Assembly (NCBI GenBank): GCA_015233135.1
Contig: JADFYH010000003.1
Coordinates: 1 to 43,020, forward strand
DNA: 43,020 nucleotides
Origin: Deltaproteobacteria bacterium
Lineage (GTDB): Bacteria > UBA10199 > JADFYH01
Reading direction: 5' to 3'
Part shown: piece after piece, positions 1 to 43,020 of the stretch
Position numbering within the stretch: the stretch's first letter is position 1
Layout of the letters: each line of letters begins with the position of its first letter
Position numbers and translations under genes: made by a program
The notes under the pieces: model-generated
What the model was told of the DNA's origin: nothing
The model's input: the letters and a program-made list of their open reading frames with translations, nothing else
Database searches by the model: none

Positions 1-6
1 GATCAT

Positions 7-58
7 AGGCGAGGCTCCTTTCTTGTCCTTTTCAAACCAAGAAATCCTCGCCTTCTTT
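7..58 (+). terminator. Rho-independent terminator of an upstream gene
   Basis: AGGCGAGG (7-14) pairs with CCTCGCCT (46-53), and an inner TTTCTTG/CAAGAAA pair extends the stem. A TTCTTTTT tract follows. It most likely ends a gene lying left of the window. Nothing coding is visible between it and the first gene at 211. Confidence 0.6.
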
Positions 59-140
59 TTATCTCTAAGCAAAATTAAACTTTCCTTACTTTTTGCTCTT
101 TTTTACCCCCAGTAATTAAATGCATCCTCTAATCATTTTC

Positions 141-169
141 TTAGCAACTTTTCTGAGCTTCTGCCGAGA
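141..169 (+). promoter_or_regulatory. Shared upstream motif / putative ECF-type promoter, copy A
   Basis: TTAGCAACTTTT, then nine bases, then TGCCGAGA. The same element stands before two other orphan genes (23212 and 26778) with identical internal spacing, AAC-N16-CG. Many ECF sigma factors use a -35 element containing AAC and a CG-containing -10 about 16-17 nt downstream, so a promoter is the best reading. The GCCGA part also recalls the flagellar sigma-28 -10 element. The start codon lies 44 nt after the CG. Confidence 0.6.
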
Positions 170-210
170 CCAATAGAGTCCAATTGTTCTATTAAACAGG
201 AGCTACACTA

Positions 211-1629
211 ATGTCTGCCCCCATTTCAAATTCAAGAGACCTCTCTTTTGCTCAAACTGCTCAAATTTTTTTAGATCATCACCTCAGTGATGCTTGCGAG
301 GGTTTCACGCACGAAGCCAGAGAAGCCCTTCAACATTGTGCGACCTCCGAGTTTGCTATGACTTTGCTTGCCAACTTCGCGGCTGGGGTGCTTGCGGGTG
401 CAGCGGGGCGCTTGTGTTCAAGGGGAGTTCTCTCCACAGGTCTAAGAGTTTTGGGGGATTCGCGAACCGGAGTAGAATTTGAAAGAGTGGCTTTAAGACA
501 ACTCTTCCAATCTCGTGCAATGAGTCTGCTGGCCTTGCGTCTTGTAGCAGGGGGCAGCAATTATTTTGGCAATGCGGTGGTTTTTAACTGGTTGATGGGA
601 CACGGTTGCAATATTCTAGATACTGTTCGCACGGCAACAGACTTTGCTCTGATGCGTCCGGGTTCTCTGCTCAGTCATCATCTTCTCAAACAAGTTTCAC
701 CCCTGCCTTTACGCCTCTTTGCTGATTTTCTTTTTGGGGGGATTAATTTCTGTTTTTCATCCGCTACTCGGGTGGCTTTAGAGAATTTAGTGCATCCCAC
801 CCATGATACTTTTGCTGCGCATGTTTCAGTAAGGCAGATATTGGAAGGTGGGGCGATGCATTTGGGAAATCGGGCGGCGGAGTGGGGTCTAGCTCCCCTG
901 GGCGTGTTTGCATCTACTGCGCCAGCTCTTAGCAAAGAGGAGAGTGGTCCCAGAACTAGAGTAGTAGAAGGAAAGACAAGAGTTGAAGCACGGGAAATCA
1001 CTACGAGCAGCAAAGAGTTTCGGAGAGCAGACCCTCTTGAAGTTGAACAATATTTGGATACTGTCTTGAATCAGGTTTTAAGGAGAAATTCTTCACTTAA
1101 AAACTCTGTTGAATTGCTTCGTAGAATTTTCAAAACACATAATCTTTTTTCTGTTCATTTACTCCAAGATTGTTCGCAAGAACAAGTCGCTGAATTTATA
1201 GATCGGCTTGCTCTCGACTTAAGCCATTCTAGGTCATGCAATTATGCAGATCTTTTTGAACACATCTTTTTTACACTGACGGATTATTATCCTGATATTC
1301 AAGGTGAGTCTGAGGTGTTTTTCGAACATTTTTTATCGATTGTGAGAGCTCATCAGGAAGAAAACCCCTACCAGCCTTTATTGGCTCTTGATAGAGTTCA
1401 AAGAGTATTTGATGAAGAGTTTGGAACGGAAACAGCAAATTTTCCTTCCCCTCCACGGATTAGGGCGCGCCGGCCCCCGATAATGATAATAGAGGATCTC
1501 TCTCGTCATGCTACTTGGTTCGAAGATGTTTCGGCTCATGCTAGATGGATAGACCTAGAGATTGAAAGAGGCATTGAAGAAATCGAAATCGCACTGAGGA
1601 GAGTCACGACTTTGGCTAGGCCTTCTTAA
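211..1629 (+). CDS. Orphan protein A, Gly/Ala-rich, putative membrane-associated
   Basis: I do not recognise this 472-residue protein. The ATG has a good AGGAG site at 198-202. There is no Sec signal peptide. Residues 1-45 look soluble. Residues 47-68, 103-129 and 164-180 are hydrophobic and rich in Gly and Ala. From about residue 210 the protein is charged and helical, with many Glu, Arg and His, and a Pro/Arg-rich stretch lies near residue 420. No catalytic motif is apparent. The gene stands alone behind the TTAGCAAC-N16-CG motif that also precedes orphan genes B (23269) and C (26862), so the three are probably co-regulated. Its last 14 bases overlap the end of convergent ettA. Membrane association is inferred from composition only. 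Confidence 0.7.
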
Positions 1630-3307
1630 ATTTTTTATACTTAAATCGCTCCACTTTATCCGCCGCAGATCCTAGGCGGATGTGTCGGTCTTCTTCGTAT
1701 TCCGAAAAATTGCCATCAAACCACACCACTTGCGAATTTCCTTCGAAGGCGAGGATGTGCGTGGCGATGCGATCTAAAAACCAGCGGTCATGGCTGATGA
1801 CCACGGTGCAACCGGCGAAGTTTTCGAGAGCCACTTCCAGGGCGCGGAGGGTGTTGACATCCAAATCGTTGGTGGGTTCATCCAACAACAGCACGTTTGC
1901 GCCTTCTTTTAAAGTAATAGCGAGCTGTACGCGATTGCGTTCTCCTCCGGAGAGTACATTAATGGCTTTTTGCTGATCCGACCCCGTGAAATTGAAGCGG
2001 GCTATGTAGTTGCGGGCGTTTACATCTTTGACCCCCAGCTTAATGGTTTCGTGACCTCCTGAGACTACATCATACACACTGCGGCTGTCTTTTAAATCGA
2101 AGCGGTTTTGATTCGAATAAGCGAGCTTCACTGTTTCGCCTATTTTAAAAGTGCCACTGTCGGGTTTTTCTTCACCTAAAATCATTTTAAAAAGGGTGGT
2201 TTTTCCGGCCCCATTCGGGCCGATGATTCCCACGATTCCACCTTGGGGAAGTTTAAAACTCAAATTTTCGTAAAGCAGATTTTCACCGAAGGCCTTGCTG
2301 ATGTTGTTGGCTTCGATCACCACCTCACCCAAGCGAGGTCCTGCGGGAATATAAATTTCCAGATCTTCTGTGCGTTTTTCGTTATCTGCCTTCAGCATCA
2401 TTTCGTAATTGCTGATGCGGGCCTTGCTTTTGGCACGGCGGGCGGAGGGGCTTTGCCGAATCCATTCCAATTCGCGGGCCAGAGTTTTCTGGCGTTTGTC
2501 ATCTGCCTTTTGTTCTACTCTCAGGCGTTCTTCCTTTTGCGCCAGCCAGGAAGAATAATTGCCTTTCCAGGGAATTCCGTGGCCACGGTCGAGCTCCAAA
2601 ATCCAGCCGGCGACATTATCCAAAAAATAGCGATCGTGGGTAACCGCAATGACAGTGCCTTTGTATTGTTGAAGATGGCGTTCCAGCCAGAACACCGATT
2701 CGGCATCCAAATGATTGGTGGGTTCGTCCAATAATAAAATGTCAGGCTCCTGCAGAAGCAGGCGACACAAGGCTACGCGGCGTTTCTCTCCTCCGGAAAG
2801 CGTAGAAATCTTTGCCTCATCCGCTGGACAGTTGAGTGCCGCCATGGCCAGGTTGAGGCGGGCATCCAGTTCCCAGGCGTTGCTGGTGTCGAGCTTGTCT
2901 TGCACCGCGGCCTGGCGTTCGATGAGCTTGTTCATTTCGTCGTCGCTCATGGGATTCGCAAAGCTATTGTTGATGTCCTCAAACTCTTTCAGTAAATTAA
3001 CAATTTCCTGCACCCCTTCCTGTACACACTCCTTCGCCGTTTTGTTGGGGTCGAGATCGGGCTCTTGCTGAAGAAAGCCCACCGAATAACCCTTGGAATA
3101 ATGCACCTCTCCCAGGCAGTCTTTGTCGACTCCTGCGATAATCTTTAACAGGCTGCTTTTCCCAGCACCATTCAAACCGAGTACGCCAATTTTTGCGCCA
3201 TAGAAAAAAGAAAGGGAAATATCTTTTAAAATTTCTCGCTTGGGAGGAACTACTTTTCCGACATGGGACATGGAAAATATTATTTTTTCGGGTTGTGCTT
3301 CGGACAT
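1616..3307 (-). CDS. ettA: ABC-F ATPase, energy-dependent translational throttle EttA
   Basis: This is a 563-residue soluble protein with two ABC cassettes and no membrane domain, close to the usual EttA length of about 555. The first cassette has a Walker [10 protein letters not shown] near residue 44, a signature LSGGEKRR and a Walker [12 protein letters not shown]. The second has [17 protein letters not shown] and [11 protein letters not shown]. The linker between them is long, charged and helical, as in ABC-F factors. Members of this family bind the ribosomal E site and gate translation according to the ATP/ADP ratio. The gene is transcribed leftward, and its stop overlaps the end of orphan gene A. 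The alpha/beta hydrolase upstream on the same strand is separated from it by a palindromic repeat. Confidence 0.93.
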
Positions 3308-3327
3308 GGGGCCTCTGTTTTTAGTTT

Positions 3328-3391
3328 GTCATTCCAGCGGAGGCTGGAATCTCGTGTAAATCAACTGGATCCCTGCCTTTGCAGGGATGAC
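3328..3391. repeat. Paired-hairpin intergenic repeat (GTCATTCC...GGGATGAC type)
   Basis: Two adjacent hairpins, ATTCCAGC/GCTGGAAT and ATCCCTGC/GCAGGGAT, are enclosed by an outer GTC/GAC pair, giving an overall GTCATTCC...GGGATGAC palindrome. Dispersed elements of this shape are common in many bacterial genomes. It fills the gap between ettA and the hydrolase gene, where it could end or attenuate the hydrolase transcript. No second copy was seen in this window. Confidence 0.65.
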
Positions 3392-3399
3392 AAGAAGGG

Positions 3400-4320
3400 T
3401 TAAATTCTTTCTCTCAAAAATTTTTCGATGCGTAGATTGATTAATTCGGGTTGCTCGACAATGGCGGCGTGAGTGCCTTTTTTAATGATAAAAAGTTCCG
3501 AGTTTGGAATAGTGCGATGCATTTTTTTTGCAATCCATACGGGGGTAAATTGATCGTTTTCTGCGCCAACAACAAGGGTAGGGGGTTTAATTTTTTTGAG
3601 AATATCTTCCGTGGAGTGTTCTTGAATATTTTTGACGAGATCCGTAAAGAAGATGGGATCCAGGCCCAGAATGTGATCGATATAAACCCGGGCATCTTCT
3701 TTGTTAGCCATGCCGGTGTCGATCATTTTTAAAATTCCTCCCAATTGATACCAGAAGGGGTTTTTGAGAAGGAAACGGCTCACCACGCTGCCTTGCTTGG
3801 GAAATAAGGTGGCAAAGAAGGTGACTACTTCAAAAATATATTTGGAAAAAGGGCTGTTGTAGAGCGTGTCCATGGGTTTGCCGTAAGTGCCCATGAGAGG
3901 AATAAGACCCAAAATGTAGCGGGGGTACTTTCGATACATCTCCAATATGACTTGAGTTCCCATGCTAAAGCCTACCAAGACGGCTTTTTTGATTTCCAGG
4001 TGATCTAAAACAGCCTTGCAGTCTTCCACCAAAGAATTGATGGAGGTGTTGGCTAATTTTTTTGGAGTTTCCGATTCGCCATGTCCGCGATAATCCCAAA
4101 CAACCACTTGATGGGTATGCTTAAAGAAGTTTTCCAGGTATTTAAAAAAGAAGCTTGGGACTCCCAAGCCATTGCAGCACACGATGGGTAATCCATGGCC
4201 CAGGGACTTGTAGTGGATATGGGTTCCGTCAAAGCTTTTAACCTCTCCTTCCTTCAGATGAACGAGTTGAGAGAGTTTTGCCCTGTTCTTCGTGGTCTTG
4301 GCGCGGGTGATCATTTTCAT
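3400..4320 (-). CDS. Alpha/beta-fold hydrolase
   Basis: This 306-residue protein has the alpha/beta-hydrolase fold. The nucleophile elbow is GFSMG with Ser119. The acid is probably Asp256 (GAENDQF) and the base His284 (KGTHAAI). A WDYRGHGES motif near residues 75-83 precedes the elbow, as in esterase, lipase and haloperoxidase-like members. There is no signal peptide, so it should be cytoplasmic. The ATG at 4320 has GAGGG upstream. The substrate cannot be told from the sequence. It is divergent from ispE and upstream of ettA on the same strand. Confidence 0.85.
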   Translation of the reverse strand: MKMITRAKTTKNRAKLSQLVHLKEGEVKSFDGTHIHYKSLGHGLPIVCCNGLGVPSFFFKYLENFFKHTHQVVVWDYRGHGESETPKKLANTSINSLVEDCKAVLDHLEIKKAVLVGFSMGTQVILEMYRKYPRYILGLIPLMGTYGKPMDTLYNSPFSKYIFEVVTFFATLFPKQGSVVSRFLLKNPFWYQLGGILKMIDTGMANKEDARVYIDHILGLDPIFFTDLVKNIQEHSTEDILKKIKPPTLVVGAENDQFTPVWIAKKMHRTIPNSELFIIKKGTHAAIVEQPELINLRIEKFLRERI

Positions 4321-4443
4321 AGGCCCTCATTCCCTTGGTCGAGCGCGTGGAAAACATTCTCATGTCTTCCCCCGTGCGAAGATTTCTAATAGGCTCGCCA
4401 CATAACACTGCAATGAAAATCATTTCAACATAAAAAACCAGTA

Positions 4444-4472
4444 TTGACATGAGCTTAGCTAAAAAGTATAAG
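4444..4472 (+). promoter_or_regulatory. Sigma-70 promoter of ispE
   Basis: A perfect -35 TTGACA (4444-4449), a 17-nt spacer, and -10 TATAAG (4467-4472). Transcription would start near 4479, upstream of the ATG at 4512. An in-frame ATG at 4449 lies inside the -35 box, so it cannot be the start used by this transcript. Confidence 0.8.
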
Positions 4473-4511
4473 CCCTGCCCATTCTTAATACTCAAGGGGG
4501 AAAATATTACT

Positions 4512-5375
4512 ATGCAATCCATCACCTTAAGGTCACCTGCCAAGCTTAATTTTAGGCTAGACGTTCTCTCCAAACGATCCGACGGTTATCACGAACTGCT
4601 CATGTTGATGGACCGAATTAATTTGGAGGACGAAATCGAAATTAAAGTCATCGAGCGAGGGATTGTTATTACCAGTGACGATCCCACTCTTCCCACTTCC
4701 GAGGGCAATGTGGCTTACCGGGCTGCAAAGGAAATTCTGGCTTATTCATCTCGAAATGTGGGTGTGGAGATTAAAATCAATAAACGCATTCCCATTGCCT
4801 CTGGGATGGGCGGTGGTTCATCCAATGCAGCTGCTGTTATTCTGGGAATCAATCAACTCTTGAAGTTAAAATTGCCCAAAGAAAAATTGATGATTATTGG
4901 TGCAAAAATTGGCGCGGATGTGCCCTTTTTTATTTTTGAGGGTCCTGCCATTGCTAGTGGTATTGGGGACAAACTGAGAAAAATTAATAAAATTCCAAAA
5001 ATGTCTTTGGTGTTGGTAAACCCGGGTGTTCCTGTTTCCACACAGTGGGCTTACAAAAATTTGGCCTTGAATTCTACGGGAAATCCACCGACCTCTAAAC
5101 CCGAGGAATTGCCCTTGGTATTCAATACAAAAAAAGATGTTGTCAAATTCTTGAACAACGATTTAGAGAAGGTCACTATTAAAGAATTTCCAGTGATTTC
5201 TGAAATCAAAAAGCTATTGGTAGATCAAGGGGCAATTGCTAGTCAAATGACGGGTTCGGGTCCTACGGTTTTTGGAATTTACCCCGACAAGGCAAGTGCC
5301 GATAAAGCCATTTCAAAAATAGAAGGTCGTTCTGACAAGAAGTGGAAGGTGTTTCGAGTGGAAAATTATTGCTGA
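4512..5375 (+). CDS. ispE: 4-diphosphocytidyl-2-C-methyl-D-erythritol kinase IspE
   Basis: IspE phosphorylates CDP-methylerythritol in the non-mevalonate (MEP) isoprenoid pathway. The protein is a GHMP kinase of 287 residues, the usual size. It opens with the family pattern SPAKLNFRLDV, containing the active-site Lys11. The ATP loop is PIASGMGGGSSNAAA (about residues 94-108). The catalytic Asp136 is in GADVPFF, and the C-terminal GHMP motif is MTGSGPTVFG. I chose ATG 4512, which follows a GGGGG stretch at 4496-4500 and the promoter at 4444-4472. The longer reading frame from 4449 would begin inside that promoter. spoVG follows after 35 nt. Confidence 0.95.
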   Translation: MQSITLRSPAKLNFRLDVLSKRSDGYHELLMLMDRINLEDEIEIKVIERGIVITSDDPTLPTSEGNVAYRAAKEILAYSSRNVGVEIKINKRIPIASGMGGGSSNAAAVILGINQLLKLKLPKEKLMIIGAKIGADVPFFIFEGPAIASGIGDKLRKINKIPKMSLVLVNPGVPVSTQWAYKNLALNSTGNPPTSKPEELPLVFNTKKDVVKFLNNDLEKVTIKEFPVISEIKKLLVDQGAIASQMTGSGPTVFGIYPDKASADKAISKIEGRSDKKWKVFRVENYC

Positions 5376-5410
5376 TCGATTGTTGCTGCGAAAGGGTTGG
5401 TTTTATTTTT

Positions 5411-5791
5411 ATGGAGATTACAGAAGTTCGCGTTTTCCCAATGAATGAAGACAAGTTGAAGGCTTACGCCACCGTTACCTTTGATGATTGTTTTGTGGTC
5501 AGGGATTTGAAAGTAATCTCGGGTAATACGGGATTGTTTGTGGCCATGCCTTCCAAAAAAAGGAAGGATGGAAGCTTCAAGGATATTGCTCATCCGTTGA
5601 ATAATGATTTTAGGGCTGTACTAGAAAAAATTGTTTTAGAGGCCTATGAAAAAGAGAGTCAAACTGGATCTGCAGAAGCCCCGCCTGTTGAGGCTAATGC
5701 GCCGCTCCAATCTTTACTCAGTGCACCGAATGTAGAGTCTAAAACACCCGACCAAGTAAAACCTAGCGATTATTCAGCACCCGATGATTGA
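5411..5791 (+). CDS. spoVG: SpoVG family regulator
   Basis: This 126-residue protein begins MEITEVRVFPMNEDKLKAY and contains the SpoVG core, including the motif GLFVAMPSKKRKDG near residues 43-56 and DIAHPLN. SpoVG proteins bind nucleic acid and act as global regulators in Firmicutes, spirochaetes and many deltaproteobacteria. The last 40 residues or so are an acidic, Pro-rich tail. The start is ATG 5411, with only a weak AAGGG upstream. The frame extends back to 5342, but that extra part overlaps ispE and is not part of the family. The ispE-spoVG-prs-rplY-pth order matches the ispE/spoVG/prs/ctc/pth neighbourhood of Bacillus. Confidence 0.93.
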   Translation: MEITEVRVFPMNEDKLKAYATVTFDDCFVVRDLKVISGNTGLFVAMPSKKRKDGSFKDIAHPLNNDFRAVLEKIVLEAYEKESQTGSAEAPPVEANAPLQSLLSAPNVESKTPDQVKPSDYSAPDD

Positions 5792-5808
5792 GGGATACAT
5801 TAATTAAG

Positions 5809-6024
5809 AACTTGAGTTCCGCAGATTTTAAGAATGATTTGTCTCAAAAGTCCTCCCTCCCTTGAGGGGAGGGAGCTAGAGGGAGGGTGGTCGCTGATGT
5901 CGTTTGCATCAAAAGTCACCCTCACCCTAACCCTCTCCCCTCAAGGGAGAGGGGAAATACTTGTTAAATCAGTATTTATTGGAAATAGCGAAATTTACAT
6001 CTAAAAATCTGCGGAACTCAAGTT
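5809..6024. mobile_element. MITE-like element, copy 1
   Basis: A roughly 215-bp element with 20-bp perfect terminal inverted repeats: ACTTGAGTTCCGCAG... at the left and its complement ...CTGCGGAACTCAAGT at the right. The interior holds G/C-rich hairpins (CCCTTGAGGGG and CCCCTCAAGGG) that also pair with each other across the centre. If the ends are ACTTG...CAAGT, it is flanked by the direct repeat TAAGA at 5805-5809 and 6024-6028. It carries no ORF. It starts 17 nt after the spoVG stop. A second copy is at 34060-34270. Confidence 0.8.
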
Positions 6025-6034
6025 AAGAATTGAG

Positions 6035-6094
6035 AATTAAAAATTAAGAATTAAGGTACCACAATTCTTCATTCAAAATTCTTAATTTTTAATT
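6035..6094. repeat. A+T-rich inverted repeat
   Basis: Arms of 18 bp (6035-6052 and 6077-6094) are perfect complements of each other, with a 24-nt loop. A TATTTTTT tract follows on the plus strand and runs directly into tRNA-Gln. It looks like a terminator but lies where the tRNA promoter or leader should be. Confidence 0.6.
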
Positions 6095-6102
6095 GTATTT
6101 TT

Positions 6103-6174
6103 TGGGGCGTCGACAAGTGGTAAGTCACTGGATTTTGATTCCAGCATTCCCAGGTTCGAATCCTGGCGCCCCAA
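6103..6174 (+). tRNA. tRNA-Gln(TTG)
   Basis: The acceptor stem TGGGGCG pairs with CGCCCCA, with A as discriminator. The anticodon arm is CTGGA-TTTTGAT-TCCAG, which places TTG at positions 34-36. The T arm contains GGTTCGAATCC. CCA is not encoded. It sits between the MITE-like element and prs. Confidence 0.95.
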
Positions 6175-6214
6175 TTCCATTGCCTAGAGGATTTTTGATA
6201 ATTAACTGCAGCTA

Positions 6215-7174
6215 ATGATCACTATGACTTTTCCTGTTCAAAATATTCAAGTTTTTTCCGGAAATGCGAATCGCCCTTTAGCCGAGGAAATCGTTTCGCA
6301 TCTGGGCATTTCCTTGGGTGTAGCCCAAGTAAAGCGCTTTTCGGACGCCGAGGTCTGGGTGGAGATTGGTCAAAATGTGCGGGGAAAAGATATCTTTGTC
6401 ATCCAGTCCACTTGTAATCCAGTCAATGAAAATTTGATGGAATTATTGATTATGATCGATGCCCTTAAGCGGGCCTCGGCAGAACGTATTACGGCCGTCA
6501 TTCCTTATTATGGATATGCCAGGCAGGATCGTAAAGTTCAACCCAGGACTCCCATTACTGCAAAACTGGTTGCAGATCTTTTAACTGCTGCGGGTGCGCA
6601 TCGAATTCTTGCTACCGATTTGCATGCCGGACAAATTCAAGGTTTTTTTGACATTCCCTTCGATCATCTTTTTGCAACCCCTGTTTTACTCGAGCACATC
6701 AAGGAAAATTATAAAGGGGATTTGGTGATTGTTTCTCCCGATGCGGGTGGGGCGGAACGCGCACGTGCCTATGCGAAGCGTTTGGGGGTAGGAATGGCCC
6801 TTATTGACAAGCGCCGTACTTCACCCAACGTGAGTGAAGTCATGCATGTGGTTGGAGAGGTGGAGGGTAAAACAGCCATTATTGTGGATGACATGGTGGA
6901 TACGGCTGGCACCCTTACACAAGCGGCAGAAGCCATCAAAGAACGTGGGGCGAAAATCGTTTCGGCATGTATCGCACATCCCATCCTTTCGGGAAAAGCC
7001 CTGGAAAGAATTCAAAACTCGGTGCTTCATGAATTGGTGGTCACAAACACCATCCCCTTGACAGAAGAAGCAAAACGTTGTTCTAAGATCCGCGTTTTGT
7101 CGGTCTCTAAGCTTCTGGCCGAGGCGATGCGCCGAATTAACACTGGAGATTCTGTTTCATCATTATTTGTCTAA
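6215..7174 (+). CDS. prs: Ribose-phosphate pyrophosphokinase (PRPP synthase)
   Basis: Prs transfers pyrophosphate from ATP to ribose 5-phosphate, giving PRPP for purine, pyrimidine, histidine and NAD synthesis. The 319-residue length is typical. Class I motifs include the flexible-loop region [17 protein letters not shown] near residues 99-113, the ATP/metal motif [12 protein letters not shown], and the PRPP loop [11 protein letters not shown] near residues 226-236. ATG 6215 and ATG 6224 are both possible starts, and ribosome-binding complementarity is weak at either. rplY follows, its start lying 10 nt past this stop, so the two are co-transcribed. Confidence 0.96.
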
Positions 7175-7184
7175 AGGAGTTTTT

Positions 7185-7904
7185 ATGGATCAAGTTCAAT
7201 TAACTGTAGAGGCCCGAAAAGCAGGTGGAAAAGGTGTCGCAAGGCGAGTGAGGGCCGCCGGGAAAATTCCCGGGGTGATTTACGGGAAGGGTTTTGAAAA
7301 TATTCTGGTACAAGTGGATCCTAAAGAATTCAAGACCGCTTTGGCTTCCAGTTCCACTGGGCAAAATACACTGATCAATATCAAAATTCAGGGTCATGAG
7401 GCCCTCATGGCCATGATAAAAGATTACCAGGCAGATGTCCTCACCCGTGAATATACACATCTCGATTTCCTGAAAATTGACCTGAATAAAAAAATTCGCG
7501 TGGATGTGGTAATCGAAGTGGTGGGTAAGGCTGAAGGCGTCAAAGAAGGGGGGATCTTGGAAATTATCCGCCGAGAAGTCCCTGTCATTTGTCTGCCTAC
7601 GGCTATCCCAAAAAGCATTCCCGTCGATGTTACTTCTCTAAAAGTTGGAAGCTCTGTTCACGTGAACGACCTAAAATTAAGCGAGGGGATAGAGATCCCC
7701 CACGATGTGAATTATACCCTTATTTCTATCGTTGCTCCTAAAGAAGAAGTGGTTGTGGCCGCTGTAGCCCAAGCAGCTGAGCCCGAAGTGCTTACAGCCA
7801 AGAAGCCTGCTGAAGGGGAAGAGGCTAAGAAGCCTGATGCCAAAAAAGTGGAGGCTAAAAAGCCTGAAGCCAAAAAAGCAGAAGCCAAGGGTGATAAGAA
7901 GTAG
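7185..7904 (+). CDS. rplY: 50S ribosomal protein bL25 (CTC/TL5 long form)
   Basis: bL25 binds 5S rRNA. This is the two-domain long form of 239 residues. The N-terminal 5S-binding domain contains the pattern GKGVARRVRAAGKIPGVIYG. It is followed by the TL5/CTC beta-rich domain, which contains the stretch VKEGGILEIIRREVPV. From about residue 205 there is a Lys/Ala/Glu-rich tail with repeated KKPEAKK-like units, probably disordered. ATG 7185 is preceded by a strong AAAGGAG (7173-7179). A longer frame from 7167 overlaps prs and has no such support. Confidence 0.95.
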   Translation: MDQVQLTVEARKAGGKGVARRVRAAGKIPGVIYGKGFENILVQVDPKEFKTALASSSTGQNTLINIKIQGHEALMAMIKDYQADVLTREYTHLDFLKIDLNKKIRVDVVIEVVGKAEGVKEGGILEIIRREVPVICLPTAIPKSIPVDVTSLKVGSSVHVNDLKLSEGIEIPHDVNYTLISIVAPKEEVVVAAVAQAAEPEVLTAKKPAEGEEAKKPDAKKVEAKKPEAKKAEAKGDKK

Positions 7905-7909
7905 CAAAT

Positions 7910-8470
7910 ATGAAGCTCATTGTGGGATTGGGCAATCCAGGGACGAATTATCAGGGAACGCGGCATAATATTGGGTTTGATTTGCTTGAGGCCTACGCCC
8001 AAGAAAAGTCTTTTTCTTTTGCTAAAAAATCCTTTAAGTCGCTTATTGCAGAGGCCCAGATCGAGGGCCAGCGCTGTTTGTTTGCGCTTCCCCAGACTTA
8101 TATGAATTTGAGTGGAGAGGCAGTTTTGGAGATCGTGCAGTTTTACAAACTAGATCTTTCCAATCTTATTTTGGTGCACGATGAGCTCGATTTGGAACCT
8201 GCTGTCCTGAAATTAGTCCGTAAAGGCCGACCTGCAGGGCATCGTGGGGTAGATTCGGTACAATGTTGTTTGGGGACTCAGGAAATTTCACGCTTTCGGG
8301 TGGGAATAGGCAGGCCGCAACGAAGTGAGCAGGTTGTTTCGTATGTCCTCGAGCGTTTTACTAAATATGAGCTTGAGGAAATTGAAAAAATCAAGAAGAA
8401 GTTCTTTAAAGGCCTTGATCTTTGGATATCAGTTGGTATAGAGGCCGCCCTAAAGTTTTGCCATTCTTAA
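7910..8470 (+). CDS. pth: Peptidyl-tRNA hydrolase
   Basis: Pth cleaves peptidyl-tRNA that has dropped off the ribosome, recycling the tRNA. The 186-residue protein has the family start MKLIVGLGNPG, the catalytic His in TRHNIGFD (about residue 20), the MNLSGEAV helix, HDELDLE, and the GHRGVDSV loop. It lies 5 nt after rplY with no clear Shine-Dalgarno sequence, so it probably depends on coupled translation. The neighbourhood of L25 and Pth is conserved in many bacteria. Confidence 0.95.
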   Translation: MKLIVGLGNPGTNYQGTRHNIGFDLLEAYAQEKSFSFAKKSFKSLIAEAQIEGQRCLFALPQTYMNLSGEAVLEIVQFYKLDLSNLILVHDELDLEPAVLKLVRKGRPAGHRGVDSVQCCLGTQEISRFRVGIGRPQRSEQVVSYVLERFTKYELEEIEKIKKKFFKGLDLWISVGIEAALKFCHS

Positions 8471-8523
8471 TTCACCTTGGTTTTCGTAAATACGGAAGCC
8501 CTTTGGTCCAAAAGGAGATCTTA

Positions 8524-8892
8524 ATGAAAGAATATGAAACCCTCTTTCTGCTTCAATACGATTCTACTCCCGAAAAAGTAGAAACCTTCAATACCCGCCT
8601 TGGCGAAATTATCAAAAATTTTAAGGGGCAACTTTTTCAAACCTTTAACTTGGGTAAAAGACGCCTTGCGTATCCTGTTCAAAAACAGGACCAGGGAGTT
8701 TACGTGTGGATCAACTATGCCGGTGAGGGGGGCTTGGTGGCTGAAATAGAACGTATTTTAAAATACGAAGACAGTGTTTTAAAATTCATTACTGTAAAAC
8801 TTTCCGATGAAGCGAATGTCGAGGAAAGGGTGAAAAATCCCCTTGTCCCGGTACTCAGCACCTATGATGAATATGACCGTAACGTCGCCTAA
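8524..8892 (+). CDS. rpsF: 30S ribosomal protein bS6
   Basis: This small-subunit protein of 122 residues begins MKEYETLFLL and carries the S6 patterns GKRRLAYPVQK and VYVWINY. bS6 pairs with bS18 on the ribosomal platform, and rpsR follows 18 nt downstream. ATG 8524 has AAAGGAG about 8 nt upstream. The frame runs back to 8422, but that extension overlaps pth and is not S6-like. It opens the S6-S18-L9 ribosomal block. Confidence 0.95.
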   Translation: MKEYETLFLLQYDSTPEKVETFNTRLGEIIKNFKGQLFQTFNLGKRRLAYPVQKQDQGVYVWINYAGEGGLVAEIERILKYEDSVLKFITVKLSDEANVEERVKNPLVPVLSTYDEYDRNVA

Positions 8893-8910
8893 GCGAGAAA
8901 AGGAGAATCT

Positions 8911-9216
8911 ATGAGCTACGATAGACATGACAGGAATGACAGAAACGATAGAAATGATAGAAACGATAATTATTCCGCTAACAATGACACCCGAAGAAAA
9001 TTTGTTCGAAGAAAAAGTTGCCGTTATTGTGGTGATAAAGAGTTTAAACTTGATTTTAAGAATGGCAAAATGTTGTCCTTTTTTATTTCGGAAAGAGGGC
9101 GAATTATTCCTCGTCGCATTTCGGGAAACTGTGCGCTTCATCAGCGTCATTTGACTACGGCAGTTAAACGGGCTCGGGTGATGGCCTTAGTGCCCTTCAC
9201 TTCCACTCAACGCTAG
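8911..9216 (+). CDS. rpsR: 30S ribosomal protein bS18
   Basis: bS18 of 101 residues. The S18 core starts near residue 28 with RRKFVRRKSCRYCG. It includes ISERGRIIPRRISGNC and ends with HQRHLTTAVKRARVMALVPF. CRYCG and GNC suggest a possible zinc-binding form. The first 25 residues are an unusual tandem Arg-Asn-Asp repeat (DRNDRNDRND), encoded by imperfect 9-bp DNA repeats. AAAGGAG precedes the ATG. It partners bS6, encoded just upstream. Confidence 0.95.
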   Translation: MSYDRHDRNDRNDRNDRNDNYSANNDTRRKFVRRKSCRYCGDKEFKLDFKNGKMLSFFISERGRIIPRRISGNCALHQRHLTTAVKRARVMALVPFTSTQR

Positions 9217-9230
9217 AAGTTTGGAGGTCC

Positions 9231-10259
9231 ATGCGAGAACGCGGGCTAAATTTAGCGCTTTGTAATTTGATTGTACTGTTTCTTTTTTTTAGTGGTGTGT
9301 TTGTTTATTTAACACCGCTGCTGCTCTTTTACATTTCTAAGCGTTTTTCCTTACTGAAGAGCTTTCTGTTTTCGGCGATGCTGTTGCTGGAGTTTGTCTT
9401 AATCTTTGGCCTGGTTTTCAAATTGGGCATTTCTCCAGAAATACTACGCAAGGTTTTTAGTTCTCTTTCATGGACACCAGGTTTTGCTTATTACGATTTT
9501 TTCGGAATAAAAGGTGTTGCCTGGGGGATGTTTTATTATTGGATGGTTTTGATGGCTACGGGTTTGATGCTCGCGTATCAAAGCCAGTTTCCTCAAAAAT
9601 GGTTTCATTTAGTCCTGAAAGTTGCGGCCTTTTCTTTTGTTCTTCTTGTAGGCCTTACAATTTTTCTTTCGAAAGGAAATTTTTTCGAACTTGTTGCCTT
9701 GATGAAAAATTACCTGGGAAAGAGTTTTGATTTGGTTTTGCAGATGCCCAAACAGTTTGAAGGGGAAGAGGTTTTGTTTTTAAAGTCAAATCGAGATTTA
9801 CTGTTGCAGACCTTGGTTTTAGTTTCCCCGGGTTTTTTATTTTGTTTCTTGATGCTTATGGTGGCCTTGAATGATTCTCTCAGTAAGGGATTATTTCGTC
9901 ACTTGTTTGAAGTAAAAGTCCAGCCTTTCGAACTTATGGTTTTGCCTTTTACCTGGGTTTGGTTTTTTATCGCTACTTTTGCTTTGTACTTGGGTAATTC
10001 TTATCTCTTGGGGGGTTTTGAAGTTGAAGCTGTTTTGGTTAATTTTTTTGTTTTTTTTACCTTTGCCTTTTTTTTCCAGGGCCTCGCGGTGTTGCATCTT
10101 TATTTGAGGCGTTTTGCTTTAGAGACTTGGGTGATAGTTTTGGGATATTTGAGTTTGTTTTTAGTATTTCAACCCCTGCTTTTGTTGATTTCTTTAATGG
10201 GCATCCTAGATGCCTGGTTTGATTTTAGAAAATTGAATGCAGTTTTACCCAAGGCATAA
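9231..10259 (+). CDS. DUF2232-like multi-pass membrane protein
   Basis: A very hydrophobic 342-residue protein with about eight predicted transmembrane segments (for example residues 9-30, 42-66, 97-117, 128-148, 195-213, 237-260, 268-290 and 302-327). No catalytic motif is visible. Its place between rpsR and rplI is where DUF2232/YybS-family proteins are encoded in many deltaproteobacteria and Firmicutes, and length and topology fit. That family may relate to substrate-binding subunits of membrane transporters, but the function is not established. GGAGG (9223-9227) precedes the ATG. Confidence 0.75.
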   Translation: MRERGLNLALCNLIVLFLFFSGVFVYLTPLLLFYISKRFSLLKSFLFSAMLLLEFVLIFGLVFKLGISPEILRKVFSSLSWTPGFAYYDFFGIKGVAWGMFYYWMVLMATGLMLAYQSQFPQKWFHLVLKVAAFSFVLLVGLTIFLSKGNFFELVALMKNYLGKSFDLVLQMPKQFEGEEVLFLKSNRDLLLQTLVLVSPGFLFCFLMLMVALNDSLSKGLFRHLFEVKVQPFELMVLPFTWVWFFIATFALYLGNSYLLGGFEVEAVLVNFFVFFTFAFFFQGLAVLHLYLRRFALETWVIVLGYLSLFLVFQPLLLLISLMGILDAWFDFRKLNAVLPKA

Positions 10260-10297
10260 TGCCTCTGGGTGAATGAGAGGATATATTGGAGGATTTT

Positions 10298-10741
10298 ATG
10301 CAGCTGATTTTACAAGAGGATATTTATAATTTAGGCAAAGCGGGTGACATCGTAAAGGTTCGTGAAGGATACGGCAGAAATTTTCTGCTTCCTCAAAAGA
10401 AGGCAGTGATTGCTAATCCAAAAAATATTGTTGAAATGGAACATCACAAAAAAGTGATTGCAGGTCAGCAAGCGAAGCGAGTGAAAGAGGCCGAAGGATA
10501 CAAGGCTAAAATCGAAGCTTTGTCAGTGAGTGTTGCCAAAGAAGCGGGAGAAGAGGGCAAACTCTTTGGTTCAGTGACTAGCCATGAAATTGCAGAGGCA
10601 TTATTAGCCCAAGGAATTCAAGTGGACAGGCGCTTGATCCATATTGCCGAGCCCATAAAACGTCTGGGAGATTTTGAGGTGTCGGTTCGTTTGGTAGGTG
10701 ATGTGAGTGCAAAAATAAAAGTTCAAGTCGTGAAAAAGTAA
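10298..10741 (+). CDS. rplI: 50S ribosomal protein bL9
   Basis: bL9 of 147 residues, the standard length. The N-terminal RNA-binding domain has MQLILQEDIYNLGKAGDIV and then VREGYGRNFLLPQKKA. A long connecting helix leads to the C-terminal domain, with KLFGSVTSHEIAEAL. ATG 10298 has GGAGGA (10288-10293) at ideal spacing. An upstream TTG at 10286 is in frame but precedes that site, so I reject it. dnaB follows after 19 nt. Confidence 0.96.
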   Translation: MQLILQEDIYNLGKAGDIVKVREGYGRNFLLPQKKAVIANPKNIVEMEHHKKVIAGQQAKRVKEAEGYKAKIEALSVSVAKEAGEEGKLFGSVTSHEIAEALLAQGIQVDRRLIHIAEPIKRLGDFEVSVRLVGDVSAKIKVQVVKK

Positions 10742-10760
10742 AGAGGCCGGAGGCCGTGCT

Positions 10761-12122
10761 TTGCATCCTTCCAATTCAGACCCTTACAAAACACCCCCTC
10801 ATAATCATGAGGCGGAGCAGTCTGTCTTAGCGGGCATTCTAATTGATCCGGATGCCTTGGGTAAGGTGCTTGAGTTCATCATCCCGGATGATTTTTACCG
10901 GGAATCTCATCGTAAAATTTTTCATGCCATGGTTACCCTTTTCGAAAAAGGGGAGCCCACCGATTTGTTAGTGGTGGCCAATGAGTTGAAGCGTTCGGGA
11001 GCCCTAGAGGAAATAGGGGGCTATACTTACTTGTCTTCTCTGGTCGATTTACTTCCTTCTTCGGCAAATATTGTCAGTTATGCGCGTATCATCAAAGAGA
11101 AGGCTGTGTTGCGAGGGCTTATTCATGCGGCCACAGAAATCATCAGCCAAGGTTACGATTCCATCGATAACATTGATTCTTTTTTAGACAACGCCGAACA
11201 AATTATTTTTCGTGTCTCCGAAAAAAGATCCCATCAATCTTTTTATCCCGTCAAAGACATTGTCAAACAATCCTTTAAAGACATCGAAAGTCTACATGAA
11301 AAAAAAGGCTTACTCACCGGAACGCCCACCGGCTTTCGAGATCTGGATCGGCTGACTTGTGGACTTCAATCCTCTGATCTTATTATTGTCGCTGGTCGTC
11401 CTTCCATGGGGAAAACGGCTCTTGCCTTAAATATGGTTGAGAATGCTTCTTGTGACCACGGTGTCTGTACCGCAGTTTTTTCCTTGGAAATGAGTAAAGA
11501 ACAACTGGTTCAGCGCATGCTGTGCGGTTTAGGAAAAGTGGACGGTTCTAAACTTCGGGGTGGTTTTTTAAATCATGACGATTGGACCCGTCTTACCAAA
11601 GCTGCCGATAAACTTTCTCGTGCACCCATGTTTATTGATGATACCCCAGCCTTGTCCATTTTGGAAATGCGAGCCAAGGCCCGCCGTTTAAAAAAAGAAA
11701 ATAATTTAGGTTTGATTGTGGTCGACTATTTGCAACTGATGCGTGCGGCCCAACATTCGGATAGTCGTGAACGGGAAATTTCAGAAATTTCCAGATCTCT
11801 AAAGGCCCTCGCCAAAGAACTGAGTGTGCCAGTGATTGCGCTTTCGCAGTTGAATCGTAGTGTTGAGAACCGTGCTGACCGACGTCCTCAACTTTCCGAT
11901 TTGCGTGAATCGGGGGCTATTGAACAAGATGCCGACGTGATTGCCTTTATTTATCGAGACGAAGTCTACAATAAGAATAGCGTGGATAAAGGGGTTGCTG
12001 AAATCATTATTGGAAAACAAAGGAACGGCCCCATCGGTATGGTGAGACTCGCTTTCCTTAGCCATTATACCCGCTTTGAAAATTTAGCCGCTATACCCGA
12101 CAATATGCCTCAATATGGATAA
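10761..12122 (+). CDS. dnaB: Replicative DNA helicase DnaB
   Basis: DnaB is the hexameric helicase that unwinds the replication fork. The protein has 453 residues. The N-terminal domain begins PPHNHEAEQSVLAGILIDP, the classic DnaB opening. The C-terminal RecA-like domain has a Walker A GRPSMGKTA near residue 212, a Walker B LGLIVVDYLQLM, and SQLNRSVENRADRRPQLSDL near residues 358-377. No intein is present. I accept a TTG start at 10761 because GGAGG lies about 8 nt upstream and no ATG exists before the conserved N-terminus. It overlaps rdgB by 8 nt. Confidence 0.95.
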   Translation: MHPSNSDPYKTPPHNHEAEQSVLAGILIDPDALGKVLEFIIPDDFYRESHRKIFHAMVTLFEKGEPTDLLVVANELKRSGALEEIGGYTYLSSLVDLLPSSANIVSYARIIKEKAVLRGLIHAATEIISQGYDSIDNIDSFLDNAEQIIFRVSEKRSHQSFYPVKDIVKQSFKDIESLHEKKGLLTGTPTGFRDLDRLTCGLQSSDLIIVAGRPSMGKTALALNMVENASCDHGVCTAVFSLEMSKEQLVQRMLCGLGKVDGSKLRGGFLNHDDWTRLTKAADKLSRAPMFIDDTPALSILEMRAKARRLKKENNLGLIVVDYLQLMRAAQHSDSREREISEISRSLKALAKELSVPVIALSQLNRSVENRADRRPQLSDLRESGAIEQDADVIAFIYRDEVYNKNSVDKGVAEIIIGKQRNGPIGMVRLAFLSHYTRFENLAAIPDNMPQYG

Positions 12123-12726
12123 GCTTAAAGTCGTTTTAGCCACCCAAAATTTGCACAAGCTTAAAGAAATTACCAAGATCTTGGAAAGTCTACCTATTGA
12201 ATGGGTCTGCTTAAAAGAGTTTTCCCATATTCAAGTGGCGGAAGAGACAGGTTTCAGCTTTCGGGAGAATGCCTTGCTTAAGGCCCATGCTATTGCCCAA
12301 CAAACGGGCTTTGTTACCGTGGCTGATGATAGTGGTTTTAGTGTAGATGCCCTGGAAGGCCGCCCAGGGATTTACTCTGCCCGCTATGCTGGCGAAGGAG
12401 CGAGTGATGCAGAAAACTTGAAAAAAGTGCTTAAAGAATATTTGTCTAGTCCAATGAAAAATATAAATAAAAAATCTTCTTTTATTTGTGCGCTTGCTTG
12501 GGTGGACCTTCAAAAAAATATTCAAAAAGTATTTGAGGGGCAGGTCCAAGGTGAAATAATTGAAGTCCCTGTCGGAGAAAATGGTTTTGGCTACGACCCC
12601 TTATTTTATTTTCCTTCCTTGAACAAAACGTTTGCACAGCTGAGTGCTGAAGAGAAAAACAAGCTTTCTCACAGAGCAATAGCCTTTTTAAGATTGAAAC
12701 GATACCTTCTAGAAACCTATTTTTAG
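12115..12726 (+). CDS. rdgB: RdgB/HAM1 non-canonical purine NTP pyrophosphatase
   Basis: The enzyme hydrolyses dITP, ITP and XTP to monophosphates, keeping deaminated purines out of DNA and RNA. The 203-residue protein carries the family patterns LATQNLHKLKEI (with Asn and Lys at the substrate site), VADDSGFSVDALEGRPGIYSARYAG (about residues 69-93), GENGFGYDPLF, and KNKLSHRAIA near the C-terminus. Its ATG lies inside the last codons of dnaB, which implies translational coupling. Confidence 0.95.
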   Translation: MDKLKVVLATQNLHKLKEITKILESLPIEWVCLKEFSHIQVAEETGFSFRENALLKAHAIAQQTGFVTVADDSGFSVDALEGRPGIYSARYAGEGASDAENLKKVLKEYLSSPMKNINKKSSFICALAWVDLQKNIQKVFEGQVQGEIIEVPVGENGFGYDPLFYFPSLNKTFAQLSAEEKNKLSHRAIAFLRLKRYLLETYF

Positions 12727-12751
12727 GATGTATTCCCGTTTGTTATCCCTA

Positions 12752-12780
12752 TTGACACAAGGCGTCATAGAACGTATACG
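12752..12780 (+). promoter_or_regulatory. Strong sigma-70 promoter upstream of a small ORF
   Basis: A perfect -35 TTGACA (12752-12757), a 17-nt spacer and -10 TATACG (12775-12780). It lies 25 nt after the rdgB stop and would begin transcription near 12787. It serves the small ORF at 12802 and possibly tRNA-Pro 270 nt further on. Confidence 0.75.
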
Positions 12781-12801
12781 CCCTAGGAAGGGGGATTATT
12801 T

Positions 12802-13002
12802 ATGAACCGCATATTCTCAAAAAATGAAGTATCAATAATAAGGAGCATGCACTGCCAGGGCCTCTTAGCTCATTCCAGGGGGTCCACCATAATGGATCAA
12901 GTGGCTCCGTTGGATTGGATTCCTAAAAATTATCAGCATTATTTAAAGGATATCTGTGAAAAACAGAAGGAGTACTCCCCTCGCAAAGAAACAATCCACT
13001 GA
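12802..13002 (+). CDS. Small hypothetical protein (66 aa)
   Basis: I recognise no family. The ORF has its own consensus promoter (12752-12780) and AAGGGGG about 7 nt before the ATG, so it is better supported than a random frame of this size. The product is mixed in charge with no signal peptide or transmembrane segment. It has Lys, Glu and Tyr in the last 25 residues and two cysteines. It lies between rdgB and tRNA-Pro. It could instead be the leader of a tRNA transcript or a small RNA whose frame is fortuitous. Confidence 0.5.
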   Translation: MNRIFSKNEVSIIRSMHCQGLLAHSRGSTIMDQVAPLDWIPKNYQHYLKDICEKQKEYSPRKETIH

Positions 13003-13057
13003 ACACAGATATTTCCATTGAATTTTCTGCTCCGGCGTGGTGAGCTGCCAGTGGGTC

Positions 13058-13131
13058 CGGGGAGTAACTCAGACTGGTAGAGTGCCAGCTTTGGGAGCTG
13101 GAGGCCGCAGGTTCAAATCCTGTCTCCCCGA
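13058..13131 (+). tRNA. tRNA-Pro(TGG)
   Basis: The acceptor CGGGGAG pairs with CTCCCCG, with A as discriminator. The anticodon arm CCAGC-TTTGGGA-GCTGG gives TGG. The T arm has GGTTCAAATCC. CCA is not encoded. A terminator follows at 13155-13190. A 77-aa frame on the opposite strand (12923-13156) is a shadow of this gene. Confidence 0.95.
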
Positions 13132-13154
13132 TTAGGTTAATCTCTAGTAATGTC

Positions 13155-13190
13155 AAGCGCTTAGAAAAATAATTCTAGGCGCTTTTTTTT
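13155..13190 (+). terminator. Intrinsic terminator after tRNA-Pro
   Basis: AAGCGCTTAGAA pairs with TTCTAGGCGCTT (one G-T pair) around a short A-rich loop, followed by a run of T. It ends the tRNA-Pro transcript and faces the convergent tRNA-Leu gene. Confidence 0.85.
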
Positions 13191-13196
13191 GTCTAG

Positions 13197-13282
13197 TGCC
13201 CGAGGCCGGAATCGAACCGGCACGATCGTTTCCAATCACAGGATTTTAAGTCCTGTGTGTCTACCAGTTCCACCACTCGGGC
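13197..13282 (-). tRNA. tRNA-Leu(TAA)
   Basis: Read on the minus strand, the acceptor GCCCGAG pairs with CTCGGGC. The anticodon arm CAGGA-CTTAAAA-TCCTG gives TAA. A long class II variable arm (about 15 nt) is present, as expected for Leu. CCA is not encoded. It is co-oriented with tRNA-Cys, 28 nt upstream of it in the direction of transcription. Confidence 0.95.
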
Positions 13283-13310
13283 AACCCGATCTTTCTTTGA
13301 AAAAGATCCA

Positions 13311-13382
<72 letters not shown>

Positions 13383-13390
13383 ATTCGTTC

Positions 13391-13474
13391 GCCTTGGCAA
13401 AGCCAAGGCTCTCTAAAGTCAGGGGAAGATCTTGCTCTCCCCCTGACTACCCCCATCGCTTGGTGGATGCGATG
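13391..13474. other. Three consecutive hairpins in an intergenic region
   Basis: Perfect stems follow one another: GCCTTGGC/GCCAAGGC (13391-13409, loop of 3), GTCAGGGG/CCCCTGAC (13418-13447) and CATCGC/GCGATG (13454-13474). On the plus strand they precede hpt. On the minus strand they form the region before tRNA-Cys. None has a T tract, so they are not typical terminators. They could be a structured leader, a small RNA or a repeat. I see no gene between 13383 and 13636. Confidence 0.5.
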
Positions 13475-13600
13475 AGTAAAAACTTCCATAAATTATTTTA
13501 TACTGCGTTGCTCCTCCTTAGCCCTCAGTCTGCGTCGGGCGCCTTGTCTAAAAGAATTTCTGAAAATTTTTCTTAGGTACTCAAACGGTTCAAAGATCAG

Positions 13601-13630
13601 TTGACCTCTCAAATTAGAGCGGACTAGCCT
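13601..13630 (+). promoter_or_regulatory. Putative hpt promoter (leaderless arrangement)
   Basis: -35 TTGACC (13601-13606), an 18-nt spacer and a weak -10 TAGCCT (13625-13630). Transcription would begin at or next to the ATG at 13637, and there is no Shine-Dalgarno sequence. The -10 match is poor, so confidence is modest. Confidence 0.4.
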
Positions 13631-13636
13631 TACAGC

Positions 13637-14188
13637 ATGCCATCAAATCGTGTCAAATTGAAACATAATATTAGTGTGCTCTTCACTCAGGAGCAGCTTC
13701 AACAGCGAATTGCCCGGTTAGCCCAACAAATTAGTCAGGATTATCAGGGAAAAGAGCTTGTTGTTATTGGAGTTTTAAAGGGAGCCTTTGTTTTTATGGC
13801 CGACTTGGTACGTCAAATTGACTTGCCCTTGCGTTGCGATTTTTTAAGGGTTTCGAGCTATAACTCGCAGGGGAAAAGTGGGGCCTTACGCTTGGAATTT
13901 GACATGACTCAGCCCATTGAAAATCAGGAGGTTTTATTGGTGGAAGACGTATTGGACACTGGGAAATCGCTTGGCTTTTTGATCGATCATCTGAAAACAA
14001 AAAGACCAAAAAGTTTAAATATTTGTTGCCTGCTCGACAAGAATTTAAAGCCGGATATCTCCGCTCAAATTCGTTATTTGGGCTTTCATGTCCCCCAAAA
14101 ATATCTGGTGGGATATGGATTGGATTTGGATGGTTATTACCGCGAACTGCCTTATGTGGGAAATGTGGAAGAAATAGAAAATGGGTGA
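13637..14188 (+). CDS. hpt: Hypoxanthine phosphoribosyltransferase
   Basis: Hpt salvages hypoxanthine and guanine by joining them to PRPP. The 183-residue length is typical. The PRPP-binding loop LLVEDVLDTGKSL is near residues 100-112. The flexible loop DFLRVSSYNSQGKSG and the C-terminal base-binding YLVGYGLDLDGYYRELPY are both present. No ribosome-binding site is visible, and a -35/-10 pair places the transcript start at the ATG, so the mRNA may be leaderless. The gene stands alone, with a toxin-antitoxin pair downstream behind its own promoter. Confidence 0.94.
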   Translation: MPSNRVKLKHNISVLFTQEQLQQRIARLAQQISQDYQGKELVVIGVLKGAFVFMADLVRQIDLPLRCDFLRVSSYNSQGKSGALRLEFDMTQPIENQEVLLVEDVLDTGKSLGFLIDHLKTKRPKSLNICCLLDKNLKPDISAQIRYLGFHVPQKYLVGYGLDLDGYYRELPYVGNVEEIENG

Positions 14189-14211
14189 AAAATAAGCCCT
14201 AAATAAGAGAC

Positions 14212-14262
14212 TTGACCATATTCCATATATAGAGTATTTCTTAAAAAAGATGTATATATGGA
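14212..14262 (+). promoter_or_regulatory. RES-Xre promoter and inverted-repeat operator
   Basis: -35 TTGACC (14212-14217), 17-nt spacer, -10 TATTTC (14235-14240). An inverted repeat TCCATATATA (14222-14231) and TATATATGGA (14253-14262) brackets the -10 and start region. The right arm lies just before the antitoxin ATG at 14269 and also carries TGGAG as its ribosome-binding site. Type II antitoxins usually repress their own operon, so these arms are the likely operator. Confidence 0.65.
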
Positions 14263-14268
14263 GTTGTT

Positions 14269-14661
14269 ATGTTGCAGGCATTGGCCAAATCAAAAACAGA
14301 CCCCCAATTGGCTGGGCCTGCCCTTAAGGCCTTTTTCAATATCGTTGAGAAGGCTTGGAATCTGAGCACGCTAGAGCAAAAAAAACTGCTGGGTATTTCT
14401 GCAGATTCTACTTTCTACAAATTCAAAAAAGAAAAAAACGGGACTTTAAGCGAGGATACTCTAGAACGAATTTCCTACATTTTTGGAATTTACAAAGACT
14501 TGCATCTTTTACTTCCCAATGCAGAAGCTGCAGATGCCTGGATTAAAAAGCCCAACAACGCAACTATTTTTGGAGGAAGGTCTGCTTTACAGCGTATGCT
14601 TTCGGGTCGCGTGGCTGATTTATACGTTGTCCGTCAATATCTGGATGCTCAGAGGGGTTAA
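14269..14661 (+). CDS. Xre/MbcA/ParS-type antitoxin of a RES-Xre pair
   Basis: A 130-residue protein of the Xre-MbcA-ParS antitoxin type. The N-terminal half is helix-turn-helix-like (about residues 20-70, with the stretch LLGISADSTFYKFKK). The C-terminal DUF2384 toxin-binding domain has FGGRSALQRMLSGRVADL and ends VRQYLDAQRG. It should neutralise the downstream RES toxin and repress the operon through the inverted repeat overlapping its promoter. The toxin ATG follows one base after this stop, so the two are coupled. Confidence 0.88.
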   Translation: MLQALAKSKTDPQLAGPALKAFFNIVEKAWNLSTLEQKKLLGISADSTFYKFKKEKNGTLSEDTLERISYIFGIYKDLHLLLPNAEAADAWIKKPNNATIFGGRSALQRMLSGRVADLYVVRQYLDAQRG

Positions 14662-14662
14662 A

Positions 14663-15343
14663 ATGAATATTCCTCTCTCTCGCATTTTATGGAAGTCGAG
14701 TTTTCGTATCATTGCCAGCCGATATCCTACCATTCACCCCTTTGAAAAAATTTCTTCACCTGAAGATTGGGAAGCCTTGTTTGAAATTGAAGCCATGACG
14801 AACGACAGGTTGCGACATGCCAAACAAGAAATAAAATATTTTGAAGAATCTAAAATTCCTGAACAAGAAAATCGCACTTATATTTTAGCGCCATTTATCC
14901 ACCTCAACCCTTTAGGCAGTCGTTTTAGTGATGGAAGTTGGGGGGTGTATTACGCTGCAAAATTTATTCAAACTGCCATAGCAGAGACGAAGTACCATCG
15001 TGAAAATTTTATGAGAGCTACTTTGGAAAAAGCAATGAATATAGAAATGCGAGTGATTACGGCCACAATCAAGGGATTGTTCCATGATATTCGAAACCCG
15101 GGAAGCACCGCCAAAACAGTTTTAGATAATGAGAGCTATCAAGCTTCACAGAGGCTTGCAAAACATCTCAAAGCTAAAAATTCCGATGCCTTACTTTATC
15201 CTAGTGTAAGAGATTTAGAGCATCGCGAATGCGCGGCGGTGTTTAATCCACAACGAATTAGCCATTGTCAGATTGACAAGCATCTTCTTTATCACTGGGA
15301 TGGAAAGTGTATTAGTCAGGTTTTGGAGATAAAAGAGATTTAA
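14663..15343 (+). CDS. RES-domain toxin (NAD+-degrading)
   Basis: RES toxins deplete cellular NAD+ by phosphorolysis or hydrolysis. The 226-residue product has the RES pattern: an early Arg in FRIIASRYP, the GSRFSDGSWGVYYAA block near residues 90-105 with the Arg and Tyr expected at the active site, a Glu in AIAETKYHR, and YPSVRDLEHRECAAVF near residues 185-200 with the Ser. ATG 14663 follows an AGAGGGG site. The reading frame extends back to 14483, but that part overlaps the antitoxin in another frame. The gene overlaps convergent ubiA by 4 nt. All key residues seem present, so it is probably active. Confidence 0.87.
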   Translation: MNIPLSRILWKSSFRIIASRYPTIHPFEKISSPEDWEALFEIEAMTNDRLRHAKQEIKYFEESKIPEQENRTYILAPFIHLNPLGSRFSDGSWGVYYAAKFIQTAIAETKYHRENFMRATLEKAMNIEMRVITATIKGLFHDIRNPGSTAKTVLDNESYQASQRLAKHLKAKNSDALLYPSVRDLEHRECAAVFNPQRISHCQIDKHLLYHWDGKCISQVLEIKEI

Positions 15344-16188
15344 ATCCCAAAATAAACAGATACTAAAAACAACAAACTAATTAAACCATTGGTCTGAAAA
15401 AAAGCGGCGTCGATTTTTGATAAATCCTTAGGGCTTACCAGACTATGTTGACGAATAAACAATAGTGCCATGATCATCAGCCCTACATAATATTCCCAAT
15501 GAAGTGCGGCGATTAATCCAGTTTGAATAAAAAATAAAAAAGCAAAGAGATGCATCCACCGGGCAAGAGTGAACGCTTCTTCAATGCCTAGTTTCACGAC
15601 CAAAGAATGCAGATCACTTTCTTTGTCAAATTCATAGTCCTGCGCGGCATACAAAATGTCAAAACCCGCTACCCAGAGTAATACTCCAAATCCCAGAGAG
15701 AGCGGTGTTGCAGATAAATTGTTGGTGATGGCAATCCATGCCCCGATGGGAGAAATCCCGAGGGAAAGTCCCAAAAAGAGTTGCGCATAATGTGTAAAGC
15801 GTTTGGTGTAAGAATAAAAAAACAATATAAATAAAACCAGGGGAGAAAGCCAAAAACAAAGCTTTCCCAAGAGGTAAGAAACAAAAATAAATCCCAATGA
15901 TGAAAACGCCACCAGCATCCAGGTGTATTGTTTTGAAACTATTCCTTTCGGAATTTCTCTGGTCTTTGTTCTGGGATTGTTTGTATCAATTTCTGCATCC
16001 GCCAGGCGATTAAAGGCCATGGCTGCTGTTCGGGCAAAAAAAACCGCCAAAACAATGCGAAAAAAGCTGACCATACTAGGAGCGCCTTGAGAGGCAAGCA
16101 ACATCGAGCCCAATGCAAAGGGCATGGCAAAAATGCTGTGAGAAAATTTAATGAGCTCGAGAATGTTTTTAATCTTTTGAAGAGGCAC
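15340..16188 (-). CDS. UbiA-family prenyltransferase, probably MqnP
   Basis: An integral membrane protein of 282 residues with about eight or nine transmembrane helices. It has the UbiA aspartate motif in NRLADAEIDTNNPRT (about residues 60-74) and a second in YAAQDYEFDKESD (about residues 180-192). Such enzymes attach a polyprenyl chain to the aromatic ring of quinones. Since mqnD and mqnE lie elsewhere in the window, menaquinone by the futalosine route is the likely pathway and MqnP the likely role. A UbiA acting on 4-hydroxybenzoate is the alternative. It starts with GTG at 16188, with AAGGAA upstream, and overlaps ubiX by 20 nt. Confidence 0.85.
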   Translation of the reverse strand: MPLQKIKNILELIKFSHSIFAMPFALGSMLLASQGAPSMVSFFRIVLAVFFARTAAMAFNRLADAEIDTNNPRTKTREIPKGIVSKQYTWMLVAFSSLGFIFVSYLLGKLCFWLSPLVLFILFFYSYTKRFTHYAQLFLGLSLGISPIGAWIAITNNLSATPLSLGFGVLLWVAGFDILYAAQDYEFDKESDLHSLVVKLGIEEAFTLARWMHLFAFLFFIQTGLIAALHWEYYVGLMIMALLFIRQHSLVSPKDLSKIDAAFFQTNGLISLLFLVSVYFGI

Positions 16189-16738
16189 TTGTTTTTCCTT
16201 CGTAACGTTTCATGAGTTCATTTTCGATTCCCATTTGATCCAATACTCGGGAAACCACTGTATTGACCACATCCAAGACGGTTTGAGGTTTGGAATAAAA
16301 AGAGGGAATGGCCGGAACAATCGTGGCTCCGGCGAGCGCAAGTTTCTTCATGTTCTCAATGTGGATCAAGTTGAACGGTGTCTCTCGTGGCACTACAATG
16401 AGTTTCCTTTTTTCCTTTAAAAAAACATCGGCAGCACGGCTGATGAGATCATCCGAAATTCCATTGGCGATTCGGGCCAAGGTCCCCATGCTGCAGGGGA
16501 TAATGACCATTTGATCATACTTTGCCGAGCCGCTGGCAAAATGGGCTTTAAAATCGCGGTTGCTGAAAAGCTTGAAAGGAATGTCACTCAGTTTGCTTTC
16601 CAATTCGTCGGCCCAGACAATTTTGGCATTGTCTGACGCAAGCACTTCAACTTCATGAATTGTGTTTCTGAGAAAATCCAGAAGCTGTTTGGCGTAAATG
16701 GTGCCAGAAGCGCCGCTGATGGCGATGACGAGTTTCAT
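16169..16738 (-). CDS. ubiX: UbiX-type flavin prenyltransferase
   Basis: UbiX makes prenylated FMN, the cofactor of UbiD-type decarboxylases. In futalosine menaquinone synthesis the equivalent pair is often called MqnM/MqnL. The 189-residue protein has the N-terminal flavin motif AISGASGTIYAKQLL, VIIPCSMGTLARIANGISDD near residues 79-98, and VPRETPFNLIHIENM near residues 117-131. No UbiD partner is in the window. It overlaps ubiE by ATGA at 16735-16738 and ubiA by 20 nt, forming an operon ubiE-ubiX-ubiA. Confidence 0.93.
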   Translation of the reverse strand: MKLVIAISGASGTIYAKQLLDFLRNTIHEVEVLASDNAKIVWADELESKLSDIPFKLFSNRDFKAHFASGSAKYDQMVIIPCSMGTLARIANGISDDLISRAADVFLKEKRKLIVVPRETPFNLIHIENMKKLALAGATIVPAIPSFYSKPQTVLDVVNTVVSRVLDQMGIENELMKRYEGKTSASSKD

Positions 16739-17433
16739 CGTTTCTCTCCTACTGCAATACTTGCAATATGACCGGTCAGATTTTTGCTTTGAATATTTTT
16801 AAAATTTTTCTGTTCCAGCAATTTTAAAAAATCTTCGAGAGAACTATAGGCTTGAATAGAATTAAAGAGATATTGATAAGCCTCCTTGTCTTTGGAAAGA
16901 AGAGCGCCCACACGAGGCAAAATAAATTTTGCAAAGGTGGCATTGAAAATCTTGGCAGGCAGGGTGTTGGGTTTGAAAAATTCCAGGATGATAACGCGTC
17001 CACCGGGTTTAAGCACTTGATAAATTTCTTTGAGTGACTGGGCATTATCCACCACATTGCGCATGCCGAAGCCGCAAAGGACGGCGTCAAAACTTTCGGG
17101 GTTTTGCTGCAAATCCATGGCATCGCCTACCACAATCTTGACCTGAGATTTTTTATCTGCAGGAATTTTTTTTTCACCGAGTTCCAACATTTTTGCCGAA
17201 AAATCGAGGGCTGTAATTTGAGCGTTTGGAAACCTTTTCAAGATTTCCAAGCTTAAATCGAGAGTGCCCGCGCACAAATCGAGTATTTTTAGATTTTCTT
17301 TTTCAGGAAGATAGGCAATGGCTTTTTTTCGCCAGCGAACGTCAATGCGGGCGCTTAAGGTGCGATTCAGTAAATCATAGGTGGGCGCAATGCGCGTGAA
17401 CATGTCTTGAATGGTTTGGGTCTTGCTGCTCAT
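16735..17433 (-). CDS. ubiE: UbiE/MenG demethylmenaquinone methyltransferase
   Basis: A SAM-dependent C-methyltransferase for the last step of menaquinone (or ubiquinone) synthesis. The 232-residue protein has MFTRIAPTYDLLNRTLS near the N-terminus, motif I LDLCAGTLDLSLEI (about residues 50-63), ITALDFSAKML, and GFGMRNVVDNAQSLKEIYQV near residues 125-144, which is diagnostic of UbiE. It is the first gene of the leftward quinone operon and is divergent from nadE. Confidence 0.94.
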   Translation of the reverse strand: MSSKTQTIQDMFTRIAPTYDLLNRTLSARIDVRWRKKAIAYLPEKENLKILDLCAGTLDLSLEILKRFPNAQITALDFSAKMLELGEKKIPADKKSQVKIVVGDAMDLQQNPESFDAVLCGFGMRNVVDNAQSLKEIYQVLKPGGRVIILEFFKPNTLPAKIFNATFAKFILPRVGALLSKDKEAYQYLFNSIQAYSSLEDFLKLLEQKNFKNIQSKNLTGHIASIAVGEKR

Positions 17434-17488
17434 ATTCTTGATATTCAGCAGATAATTGAGAGGGAGGCAAGGGCTTGTTTTGTTGATG

Positions 17489-17517
17489 TTGACAAGTGAT
17501 TCATCATCGAGTCTATG
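17489..17517 (+). promoter_or_regulatory. Putative nadE promoter (near-leaderless)
   Basis: A perfect -35 TTGACA (17489-17494), 17-nt spacer and weak -10 TCTATG (17512-17517). The start codon at 17528 is only 10 nt after the -10, leaving no room for a Shine-Dalgarno sequence, and none is visible. Confidence 0.45.
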
Positions 17518-17527
17518 AAATGTCTCT

Positions 17528-19477
17528 ATGAATAAAATTTATTTAGCGTCTGCTGTACTCAATCAAACCCCACTGGATTGGGAAAATAATTTTAAAAATA
17601 TTATTGGAAGTATCAAAAGTGCAAAAGCTTCAGGCGCTGTCTTGCTTTGTCTGCCGGAGTTGTGTGTCAGCGGATATGGTTGCGAAGACATGTTTTTATC
17701 TTCCTGGGTGTATGAAAAGTCCTGGCAAATGTTGGAAAAAATTCTTCCTCATACTCAGAATATTTTAGTCAACGCGGGGCTTCCACTGTTCTTCGAGGGT
17801 GAGCAATACAATGCGACGGTATTTTTTGGAAATGGAAAAATTTTGGGAATCCTCCCCAAAAAATATCTGGCCAGTGAGGGAGTATACTATGAAGGGCGTT
17901 GGTTCAAGGCCTGGCCTATTGGCAAAAGGTCTTTTTTAGAAATTCAAGATTTTGAAATTCCAATGGGTGATCTGGTTTTTGATTTTGGATTTTTTAAATT
18001 AGGTTTTGAAATCTGCGAGGAAGCCTGGGTGAAAAATCGTGTGCTGCATCATTTGGTCAAGCGTGAAGTGGATATCGTGTTCAATCCTAGTGCCAGTCAT
18101 TTTGCTTTTGGTAAATTTGAAACACGAAAAAAATTGGTTCTGGAGGCCTCGGCTCAATATGGTCTGGCTTATGTTTATTCAAACTTGTTAGGCAATGAAG
18201 CTGGCCGGCTGATTTTTGATGGAGGAGCTTTGATTGCCTCGGAGGGAAAGATTGTCGCTCAGGGGAGACGATTTTCATTTCAGGATTATGAGTTGAGTTT
18301 TGCTGAAATTGATTTGGAGAAGAATAGAGGGATGCGTGGTCCGGTGGATCCTGCTGAAGTGGAGAATGTCATTCGAGTTGGGATTGATTTTGGATTAAAA
18401 ACGGATGCCCGCTTTGACGGGAATAACGAAGGGCATCAATGGGAACACTGGGAAAACTCCAAATTCATTAAAGAAGAAGAATTCTTTCGTGTGCTCTGTC
18501 TGGCCCTCTTCGATTATCTTCGAAAAAGCAAGTTGCAAGGTTTCGTGATCTCTTTGAGCGGGGGAGTGGATTCTGCTGTCTGTGCCATGCTCGCCAAATA
18601 TGCCTTACAAGAGGCTCAGACGGAATTAGGAATAGAACAGTTTTTAAAAAAACTTCCCCAGTTTAATAAAAATACTTCTTCTAAAGATTGGGTGCATTGC
18701 GTCTATCAAAAAACCGTTAACAATTCGGAACACACCGAAGTTGCTGCCTCAAAATTGGCCCAAGTTTTAGGCCTATCTTTTTATGAATGGAATATTGATG
18801 AAGGCGTTTCTTTTTATGTGAATACGTTGAACAAGGCTTTGGATGTAAAATTGAATTGGAAGTCCGATCCTCTGGCATTGCAAAACATTCAGGCTCGCGC
18901 GCGTGGTCCGGCGGTCTGGTTGCTGGCCAATCTCAAAAATGCGCTGCTATTGTCGACGAGTAATCGTTCAGAAGTGGCCGTCGGTTATACGACTATGGAT
19001 GGCGATACCTGTGGAAGTGTGAGTCCCATTGCTGGAGTGAATAAAACTTTTTTGAGATCCTGGCTCAAATGGTTTGAGACCCAAGGTCCTGAAAATCTGC
19101 AAGCCATTCCTGAGCTTGCTCTGATTAATCAACTGCCCCCTAGTGCTGAATTAAAGCCACTTTCCGAACATCAAAGTGACGAGGGCGATTTAATGCCTTA
19201 TGTGGTGTTGGATGCCCTGGAGACCTTGGCCATTCGCGATAAACATTCGCCCCAAGAATGTTTAAATCAGGTGCAGCAAAAATTTCCAGCTTACGAGAAG
19301 AAGCAGCTTAAGAATTGGACCCGGCGCTTCTTCGATTTGTGGTGTAAAAGTCAATGGAAGCGTGAACGCTATGCGCTGTCTTTTCATCTGGATGACGAAA
19401 GTCTGGACCCCAAAACCTGGTGTCGATTTCCCATTTTATCTTCCGGTTTTAAAAATGAATTGGAGAACTTAAAATAG
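17528..19477 (+). CDS. nadE: Glutamine-dependent NAD+ synthetase
   Basis: NadE amidates deamido-NAD+ using ammonia released from glutamine. This is the long two-domain form of 649 residues. The N-terminal nitrilase-like glutaminase domain has LLCLPELCVSGYG (Glu), LPKKYL (Lys) and GFEICEEAW (Cys near residue 162). The C-terminal synthetase domain has the PPi loop ISLSGGVDSAVC near residues 338-349, STSNRSEVAVGYTTMDGD, and KHSPQECL. No ribosome-binding site is visible. It is divergent from the quinone operon and convergent with radA. Confidence 0.95.
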   Translation: MNKIYLASAVLNQTPLDWENNFKNIIGSIKSAKASGAVLLCLPELCVSGYGCEDMFLSSWVYEKSWQMLEKILPHTQNILVNAGLPLFFEGEQYNATVFFGNGKILGILPKKYLASEGVYYEGRWFKAWPIGKRSFLEIQDFEIPMGDLVFDFGFFKLGFEICEEAWVKNRVLHHLVKREVDIVFNPSASHFAFGKFETRKKLVLEASAQYGLAYVYSNLLGNEAGRLIFDGGALIASEGKIVAQGRRFSFQDYELSFAEIDLEKNRGMRGPVDPAEVENVIRVGIDFGLKTDARFDGNNEGHQWEHWENSKFIKEEEFFRVLCLALFDYLRKSKLQGFVISLSGGVDSAVCAMLAKYALQEAQTELGIEQFLKKLPQFNKNTSSKDWVHCVYQKTVNNSEHTEVAASKLAQVLGLSFYEWNIDEGVSFYVNTLNKALDVKLNWKSDPLALQNIQARARGPAVWLLANLKNALLLSTSNRSEVAVGYTTMDGDTCGSVSPIAGVNKTFLRSWLKWFETQGPENLQAIPELALINQLPPSAELKPLSEHQSDEGDLMPYVVLDALETLAIRDKHSPQECLNQVQQKFPAYEKKQLKNWTRRFFDLWCKSQWKRERYALSFHLDDESLDPKTWCRFPILSSGFKNELENLK

Positions 19478-19500
19478 ACTCGGTGTATTTCCTTAATGAG

Positions 19501-20868
19501 CTAAAATAGTAAATCTGCCAGCTGTCCCACTGTTTTCAAGGTCTTAATTTCCATCTTGGAAGATTTTTTAATCTTTGTATTTTTTTCTGAAATATAAACC
19601 TGCTTAAATCCCAAACGCTCAATCTCTGCGAGTCGCAGTTCCAATTGTGGGGCAGGGCGTATTTCTCCGCCAAGGCCCACTTCACCTATGTAAACCGATT
19701 CTTGCGGTAGTGCATGATTGCGAAACGAAGAGAGGAGAGCGGCCAGGATTCCAAGGTCGCTGCTGGGTTCGCTGAGTTTCAGCCCCCCAACTACGTTCAA
19801 AAAAACATCTTGTCCGCCGATGCTGTAGCCTAAATTTTTTTCTAAAATAGCGATGAGTAGAGCGAGGCGATTTCCATCCACACCCAGGGAAACCCTGCGA
19901 GGCATGGCCAAATTTGAACTGGAAACTAGCACTTGAACTTCCACCAAAAAAGGTCGTGAACCTTCCAGACTTGAGACAATTACCGAGCCCGGAGTTTTCT
20001 CGGAGCTTCCGGAAAGAAAGAGCGCTGAGGGATTGTCGATGGGCAGCAAACCAGCTGAAGTCATCTCAAAGACGCCCACTTCATTGGTGGATCCAAAACG
20101 GTTTTTGTTCGCACGTAGCAAACGGTAGGCCTGGCCTTTGTCTCCTTCAAAATACAAAACGGTATCCACCAGATGCTCTAAAACTTTGGGTCCGGCGATC
20201 ATGCCTTCTTTCGTCATGTGACCGATGATCCAAGTTGATAAAGTTTTTGATTTGGTGAGATAGAGCAGTTTTCCTGCACACTCTCGCACTTGAGTGAGAG
20301 AGCCGGGGGCCGATTCGTGTTCGGGTAGAAAAATGGTTTGAATGGAATCGACAATCAAAAGTTTGGGTTTAATTTTTTCGACAAACTCTAAGGCCTTGCG
20401 CAGGTTGTTTTCGGAACACACAAAAAGATTTTTGGAGTGAATCCCCAAACGCTCGGCGCGCATTTTAATCTGCGAGGCTGATTCTTCACCCGAGATATAA
20501 AGCACGGGGTCTGTTTTGGCGACGTGACCCACGGTCTGCAAAACCAGAGTGGATTTTCCTATGCCGGGATCACCTCCCAGCAAAACCAGAGAACTAGGGA
20601 CTATCCCGCCACCCAGCAAGCGATCCAACTCCGAATTACCGGAACTAAATCGTGCGATGTTTTCCATTTGTACTTCATCGATAGATTTCACCTCGCTGCT
20701 AATCGTGAAAAAGGCAGGGTCACTGTAACGCGAGGCGGTGGGGGTATTAGTACTTTTTGTTTCTTCGGCAAAGCTGTTCCACTTGTTGCAATCGGGACAT
20801 TTGCCCAACCATTTGGGTGTTTGATAACCGCAGTTTTGGCAGGAATAAATTGTTTGAGTTTTAGCCAT
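19501..20868 (-). CDS. radA: DNA repair protein RadA
   Basis: RadA (Sms) is a RecA-like hexameric helicase that promotes branch migration during recombination. The 455-residue protein has the zinc finger C10-x2-C13...C24-x2-C27, Walker A GGDPGIGKST with Lys105, the RadA-specific KNRFG motif near residue 255, and a C-terminal Lon-protease-like domain containing DVFLNVVGGLKL and SVYIGEVGLGGEIR. It follows the small smr gene by 6 nt on the same strand, implying an operon. Confidence 0.96.
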   Translation of the reverse strand: MAKTQTIYSCQNCGYQTPKWLGKCPDCNKWNSFAEETKSTNTPTASRYSDPAFFTISSEVKSIDEVQMENIARFSSGNSELDRLLGGGIVPSSLVLLGGDPGIGKSTLVLQTVGHVAKTDPVLYISGEESASQIKMRAERLGIHSKNLFVCSENNLRKALEFVEKIKPKLLIVDSIQTIFLPEHESAPGSLTQVRECAGKLLYLTKSKTLSTWIIGHMTKEGMIAGPKVLEHLVDTVLYFEGDKGQAYRLLRANKNRFGSTNEVGVFEMTSAGLLPIDNPSALFLSGSSEKTPGSVIVSSLEGSRPFLVEVQVLVSSSNLAMPRRVSLGVDGNRLALLIAILEKNLGYSIGGQDVFLNVVGGLKLSEPSSDLGILAALLSSFRNHALPQESVYIGEVGLGGEIRPAPQLELRLAEIERLGFKQVYISEKNTKIKKSSKMEIKTLKTVGQLADLLF

Positions 20869-20874
20869 ATTTTC

Positions 20875-21108
20875 TTAGATAATATCCATAAACACCAGAG
20901 TTACCCCCAAATTAAAAGGTGCCCGTTCGAAGCGTTTTACATAGGGATAATTTTTTAACCACTGCGGTAATTTTTCGGCAATCACTCCAAAACCGTGAAT
21001 AATGCGTCCGCTGCCTTCCTCCTGGCAATAAAGTTGATCCAAAAATTTCATCACTACCATTTCGGCTTCGTGCAAGCGAAGTCCATGGAGGTCGATTTCT
21101 GTATTCAT
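20875..21108 (-). CDS. Stand-alone Smr-domain protein
   Basis: A 77-residue protein that is almost entirely an Smr domain, the nuclease-like module found at the C-terminus of MutS2. It shows EIDLHGLRLHEAEMVV at the N-terminus, RIIHGFGV in the middle (family pattern HGxG) and an LVFMDI end. Smr domains nick or cleave DNA or RNA, but a minimal single-domain protein may only bind. It lies directly upstream of radA and is likely co-transcribed, which hints at a recombination or repair role. Confidence 0.85.
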   Translation of the reverse strand: MNTEIDLHGLRLHEAEMVVMKFLDQLYCQEEGSGRIIHGFGVIAEKLPQWLKNYPYVKRFERAPFNLGVTLVFMDII

Positions 21109-21168
21109 AAAATGGGTTTACACATTCAATTTGCCAAAAATAATTTCCTACTATAGCTACGGGGATCT

Positions 21169-23187
21169 ATGCCAAATCCCAATGTGAGTGCAACACCCAA
21201 AACTAAAGTTATTTTAGTCACTACCGCCATGCTTTCTTTTATTTCTTTCTGGAGAGCCGGGGCTATTGTGCTTTGCGATTTGGGTTCTTCTGCCTTTTAT
21301 GCCGGAGGGATTGCTGAGAAGGCTATCGGAGAAGCCGCACCCTGGTTCATTTTGGCCATCATGCTTTTTGCCAATCTCGTGCGTATGGTTTATGTAGAGT
21401 CCTGTTCCATGTTTGTGCGAGGGGGAGTTTATAAAGTTGTCAAAGAGGCGATGGGAGGTACCTTGGCCAAGTTTGCCGTTTCGGCTTTGGTGTTCGATTA
21501 CATACTGACGGGACCGATCAGTGCGGTTTCTGCGGGGCAGTATTTGGTCAGTTATATCAACGAACTTTTTCAATATTTTCATCTTTCCTATCATGTTCCT
21601 TATGTGCTCGGTTCCGTGCTGGTTGCCGGAAGTATTTTGCTCTATTTTTGGCGAAAAAATATTATTGGAATAGAGGAATCCAGTGACAAAGCCCTGAAGA
21701 TTTTTCTCGTCACCTGTGTGGTGGGGCTTATTCTTCTCATTTTTTCTCTTTGGACGATAGGGGTCCAGCATCCGGCACTTCCTTCCTTACATGTCAAGCT
21801 TTCCGAAGATTCCATGGGCTGGCTGGCCCATTTTGACAAATTAAAAACTCTCACCTGGGTGGCGGTGCTGATAGGCTTAGGGCATTCCTTGTTAGCGATG
21901 AGTGGAGAAGAATCTTTGGCCCAGGTTTATCGCGAAGTAGAGGCCCCCAAATTAAAAAATTTAAAAAAGACGGCCATTCTCATCGGCAGCTTTGCCTTTG
22001 TGTTTACCGCCATTCTCACTTTTTGTGCCGTGATGATCATCCCCCATGATTTGCGGATATCGGAATATTCTGAGAACTTGCTCGGCGGTTTGGCGATGCA
22101 CGTGGTGGGCCCTCTGTCCATCCGGATGCTGCTCCATGGTGCTGTGGTGTTTGTAGGATTTTTGCTATTATCAGGCGCCGTGAATACTTCTATGGTGGGC
22201 TGCAATGGAGTGCTGTGCCGTGTTTCCGAAGATGGAGTGCTTTCCGACTGGTTTCGAAAACCGCATCAGCGTTATGGAACGAACTACCGTTTGCTTTACA
22301 TGATTTTGTTTTTGCAACTTTTTACCCTGGTTGCCTGTCGAGGCGATATTTATTCTCTGGGAGAAGCCTATGCCTTTGGAGTCATTTGGAGTTTTACCTT
22401 AAAGGCCTTGGCCATGCTGATGCTTCGCTTTCAAGATCCCAGTCCTAGAGAATGGAGAGTTCCCTTCAATCTTCGCTTGGGTAAAATTGAATTGCCCGTA
22501 GGTTTATTTTTTATATTTTTAGCTTTGTTGGCTTTGGCGATTGTAAATCTGTTTAGCAAGCCCTTGGCCACACAATGGGGCTTACTCTTTACAGCCGCTT
22601 TTTTTATACTGTTTACGATTTCCGAAAAAACTCATGGAAAAATTGTTCATTTAAAAGTTGAAAGTTTAAACGGTGTGGAATTTCAGGAGCAGGTGAACCT
22701 TAGTTTTCAAGAATCGATTAGCCCTGAAAGTTGTAGTTTGAAGAAAGAAAGACGCCTATTGATTGCCGCACGAGATCCCAACAATCTCTATCATGTTCAG
22801 CTTTTGCTTTCAGAGTTGGATTCCCTAACCAGCGATTGTGTCGTGATGGCGGCAAAAATTGAAAAACCCTACCAAATGGAAGCAGAGCTTCGTGAACTGT
22901 TTCCCGAAGAACAAAGTCTGCTCACCCAAATTGTCAATCTTGCCGAAAAAAGTGGAAAGAAAGTGTTGCCCCTTCTGGTGCCTGCCAAAGATCCCTATTA
23001 CGCCATTGCAAAAACCGCTTATGATTTAGAGGTGGAAGAAGTGGTTGTAGGACTTTCAGGCAAAATGACCGTGGAAGCCCAGATGGAATGTCTTGCACTG
23101 GCCTGGGGTGTGGTGGGGGGGGCAGAAAACCGTTCGATTCGTTTTCGAGCCATCTGGCCAGGGAGAGAGTTTGTTTATGAAATTTAG
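21169..23187 (+). CDS. APC-superfamily permease with cytoplasmic C-terminal domain
   Basis: A 672-residue transporter. Residues 15-490 hold about 12 transmembrane helices of the amino acid-polyamine-organocation type, with a Gly-rich start (ISFWRAGAIVLCDLGSSAFYAGG) and a conserved SGEESLAQVYRE segment near residue 245. Residues 525-672 are soluble, beginning RRLLIAARDPNNLYHVQLLL. They resemble a universal-stress-protein-like domain, often fused to APC permeases as a regulatory module. GGGGAT precedes the ATG. The substrate is unknown. Confidence 0.85.
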   Translation: MPNPNVSATPKTKVILVTTAMLSFISFWRAGAIVLCDLGSSAFYAGGIAEKAIGEAAPWFILAIMLFANLVRMVYVESCSMFVRGGVYKVVKEAMGGTLAKFAVSALVFDYILTGPISAVSAGQYLVSYINELFQYFHLSYHVPYVLGSVLVAGSILLYFWRKNIIGIEESSDKALKIFLVTCVVGLILLIFSLWTIGVQHPALPSLHVKLSEDSMGWLAHFDKLKTLTWVAVLIGLGHSLLAMSGEESLAQVYREVEAPKLKNLKKTAILIGSFAFVFTAILTFCAVMIIPHDLRISEYSENLLGGLAMHVVGPLSIRMLLHGAVVFVGFLLLSGAVNTSMVGCNGVLCRVSEDGVLSDWFRKPHQRYGTNYRLLYMILFLQLFTLVACRGDIYSLGEAYAFGVIWSFTLKALAMLMLRFQDPSPREWRVPFNLRLGKIELPVGLFFIFLALLALAIVNLFSKPLATQWGLLFTAAFFILFTISEKTHGKIVHLKVESLNGVEFQEQVNLSFQESISPESCSLKKERRLLIAARDPNNLYHVQLLLSELDSLTSDCVVMAAKIEKPYQMEAELRELFPEEQSLLTQIVNLAEKSGKKVLPLLVPAKDPYYAIAKTAYDLEVEEVVVGLSGKMTVEAQMECLALAWGVVGGAENRSIRFRAIWPGREFVYEI

Positions 23188-23211
23188 TGAGGTAAAAAAA
23201 AATAAAAAATC

Positions 23212-23240
23212 TTAGCAACTTTTTAGAGGATTTGCCGAAA
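23212..23240 (+). promoter_or_regulatory. Shared upstream motif / putative ECF-type promoter, copy B
   Basis: TTAGCAACTTTT, nine bases, TGCCGAAA, with AAC-N16-CG spacing identical to copies at 141 and 26778. An A-rich tract (AAAAAAAATAAAAAATC) lies directly upstream, like an UP element. The start codon is 31 nt after the CG. Confidence 0.6.
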
Positions 23241-23268
23241 GGATTGGGTACCAAGGAGATAAATAAGT

Positions 23269-24855
23269 ATGATTGCATCCGATACTCAAAATAGCTATGA
23301 ATTTTCGGTGGTTTCTCATCAATTGGTTGGGGTTCATGATCCATTGATAAATCGCTCGGACCTTCCAGAACAATTTGAATCTGTTCATCAGCTTCAAGCC
23401 ATAGATGTTAATCATGATGGTAAACTAGATGCACAAGACTCTTATTCAGTTTCTTTTGGAGATCGGCGTTATGCCATTAATAGTGAAGAAGGACTCAAAA
23501 TCCTCAATTACTTCGCGAATCCCGAAATTTTAAGGCAAAGACATCAAAGTTTGGCCATTTCTCAAAATACTTCCACTCACCCTCTTTCTTTGACGGAGGG
23601 TATTCGACATGTTTTTGAGGATTACAATACTTTTAGTGAAGAAGAAATCTCTGGAATTAATTCTACTCCATCCGCTTGGTTTATGGATGGGCATATTGAT
23701 CCTCGTTTGTTAACAGGCGAAAGAAGATTTACAGATACTGAAAATGCGGAATGGAGAGAGAGACCCCACTGGAATTCTGTGACCAATTTTCTGAGATGGA
23801 ATGTGACGCGGGGTGGGGCGCATTTGTGGAGTGCGAGTTATGCGGGATGGGAAACTTTCAGAAAAGTATTTATCATCGGAAATCTATTTCCGGCGCTAGC
23901 CGGTGCCGTTGGCGGTGTGGCAGGTATTGCAGGCGGAGAAGGTTTGATTTGGAACCTGTTTACACACAATTACACGGCAAGTGAAATAGGTGTGCTTGTC
24001 TTTAGACCCCGCAATGACAGAGCCATTCATCAACTGAGCTCAAATTCAGCCAATTCAAACAGAGCAAGTATTCAAAACAATATTGAAATTATTCGTCGGC
24101 GTAATGAAGCGGCAACTTATGATAGATATTTTGGTTTTACACGTCCCTTTATTTTCGGGGTCGCTCTGTTAGATGGTACTAGTAGAGGGTGGATGTGGCA
24201 TACTCTTAGGCATCCTTTCAACTTTGAACAAAAATCAATTATAGGTTTTTTTGGCAGGATGTTTGTCAGGGATATCCCTCGCGCATTTGGGGGTGGGGCA
24301 GGAAATATGCTTCTTGGTGCTGCAATTACTGCTGCTGCAGCCTATGGCTTGTATCAATTTACTCGAGGCTGGTTTCGTTACTATACTGGATTTTATGCCC
24401 CCCTTGAATATAGGAGCGTAGAAAACAAAGCAACTTCAGCCGCCTCTTCTGTTTTTTGCACTGCCTGGTTGCTTACAGCGGCGAGTAAGCAATTGGCAGC
24501 GGTTGCAGCAGAAGTGGCAAGACAATCGGCTGTAATGACACAAGTAAGTGGCGCCCTCACTTTGAGCAATTTAATAAACTTAAGAAGAGTTGAACGTAAT
24601 GCACAAGTAGCAGAAACCCTCGTTCACTTTGGGAGAAGTATTCCCTTGGTTCAGGGCTACAATTTTCTTGGAAGATATATTCCTATCTGTGAAAGAAGTT
24701 CTCAGTTTGTAATTAATAGAGCTTTCTATAAATCACTTTTAACTTATGCTTCCAGAGGTGTAAAAGTGGGAGCCATTTACGCTTTAGGTGCTGCTGCAGT
24801 ATTTGGCGCATTGTACTTTGGTGCACACCAATTAGGTTTAATTGAAGAAGATTGA
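23269..24855 (+). CDS. Orphan protein B with EF-hand-like loop and Gly/Ala-rich hydrophobic segments
   Basis: I do not recognise this 528-residue protein. Residues 46-57 form a canonical 12-position calcium loop, DVNHDGKLDAQD (ligands D46, N48, D50, D54, D57), as in EF-hand and dockerin-type sites. Residues 60-190 are soluble. Hydrophobic, Gly/Ala-rich stretches lie at about 199-230, 292-302, 340-362, 392-420 and 498-522. There is no N-terminal signal peptide. AAGGAG (23253-23258) precedes ATG 23269. The gene stands between the APC permease and the GDPD gene and carries the same upstream motif as orphan genes A and C. A calcium-responsive membrane-active protein is a guess only. Confidence 0.7.
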   Translation: MIASDTQNSYEFSVVSHQLVGVHDPLINRSDLPEQFESVHQLQAIDVNHDGKLDAQDSYSVSFGDRRYAINSEEGLKILNYFANPEILRQRHQSLAISQNTSTHPLSLTEGIRHVFEDYNTFSEEEISGINSTPSAWFMDGHIDPRLLTGERRFTDTENAEWRERPHWNSVTNFLRWNVTRGGAHLWSASYAGWETFRKVFIIGNLFPALAGAVGGVAGIAGGEGLIWNLFTHNYTASEIGVLVFRPRNDRAIHQLSSNSANSNRASIQNNIEIIRRRNEAATYDRYFGFTRPFIFGVALLDGTSRGWMWHTLRHPFNFEQKSIIGFFGRMFVRDIPRAFGGGAGNMLLGAAITAAAAYGLYQFTRGWFRYYTGFYAPLEYRSVENKATSAASSVFCTAWLLTAASKQLAAVAAEVARQSAVMTQVSGALTLSNLINLRRVERNAQVAETLVHFGRSIPLVQGYNFLGRYIPICERSSQFVINRAFYKSLLTYASRGVKVGAIYALGAAAVFGALYFGAHQLGLIEED

Positions 24856-24920
24856 TCCACTTTTTTTTGATTCAAAAAAAAACTTTGCCCAAATGGTTGA
24901 ATTTTGCTCTTTAGCTTGGC

Positions 24921-25667
24921 GTGAATCTTAAGTCTTCCACACATCCCCTTATCATTGCCCACCGCGGTGCGCGTCTTAAAGCACCTGAGAATACCTTAGC
25001 GGCTTTTGATCTCGCAAAAAAAATGGGGGCTCAGGGTGTAGAATTGGATATTTTAGTCAGCGCTGATGGCCATTTGGTGGTGACTCACAATGAAGACTTG
25101 TCGCTGCTCACTTCCCATAGTGGAAAAATTTCTGGGCATACTCTCAAAGAATTGAAACAAATTGATTTTGGCCAGGGAGAAAAAATTCCCACTTTGGCTG
25201 AAGTGTTTGATCTTTTAGGCAGAGATTTTTGGATCAATGTGGAAATTAAAGGAGAAAATATTTTTGCGGAGGGTCGCGAGCAAAAATTATTTCGTCTGAT
25301 ACAGGATTTTAAGATGCAAGAAAATATGCTGGTCTCCTCCTTCAATATTTTTGCCCTTCGTCGCATGAGGCAGATTGCTCCGCAGATTAAACGTGGTTAT
25401 TTGTTCTACGAAAGACAAGATCCCTTTTCCACACGGGCAGCTTTTGACTTTCTGTTTCAGCCTTATTCCTATCATCCCTCTCGTGTGCTTGCGGATAAAA
25501 AGCTCTTGGAAAAACTGAAAAAGAAAAATAAAAAAATTTGGGTGTGGACGGTGAATGAAGTAGACGAAGCCAGGGCTCTTGTGGAAAGTGGAGTGGAAGG
25601 TCTTATAACGGATGATCCGCGAAAGATGTTGGAGCATTTTAAAAATACAGGAAATCCAATTTTATGA
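24921..25667 (+). CDS. Glycerophosphodiester phosphodiesterase
   Basis: GDPD enzymes release glycerol 3-phosphate from glycerophosphodiesters. The 248-residue TIM-barrel protein has the metal and catalytic motifs IIAHRGARLKAPENTLAAF (His14, Arg15 and Glu region), VELDILVSADGHLVVTHNE (about residues 40-58) and NVEIKG near residue 103. It ends with WTVNEVDEARALVESGVEGLITDDP, typical of the family. There is no signal peptide, so it is cytoplasmic. The GTG start has a poor ribosome-binding site, but no better start precedes the conserved motif. It overlaps hemE by ATGA. Confidence 0.92.
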   Translation: MNLKSSTHPLIIAHRGARLKAPENTLAAFDLAKKMGAQGVELDILVSADGHLVVTHNEDLSLLTSHSGKISGHTLKELKQIDFGQGEKIPTLAEVFDLLGRDFWINVEIKGENIFAEGREQKLFRLIQDFKMQENMLVSSFNIFALRRMRQIAPQIKRGYLFYERQDPFSTRAAFDFLFQPYSYHPSRVLADKKLLEKLKKKNKKIWVWTVNEVDEARALVESGVEGLITDDPRKMLEHFKNTGNPIL

Positions 25668-26776
25668 ACCCAAATAGCCTCTTCCTCCAAGCCTGTCTTG
25701 GACAAAAAACCTCTCGTGCACCCGTTTGGATTATGCGTCAGGCAGGGCGCTATCTGCCGGAGTATCGTGCCATTCGATCCAAAACCACTTTTTTGGGATT
25801 ATGCAAAACCCCAGAACTTGCGGCAGAAGTCACTTTGCAGCCTGTCGACTATTTGGGTGTGGATGCAGCCATTATTTTCTCGGATATTCTTATTGTCCCC
25901 GAAGCAATGGGACAGGGACTAACTATCGAAGAAAAAATGGGGCCACGTTTGTTTCCGCTTATCCAAAGCTCGACTGATCTTAAAAAGCTGAGTATTCCTA
26001 AACCCGAAAAAGCCTACGATTATTTAGGGAAGGCAATTCGATTAGTACGGAAGCAGTTGGATGAAAGAAATATCACCCGCCCCCACACCCCATCCCCTCG
26101 AGGGAGGGGGGAGTATAAGGAGGAGGCAATTCCTCTTATTGGTTTTGCCGGATCTCCCTTCACTTTGATGGCGTACATGGTGGAAGGGCAGGGAACCAAA
26201 GATTTCAAACAGGTAAAAAAACTTCTCTACGAAAATAAAAAACTGGCGCATCAATTACTCCAAAAAGTCACTCGTGCGGTTATTGATTTGCTGAACTACC
26301 AAATTGAGTCGGGTGTTCAGGCCGTACAGATTTTTGATTCCTGGGGGGGTGTGCTTTCTGCCCCTGATTTTTTGGAGTTTTCTCTAGCCTATGTAGAAGA
26401 GGTGATTGCGGGGATTAAAAATAAGCGTGTTTCGTCGTCAGACATGATCCCCATCATTTTCTTTGCGAAAGGCACAGGGCAGTACCTCGAAAAAATAAAG
26501 AGCTGTGGCGCCAATGGAATCAGTCTTGATTGGACCGTCGATTTATCCTGGGCCCGAAAAATTTTGGGGAAGAAAATTGCTATTCAAGGGAATTTGGATC
26601 CGACCGTATTATTATCTCCTCCCAAAGTGATTCGAGAAGAAGTGGCCCAGGTATTATCGCAGCTTAATTCCAAACAGGCTTATATCTTTAATTTGGGGCA
26701 TGGAATTACACCGGACGTTTCTCCCGAAAATGCAAAATATTTGGTGAAGTGTGTAAAAGAAATAAGTTCAAAATAA
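25664..26776 (+). CDS. hemE: Uroporphyrinogen decarboxylase with an in-frame repeat insertion
   Basis: HemE decarboxylates uroporphyrinogen III to coproporphyrinogen III in heme synthesis. The protein has PVWIMRQAGRYLPEYRAIR near residue 20, DAAIIFSDILIVPEAMG, PLIGFAGSPFTLMAYMVEG and GNLDPTVLLSPP. It has 370 residues against the usual 340-355. The excess is a segment at about residues 138-155 containing RPHTPSPRGRGEYKEE, just before PLIGFAG. That segment is encoded by a C-rich/G-rich palindrome related to the intergenic hairpin repeats in this window. Whether the enzyme tolerates it is unknown, but the reading frame is kept and downstream motifs are intact. It overlaps the GDPD gene by 4 nt. 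Confidence 0.95.
   Translation: MNPNSLFLQACLGQKTSRAPVWIMRQAGRYLPEYRAIRSKTTFLGLCKTPELAAEVTLQPVDYLGVDAAIIFSDILIVPEAMGQGLTIEEKMGPRLFPLIQSSTDLKKLSIPKPEKAYDYLGKAIRLVRKQLDERNITRPHTPSPRGRGEYKEEAIPLIGFAGSPFTLMAYMVEGQGTKDFKQVKKLLYENKKLAHQLLQKVTRAVIDLLNYQIESGVQAVQIFDSWGGVLSAPDFLEFSLAYVEEVIAGIKNKRVSSSDMIPIIFFAKGTGQYLEKIKSCGANGISLDWTVDLSWARKILGKKIAIQGNLDPTVLLSPPKVIREEVAQVLSQLNSKQAYIFNLGHGITPDVSPENAKYLVKCVKEISSK
26077..26126. repeat. Palindromic repeat fragment inside hemE
   Basis: The sequence ACCCCATCCCCTCGAGGGAG is part of a C-rich/G-rich palindrome (CCCCTC/GAGGG). It closely resembles the right arms of the MITE-like elements (ACCCTCTCCCCTCAAGGGAG at about 5930-5949). It adds about 17 codons to hemE without breaking the frame, similar in principle to the protein-inserted palindromic elements of Rickettsia. 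Confidence 0.65.
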
Positions 26777-26777
26777 A

Positions 26778-26806
26778 TTAGCAACTTTTTTGACGCACTG
26801 CCGAAA
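26778..26806 (+). promoter_or_regulatory. Shared upstream motif / putative ECF-type promoter, copy C
   Basis: TTAGCAACTTTT, nine bases, TGCCGAAA, with AAC-N16-CG spacing as in copies A and B. It begins one base after the hemE stop codon. The start of orphan gene C is 58 nt after the CG. Confidence 0.6.
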
Positions 26807-26861
26807 ATAGTAGTGAGAGTTGTCGAGAGAAAAAAAGTAGGTGTTAAAAAAGGAGACTTTT

Positions 26862-27536
26862 ATGCCAGACAGTATTTGTTTGCATGATGTTGGTAATGGT
26901 GTTGATTCTGCTCTTTTGCATCAGGCATGGCGGGCAAATAGTGGCCCTTTTGCAAATCCAGGAACCGAGCAGATGCTCGAAAGGGATGAATATTTTAGAT
27001 ATTTGGATAGTTTTACTCATTTAGACCCTTCGCAAAAAGATCAAGCGTGGAATTTGTTTACAAGCAGGTTACAACCAAGAGAAAATGTTTTTTCAACTCA
27101 ATGGGGCCATTTAGCAGGATATACCCTGGGTAGTATTTGTCACATAGGCGTTCTGGAAGGGGCACCCGTACAGAGGGTGATCTCAGGTTTGGGTGCCCTG
27201 GGAGTACTGGTGGGTTTAGCCTTTTATGATCATTATTCTGAAACAAAAGATCTGCCCATGTCTTGGCAAGATCATGCGGTCTCTCTTGCCACATTATCCC
27301 TGGGTCATGCAGTGACTAATATTTTGGCGACTTGTGCTATTTATAGTTATTTTAGAATTACAAGAGTGGACAGTGGCTTTAAACTGCTGCCCTATTATAG
27401 TCCACTTTTAGGACAACATGAAGTTGTTGCACCCTTAGGCTCATTTGTGGCTGGAGCAATTTCTGGGCAATTATTAACTGGGCTAGGATTGCATCGATAT
27501 TTAGGCAATCCCTTGCTGCGGTGGATGTTGCATTAG
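26862..27536 (+). CDS. Orphan protein C, putative membrane protein
   Basis: I do not recognise this 224-residue protein. Residues 1-75 are soluble and acidic. Hydrophobic Gly-rich segments lie at about 81-98, 106-121, 139-163 and 188-210, suggesting four membrane helices or a pore-like bundle. There is no signal peptide. ATG 26862 has AGGAG (26851-26855). A GTG at 26841 is in frame but lies before that site, so I reject it. The gene sits between hemE and hemN under the same motif as orphan genes A and B, so it is probably not part of heme synthesis but an independent insertion into that cluster. Confidence 0.7.
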   Translation: MPDSICLHDVGNGVDSALLHQAWRANSGPFANPGTEQMLERDEYFRYLDSFTHLDPSQKDQAWNLFTSRLQPRENVFSTQWGHLAGYTLGSICHIGVLEGAPVQRVISGLGALGVLVGLAFYDHYSETKDLPMSWQDHAVSLATLSLGHAVTNILATCAIYSYFRITRVDSGFKLLPYYSPLLGQHEVVAPLGSFVAGAISGQLLTGLGLHRYLGNPLLRWMLH

Positions 27537-27578
27537 AGCCGAATGGGCCAATTCTTATTTAAAAATAATAGGGAACGA

Positions 27579-28961
27579 ATGATTTCCAAAATTAATCTTG
27601 AGGTTCTCAAGCGTTACGACAAGCCCGGGCCGCGTTATACCAGCTATCCTACGGCTCCCAAGTTTTCCAAAGATTTTGGCCCGGCGCAATTTGAAGAGGA
27701 GCTTCGGCAAAGCAATAAAAAAAATCAGGGGCCACTCTCTCTCTATTTTCACATCCCCTTTTGTGACACCCTCTGTTACTTTTGTGGTTGCACCATGATG
27801 GTGACGCATGAGCGTCAAAAGATTGCCGATTATCTCACTTACCTCGAAAAAGAAATTCAACTCGTCACAAAACATGTCTCTAAAAATCGCCCTGTCTATC
27901 AATTGCATTGGGGCGGGGGAACGCCTACTTATCTTAATCCCGACGAAATTCGTCATTTAGGTTCACTCATTCAAAACCATTTTAATTTTGATCAAAAAGA
28001 ACTGGAAGCCAGTTCTGAGATTGATCCACGCGATCTCACACGGGATCACATTGTGGCACTTAAAGAAGCCGGCTTTAATCGTTTGTCCATGGGTGTCCAA
28101 GATTTCGAAGAGAGGGTACAGAAAGCAGTGAACCGTCTACAGCCGGAGAGTGTTACTCGTGCTGCAGTAGACTGGGGTAGGGAACTGGGATTTCACAGTA
28201 TTAATCTGGATCTTATTTATGGATTGCCCTTTCAGACCTTGCAGGGCTTTGAAAAAACGCTCGATAAAATTATTGAAATCAATCCCGATCGTTTGGCCAT
28301 TTTTAATTATGCGCATGTGCCCTGGTTGAAGAAGCACATGAATCTTATCAAGGCCGAAGATCTTCCTACGCCCGATCAAAAATTAATGATTCTCAAAATG
28401 ACCATCGAAAAACTGCAAGCCGCGGGGTATCAATATATTGGAATGGACCACTTTGCAAAACCCACAGATGAACTGGCGATTGCGCAAAAAAACAAAACTC
28501 TCTTCCGCAATTTTCAGGGCTATTCTACCAAGGCTGGAACCGAAGTCTATGCGATGGGTATGAGCGCGATTAGTCAATTGAATGAGGTCTATGCGCAAAA
28601 TGCAAAGACATTGCCTGAATATTATCAGGCCATCTCGGAAGGTCATTTTGCGACCTCTGTGGGTTATCGCATGAACCGAGACGATCACATCCGAAAAAAA
28701 GTGATCATGACTTTGATGTGTGATTTTGAGCTGGATGAAAAAGAAATTGAGAAAGAGTTTAACATTTCTTTTGAAAATTATTTCGCCGAAAGTCTTCCCA
28801 AACTTGCTGAATTTATCAACGATGGTTTTGTGATCCGAAAAGATAAAAAGATTTTCGTTGAAGGAATGGGGCGCTTGCTGATTCGAAACATTGTGATGGT
28901 TTTTGATGCTTACCTGGGTGAGATGATGAAAGAAAAACCTGTGTTTTCCAGGACAGTGTAA
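27579..28961 (+). CDS. hemN: Oxygen-independent coproporphyrinogen III oxidase HemN
   Basis: HemN is a radical-SAM enzyme that converts coproporphyrinogen III to protoporphyrinogen IX without oxygen. The 460-residue protein has the N-terminal GPRYTSYPTAP and the [4Fe-4S] motif C62-x3-C66-x2-C69 with C71. It also has HWGGGTPTYLNPDEI near residues 107-121 and MGVQDFEERVQKAVNRLQP. These features identify true HemN rather than HemW. I chose ATG 27579 with AGGGA just upstream. ATG 27543 is in frame but adds 12 non-conserved residues. hemH follows after one nucleotide. Confidence 0.95.
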   Translation: MISKINLEVLKRYDKPGPRYTSYPTAPKFSKDFGPAQFEEELRQSNKKNQGPLSLYFHIPFCDTLCYFCGCTMMVTHERQKIADYLTYLEKEIQLVTKHVSKNRPVYQLHWGGGTPTYLNPDEIRHLGSLIQNHFNFDQKELEASSEIDPRDLTRDHIVALKEAGFNRLSMGVQDFEERVQKAVNRLQPESVTRAAVDWGRELGFHSINLDLIYGLPFQTLQGFEKTLDKIIEINPDRLAIFNYAHVPWLKKHMNLIKAEDLPTPDQKLMILKMTIEKLQAAGYQYIGMDHFAKPTDELAIAQKNKTLFRNFQGYSTKAGTEVYAMGMSAISQLNEVYAQNAKTLPEYYQAISEGHFATSVGYRMNRDDHIRKKVIMTLMCDFELDEKEIEKEFNISFENYFAESLPKLAEFINDGFVIRKDKKIFVEGMGRLLIRNIVMVFDAYLGEMMKEKPVFSRTV

Positions 28962-28962
28962 G

Positions 28963-29943
28963 ATGCAAAAAATTGGCGTGGTTCTTTTTAATCTTGGTGG
29001 TCCTCACAATTTAGCGGCCGTTCAACCTTTTTTATATAATCTTTTTTTAGATCCCAATATTTTTACTTTTCCTTTGGCTTCTTTAGTTCGCAAGCCTCTA
29101 GCCAGATTTATATCTTCTCGACGTGCAAAAAAAAGTAGTCCGTATTTTGAGTACATGGGGGGGAAATCTCCGATTATCGATTTGACGTTGGATCAGGCGA
29201 GGGAGTTGGAAAGGAGATTGAACAAAGGACCTCACACACAATTCAAAGTCGTTGTTGCCATGCGCTATTGGTATCCGCTCACCCAAAATGCCTTGAGTAT
29301 TTTAAGGCGTGAAGGAATTCAAAAAGTCATCCTGCTGCCTCTTTATCCTCACTATTCCTATACGACTACCCGATCTAGCGAACGTGAATGGGAACTCCAA
29401 TGTAAAAAAATGAAGATGAAATTTGAGGAAGAAAAATGGGTGAAAGATTATCACGATCATCCTCTTTATATCCAATCCTCGGCCGCTAGGATACGAGAAG
29501 GCTTAGGGCGCTTTCCAGAAGCTGTGCGAAGCCAGGTGCATCTTCTGTTTAGTGCCCATGGGGTGCCTGTAAAAGAAATAAAGGCGGGAGATCCTTACGA
29601 AGACCAAATTTTGAAATCAAAAGAATTGGTTTTGCGAGAATTGAATCTTCCCAACTCTCACAGCCTTTCTTATCAAAGTAAGGTAGGGCCATTAAAATGG
29701 TTGGAACCCAAGACCGTCCGAACTTTAGAAAAACTGATATTAGAGCAGGGCAAGAAATATATCCTCGCCATTCCCATCAGTTTTGTTTCCGATCACTCCG
29801 AAACTTTATATGAGTTGAAAAAATTGTATGGAGACATGGCAAAAGAGTGGGGTGGAACACAATACGAGCTGATGCCGGCCTTGAATACTCAGGAAAAGTT
29901 TATAGAGTGTTTGAAGGATAGAGTCACTGCCTTAACAATTTAG
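28963..29943 (+). CDS. hemH: Ferrochelatase
   Basis: HemH inserts Fe2+ into protoporphyrin IX, the last step of heme synthesis. The 326-residue protein starts GVVLFNLGGPHNLAAVQPFL, has LLPLYPHYSYTT near residues 125-136, the metal-binding HGVP motif (LLFSAHGVPVKEI, about residues 197-209) with its catalytic His, and the conserved Glu in FVSDHSETLYE near residues 273-283. It is translated right after hemN. Protoporphyrinogen oxidase is not in the window. Confidence 0.95.
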   Translation: MQKIGVVLFNLGGPHNLAAVQPFLYNLFLDPNIFTFPLASLVRKPLARFISSRRAKKSSPYFEYMGGKSPIIDLTLDQARELERRLNKGPHTQFKVVVAMRYWYPLTQNALSILRREGIQKVILLPLYPHYSYTTTRSSEREWELQCKKMKMKFEEEKWVKDYHDHPLYIQSSAARIREGLGRFPEAVRSQVHLLFSAHGVPVKEIKAGDPYEDQILKSKELVLRELNLPNSHSLSYQSKVGPLKWLEPKTVRTLEKLILEQGKKYILAIPISFVSDHSETLYELKKLYGDMAKEWGGTQYELMPALNTQEKFIECLKDRVTALTI

Positions 29944-29957
29944 GACAGGTTTAACTT

Positions 29958-30230
29958 ATGAGGATCCCCCTGCTTGATCAACTAGGGCTGTTGGCTTCCA
30001 TTGCTCTTCCTATTTTTAATATTCCTCTCATGCTGCGTTTGATCCAGCGCAAATCTTCCGATGATCTAAGCTTGGCCTGGGTTTTAGGTGTTTTCTTTTG
30101 TTTGCTTTTTATGCTACCTGCAGGGCTAAGATCTGTGGATGAGGTGTTTAGAGTTTTTTCAATCCTCAATCTTATTATGTTTTCTGGAGTTACCTATCTG
30201 GCTTTGTATTATCGAATGAAAAAGAGATAA
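29958..30230 (+). CDS. PQ-loop/SemiSWEET-like small membrane protein
   Basis: A 90-residue protein with three predicted transmembrane helices (about residues 8-25, 40-58 and 67-84). It has the pattern NIPLMLRLIQRKSSDDLSL after helix 1, which resembles the PQ-loop repeat of SemiSWEET sugar transporters. The typical Pro-Gln is Pro-Leu here. SemiSWEETs work as homodimers, so a single three-helix unit is complete. It lies 14 nt after hemH and may be co-transcribed, but a link to heme is not implied by family knowledge. Confidence 0.7.
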   Translation: MRIPLLDQLGLLASIALPIFNIPLMLRLIQRKSSDDLSLAWVLGVFFCLLFMLPAGLRSVDEVFRVFSILNLIMFSGVTYLALYYRMKKR

Positions 30231-30275
30231 GGCCTTTTGGGTTGAATTTTTGGGCTAAATTACTAGAGGGCCAGC

Positions 30276-30629
30276 ATGCCGGAGAAAAACTTACCAGACA
30301 TTCCAAAAAATCCTGGCGATTGGGAATCCGATTATGATTCGGAGGTGGCCATTGAGGAAGAAATTCGGGTCTCCAAACCTAAAATGTATTGTGTGATTTT
30401 ACTCAATGATGATTTTACCCCTATGGAGTTTGTTGTTTGGCTCATTCGAACTGTATTCCATAAAAATATAGAAGAAGCCACCCGTTTGATGATGGATGTA
30501 CATCAGAAAGGCAGGGGGATTTGTGGCGTATTCAGTTATGATGTTGCTCGAACCAAAGTAGCTCAAGTGAAACAGCTTGCTCAGAAGAGCGATTATCCTT
30601 TGGAGTGTGTAATGGAAGCTGTTGTCTGA
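30276..30629 (+). CDS. clpS: ClpS, adaptor of the ClpAP protease
   Basis: ClpS delivers N-degron substrates to ClpAP. The 117-residue protein has a flexible acidic N-terminus of about 30 residues, then the core YCVILLNDDFTPMEFVVWL (about residues 38-56), with the binding-pocket Asn-Asp-Asp and Met residues. It continues with DVHQKGRGICGVFSYDVA and ends as ClpS proteins do. GAGGG precedes the ATG. No clpA is adjacent in the window. Confidence 0.94.
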   Translation: MPEKNLPDIPKNPGDWESDYDSEVAIEEEIRVSKPKMYCVILLNDDFTPMEFVVWLIRTVFHKNIEEATRLMMDVHQKGRGICGVFSYDVARTKVAQVKQLAQKSDYPLECVMEAVV

Positions 30630-30660
30630 ATTGAACAAAAATTTCTTTGTCGTTAATCTT

Positions 30661-30689
30661 TTGACAAGATAAAAGCCGCTTGCTAACCC
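30661..30689 (+). promoter_or_regulatory. Putative mqnD promoter (near-leaderless)
   Basis: A perfect -35 TTGACA (30661-30666), a 17-nt spacer and a weak -10 TAACCC (30684-30689). The ATG at 30698 lies 8 nt later. A TTG at 30680, the start of the longest frame, falls between the -35 and -10, which argues for ATG 30698. Confidence 0.45.
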
Positions 30690-30697
30690 CGCCGGAT

Positions 30698-31549
30698 ATG
30701 GAAAATAACCAAAGACTGATTCATCTTGCCCACAGTCCCGATCCCGACGATGCCTTTATGTTTTGGGCCTTGGCTAAAAATAAATTCGACACTTCCCCCT
30801 ATCGTTTTGCGCATATTCTTTCTGACATCCAGACCTTGAATGAAAGGGCCATGGAAGGACAATACGAGGTGACGGCCATTTCTTTTTATGCCTTTCCTTA
30901 TGTCTCTGACAAATACGCCCTGCTTTCCAGCGGTTGCAGCATGGGGGACAACTATGGACCTATGCTGATTTGCCCTCAGAAAAATTTATCAAAAAAACTT
31001 TCCGAGATGAAAATTGCCATTCCCGGTAAAAAAACTTCGGCCTATTTGGCGCTACAATTGTATTGGGGGGGTACAGGGGGGATTTTGGACGTTTCGGTCG
31101 AAGCCTTTGATGAAATTCCTCGCCTGGTTGCCGAAGGCAGGTATGATGCGGGTTTGATCATCCATGAAGGGCAGTTGACTTATCAAAAAGAAGGTTTAAG
31201 TTTGTACGTCGATGTGGGAAAATGGTGGTTTGAAAAACACCAACTTCCACTTCCCCTGGGTGCTAATGTGGTTCGTCGCGATTTGGGCGAGGCCGCCATG
31301 AAAGATCTTTCCCGCCTATTAAAAAAGAGCATACAACTGAGTTTGGAACATCGCCAAGAAGCGGTGGAATATGCCCTGCAGTTTGGGCGTGGCCTCGATT
31401 TGAATCTTGCCGATCGTTTTATTGGAATGTATGTGAATGAGTTGACGGTTGATTATGGTGAAAGAGGGCGCAAGGCTTTGGAGGTTTTTTTCGCGGAAGC
31501 TCATCAAGCGGGATTAATCCCAAAGGTGAAGCTTGAGTTTGTGGATTAG
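30698..31549 (+). CDS. mqnD: 1,4-dihydroxy-6-naphthoate synthase MqnD
   Basis: MqnD converts cyclic dehypoxanthinyl futalosine to 1,4-dihydroxy-6-naphthoate in futalosine menaquinone synthesis. The 283-residue protein has the family signature AHSPDPDDAFMFWAL near the N-terminus, then VTAISFYAFPYV and GDNYGPMLI (about residues 86-94), and a periplasmic-binding-protein-like fold with IHEGQLTY near residues 162-169. These favour MqnD over the related MqnA. I chose ATG 30698, since a TTG at 30680 would lie inside the promoter. Confidence 0.92.
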   Translation: MENNQRLIHLAHSPDPDDAFMFWALAKNKFDTSPYRFAHILSDIQTLNERAMEGQYEVTAISFYAFPYVSDKYALLSSGCSMGDNYGPMLICPQKNLSKKLSEMKIAIPGKKTSAYLALQLYWGGTGGILDVSVEAFDEIPRLVAEGRYDAGLIIHEGQLTYQKEGLSLYVDVGKWWFEKHQLPLPLGANVVRRDLGEAAMKDLSRLLKKSIQLSLEHRQEAVEYALQFGRGLDLNLADRFIGMYVNELTVDYGERGRKALEVFFAEAHQAGLIPKVKLEFVD

Positions 31550-31571
31550 ACATTTTTTTTAGACGAGGGTC

Positions 31572-31600
31572 TTGCAAAAAATGAGATGTTACTCTATAGC
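31572..31600 (+). promoter_or_regulatory. Promoter of the ferredoxin gene
   Basis: -35 TTGCAA (31572-31577), 17-nt spacer, -10 TATAGC (31595-31600). The hairpin AGCGC/GCGCT lies at the expected transcription start. The ATG is 50 nt downstream with CAGGAGATGAG before it. Confidence 0.6.
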
Positions 31601-31650
31601 GCTACGCGCTTGAAATTTACGAAACCCCTATTATTTACAGGAGATGAGTC

Positions 31651-31881
31651 ATGGCTGATAAAAATGACAAAGTAGAAGGACAACCCCAAGGAAAATTTTA
31701 TGTCGATAGTCAGTGTATCGATTGCAACCTTTGCCGAGAAACGGCGCCTGATAATTTTAAACGTAACGATGACAAGGGTTTTTCTTTTGTTTACAAACAG
31801 CCCACAACTCCAGAGCAGGAGAAGCTTTGCCAGGAGGCCTTGGAGGCTTGCCCTGTAGAGGCTATCGGAAGCGACGCTTAA
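31651..31881 (+). CDS. Single-cluster [4Fe-4S] ferredoxin
   Basis: A 76-residue soluble electron carrier. C22, C25 and C28 (CIDCNLC) with C67 in LEACPVEAI form one [4Fe-4S] site. C60 is extra. The pattern CRETAPDNFKRN matches monocluster ferredoxins. It has its own promoter and a good ribosome-binding site. The partner enzyme is unknown, but nearby MqnE and QueG both need low-potential electrons. It overlaps the convergent lipoprotein gene by TTAA at 31878-31881. Confidence 0.9.
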   Translation: MADKNDKVEGQPQGKFYVDSQCIDCNLCRETAPDNFKRNDDKGFSFVYKQPTTPEQEKLCQEALEACPVEAIGSDA

Positions 31882-32351
31882 TTCAAACTGGCTTCTTGAT
31901 TGATGAGGATTTCGAGATTTTGATCCCCTACCTTCGCAGGGTTCTTTTTATAAACGCCCTCGAGGTCCCCTTTTTTTGCAAGGGGGCTCCCACTTCGCGA
32001 AAGCCGAGCCACCACATTTATTTGGTCTTTAAACTGATTCTCTGGGAACAGTACGTCTTGCTCGCTTATTTCAAACTTTACTGGAAACAGCACGGGGCTT
32101 ATCTTTTTAATTACCAGAGGGGGAGTTTCCCTCAAATAGGCTGGATGAGATTCAGGGGCACTTTCGGGCCCCTCTTTTTTTAAGGCCTTAAAGACAAAAA
32201 TGTAAAGGGTGTCGGAGGGCCCACCTTTGTTGGCGTAGGCGGGTGTAATGTTCACGACGCCTCGAATGATCTTAGGCTTACTTTCTGCCGAGCAGCTTCC
32301 TATAACAAGAGTGAGAATAAAAAATAAAACTAACTTAATAATTTCTTTCAT
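31878..32351 (-). CDS. Lipoprotein resembling the CcmI/CycH C-terminal domain
   Basis: A 157-residue protein with a lipoprotein signal peptide: LVIGSC is a lipobox and C20 is the lipidated residue. The mature part has the order of motifs seen in the periplasmic C-terminal domain of the cytochrome c maturation factor CcmI/CycH: GVVNITPAYANK, DTLYIFVFKA, FPVKFEISEQDVLFP, VVARLSRSGSPLAKKGDLEG. In CcmI this domain binds apocytochrome c. Here it stands alone without the TPR and membrane parts and with no ccm genes in the window. The assignment is by eye and moderate. Confidence 0.7.
   Translation of the reverse strand: MKEIIKLVLFFILTLVIGSCSAESKPKIIRGVVNITPAYANKGGPSDTLYIFVFKALKKEGPESAPESHPAYLRETPPLVIKKISPVLFPVKFEISEQDVLFPENQFKDQINVVARLSRSGSPLAKKGDLEGVYKKNPAKVGDQNLEILINQEASLN
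32154..32181 (+). terminator. Terminator embedded antisense in the lipoprotein gene
   Basis: On the plus strand AGGGGC pairs with GCCCCT (loop of 8), followed by CTTTTTTTT. It would end the rightward ferredoxin transcript about 275 nt past its stop, giving a long 3' region antisense to the lipoprotein gene. It could also be chance, since it overlaps coding sequence. Confidence 0.45.
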
Positions 32352-32418
32352 TACGTGAGTGAATTAATCCTAAGTTCGCAATGCTGACAACTGTTAACTG
32401 CCTACTGATGACTAAACC

Positions 32419-33525
32419 ATGGGTCAAGAAATCTCCCTCAAAATTGAAGCCCTTGCCTTTGAACTTGGTTTTTCCCAAGTGGCCTGGGCCCCTCTTGAAA
32501 AAAACTCTCAGGCTGCCAAACGTTTTAAACAGTGGCTCGAGGCCTCGTATCAAGGGGAAATGTCTTATTTGGAACGGGGACTTGAAAAACGGGAAGACCC
32601 CGAAAAAATTTTACCTGGAGCGAAAAGCATCCTTTGCTTAAGTTGGGGTTATTCTAAAAAAAAGCAGTTAAAGGGTAAAATTGAAAGCCCTTTTATTTCG
32701 CGTTATGCCTGGCAAGAAGATTATCATCTTATCCTTCAAAAAAAATTAAATTTGCTTCAAAAGCAGTTAGAACAATATTTTCCTCAGGCTCAATTTAGAT
32801 CCTATGTCGACACGGGGCAGGTAATGGAGAAGCATTGGGCCTCTCAAGCCGGACTAGGCTGGATAGGAAAGCATAGTAATTTAATCCATCCCAAACAGGG
32901 CTCTTATTTTTTCTTGGCTTCTATTTTGACAGACCTGCCTTCTGATTCTCTTGCAGGGCCTGTTTCCGATCATTGTGGAAACTGTCAAGCCTGCATCGAT
33001 ATCTGTCCCACCCGCGCCATTGTGGCACCTTATATGGTGGATGCACGTCTTTGCATTTCTTATCTGACCATCGAACTCAAAGGTCCCATCCCTCGCGAAT
33101 TACGGCCGCAAATCGGTGCTCATGTATTTGGTTGTGACGATTGCCAGGAGGTGTGCCCTTGGAACCGCAAGGCAAAATTACCCTTAGATTTTTTAAGATC
33201 TGCCTCAGTGGAGGAACTACATTTTTATTTAAAGTTAGATGCACAGGCCTTCAAAAAATATTTTAAAGAGTTGCCCATGCTGCGTCCAAAACGTCGGGGT
33301 TTTTTAAGAAATGTCTGTGTGGTGTTGGGAAATCTAAAGAAAAGGGAATCGGTCCCGCTGCTTATCCAAGCCTTGCAAGATGAAGAAGCCCTCATTCGAG
33401 GTCATGCGGTCTGGGCCTTGGGACAATATGCAGATTTAGAGATCCAAAAAGAACTGGAAAAAACTCTTCAAAAGGAAACGGATTTATGGGTAAGGGAGGA
33501 GATATGCCAAATTCTGAAAAAATAG
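32419..33525 (+). CDS. queG: Epoxyqueuosine reductase QueG
   Basis: QueG reduces epoxyqueuosine to queuosine in tRNA, using cobalamin and two [4Fe-4S] clusters. The 368-residue protein has the N-terminal motif [34 protein letters not shown] near residues 133-156 at the cofactor site, and the ferredoxin motifs [12 protein letters not shown] and [15 protein letters not shown]-terminal HEAT-like domain covers about residues 300-368 ([24 protein letters not shown]). The final 22 bases overlap folE, so both are co-transcribed. Confidence 0.95.
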
Positions 33526-34061
33526 CTTCTTTAGTGCGTCAACTGCTCCAAGAATTAGGAGAAGACCCCGATCGTGAGGGGCTTCAAAAAACTCCTCTTC
33601 GCGTTGCAAAATCGTTACAATTTCTTACTAAAGGTTATCAAGAAGATCCCAAAGAAATTATTCATGCCGCCAAATTTACCGAAAAATATTCCGAAATTAT
33701 TTTGGTGAAAGATATTGCGCTTTATACCCTGTGCGAACATCACCTGCTTCCCTTTTGGGGGCATGTGCATGTGGGTTATATCCCACGGGATAAAATCATC
33801 GGCTTATCCAAAGTAGCACGCCTGGTGGAGGTGTTTGCGCGAAGGCTGCAGGTTCAAGAACGCTTGACGACACAAATTGCAGAAAATTTACAACGAGAAC
33901 TCAAACCGTTGGGGGTGGCCGTGGTGATTGAAGCCGAACATTTGTGTATGCAAATGCGAGGGGTTCAAAAGCGGGGTGCAAAAGCAGTGACCTCTGCGAT
34001 GCTGGGAGCCTTTGAATCCAAGCTGGCGACCCGGCAAGAGTTTATGCATTTGATAAAATAA
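33504..34061 (+). CDS. folE: GTP cyclohydrolase I
   Basis: FolE converts GTP to dihydroneopterin triphosphate, precursor of folate and, through QueD/E/C, of queuosine. The 185-residue protein has [18 protein letters not shown] with zinc ligands C77 and H80, the third ligand C148 in HLCMQMRGV, and [12 protein letters not shown] chose ATG 33504, preceded by GGGAGGAG, over an in-frame ATG at 33486. Its pairing with queG fits a queuosine role. Its stop TAA shares two bases with the left end of the MITE-like copy 2. Confidence 0.95.
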
Positions 34062-34270
34062 CTTGAGTTCCGCAGATTTTAGTAAGAAGCCACTCTGAAA
34101 AGTCCTCTCTCCCTTGAGGGGAGAGAGTCAGAGAGAGGGTGATCCTGAGTGCACTAGAAATACCCCTCACCCTGACCCTCTCCCTCAAGGGGAGAGGGGA
34201 AATGCTTTATAGATGGGTACTTGCCAAGAATGAGCAAAAAATGATTCTTAAAATCTGCGGAACTCAAGTT
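34060..34270. mobile_element. MITE-like element, copy 2
   Basis: A 211-bp second copy of the element at 5809-6024, with the same 20-bp terminal inverted repeats and the same internal hairpins (CCCTTGAGGGG and CCCTCAAGGGG). It begins in the folE stop codon and ends 7 nt before the mqnE ATG. No clean 5-bp duplication is evident here, although the flanks are AAAT-rich on both sides. It has no ORF. Confidence 0.8.
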
Positions 34271-34277
34271 AAATAAT

Positions 34278-35360
34278 ATGAAAAAAAATCTACAAGACAT
34301 CAAAAACAAAATCCTCAGCAACACCCGCATCAGTGACGATGATTGTCTGATCCTCTATCGCTCCAACGACCTCATTGGTCTGGGTGAAATCGCCAACATT
34401 GTGCGAGAGCGTAAAAACGGGAATGCCACTTATTACAACATCAATCGCCACATCAACTATTCCAATGTCTGTTATGTGGAATGTAAATTTTGCGAATTTG
34501 GGCAGCCTAAATCTTCCACAAAATCTTATCTGCTCTCTTTGGATGAAATGAAGAAAATAGCCGCAGAAGCGGCTGGCGTAGGGGCTACCGAGTTGCATAT
34601 GGTGGGCGGTTTACATCCCGATTATAAAATTGATTATTATGAAAATTTGCTGCGAGAAATTAAAAGGGTTGTCCCTAATCTTCATTTGAAGGCCTTTACC
34701 GCCGTCGAAATTGATTACTTTGCCAAAGTCAGCAAGCTCAGTGTGGAAGAAACCTTAAGACGTTTGATGGCCGCAGGACTCGATTCTATCCCGGGTGGTG
34801 GGGCAGAAATTTTTGCAGAAAAGACGCGTAAAGAAATTTGTCCAAACAAAATTGAGGGAAGGCGTTGGCTGGAAATCCATCGCAGAGCCCACAAGCTGGG
34901 CATCCGCAGCAATGCTACGATGTTGTACGGACACATTGAGAGCGACGAAGACCGAGTGGATCACCTCAGAAAATTGCGTGAACTTCAGGATGAAACCGGT
35001 GGTTTCCAAACCTTCATTCCTCTCAGTTTTATTCCTTTCGATACTCCTATGGCTCATATCCCCGAGCCGACAGGGCTGATGGACCTGAAACAAATCGCAG
35101 TCAGCCGAATCTACCTCGACAATTTTGATCACATCAAAACCTACTGGATCATGAGCGGCCTCAAAATGGCGCAACTTGCACTTTCTTTCGGGGCAGACGA
35201 TTTGGATGGAACGGTGACCCAGGAACGTATCGTCCACATGGCCGGCGCAAAGACGCCGGAGGCTTTGTCCGTCGAGACTATCCGGAAGCTAATCCGCGAA
35301 GCAGGGAGAGATCCTGTAGAGCGGGATACTTTGTATAAGGTGATTCAGAAGGTGGCTTAG
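34278..35360 (+). CDS. mqnE: Aminofutalosine synthase MqnE
   Basis: MqnE is a radical-SAM enzyme that joins the MqnA product to SAM, giving aminofutalosine in menaquinone synthesis. The 360-residue protein has the cluster motif C65-x3-C69-x2-C72 in SNVCYVECKFCEFG. It also has ELHMVGGLHPDYKIDYY (about residues 105-121), LHLKAFTAVEIDYF, GLDSIPGGGAEIF and SNATMLYGHIES, the MqnE rather than MqnC pattern. The start has no visible Shine-Dalgarno sequence, and the MITE-like element ends just upstream, so its promoter probably lies in or near that element. Confidence 0.93.
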   Translation: MKKNLQDIKNKILSNTRISDDDCLILYRSNDLIGLGEIANIVRERKNGNATYYNINRHINYSNVCYVECKFCEFGQPKSSTKSYLLSLDEMKKIAAEAAGVGATELHMVGGLHPDYKIDYYENLLREIKRVVPNLHLKAFTAVEIDYFAKVSKLSVEETLRRLMAAGLDSIPGGGAEIFAEKTRKEICPNKIEGRRWLEIHRRAHKLGIRSNATMLYGHIESDEDRVDHLRKLRELQDETGGFQTFIPLSFIPFDTPMAHIPEPTGLMDLKQIAVSRIYLDNFDHIKTYWIMSGLKMAQLALSFGADDLDGTVTQERIVHMAGAKTPEALSVETIRKLIREAGRDPVERDTLYKVIQKVA

Positions 35361-35370
35361 TTTTTTCCTC

Positions 35371-35408
35371 TTGACCATGATAACATTATTCTACATTCTG
35401 TTATCATG
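35371..35408 (+). promoter_or_regulatory. VapBC promoter and palindromic operator overlapping the start codon
   Basis: -35 TTGACC (35371-35376), 17-nt spacer, weak -10 CATTCT (35394-35399). A perfect inverted repeat CATGATAACA (35376-35385) / TGTTATCATG (35399-35408) begins at the last base of the -35 and ends on the ATG at 35406-35408. It is the likely VapB autorepression site. No Shine-Dalgarno sequence is present, so the mRNA may be leaderless. Confidence 0.65.
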
Positions 35409-35630
35409 ATTAGAACTCAGGTTAGTTTTAACGAAAAAGAGTATGCTCTAGCGAAAAAAGAATCCGATCGTTTGGGTGTTTCGTTAGCTGAATTTCTTAG
35501 ACGAGCCATTCAGCCGTTATTGCCTGTTTCTAAAGAAAAACCCTGGATGCGTTATGCAGGTTTTGTGGAGTCTGGCAATCCTCTTTCCAGTCAACAAATT
35601 GATGATCTAATTTATGGCCAAAAAGACTAG
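35406..35630 (+). CDS. VapB-like ribbon-helix-helix antitoxin
   Basis: A 74-residue protein. Residues 1-40 are ribbon-helix-helix: a beta strand IRTQVSFNEKEYALAKKES, then helices with the stretch GVSLAEFLRRAIQPLL. The C-terminal part (about 45-74) is the toxin-binding tail. It overlaps the PIN toxin gene by 17 nt, which is typical of type II toxin-antitoxin pairs. The palindrome over its promoter and start codon is its probable operator. No ribosome-binding site is visible. Confidence 0.82.
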   Translation: MIRTQVSFNEKEYALAKKESDRLGVSLAEFLRRAIQPLLPVSKEKPWMRYAGFVESGNPLSSQQIDDLIYGQKD

Positions 35631-36030
35631 TCAAAAGGCTTATGTCGACAGCTCTGCTTTTATCTCTTTTTTGGATCGCTCAGATACTTACCACTCTTTA
35701 TTTTACAGTCTTTTTTCGGACCCAGTTTTTTTGATTACTACTTCTTTGGTAATTTCCGAAACTCATGCCTGGTTTTTGAAACGTTATGATCATCAGCGTG
35801 CCTTACAATTTTTAAATTTCATCGAAGATTTGAAGCCTCTGCATATTTTAACGGTGGGAACAAAAGAACTTCAACAGGCTAAAGTTTTTATCAAAAAATT
35901 TTCTGATCAAAATCTCACTCTGGTGGATGCTTGCGGTCTGTGGGTGATGAAATCAGAAAAAAATGTGGAGTGTTGGTCTACTGATAGACACCTGGGATTA
36001 ACCGGTATTCCTCTGGCAATTTACCTTTAA
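35614..36030 (+). CDS. VapC-like PIN-domain toxin
   Basis: A 138-residue PIN-domain ribonuclease. Acidic residues that coordinate the metal are an Asp in AYVDSSAFISFLD (about residue 11), a Glu in SLVISETHAW (about residue 48), an Asp in LTLVDACGLWVM (about residue 107), and an Asp in STDRHLGLTG (about residue 125). All four expected positions are present, so it is probably active. VapC toxins usually cut tRNA or rRNA. It overlaps its antitoxin and is followed 32 nt later by a response regulator. Confidence 0.87.
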   Translation: MAKKTSQKAYVDSSAFISFLDRSDTYHSLFYSLFSDPVFLITTSLVISETHAWFLKRYDHQRALQFLNFIEDLKPLHILTVGTKELQQAKVFIKKFSDQNLTLVDACGLWVMKSEKNVECWSTDRHLGLTGIPLAIYL

Positions 36031-36062
36031 TTTTAGTGAAAAAAATATATTGAGGGGAACTT

Positions 36063-36428
36063 ATGAAAAAGAAAATCCTGGTCGCCGATGACGATACTGA
36101 TTTGGTGCAGCTGCTTCGAGACATGTTGGAATTTGAGGGCTACGAAACCCTTGCTGCTTACGAAGGGGTGCGCACCATCGAGGCAGCGCACAAGCAGCGG
36201 CCAGATCTGATTTTGCTGGATGTTCAAATGCCTGCGGGTACGGGACAAAGCGTATTGAAGGCCTTGCGCTCAAAAGAGGCGACGAAGAAAATTCCGATTA
36301 TAGTTATCAGTGGTGTTCAACAAAATGATTTGGCGGAAGAAGTGAAAAAGCTGGGAGCTCAGGATTTTATTTTGAAGCCTTATGAGAAAGTGGATTTGAT
36401 TGCTAAGGTGAAAAACTTATTGAGCTAA
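36063..36428 (+). CDS. Single-domain response regulator (CheY-like)
   Basis: A 121-residue receiver domain with no output domain. The acidic pocket is VADDDTD (about residues 7-13), the phospho-acceptor Asp is in LLDVQMP (about residue 54), the Thr/Ser switch is in IVISGVQ, and the Lys is in FILKPYEK (about residue 106). GAGGGG precedes the ATG. No histidine kinase is adjacent, so its partner is unknown. It overlaps convergent znuB by 4 nt. Confidence 0.9.
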   Translation: MKKKILVADDDTDLVQLLRDMLEFEGYETLAAYEGVRTIEAAHKQRPDLILLDVQMPAGTGQSVLKALRSKEATKKIPIIVISGVQQNDLAEEVKKLGAQDFILKPYEKVDLIAKVKNLLS

Positions 36429-37240
36429 TCTGCTTTTTCCCTCAATCTTTGAAGGACCAAGCACAAAATCAAAACCCCGCCAAAGCAGGCCACGATGGCT
36501 GGTCCTGTGGGTAGATCGATTTTATAAGAAAGATAAATTCCAATCAAGCTCGTGAATACTCCAATCATCCAACCTAATATCAAGCGCGACAGGAGTTTGT
36601 CATAAAACAAAACACTGCAACAGGCCGGTACAATCAAAAATGAAAATACCTGCAGAATGCCGGCCATCTGTACGGAGCTGGTGATGACCAGTCCGAAAGA
36701 GAGATAGAAAAACAAATCCCAATACTTCAGTTTCAAACCTTGGCGCCTGGCTTCTTCGGGGTTTTCTGAAACGAGTAAAAGTTTTTTTCGAACTTTGAAG
36801 TGAATGATCCCCAAAACCGAATAGATGATTCCTGTTTTAATTAACTGCGGCCAACTCACCCATAAAATATTTCCCGATAAAATATATTTGAGGTGTTCGG
36901 AGCCATGCGGGCTTTTGTCGGCAATTAAAATTCCCAGGGCGGAAGCCACGGCGAAAGAAATTCCTATGAAGGCCTCTTGAGGAATTTTTTTGTTTCGAAA
37001 AAAAGCAAAAAAAAGGGCGCCCAAGCAGGTAAATCCCAGTCCAAAAAAATAAGCGCTTTGGCTATCGGGTTCATAACCCAGAAAAAAAGCGAGGGTCATC
37101 CCTAGCGCCGCGATTTGAGCCAAGGCAATGTCGACAAAGATGACTCCGCGTGTGACCACGTGGATGCCTAGATAGGTGTGAATGCCTGTGAGTATGAGGC
37201 AGGCTAGAAATGCGGGGAGGAGGAAGGAGAGGGTGGTCAT
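36425..37240 (-). CDS. znuB: ABC-3 metal transporter permease (ZnuB-like)
   Basis: A 271-residue inner-membrane protein with about eight transmembrane helices. It belongs to the ZnuB/MntB/TroC family: the N-terminus has GIHTYLGIHVVTRGVIFVDIALAQIAALG-like sequence, with the invariant G-V/I-V-R-FVD-A-LAQ pattern near residues 19-47. GISFAVASALGILI and SSVQMAGILQVFSFLIVPA follow. It moves Zn2+ or Mn2+ with a binding protein and an ATPase. Its binding protein lies upstream on the same strand, but the usual ATPase gene between or beside them is missing. A hairpin repeat fills the gap. Confidence 0.88.
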   Translation of the reverse strand: MTTLSFLLPAFLACLILTGIHTYLGIHVVTRGVIFVDIALAQIAALGMTLAFFLGYEPDSQSAYFFGLGFTCLGALFFAFFRNKKIPQEAFIGISFAVASALGILIADKSPHGSEHLKYILSGNILWVSWPQLIKTGIIYSVLGIIHFKVRKKLLLVSENPEEARRQGLKLKYWDLFFYLSFGLVITSSVQMAGILQVFSFLIVPACCSVLFYDKLLSRLILGWMIGVFTSLIGIYLSYKIDLPTGPAIVACFGGVLILCLVLQRLREKAD

Positions 37241-37248
37241 ATTAATTT

Positions 37249-37346
37249 CCTCCCCTTAAGCTAAGGGGAGGTCAGGAGGGGTTATGGTCACTTTATATCC
37301 AATTGGCCATAACTCCCCCTAACCCCCTCTTAGCTTAAGAGGGGGG
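37249..37346. repeat. Hairpin-rich intergenic repeat between znuA and znuB
   Basis: Three nested hairpins: CCTCCCCTTA/TAAGGGGAGG (37249-37271), GGGGTTATGG/CCATAACTCC (about 37278-37316) and CCCCCTCTTA/TTAAGAGGGGG (37323-37345). The outer G/C-rich arms also pair across the whole unit. The design resembles the interiors of the MITE-like elements but the sequence differs and terminal ACTTGAG repeats are absent. Confidence 0.65.
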
Positions 37347-37359
37347 ATTATAGGAGAAT

Positions 37360-38262
37360 TTATTTTAGGGCCTCATTAATTTTACTAATCAAATTCTCAA
37401 ACAAATCGGAATAATTTTTAATATTTGCTTCACCCCCCACCGAAGTGGGTAAAATCAGCAATTTGGAGCCTGTCTTCTGGCTGAGTTCCTGTGCGGCTTT
37501 GGTGTCGTAATAATTTTCTGTGACAATCAGCGGCACTTTTTCTTTTTGAATCAAAGCGATTAATTCCAGCAAATGCCCGGGGTTAGGGGGAATGCCTGGT
37601 TTGGGTTCCACAAAGCCACTCACCTGCAAGCCGGTCCAATCGGTAAAGTAGGAAAAACTTTTATGCTGGGTGATAATCTTTTTGCCTTTCAGGTTGGCGA
37701 GCTGTTTTTGCCAATTTGCAATTTTTGCGGAGAGTTGGTTTTTGAAATTGAGGAAATTTTGATTGTAGTCCGAGGCATGGGCCGAATCCAATTCGGACAG
37801 GCGTTGGGCAATGGCTTGGGCAATCAAAATTCCATTGTTGGGATTCAGCCAATAGTGGGGATTTCCTAGTGGGTGAACATCTCCCATAGACCGATCTACT
37901 CGGGCAGTTGGGATTTCCATCACAGGGATATTTTGTGAGGCGTCTAAAAAACCTTTTTCCGAGGTCTGGATTTTTGGATTTCTCGACTGAGTCAGCAATA
38001 CGGGCAACCAGCCTACCTCCAATTCCAGGCCTACAGAGATCAACAGATCTGCTTGACTAGCTTGTACGATGTAGCTCGGTTTGGGTTCCAGGAAATGATA
38101 ATCCTGATCCCCGCGGGCAATGCTTTTGACTTCGATGAACTCTTTCCCAACTTCCTGGGCGAGGTTGGCTAAGTCTGGCGTAGTGGTGACTACCTTGAGT
38201 TTGGCGAAACTGGGGCTTGAGAAAAATAAAATGCAAAAGAGAAAGAGAATAATTTTTTTCAT
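37360..38262 (-). CDS. znuA: Metal ABC transporter substrate-binding protein (ZnuA-like)
   Basis: A 300-residue periplasmic protein with a Sec signal peptide (residues 1-20, cleavage after SFA). The cluster A-I metal site uses H56 (DYHFLEP), H136 (GNPHYWLNP) and H200 (ITQHKSFSYF), the three His positions of this family, plus an acidic residue late in the chain. The short segment GDVHPLGNPH takes the place of the long His-rich loop of many ZnuA proteins. Zn2+ is likely but Mn2+ cannot be excluded. It follows the porin gene by 11 nt, so they are co-transcribed. Confidence 0.92.
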   Translation of the reverse strand: MKKIILFLFCILFFSSPSFAKLKVVTTTPDLANLAQEVGKEFIEVKSIARGDQDYHFLEPKPSYIVQASQADLLISVGLELEVGWLPVLLTQSRNPKIQTSEKGFLDASQNIPVMEIPTARVDRSMGDVHPLGNPHYWLNPNNGILIAQAIAQRLSELDSAHASDYNQNFLNFKNQLSAKIANWQKQLANLKGKKIITQHKSFSYFTDWTGLQVSGFVEPKPGIPPNPGHLLELIALIQKEKVPLIVTENYYDTKAAQELSQKTGSKLLILPTSVGGEANIKNYSDLFENLISKINEALK

Positions 38263-38273
38263 AATACCATTCC

Positions 38274-39527
38274 TTAAAAATTATGCGCTCCATGCGGTCC
38301 CATGTTGAAAATCATCTGTAGCATGGCCGCGTGTTCAACATTGTCTCCAATATTTTTTGTGAGATCATATTGGGCTTTTAAACGAAAAAATTCGCTGGGT
38401 CTAAAAGTAAGCATGGGGGACATGCGAAAAGTTTTTTCGGTTTCAGCCGGAAGTCCTAAATACTCCGCTCTCAACCCCGCTCCCCAGCGTGGACTCCAGT
38501 TTCCAAGTAGGTAAGAAGAGAGTCCTCCTTCGTTTTCAAAAGCCCCAGGGACTTCTTTGCGTCGGAATATATATTCGCTTTGCCACTCGATGCCTTTATC
38601 TTTGGAAGGTTTCCATTTCAGTAAAAAGTCGCCCCCATAAAGATTCGTCGTATTTCCGAGGCCTGTATCATTGTAGCCAAAGGCGGCAGAAATTCCTGCC
38701 AGTGCCGTAAGATTATCTGTGATATTGGCAGAAGTGGAGAGTCTGCCGGTATAGGCAAAATCCTCTTTGCGAGTCCCATCAAAATTCCCTGCATTGGTTC
38801 CCTGGTTAAAAGAGAACTGGGCCTGCAGAAAAAAGGGTGTGGGAAGAAGGTAGCTGACTTCCGTACCTAGTTCGTTGAAGCCATCTCCCCCAAAGAAATA
38901 TTTATCAGGGAGATTGTTGTTGATGAAAGACCAGGTCTCCAAATGCTTTTGATTTTGTCTGCCAAATCCCACCTTGTATTTCCCTGCACGAATTTGCAGA
39001 CCTTTGGGAAGTCCCGCAAGTGTGGTAATATAGCCTTCCTCCAGTTCTACGCCATCTTCGTGAAAGGAGAGAAAAATATCGCCACGAACGTAGGGGTCAA
39101 TGATGGATTGAATCCCCACTTCAATTTCCTGAAGGTTGAATCCTGTGCGATGGGGATCGTGTCCGCTTTCGGCAGGGTCATTCTGAAAATAAGCCCCTGA
39201 AAAAACGCCAATTAGGCTGATGTCGGGCAGCATTTTAGCAGCCGGGCTAGAGACAGGATATTTCCACATTCCCAGAGATCGGGTTTCTTCCTTGTTGCCA
39301 GAGGGGGTAATCGTTTCTATTTTTACCTTTGTTTTTTGTTTTTCTCCCGTCAATTGGTCTATGCGTTCATTTTGTTTTTGAATAATTATCTTTAATTCTT
39401 CAACCGTTTTTTGAAGGGCTTTCATCTGCTTTTGCAGTTCGTGGGTAGATTCTGCCCAGATATTGGCGCTGGCAAAAAAGGAACAACAAAAAATTATCCC
39501 CAGACCGAGCAGTTTGAGCTTTATCAT
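38274..39527 (-). CDS. Outer-membrane porin-like beta-barrel, probably metal-linked
   Basis: A 417-residue protein with a signal peptide cleaved after about A25 (SANIWA). Residues 28-60 form a predicted coiled coil (LQKQMKALQKTVEELK), followed by a beta-rich region of alternating hydrophobic and polar residues. It ends in GPHGAHNF, with the terminal aromatic typical of Bam-assembled barrels and a His pair. Its place before znuA suggests an outer-membrane route for zinc. I chose ATG 39527 with GAGGAA upstream. A longer frame from 39593 adds 22 residues before the signal peptide. Confidence 0.8.
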   Translation of the reverse strand: MIKLKLLGLGIIFCCSFFASANIWAESTHELQKQMKALQKTVEELKIIIQKQNERIDQLTGEKQKTKVKIETITPSGNKEETRSLGMWKYPVSSPAAKMLPDISLIGVFSGAYFQNDPAESGHDPHRTGFNLQEIEVGIQSIIDPYVRGDIFLSFHEDGVELEEGYITTLAGLPKGLQIRAGKYKVGFGRQNQKHLETWSFINNNLPDKYFFGGDGFNELGTEVSYLLPTPFFLQAQFSFNQGTNAGNFDGTRKEDFAYTGRLSTSANITDNLTALAGISAAFGYNDTGLGNTTNLYGGDFLLKWKPSKDKGIEWQSEYIFRRKEVPGAFENEGGLSSYLLGNWSPRWGAGLRAEYLGLPAETEKTFRMSPMLTFRPSEFFRLKAQYDLTKNIGDNVEHAAMLQMIFNMGPHGAHNF

Positions 39528-39540
39528 AAGGTTCCTCACT

Positions 39541-39555
39541 TGCAGTATTACCGCA
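39541..39555. promoter_or_regulatory. Candidate operator before the porin-znuA operon
   Basis: TGCAGTATTACCGCA is a 15-bp palindrome with one mismatched pair (TGCRGTA-N-TACYGCA), 13 bp before the porin start codon. A metalloregulator such as Zur could use a site here. The consensus does not match any Zur box I can name exactly, so this is tentative. Confidence 0.35.
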
Positions 39556-39699
39556 AGAGGGGCGAGACTATAGAAGTAGCTTGCAGGAATCAAGCTTTTT
39601 GATGGCTATTTGAATTGTTGAAAGAAGGGATTTGTTGGAGGGGGGCTGATAAAATTATCCTTGCACACATTTAAAAAAATTCAGTAAGCTTTTCGTCCA

Positions 39700-40632
39700 G
39701 TGGGAATACTCATCAAAAAATATATCTGGATTGCCTATTTGTTTCTAACCGCCCTGTCGGCTTTTTTTGTTGCCAAGATAGTGAATACCTATTTGGGGGA
39801 CCATCTTATTGTTGAAAGGAAATTTTCTTTTACCGCAGTTTCAGCTCCTGCTCAAAGCAGCAAGGTTCTACCTGGTTTTGAGGCCTATAAAGTAATTTTA
39901 GATCGTAACCTCTTTGACTCCAAAGATGCACCTCTCCCTGCCACGATGCCAGCTGAAGGAACTGTTTTACAACAAGTGAATTTAGATGGGCCTGCCACCC
40001 GTACTAGTCTGAATGTGAAATTACTCTCCACTTTTTCAGTGGGGTCTGGAACGGACAAGCGTTCTACTGCCACTGTCCAGGCGGATAGAGGGGGGACGGA
40101 TGTTTATACCGTGGAAGATGACAAACAATTTGCCCCGGGTGTAAAAATTACCAAAATTCTTTCAGATAGAATCGAGTTTGTGAACAGCAATCGTCTGGAA
40201 TTTGTTGAGTTGGAAAACGTGAGTTCTAAGGGGGGAATGCCAAAGGCCTCTGCAGGGAACGTAGGGAATATCCCTTCGACTCCTGGCGCGAAGGGAAGCG
40301 TGGCACAACAAACCCCCAATAAATTTACAGTGGATAAGGCCGCCGTAGAGGATGCGGTTAATAATCCCGATAAATTGATGACTGAAATTCGTGTTGCTCC
40401 CAATCTGGTGAACAATAAAAGTCAGGGGTTGAAAGTGCTTTCGGTAAATGCCGGGAGCTTGTTCAGTAAATTAGGTCTCCAAAGAAATGACGTGCTCAAT
40501 CGGGCGAATGGGGTGGAAATGAATATTACAAATTTGCCCCAGCTCTTGACGATGCTGAAGTCCGAAAAAAGTATTTCCATCGATTTGGAACGAAATGCTG
40601 TGAAGCAATCTTTTGAATATGAAATTCGCTAA
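39700..40632 (+). CDS. gspC: Type II secretion system protein GspC
   Basis: GspC links the inner-membrane platform to the secretin GspD and helps choose substrates. The 310-residue protein has one N-terminal transmembrane helix (about residues 8-27). The homology region has FEAYKVILDRNLFDSKDA (about residues 60-77) and LNVKLLSTF, and a C-terminal PDZ-like domain begins near residue 240 (GLKVLSVNAGSLFSKLGLQRNDVLNRANG). The GTG start at 39700 has no clear ribosome-binding site. A TTGCAC (39661) to TAAGCT (39685) pair may place the transcript start only a few bases before it. Confidence 0.88.
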   Translation: MGILIKKYIWIAYLFLTALSAFFVAKIVNTYLGDHLIVERKFSFTAVSAPAQSSKVLPGFEAYKVILDRNLFDSKDAPLPATMPAEGTVLQQVNLDGPATRTSLNVKLLSTFSVGSGTDKRSTATVQADRGGTDVYTVEDDKQFAPGVKITKILSDRIEFVNSNRLEFVELENVSSKGGMPKASAGNVGNIPSTPGAKGSVAQQTPNKFTVDKAAVEDAVNNPDKLMTEIRVAPNLVNNKSQGLKVLSVNAGSLFSKLGLQRNDVLNRANGVEMNITNLPQLLTMLKSEKSISIDLERNAVKQSFEYEIR

Positions 40633-40730
40633 GGCGCTTTATTTTGCTTTATAAAATGTTTTCGTTGGTTTAGGGTCGGGTTTTCCCAAGCAGTTTTGTT
40701 TTTTATAACTACAATTATGAGGAGTGACGC

Positions 40731-43020
40731 ATGAGGAATATTCTAAGCCTTTCTTTGGCTTTCTTTGTTTCAACTTCACTGGTGTTTGCACCTTTTGTGG
40801 GAGCGCAAACCTCAACAGGGGGAACTGCTGCAACAACCTCCGTCCAAGCTCCACAAACACCCAGCCCTCAGGCGGCGAAGCCCTCCGCAAAGTATGAAGA
40901 TTTGACTAAATCTACTCCCACTTCTTCTGCTCCTCCAAAAACCATCAATAAAGTTGAAAGCGATGGAGAGGGCTTGTACCTGAATGCGGTGGACACGGAT
41001 ATTCGCGAGATTATCAAGCAGATCAGCAAGGCCGCCGGAAAAAACTTTTTGATTGATGATAAAGTGAAAGGGAAGGTCACCATTCTTTCCGAAAAGAAAA
41101 TGACCATTGATGAAGCTTACCAGGCCTTTATTTCTGCCCTGGAGGTTTTGGGATTTACTGTGGTTTCTGGTCCCTCCGGTCTGCTCAAAATCATTCCTCT
41201 AAAAGATGCGCTCACAACGCCTCTTCCTATTTACAAAGACGATTCTCCTATTACGGACAGCTTTATTACACGTCTGATTACCATGAAGAATGTGAGTGCC
41301 TTGGATATTGCTTCTGCCGTAAAACCCCTTATTTCCAAAGAAGGTAATTTATTTGCCTATCCTTCTACCAATACGCTGATTGTGACAGATACAGGCACCA
41401 ACATTGATCGCCTGCTAAAAATTATTCGTGAGATGGACACCCAAGGCCCTGAGCAACTGGTAGAAATTTATACAGTAAAAAATGCCTCGGCAAAAGATGT
41501 CGCGGATAAAATTCAAAAGCTTTATGTCGATCAGCAAGCAACCAAGAGGACGGGAGGGGGAAAAGGCGTTGAACTCGATGATGTCCCCTTTATTTCCAAG
41601 GTCATTCCCGATGAACGCACGAATTCGGTGATTTTGCTGGCTTCCAAGCGTGCCTTAGCAAAAATTCGGGATCTGATGTCTCTATTAGACAAACCTTTGG
41701 ATGGTTCTCAAGGCAAAGTGCATGTTCACTATCTAAAAAATGCGGAAGCAAAGAAAATGGCCGATGTTTTGACCGCTTTAACCAGTGGAGCGGGTAAGAC
41801 CGCCGCCGCGGCTGCAGCGGGTGCTCCTGGCAAAGGTGGAGCCGCAGTTCCCACAGTGGCTGAGTTTGAGGGAGGCGTGAAAGTGGCAGCGGATGAGTCC
41901 ACTAATTCTTTGCTCATTACCGCCACTCAAAAAGATTACGAAACCCTGGTGGAAGAAGTCATCAATAAACTCGATATTCCGAGGCGCCAGGTTTATGTAG
42001 AAGTCATCATCATGGAATTGAACATCAAGAAAGATCGAACCATTGGGTTCAATGCGCAGGGTGGAGACTTATTTGGTCTGGGGCCTAGCGGAACCGTGGG
42101 CTTTGGTTCTCTTTTAGGTGGGATGACTAGCGGCCTGCCTGCCGCCTTGTCGAGTGCAGGTGCGGCGGGGGTTATCAGTAAAGATACCGTTACCTTTAAC
42201 CGGCCCAATCCCGATGGAACGACGACCCCTGTGAGTATGCCCGCCTTTGGGGCTCTTATGACGGCAATGCAAAATGATACCAATGTTAATATTCTTTCTA
42301 CTCCCAATTTACTGACCCTCGATAACGAGGAAGCCTCCATCATCGTCGGGGGTGAAGAACCTTTCCCAACGGGAACCACTGTAACCAGTGGTGGAAATAC
42401 CTCTTTCAATGTGACCCGACAAAATGTGGGTATTACCCTAAAAATTACACCTCAGGTGAACGAAGGCGAAATGGTTAAAATGAAGGTGAAACAGGAGGTG
42501 ACCGCTGTAGTTCCAGGCGCTTCGGATGCCGTTCGGACCAGCATTGGTCCTTCGACCACCAAGCGTTCTGTTGAGACCGTGGTGGTTTCAAAAGATGAGC
42601 AAACCATTGTGATTGGGGGCTTGATTGATGATAAATTGAACGTGGGAGAATCGAAGGTCCCTTTCCTTGGGGATATTCCAATTCTTGGAAATCTGTTCAA
42701 GAGCAAGACGAAAACCAAATCAAAAACCAATATTCTCATTTTCTTAAGGCCTTTCATTATTCGAGATACGGCCGACTTTTTGAAGATTTTGCAGAAAAAA
42801 GTGGAGGAACGAAACATGTTTGTGGAGCAGAATTATGGGGCTTCCCAACAGAAAATGATTCGTGAATCCATCCGCTCTCATGCATCCGAGTTGCTGGAGT
42901 TTAAAAAAGACATTCAACTTTTGCACTACGATTATCAAAGCAAATACGGGAACCAAAGCAGTTTGGATCAAAAAAATGCGGTAGGTGAGCCTGCAGCAGT
43001 AGAGCCTGCTGCAGCGACCG
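40731..43020 (+). CDS. gspD: Type II secretion system secretin GspD (3' end outside window)
   Basis: GspD forms the outer-membrane secretin ring of the type II system. The frame is open from ATG 40731, with GGAG just upstream, to the window end (763 codons). A signal peptide covers about residues 1-30 (FVGAQT). An N0 domain begins near residue 77 (LYLNAVDTDIREIIKQISK). N1-N3 repeats follow (VSALDIASAVKPLI; VEIYTVKNASAKDVADKIQ; VHYLKNAEAKKMADVL). A secretin domain near residues 420-680 contains VEVIIMELNIKKDRTIGF and VPFLGDIPILGNLFKSK. A region of roughly 30 residues near 357-367 is Ala/Gly-rich and looks like a linker. The C-terminus is cut by the window end. Confidence 0.93.
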   Translation, partial: MRNILSLSLAFFVSTSLVFAPFVGAQTSTGGTAATTSVQAPQTPSPQAAKPSAKYEDLTKSTPTSSAPPKTINKVESDGEGLYLNAVDTDIREIIKQISKAAGKNFLIDDKVKGKVTILSEKKMTIDEAYQAFISALEVLGFTVVSGPSGLLKIIPLKDALTTPLPIYKDDSPITDSFITRLITMKNVSALDIASAVKPLISKEGNLFAYPSTNTLIVTDTGTNIDRLLKIIREMDTQGPEQLVEIYTVKNASAKDVADKIQKLYVDQQATKRTGGGKGVELDDVPFISKVIPDERTNSVILLASKRALAKIRDLMSLLDKPLDGSQGKVHVHYLKNAEAKKMADVLTALTSGAGKTAAAAAAGAPGKGGAAVPTVAEFEGGVKVAADESTNSLLITATQKDYETLVEEVINKLDIPRRQVYVEVIIMELNIKKDRTIGFNAQGGDLFGLGPSGTVGFGSLLGGMTSGLPAALSSAGAAGVISKDTVTFNRPNPDGTTTPVSMPAFGALMTAMQNDTNVNILSTPNLLTLDNEEASIIVGGEEPFPTGTTVTSGGNTSFNVTRQNVGITLKITPQVNEGEMVKMKVKQEVTAVVPGASDAVRTSIGPSTTKRSVETVVVSKDEQTIVIGGLIDDKLNVGESKVPFLGDIPILGNLFKSKTKTKSKTNILIFLRPFIIRDTADFLKILQKKVEERNMFVEQNYGASQQKMIRESIRSHASELLEFKKDIQLLHYDYQSKYGNQSSLDQKNAVGEPAAVEPAAAT

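Follow-up and report, generated by a model that had tools for sequence, protein, structure and literature searches.

The window analysed here, a stretch of 43,020 nucleotides, carries two copies of a short repeated element, MITE1. A sequence-only reading had proposed MITE-like copies at 5809-6024 and 34060-34270, and both are present, with exact ends at 5811-6022 and 34062-34268. The terminal inverted repeats, first described as perfect and 20 bp long, are indeed perfect, but the true repeat comprises 19 bp (CTTGAGTTCCGCAGATTTT) and starts with CTTGAG; the leading A has to be excluded because any of the four bases can precede CTTGAG in the copies. Similarly, the duplication flanking the first copy is real, but it is 7 bp long and reads TTAAGAA, not TAAGA. 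The G/C-rich internal hairpins, to which that reading attached no interpretation, consist of two intrastrand-triplex motifs in inverted orientation. At copy 2 no exact target duplication was found (7/8 bases match). The features are as follows:

5804..5810, no strand: left target-site duplication of copy 1, TTAAGAA, one half of an exact direct repeat of 7 bp around the element
5811..6022, + strand: MITE1 copy 1, subfamily A, 212 bp
5811..5829, + strand: left terminal inverted repeat of copy 1, CTTGAGTTCCGCAGATTTT
5853..5887, + strand: left triplex motif of copy 1, CTCCCTCCC-ttgag-GGGAGGGAG-cta-GAGGGAGGG; 9/9 match between third strand and mirror of the purine strand
5919..5953, - strand: right triplex motif of copy 1, exact TMECO pattern (PMC4666352), CCCTCTCCC-n5-GGGAGAGGG-tta-GGGTGAGGG
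6004..6022, - strand: right terminal inverted repeat of copy 1
6023..6029, no strand: right target-site duplication of copy 1, TTAAGAA
34062..34268, + strand: MITE1 copy 2, subfamily B, 207 bp
34062..34080, + strand: left terminal inverted repeat of copy 2
34105..34139, + strand: left triplex motif of copy 2, CTCTCTCCC-ttgag-GGGAGAGAG-tca-GAGAGAGGG; mirror 9/9
34164..34198, - strand: right triplex motif of copy 2, exact TMECO pattern
34250..34268, - strand: right terminal inverted repeat of copy 2

Copy 1 has a computed folding energy of -107.7 kcal/mol, whereas shuffled sequences average -56.8 (z -10.9). Neither window copy contains an ORF of at least 100 aa, and an Rfam scan of the window at gathering thresholds returned four tRNAs and nothing else.

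The MITE1 family and its transposition

The genome (2.61 Mb in 64 contigs, 98% complete) contains 46 sites that match the 20-mer of the repeat with at most two mismatches, the reversed control giving 0. MITE1 does not occur merely twice, as the window alone had suggested: the genome-wide count is 20 two-ended and 6 one-ended copies, the latter at C1:98009, C43:11336, C54:2762, C3:102713, C4:27822 and C8:23068. The same count contradicts the absence of further copies, which had been named beforehand as an outcome that would speak against a MITE. Sixteen of the 20 two-ended copies are 207-208 bp long and the rest measure 212, 211, 417 and 136 bp. Twelve copies, copy 2 itself counted, share at least 99% identity with copy 2, so MITE1 has spread recently. 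In the alignment, window copy 1 and the copy on C29 form subfamily A, and those on C5, C1:763 and C48 form subfamily C; C55:1288 is probably a recombinant, to judge from its B-like left and C-like right half.

Exact direct repeats lie just outside CTTGAG...CTCAAG in 15 of the 20 two-ended copies, the six one-ended copies being left out of this count; they measure 6 bp in six cases and 7 bp in nine. Shuffling the right flanks among copies gave a mean of 0.1 and a maximum of 2 such cases in 2000 rounds. An exact duplication of at least 6 bp is absent in the other five two-ended copies, window copy 2 among them. The 136-bp copy (C7, L064:1574-1709), reduced from the hairpin pair to a single hairpin that lacks third strands, has no target duplication. 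Target sites are mostly AT-rich.

MITE1 is thus short, multi-copy and non-coding, with terminal inverted repeats and target-site duplications, as MITEs are. The MITE identity proposed from the window is borne out by copy number, exact inverted repeats, target duplications and the lack of a reading frame of at least 100 aa in the window copies. Mobilisation in trans, likewise proposed, is supported by the finding that all 46 repeat sites are short copies or lone ends with no transposase between them. The family that includes the two window copies is a genuine MITE family.

The shell of MITE1, as far as visible, is private to this lineage, since the repeat is nearly absent from class, species and viral collections. 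The source genome is the sole member of its family in the collection, and the element was found in none of the relatives searched. Across 46 genomes of the same class, the 18-mer of the repeat with at most one mismatch was recovered from this genome and, as one single one-mismatch site, from one other. The exact 18-mer occurs in the species-genome collection (84,980 species) in five isolated stretches, one each, and a second repeat was found at none of these five loci. An exact scan of viral contigs for the terminal inverted repeat gave 0 matches.

The core, an inverted pair of triplex motifs

While the shell is that of an ordinary MITE, the cargo is unusual. The TMECO (earlier PIT) intrastrand-triplex motif is given in PMC4666352 as 5'-CCCTCNCCC N3-6 GGGNGAGGG N3 GGGNGAGGG. 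The right motif follows this pattern exactly in 19 of the 20 two-ended MITE1 copies, all but the one of 136 bp. In the left motif the stem differs from TMECO (CTCCCTCCC or CTCTCTCCC), and the third strand mirrors the motif's own purine strand at 9/9 positions in 17 of these 20 copies and at 8/9 in one; in the remaining two the left motif is split by a second MITE or, in the 136-bp copy, absent.

The middle of MITE1 (about query 38-147) recurs elsewhere in this genome without the shell. A core alignment comprised 4 elements and 14 further loci, of which 3 are decayed elements, 8 are free copies in this genome and 3 come from relatives. In it the similarity of the free copies starts and stops at about the same two points flanking the hairpin pair, and the shell-core junctions are common to all three MITE1 subfamilies. 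The MITE1 core is identical in kind to free triplex-motif pairs. Beyond this genome, 32 of 59 others searched gave matches to the element; the matches listed all fall within about query 35-156, which is the core, and many of them are a single hairpin. A looser motif pattern yields 57 sites in this genome against 0 for its reversed control. Among the 46 genomes of the class, 23 contain it, and the control, too, gives 1-3 matches in some of them.

An antiparallel purine-motif triplex requires a third strand that mirrors the purine strand of the hairpin. Perfect C/T-rich hairpins were taken from the retrieved loci (310 readings, 218 from this genome and 92 from relatives), and the 9 bases after each hairpin were compared with the mirror of its purine strand, G being required for G and A or T for A. 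Matches of at least 8/9 peak at a spacer of 3 bases (75/218 readings in this genome and 46/92 in relatives). Hairpins were read off both strands, so about half of the readings are expected to be tail-less. At seven other spacers at most 21 readings reach this score (spacer 2, this genome), otherwise 0-3.

Symmetric stems cannot separate a mirror from a direct repeat, so asymmetric stems were chosen. From 133 distinct readings with asymmetric purine-only stems, the 59 with a tail of at least 5 G in 9 were scored, representing 15 stem variants. In this sample, which is non-random in that many loci were picked for resemblance to the MITE1 core, the mean mirror score is 8.17/9 versus 5.94 for permuted stems (maximum 6.59 in 5000), the permutation retaining the same tails and the sites of one genome being related rather than independent. 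A score of at least 8 is reached at 50/59 sites by the mirror rule and at 6/59 by the direct-repeat rule. When each of the 15 variants contributes a single tail, the mirror score is 8.4 versus 5.8 for permuted stems, a value reached in 0/20,000 permutations; 14 of the 15 variants score at least 8, the failing one being a single site with a score of 3. For the variant GGGGGAGGG mirror and direct scores are tied at 8.

Ordinary pairing fails to explain the mirrored third strand, because a mirror of the purine strand does not complement the C strand. The co-variation is explained by the geometry of an antiparallel purine-motif triplex as predicted from the sequence. Its occurrence in 14/15 variants is evidence at the sequence level that triplex geometry, and not the hairpin alone, has been kept. 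That the MITE1 core may form a physical triplex in the cell is our inference. For TMECO itself, PMC4666352 describes a triplex that forms in vitro but was not seen in vivo by footprinting, and sites that are unstable.

Candidate mobilisers

The autonomous partner was sought in the assembly by several routes. No element combining CTTGAGTTCCGCAG ends with a transposase is present in the assembly, the 46 sites resolving into the 20 pairs and 6 one-ended copies. The related transposase that the sequence-only reading had suggested looking for was thus not found with the same terminal repeats; what did emerge is a resemblance to IS1634-type ends. A scan with a 14-base repeat gave 72 sites, 24 of them further 2-mismatch sites, with 30 for the reversed control. 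C28:21672 and C42:16402 (1 mismatch in 14) were considered as ends of an autonomous copy and rejected, both lying in apparent coding sequence.

For a survey of contig ends, both ends of contigs were retrieved and smaller contigs whole. Repeats are shared by 71 of the 128 ends in four groups, which are the ends of high-copy elements, and none of the 128 bears the MITE1 repeat. One high-copy element has ends GATGCATTTAATTACTGGGGGTA and is represented at 18 and 17 contig ends, among them L147, L149, L152, L158 and L163-L165. The flank preceding most of its left ends is partly conserved and resembles TTATCGGCA-N8-AAAAGTTGC, and its right-end flanks vary, which on sequence grounds suggests either site-specific insertion or a conserved subterminal part. 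Two more groups (19 and 17 ends) begin with TG (e.g. L136, L143, L155 and L134, L161, L171) and are putatively of IS21 type.

The PF01609 (DDE_Tnp_1) profile found one place in the genome, below its cut-off, namely a fragment with which C13 begins and which belongs to the IS1634 family by NCBIfam. It is adjoined by an IS21-family transposase frame (L132:934-2112; 148.8 bits, cut-off 160). Of the four types of IS1634-type end in this genome, two start with CCCGACTTCCGC and two with CCCGACTTTGAC. In a comparison made post hoc, the resemblance having already been noticed, the MITE1 terminus CTTGAGTTCCGC shows an anchored identity of 9/12 with the CCCGACTTCCGC end types (0/20,000 shuffles), 6/12 with the other two IS1634-type ends and 4/12 with the ends of other high-copy elements. 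The mismatches to the IS1634-type ends, all of which start CCCGACTT, fall at positions 2, 3 and 6. When gaps were allowed, two of the four IS1634 end types gave a significant match, one of these two alignments being unanchored at the terminus. The published IS1634 end pattern is C-----YT, in which three positions are fixed (PMC2266710); the MITE1 end fits it, a fit to these three positions only.

Published IS1634 duplications measure 5-6 bp (PMC2266710). An intact IS1634-family element in the relative G017 has a 7-bp duplication, ATTGGCT (67% aa identity over the shared part), an IS1634-like element in the relative G044 one of 4 bp, and for an IS1634-type copy in this genome one of 5 bp can be deduced. 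The best-matching ends are tied to IS1634 via a 92-aa N-terminal fragment, and the opposite end only via its similar terminus. The fragment resembles an intact IS1634 transposase weakly (26% over 53 aa, E 1e-4), matched no NCBIfam model and had no match in the plasmid collection. In 385 genomes it has 3 weak matches outside this genome, at whose loci neither CCCGACTT nor CTTGAGTT was found. On termini and duplication length, we lean slightly towards the IS1634 family as the candidate mobiliser of MITE1.

A mobiliser from another DDE family, e.g. the ISPepr1 subgroup of IS4, lost or outside the assembly, is a less likely source. ISPepr1 elements prefer AT-rich targets, make 7-8-bp duplications and have ends of the form YT-AA-YTT---A (PMC2266710), and by manual count the MITE1 end matches 6 of the 8 defined positions; a lost partner would also agree with the failure to find one in the assembly. 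Against it, the PF01609 search gave a single sub-cut-off place, IS1634-family by NCBIfam, and the anchored 9/12 likeness to the IS1634-type ends here beats all 20,000 shuffles.

It has further to be asked whether a transposase of quite another kind moves the hairpin pair. The shell would be incidental if the pair were a REPIN that a REP-associated tyrosine transposase (RAYT) moves alone. Free pairs with sharp ends do exist, and the genome has one Y1 transposase gene (C11:24113-24361) just over the Pfam cut-off, with REP_Tyr_transpos as its best NCBIfam model. This model matches with 45 bits against a cut-off of 80, however, and four C-rich arm patterns searched for are absent from the 3.2-kb locus around the gene. 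REPINs and GTAG REPs are recognised by a GTAG tag and a linked RAYT, and here the aligned cores have no tag and the weak Y1/RAYT gene has none of the searched motifs nearby. The inverted repeats and target duplications of the two-ended copies are signs that the entire unit was moved by DDE transposition, and we consider the RAYT scenario improbable.

Two side observations concern transposases and palindromic repeats of this genome in general. The Y1/REP-associated-type transposase of C11 comprises 232 aa (L131:1093-1791, minus strand). Two ORFs of C43 (L062:2227-3279 and L062:3375-4448) contain C-rich/G-rich hairpin repeats seemingly in frame, with peptides such as GPLTLPSPPRGEGK...SPLGGEGQGEG and TPNPLLVKEGVRKGEG; they resemble Rickettsia palindromic elements.

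Nested insertion, gene context and known systems

In the MITE1 copy at C15:43413-43829, the left triplex hairpin has a second element, MITE2, inside its loop. The terminal inverted repeat of MITE2 is GCATAGGTATCTACACATCT; the element is about 203 bp long and is present in 12 two-ended and 6 one-ended copies (loci L243-L271), e.g. C15:43470-43672 (L250), C29:30246-30448 (L258) and C3:79657-79859 (L245). By eye, the flanks are C-rich on the left and G-rich on the right in all 12 two-ended copies. By script, a perfect flank stem of at least 7 bases is present in 10/12, as compared to 46/1000 random positions and 1/20 MITE1 copies. Exact duplications of 6-8 bp flank 7/12 copies, or up to 10 if the element starts with CATAGG. 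Judged by these flanks, MITE2 is mostly inserted in the loops of triplex-type hairpins. MITE2 also carries triplex motifs itself: all 12 two-ended copies have at least one at 8/9 or better (spacer 2 or 3), and 11/12 have an inverted pair at 9/9. From the contents of MITE1 and MITE2, inverted triplex-motif pairs are carried by two MITE families with different ends. The MITE2 copy at C3:110402 has a different motif pair, one motif of which is shared by C29:27384.

Regarding gene context, none of the 20 two-ended MITE1 copies lies inside an ORF of at least 100 aa, ORFs overlapping an element by at most 30 bp being scored as neighbours. A few copies overlap the ends of neighbouring ORFs by 5-21 bp, and the C3:70951 copy overlaps the start of a 244-aa ORF. 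Copy 2 abuts the stop codon of ORF 33486-34061, and ORF 34278-35360 (radical-SAM/CofH-type) starts 9 bp after it; with so tight a gap, the transcript between the two neighbours probably includes a very stable hairpin. Intergenic copies are likely to put such a hairpin into transcripts as a side effect. Domestication of MITE1 as a transcription terminator or mRNA stabiliser would fit its very stable fold, the lack of two-ended copies within long ORFs and the several copies that start or end 0-30 bp from a stop codon, but it is quite unlikely, as neutral survival of insertions gives such positions too and TMECO had neither promoter nor terminator activity in earlier work cited by PMC4666352. A host function is unnecessary to explain MITE1.

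Taken together, the data make it probable that MITE1 is a non-autonomous DNA transposon with an inverted triplex-motif pair as cargo and, most likely, an IS1634-type mobiliser acting in trans. A DDE transposase, most likely of the IS1634 family, would have recognised the 19-bp inverted repeats in trans and pasted the element into AT-rich intergenic DNA, making a 6-7-bp target duplication. An ancestor would have acquired the triplex pair, consisting of the TMECO/PIT motif and a co-varying variant, once and before the subfamilies split, and the pair would since have been copied as cargo; we infer a single acquisition of the core. A more far-reaching scenario, which we put forward as speculative and rather doubtful, sees triplex DNA as the hub of a nested transposon network: unrelated DDE-type MITEs would repeatedly capture pairs, MITE2 would land in triplex-hairpin loops while carrying a further pair, and the geometry would be selected, with the three-strand co-variation as its trace, because folding matters to the cycle. 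If true, it would answer how TMECO/PIT motifs reached hundreds of bacterial genomes.

The MITE type and the TMECO motif are both already known; here a triplex-motif pair is the cargo of a transposed element. In the titles and abstracts searched, which mostly exclude subscription journals, no description of triplex motifs as MITE cargo was evident. Since a matched pair forms the core of an element with clear marks of transposition, one route by which triplex motifs spread becomes testable. MITE1 suggests one way in which such widespread, puzzling repeats get copied around genomes, and it is the motif pair together with the co-variation that makes the finding worth following.

Several known systems share parts of this organisation. 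With the TMECO/PIT sites of E. coli, MITE1 shares the exact pattern in its right motif and the paired arrangement, E. coli MG1655 having five inverted pairs and the MITE1 core being one; E. coli deletions that keep one hairpin resemble the 136-bp MITE1 copy (PMC4666352). The difference lies in mobility: the MITE1 pair sits inside a mobile element flanked by target-site duplications, whereas Holder et al. 2015 report that the TMECO sites of E. coli were unconnected with transposons, phages, plasmids or mobility genes (PMC4666352). REPINs, too, have two palindromic units in inverted orientation like the MITE1 core, but the latter has neither GTAG nor a RAYT flanked by these repeats, and it possesses a third-strand tail that mirrors the purine strand (Bertels and Rainey 2011, PMC3116915). 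Nearly the dimensions of MITE1 are seen in the IS1634-derived MITEs of Methanosarcina (associated with ISMba11 and ISMac10), with 247-249 bp, 15-23 copies and inverted repeats of 18-20 bp, the ISMba11 MITE having 247 bp, 23 copies, IR 20 and DR 6 (PMC3852290). MITE1 differs from them in that no IS with matching ends was found, and in its duplications of 6-7 bp and its triplex-pair core, the comparison covering dimensions and ends. The nesting recalls QMITE2 of Coxiella burnetii, a 150-190-bp MITE with a palindrome targeted by IS1111; its palindrome is a GTAG REP and its guest an IS, while the guest of MITE1 is a second MITE (PMC5896051). Finally, ISs that target REPs (ISPpu9, ISPa11, ISPsy8 and others) insert in palindromic repeats as MITE2 does, but MITE2 is an element of 203 bp with inverted repeats that carries a triplex pair itself (PMC1525189).
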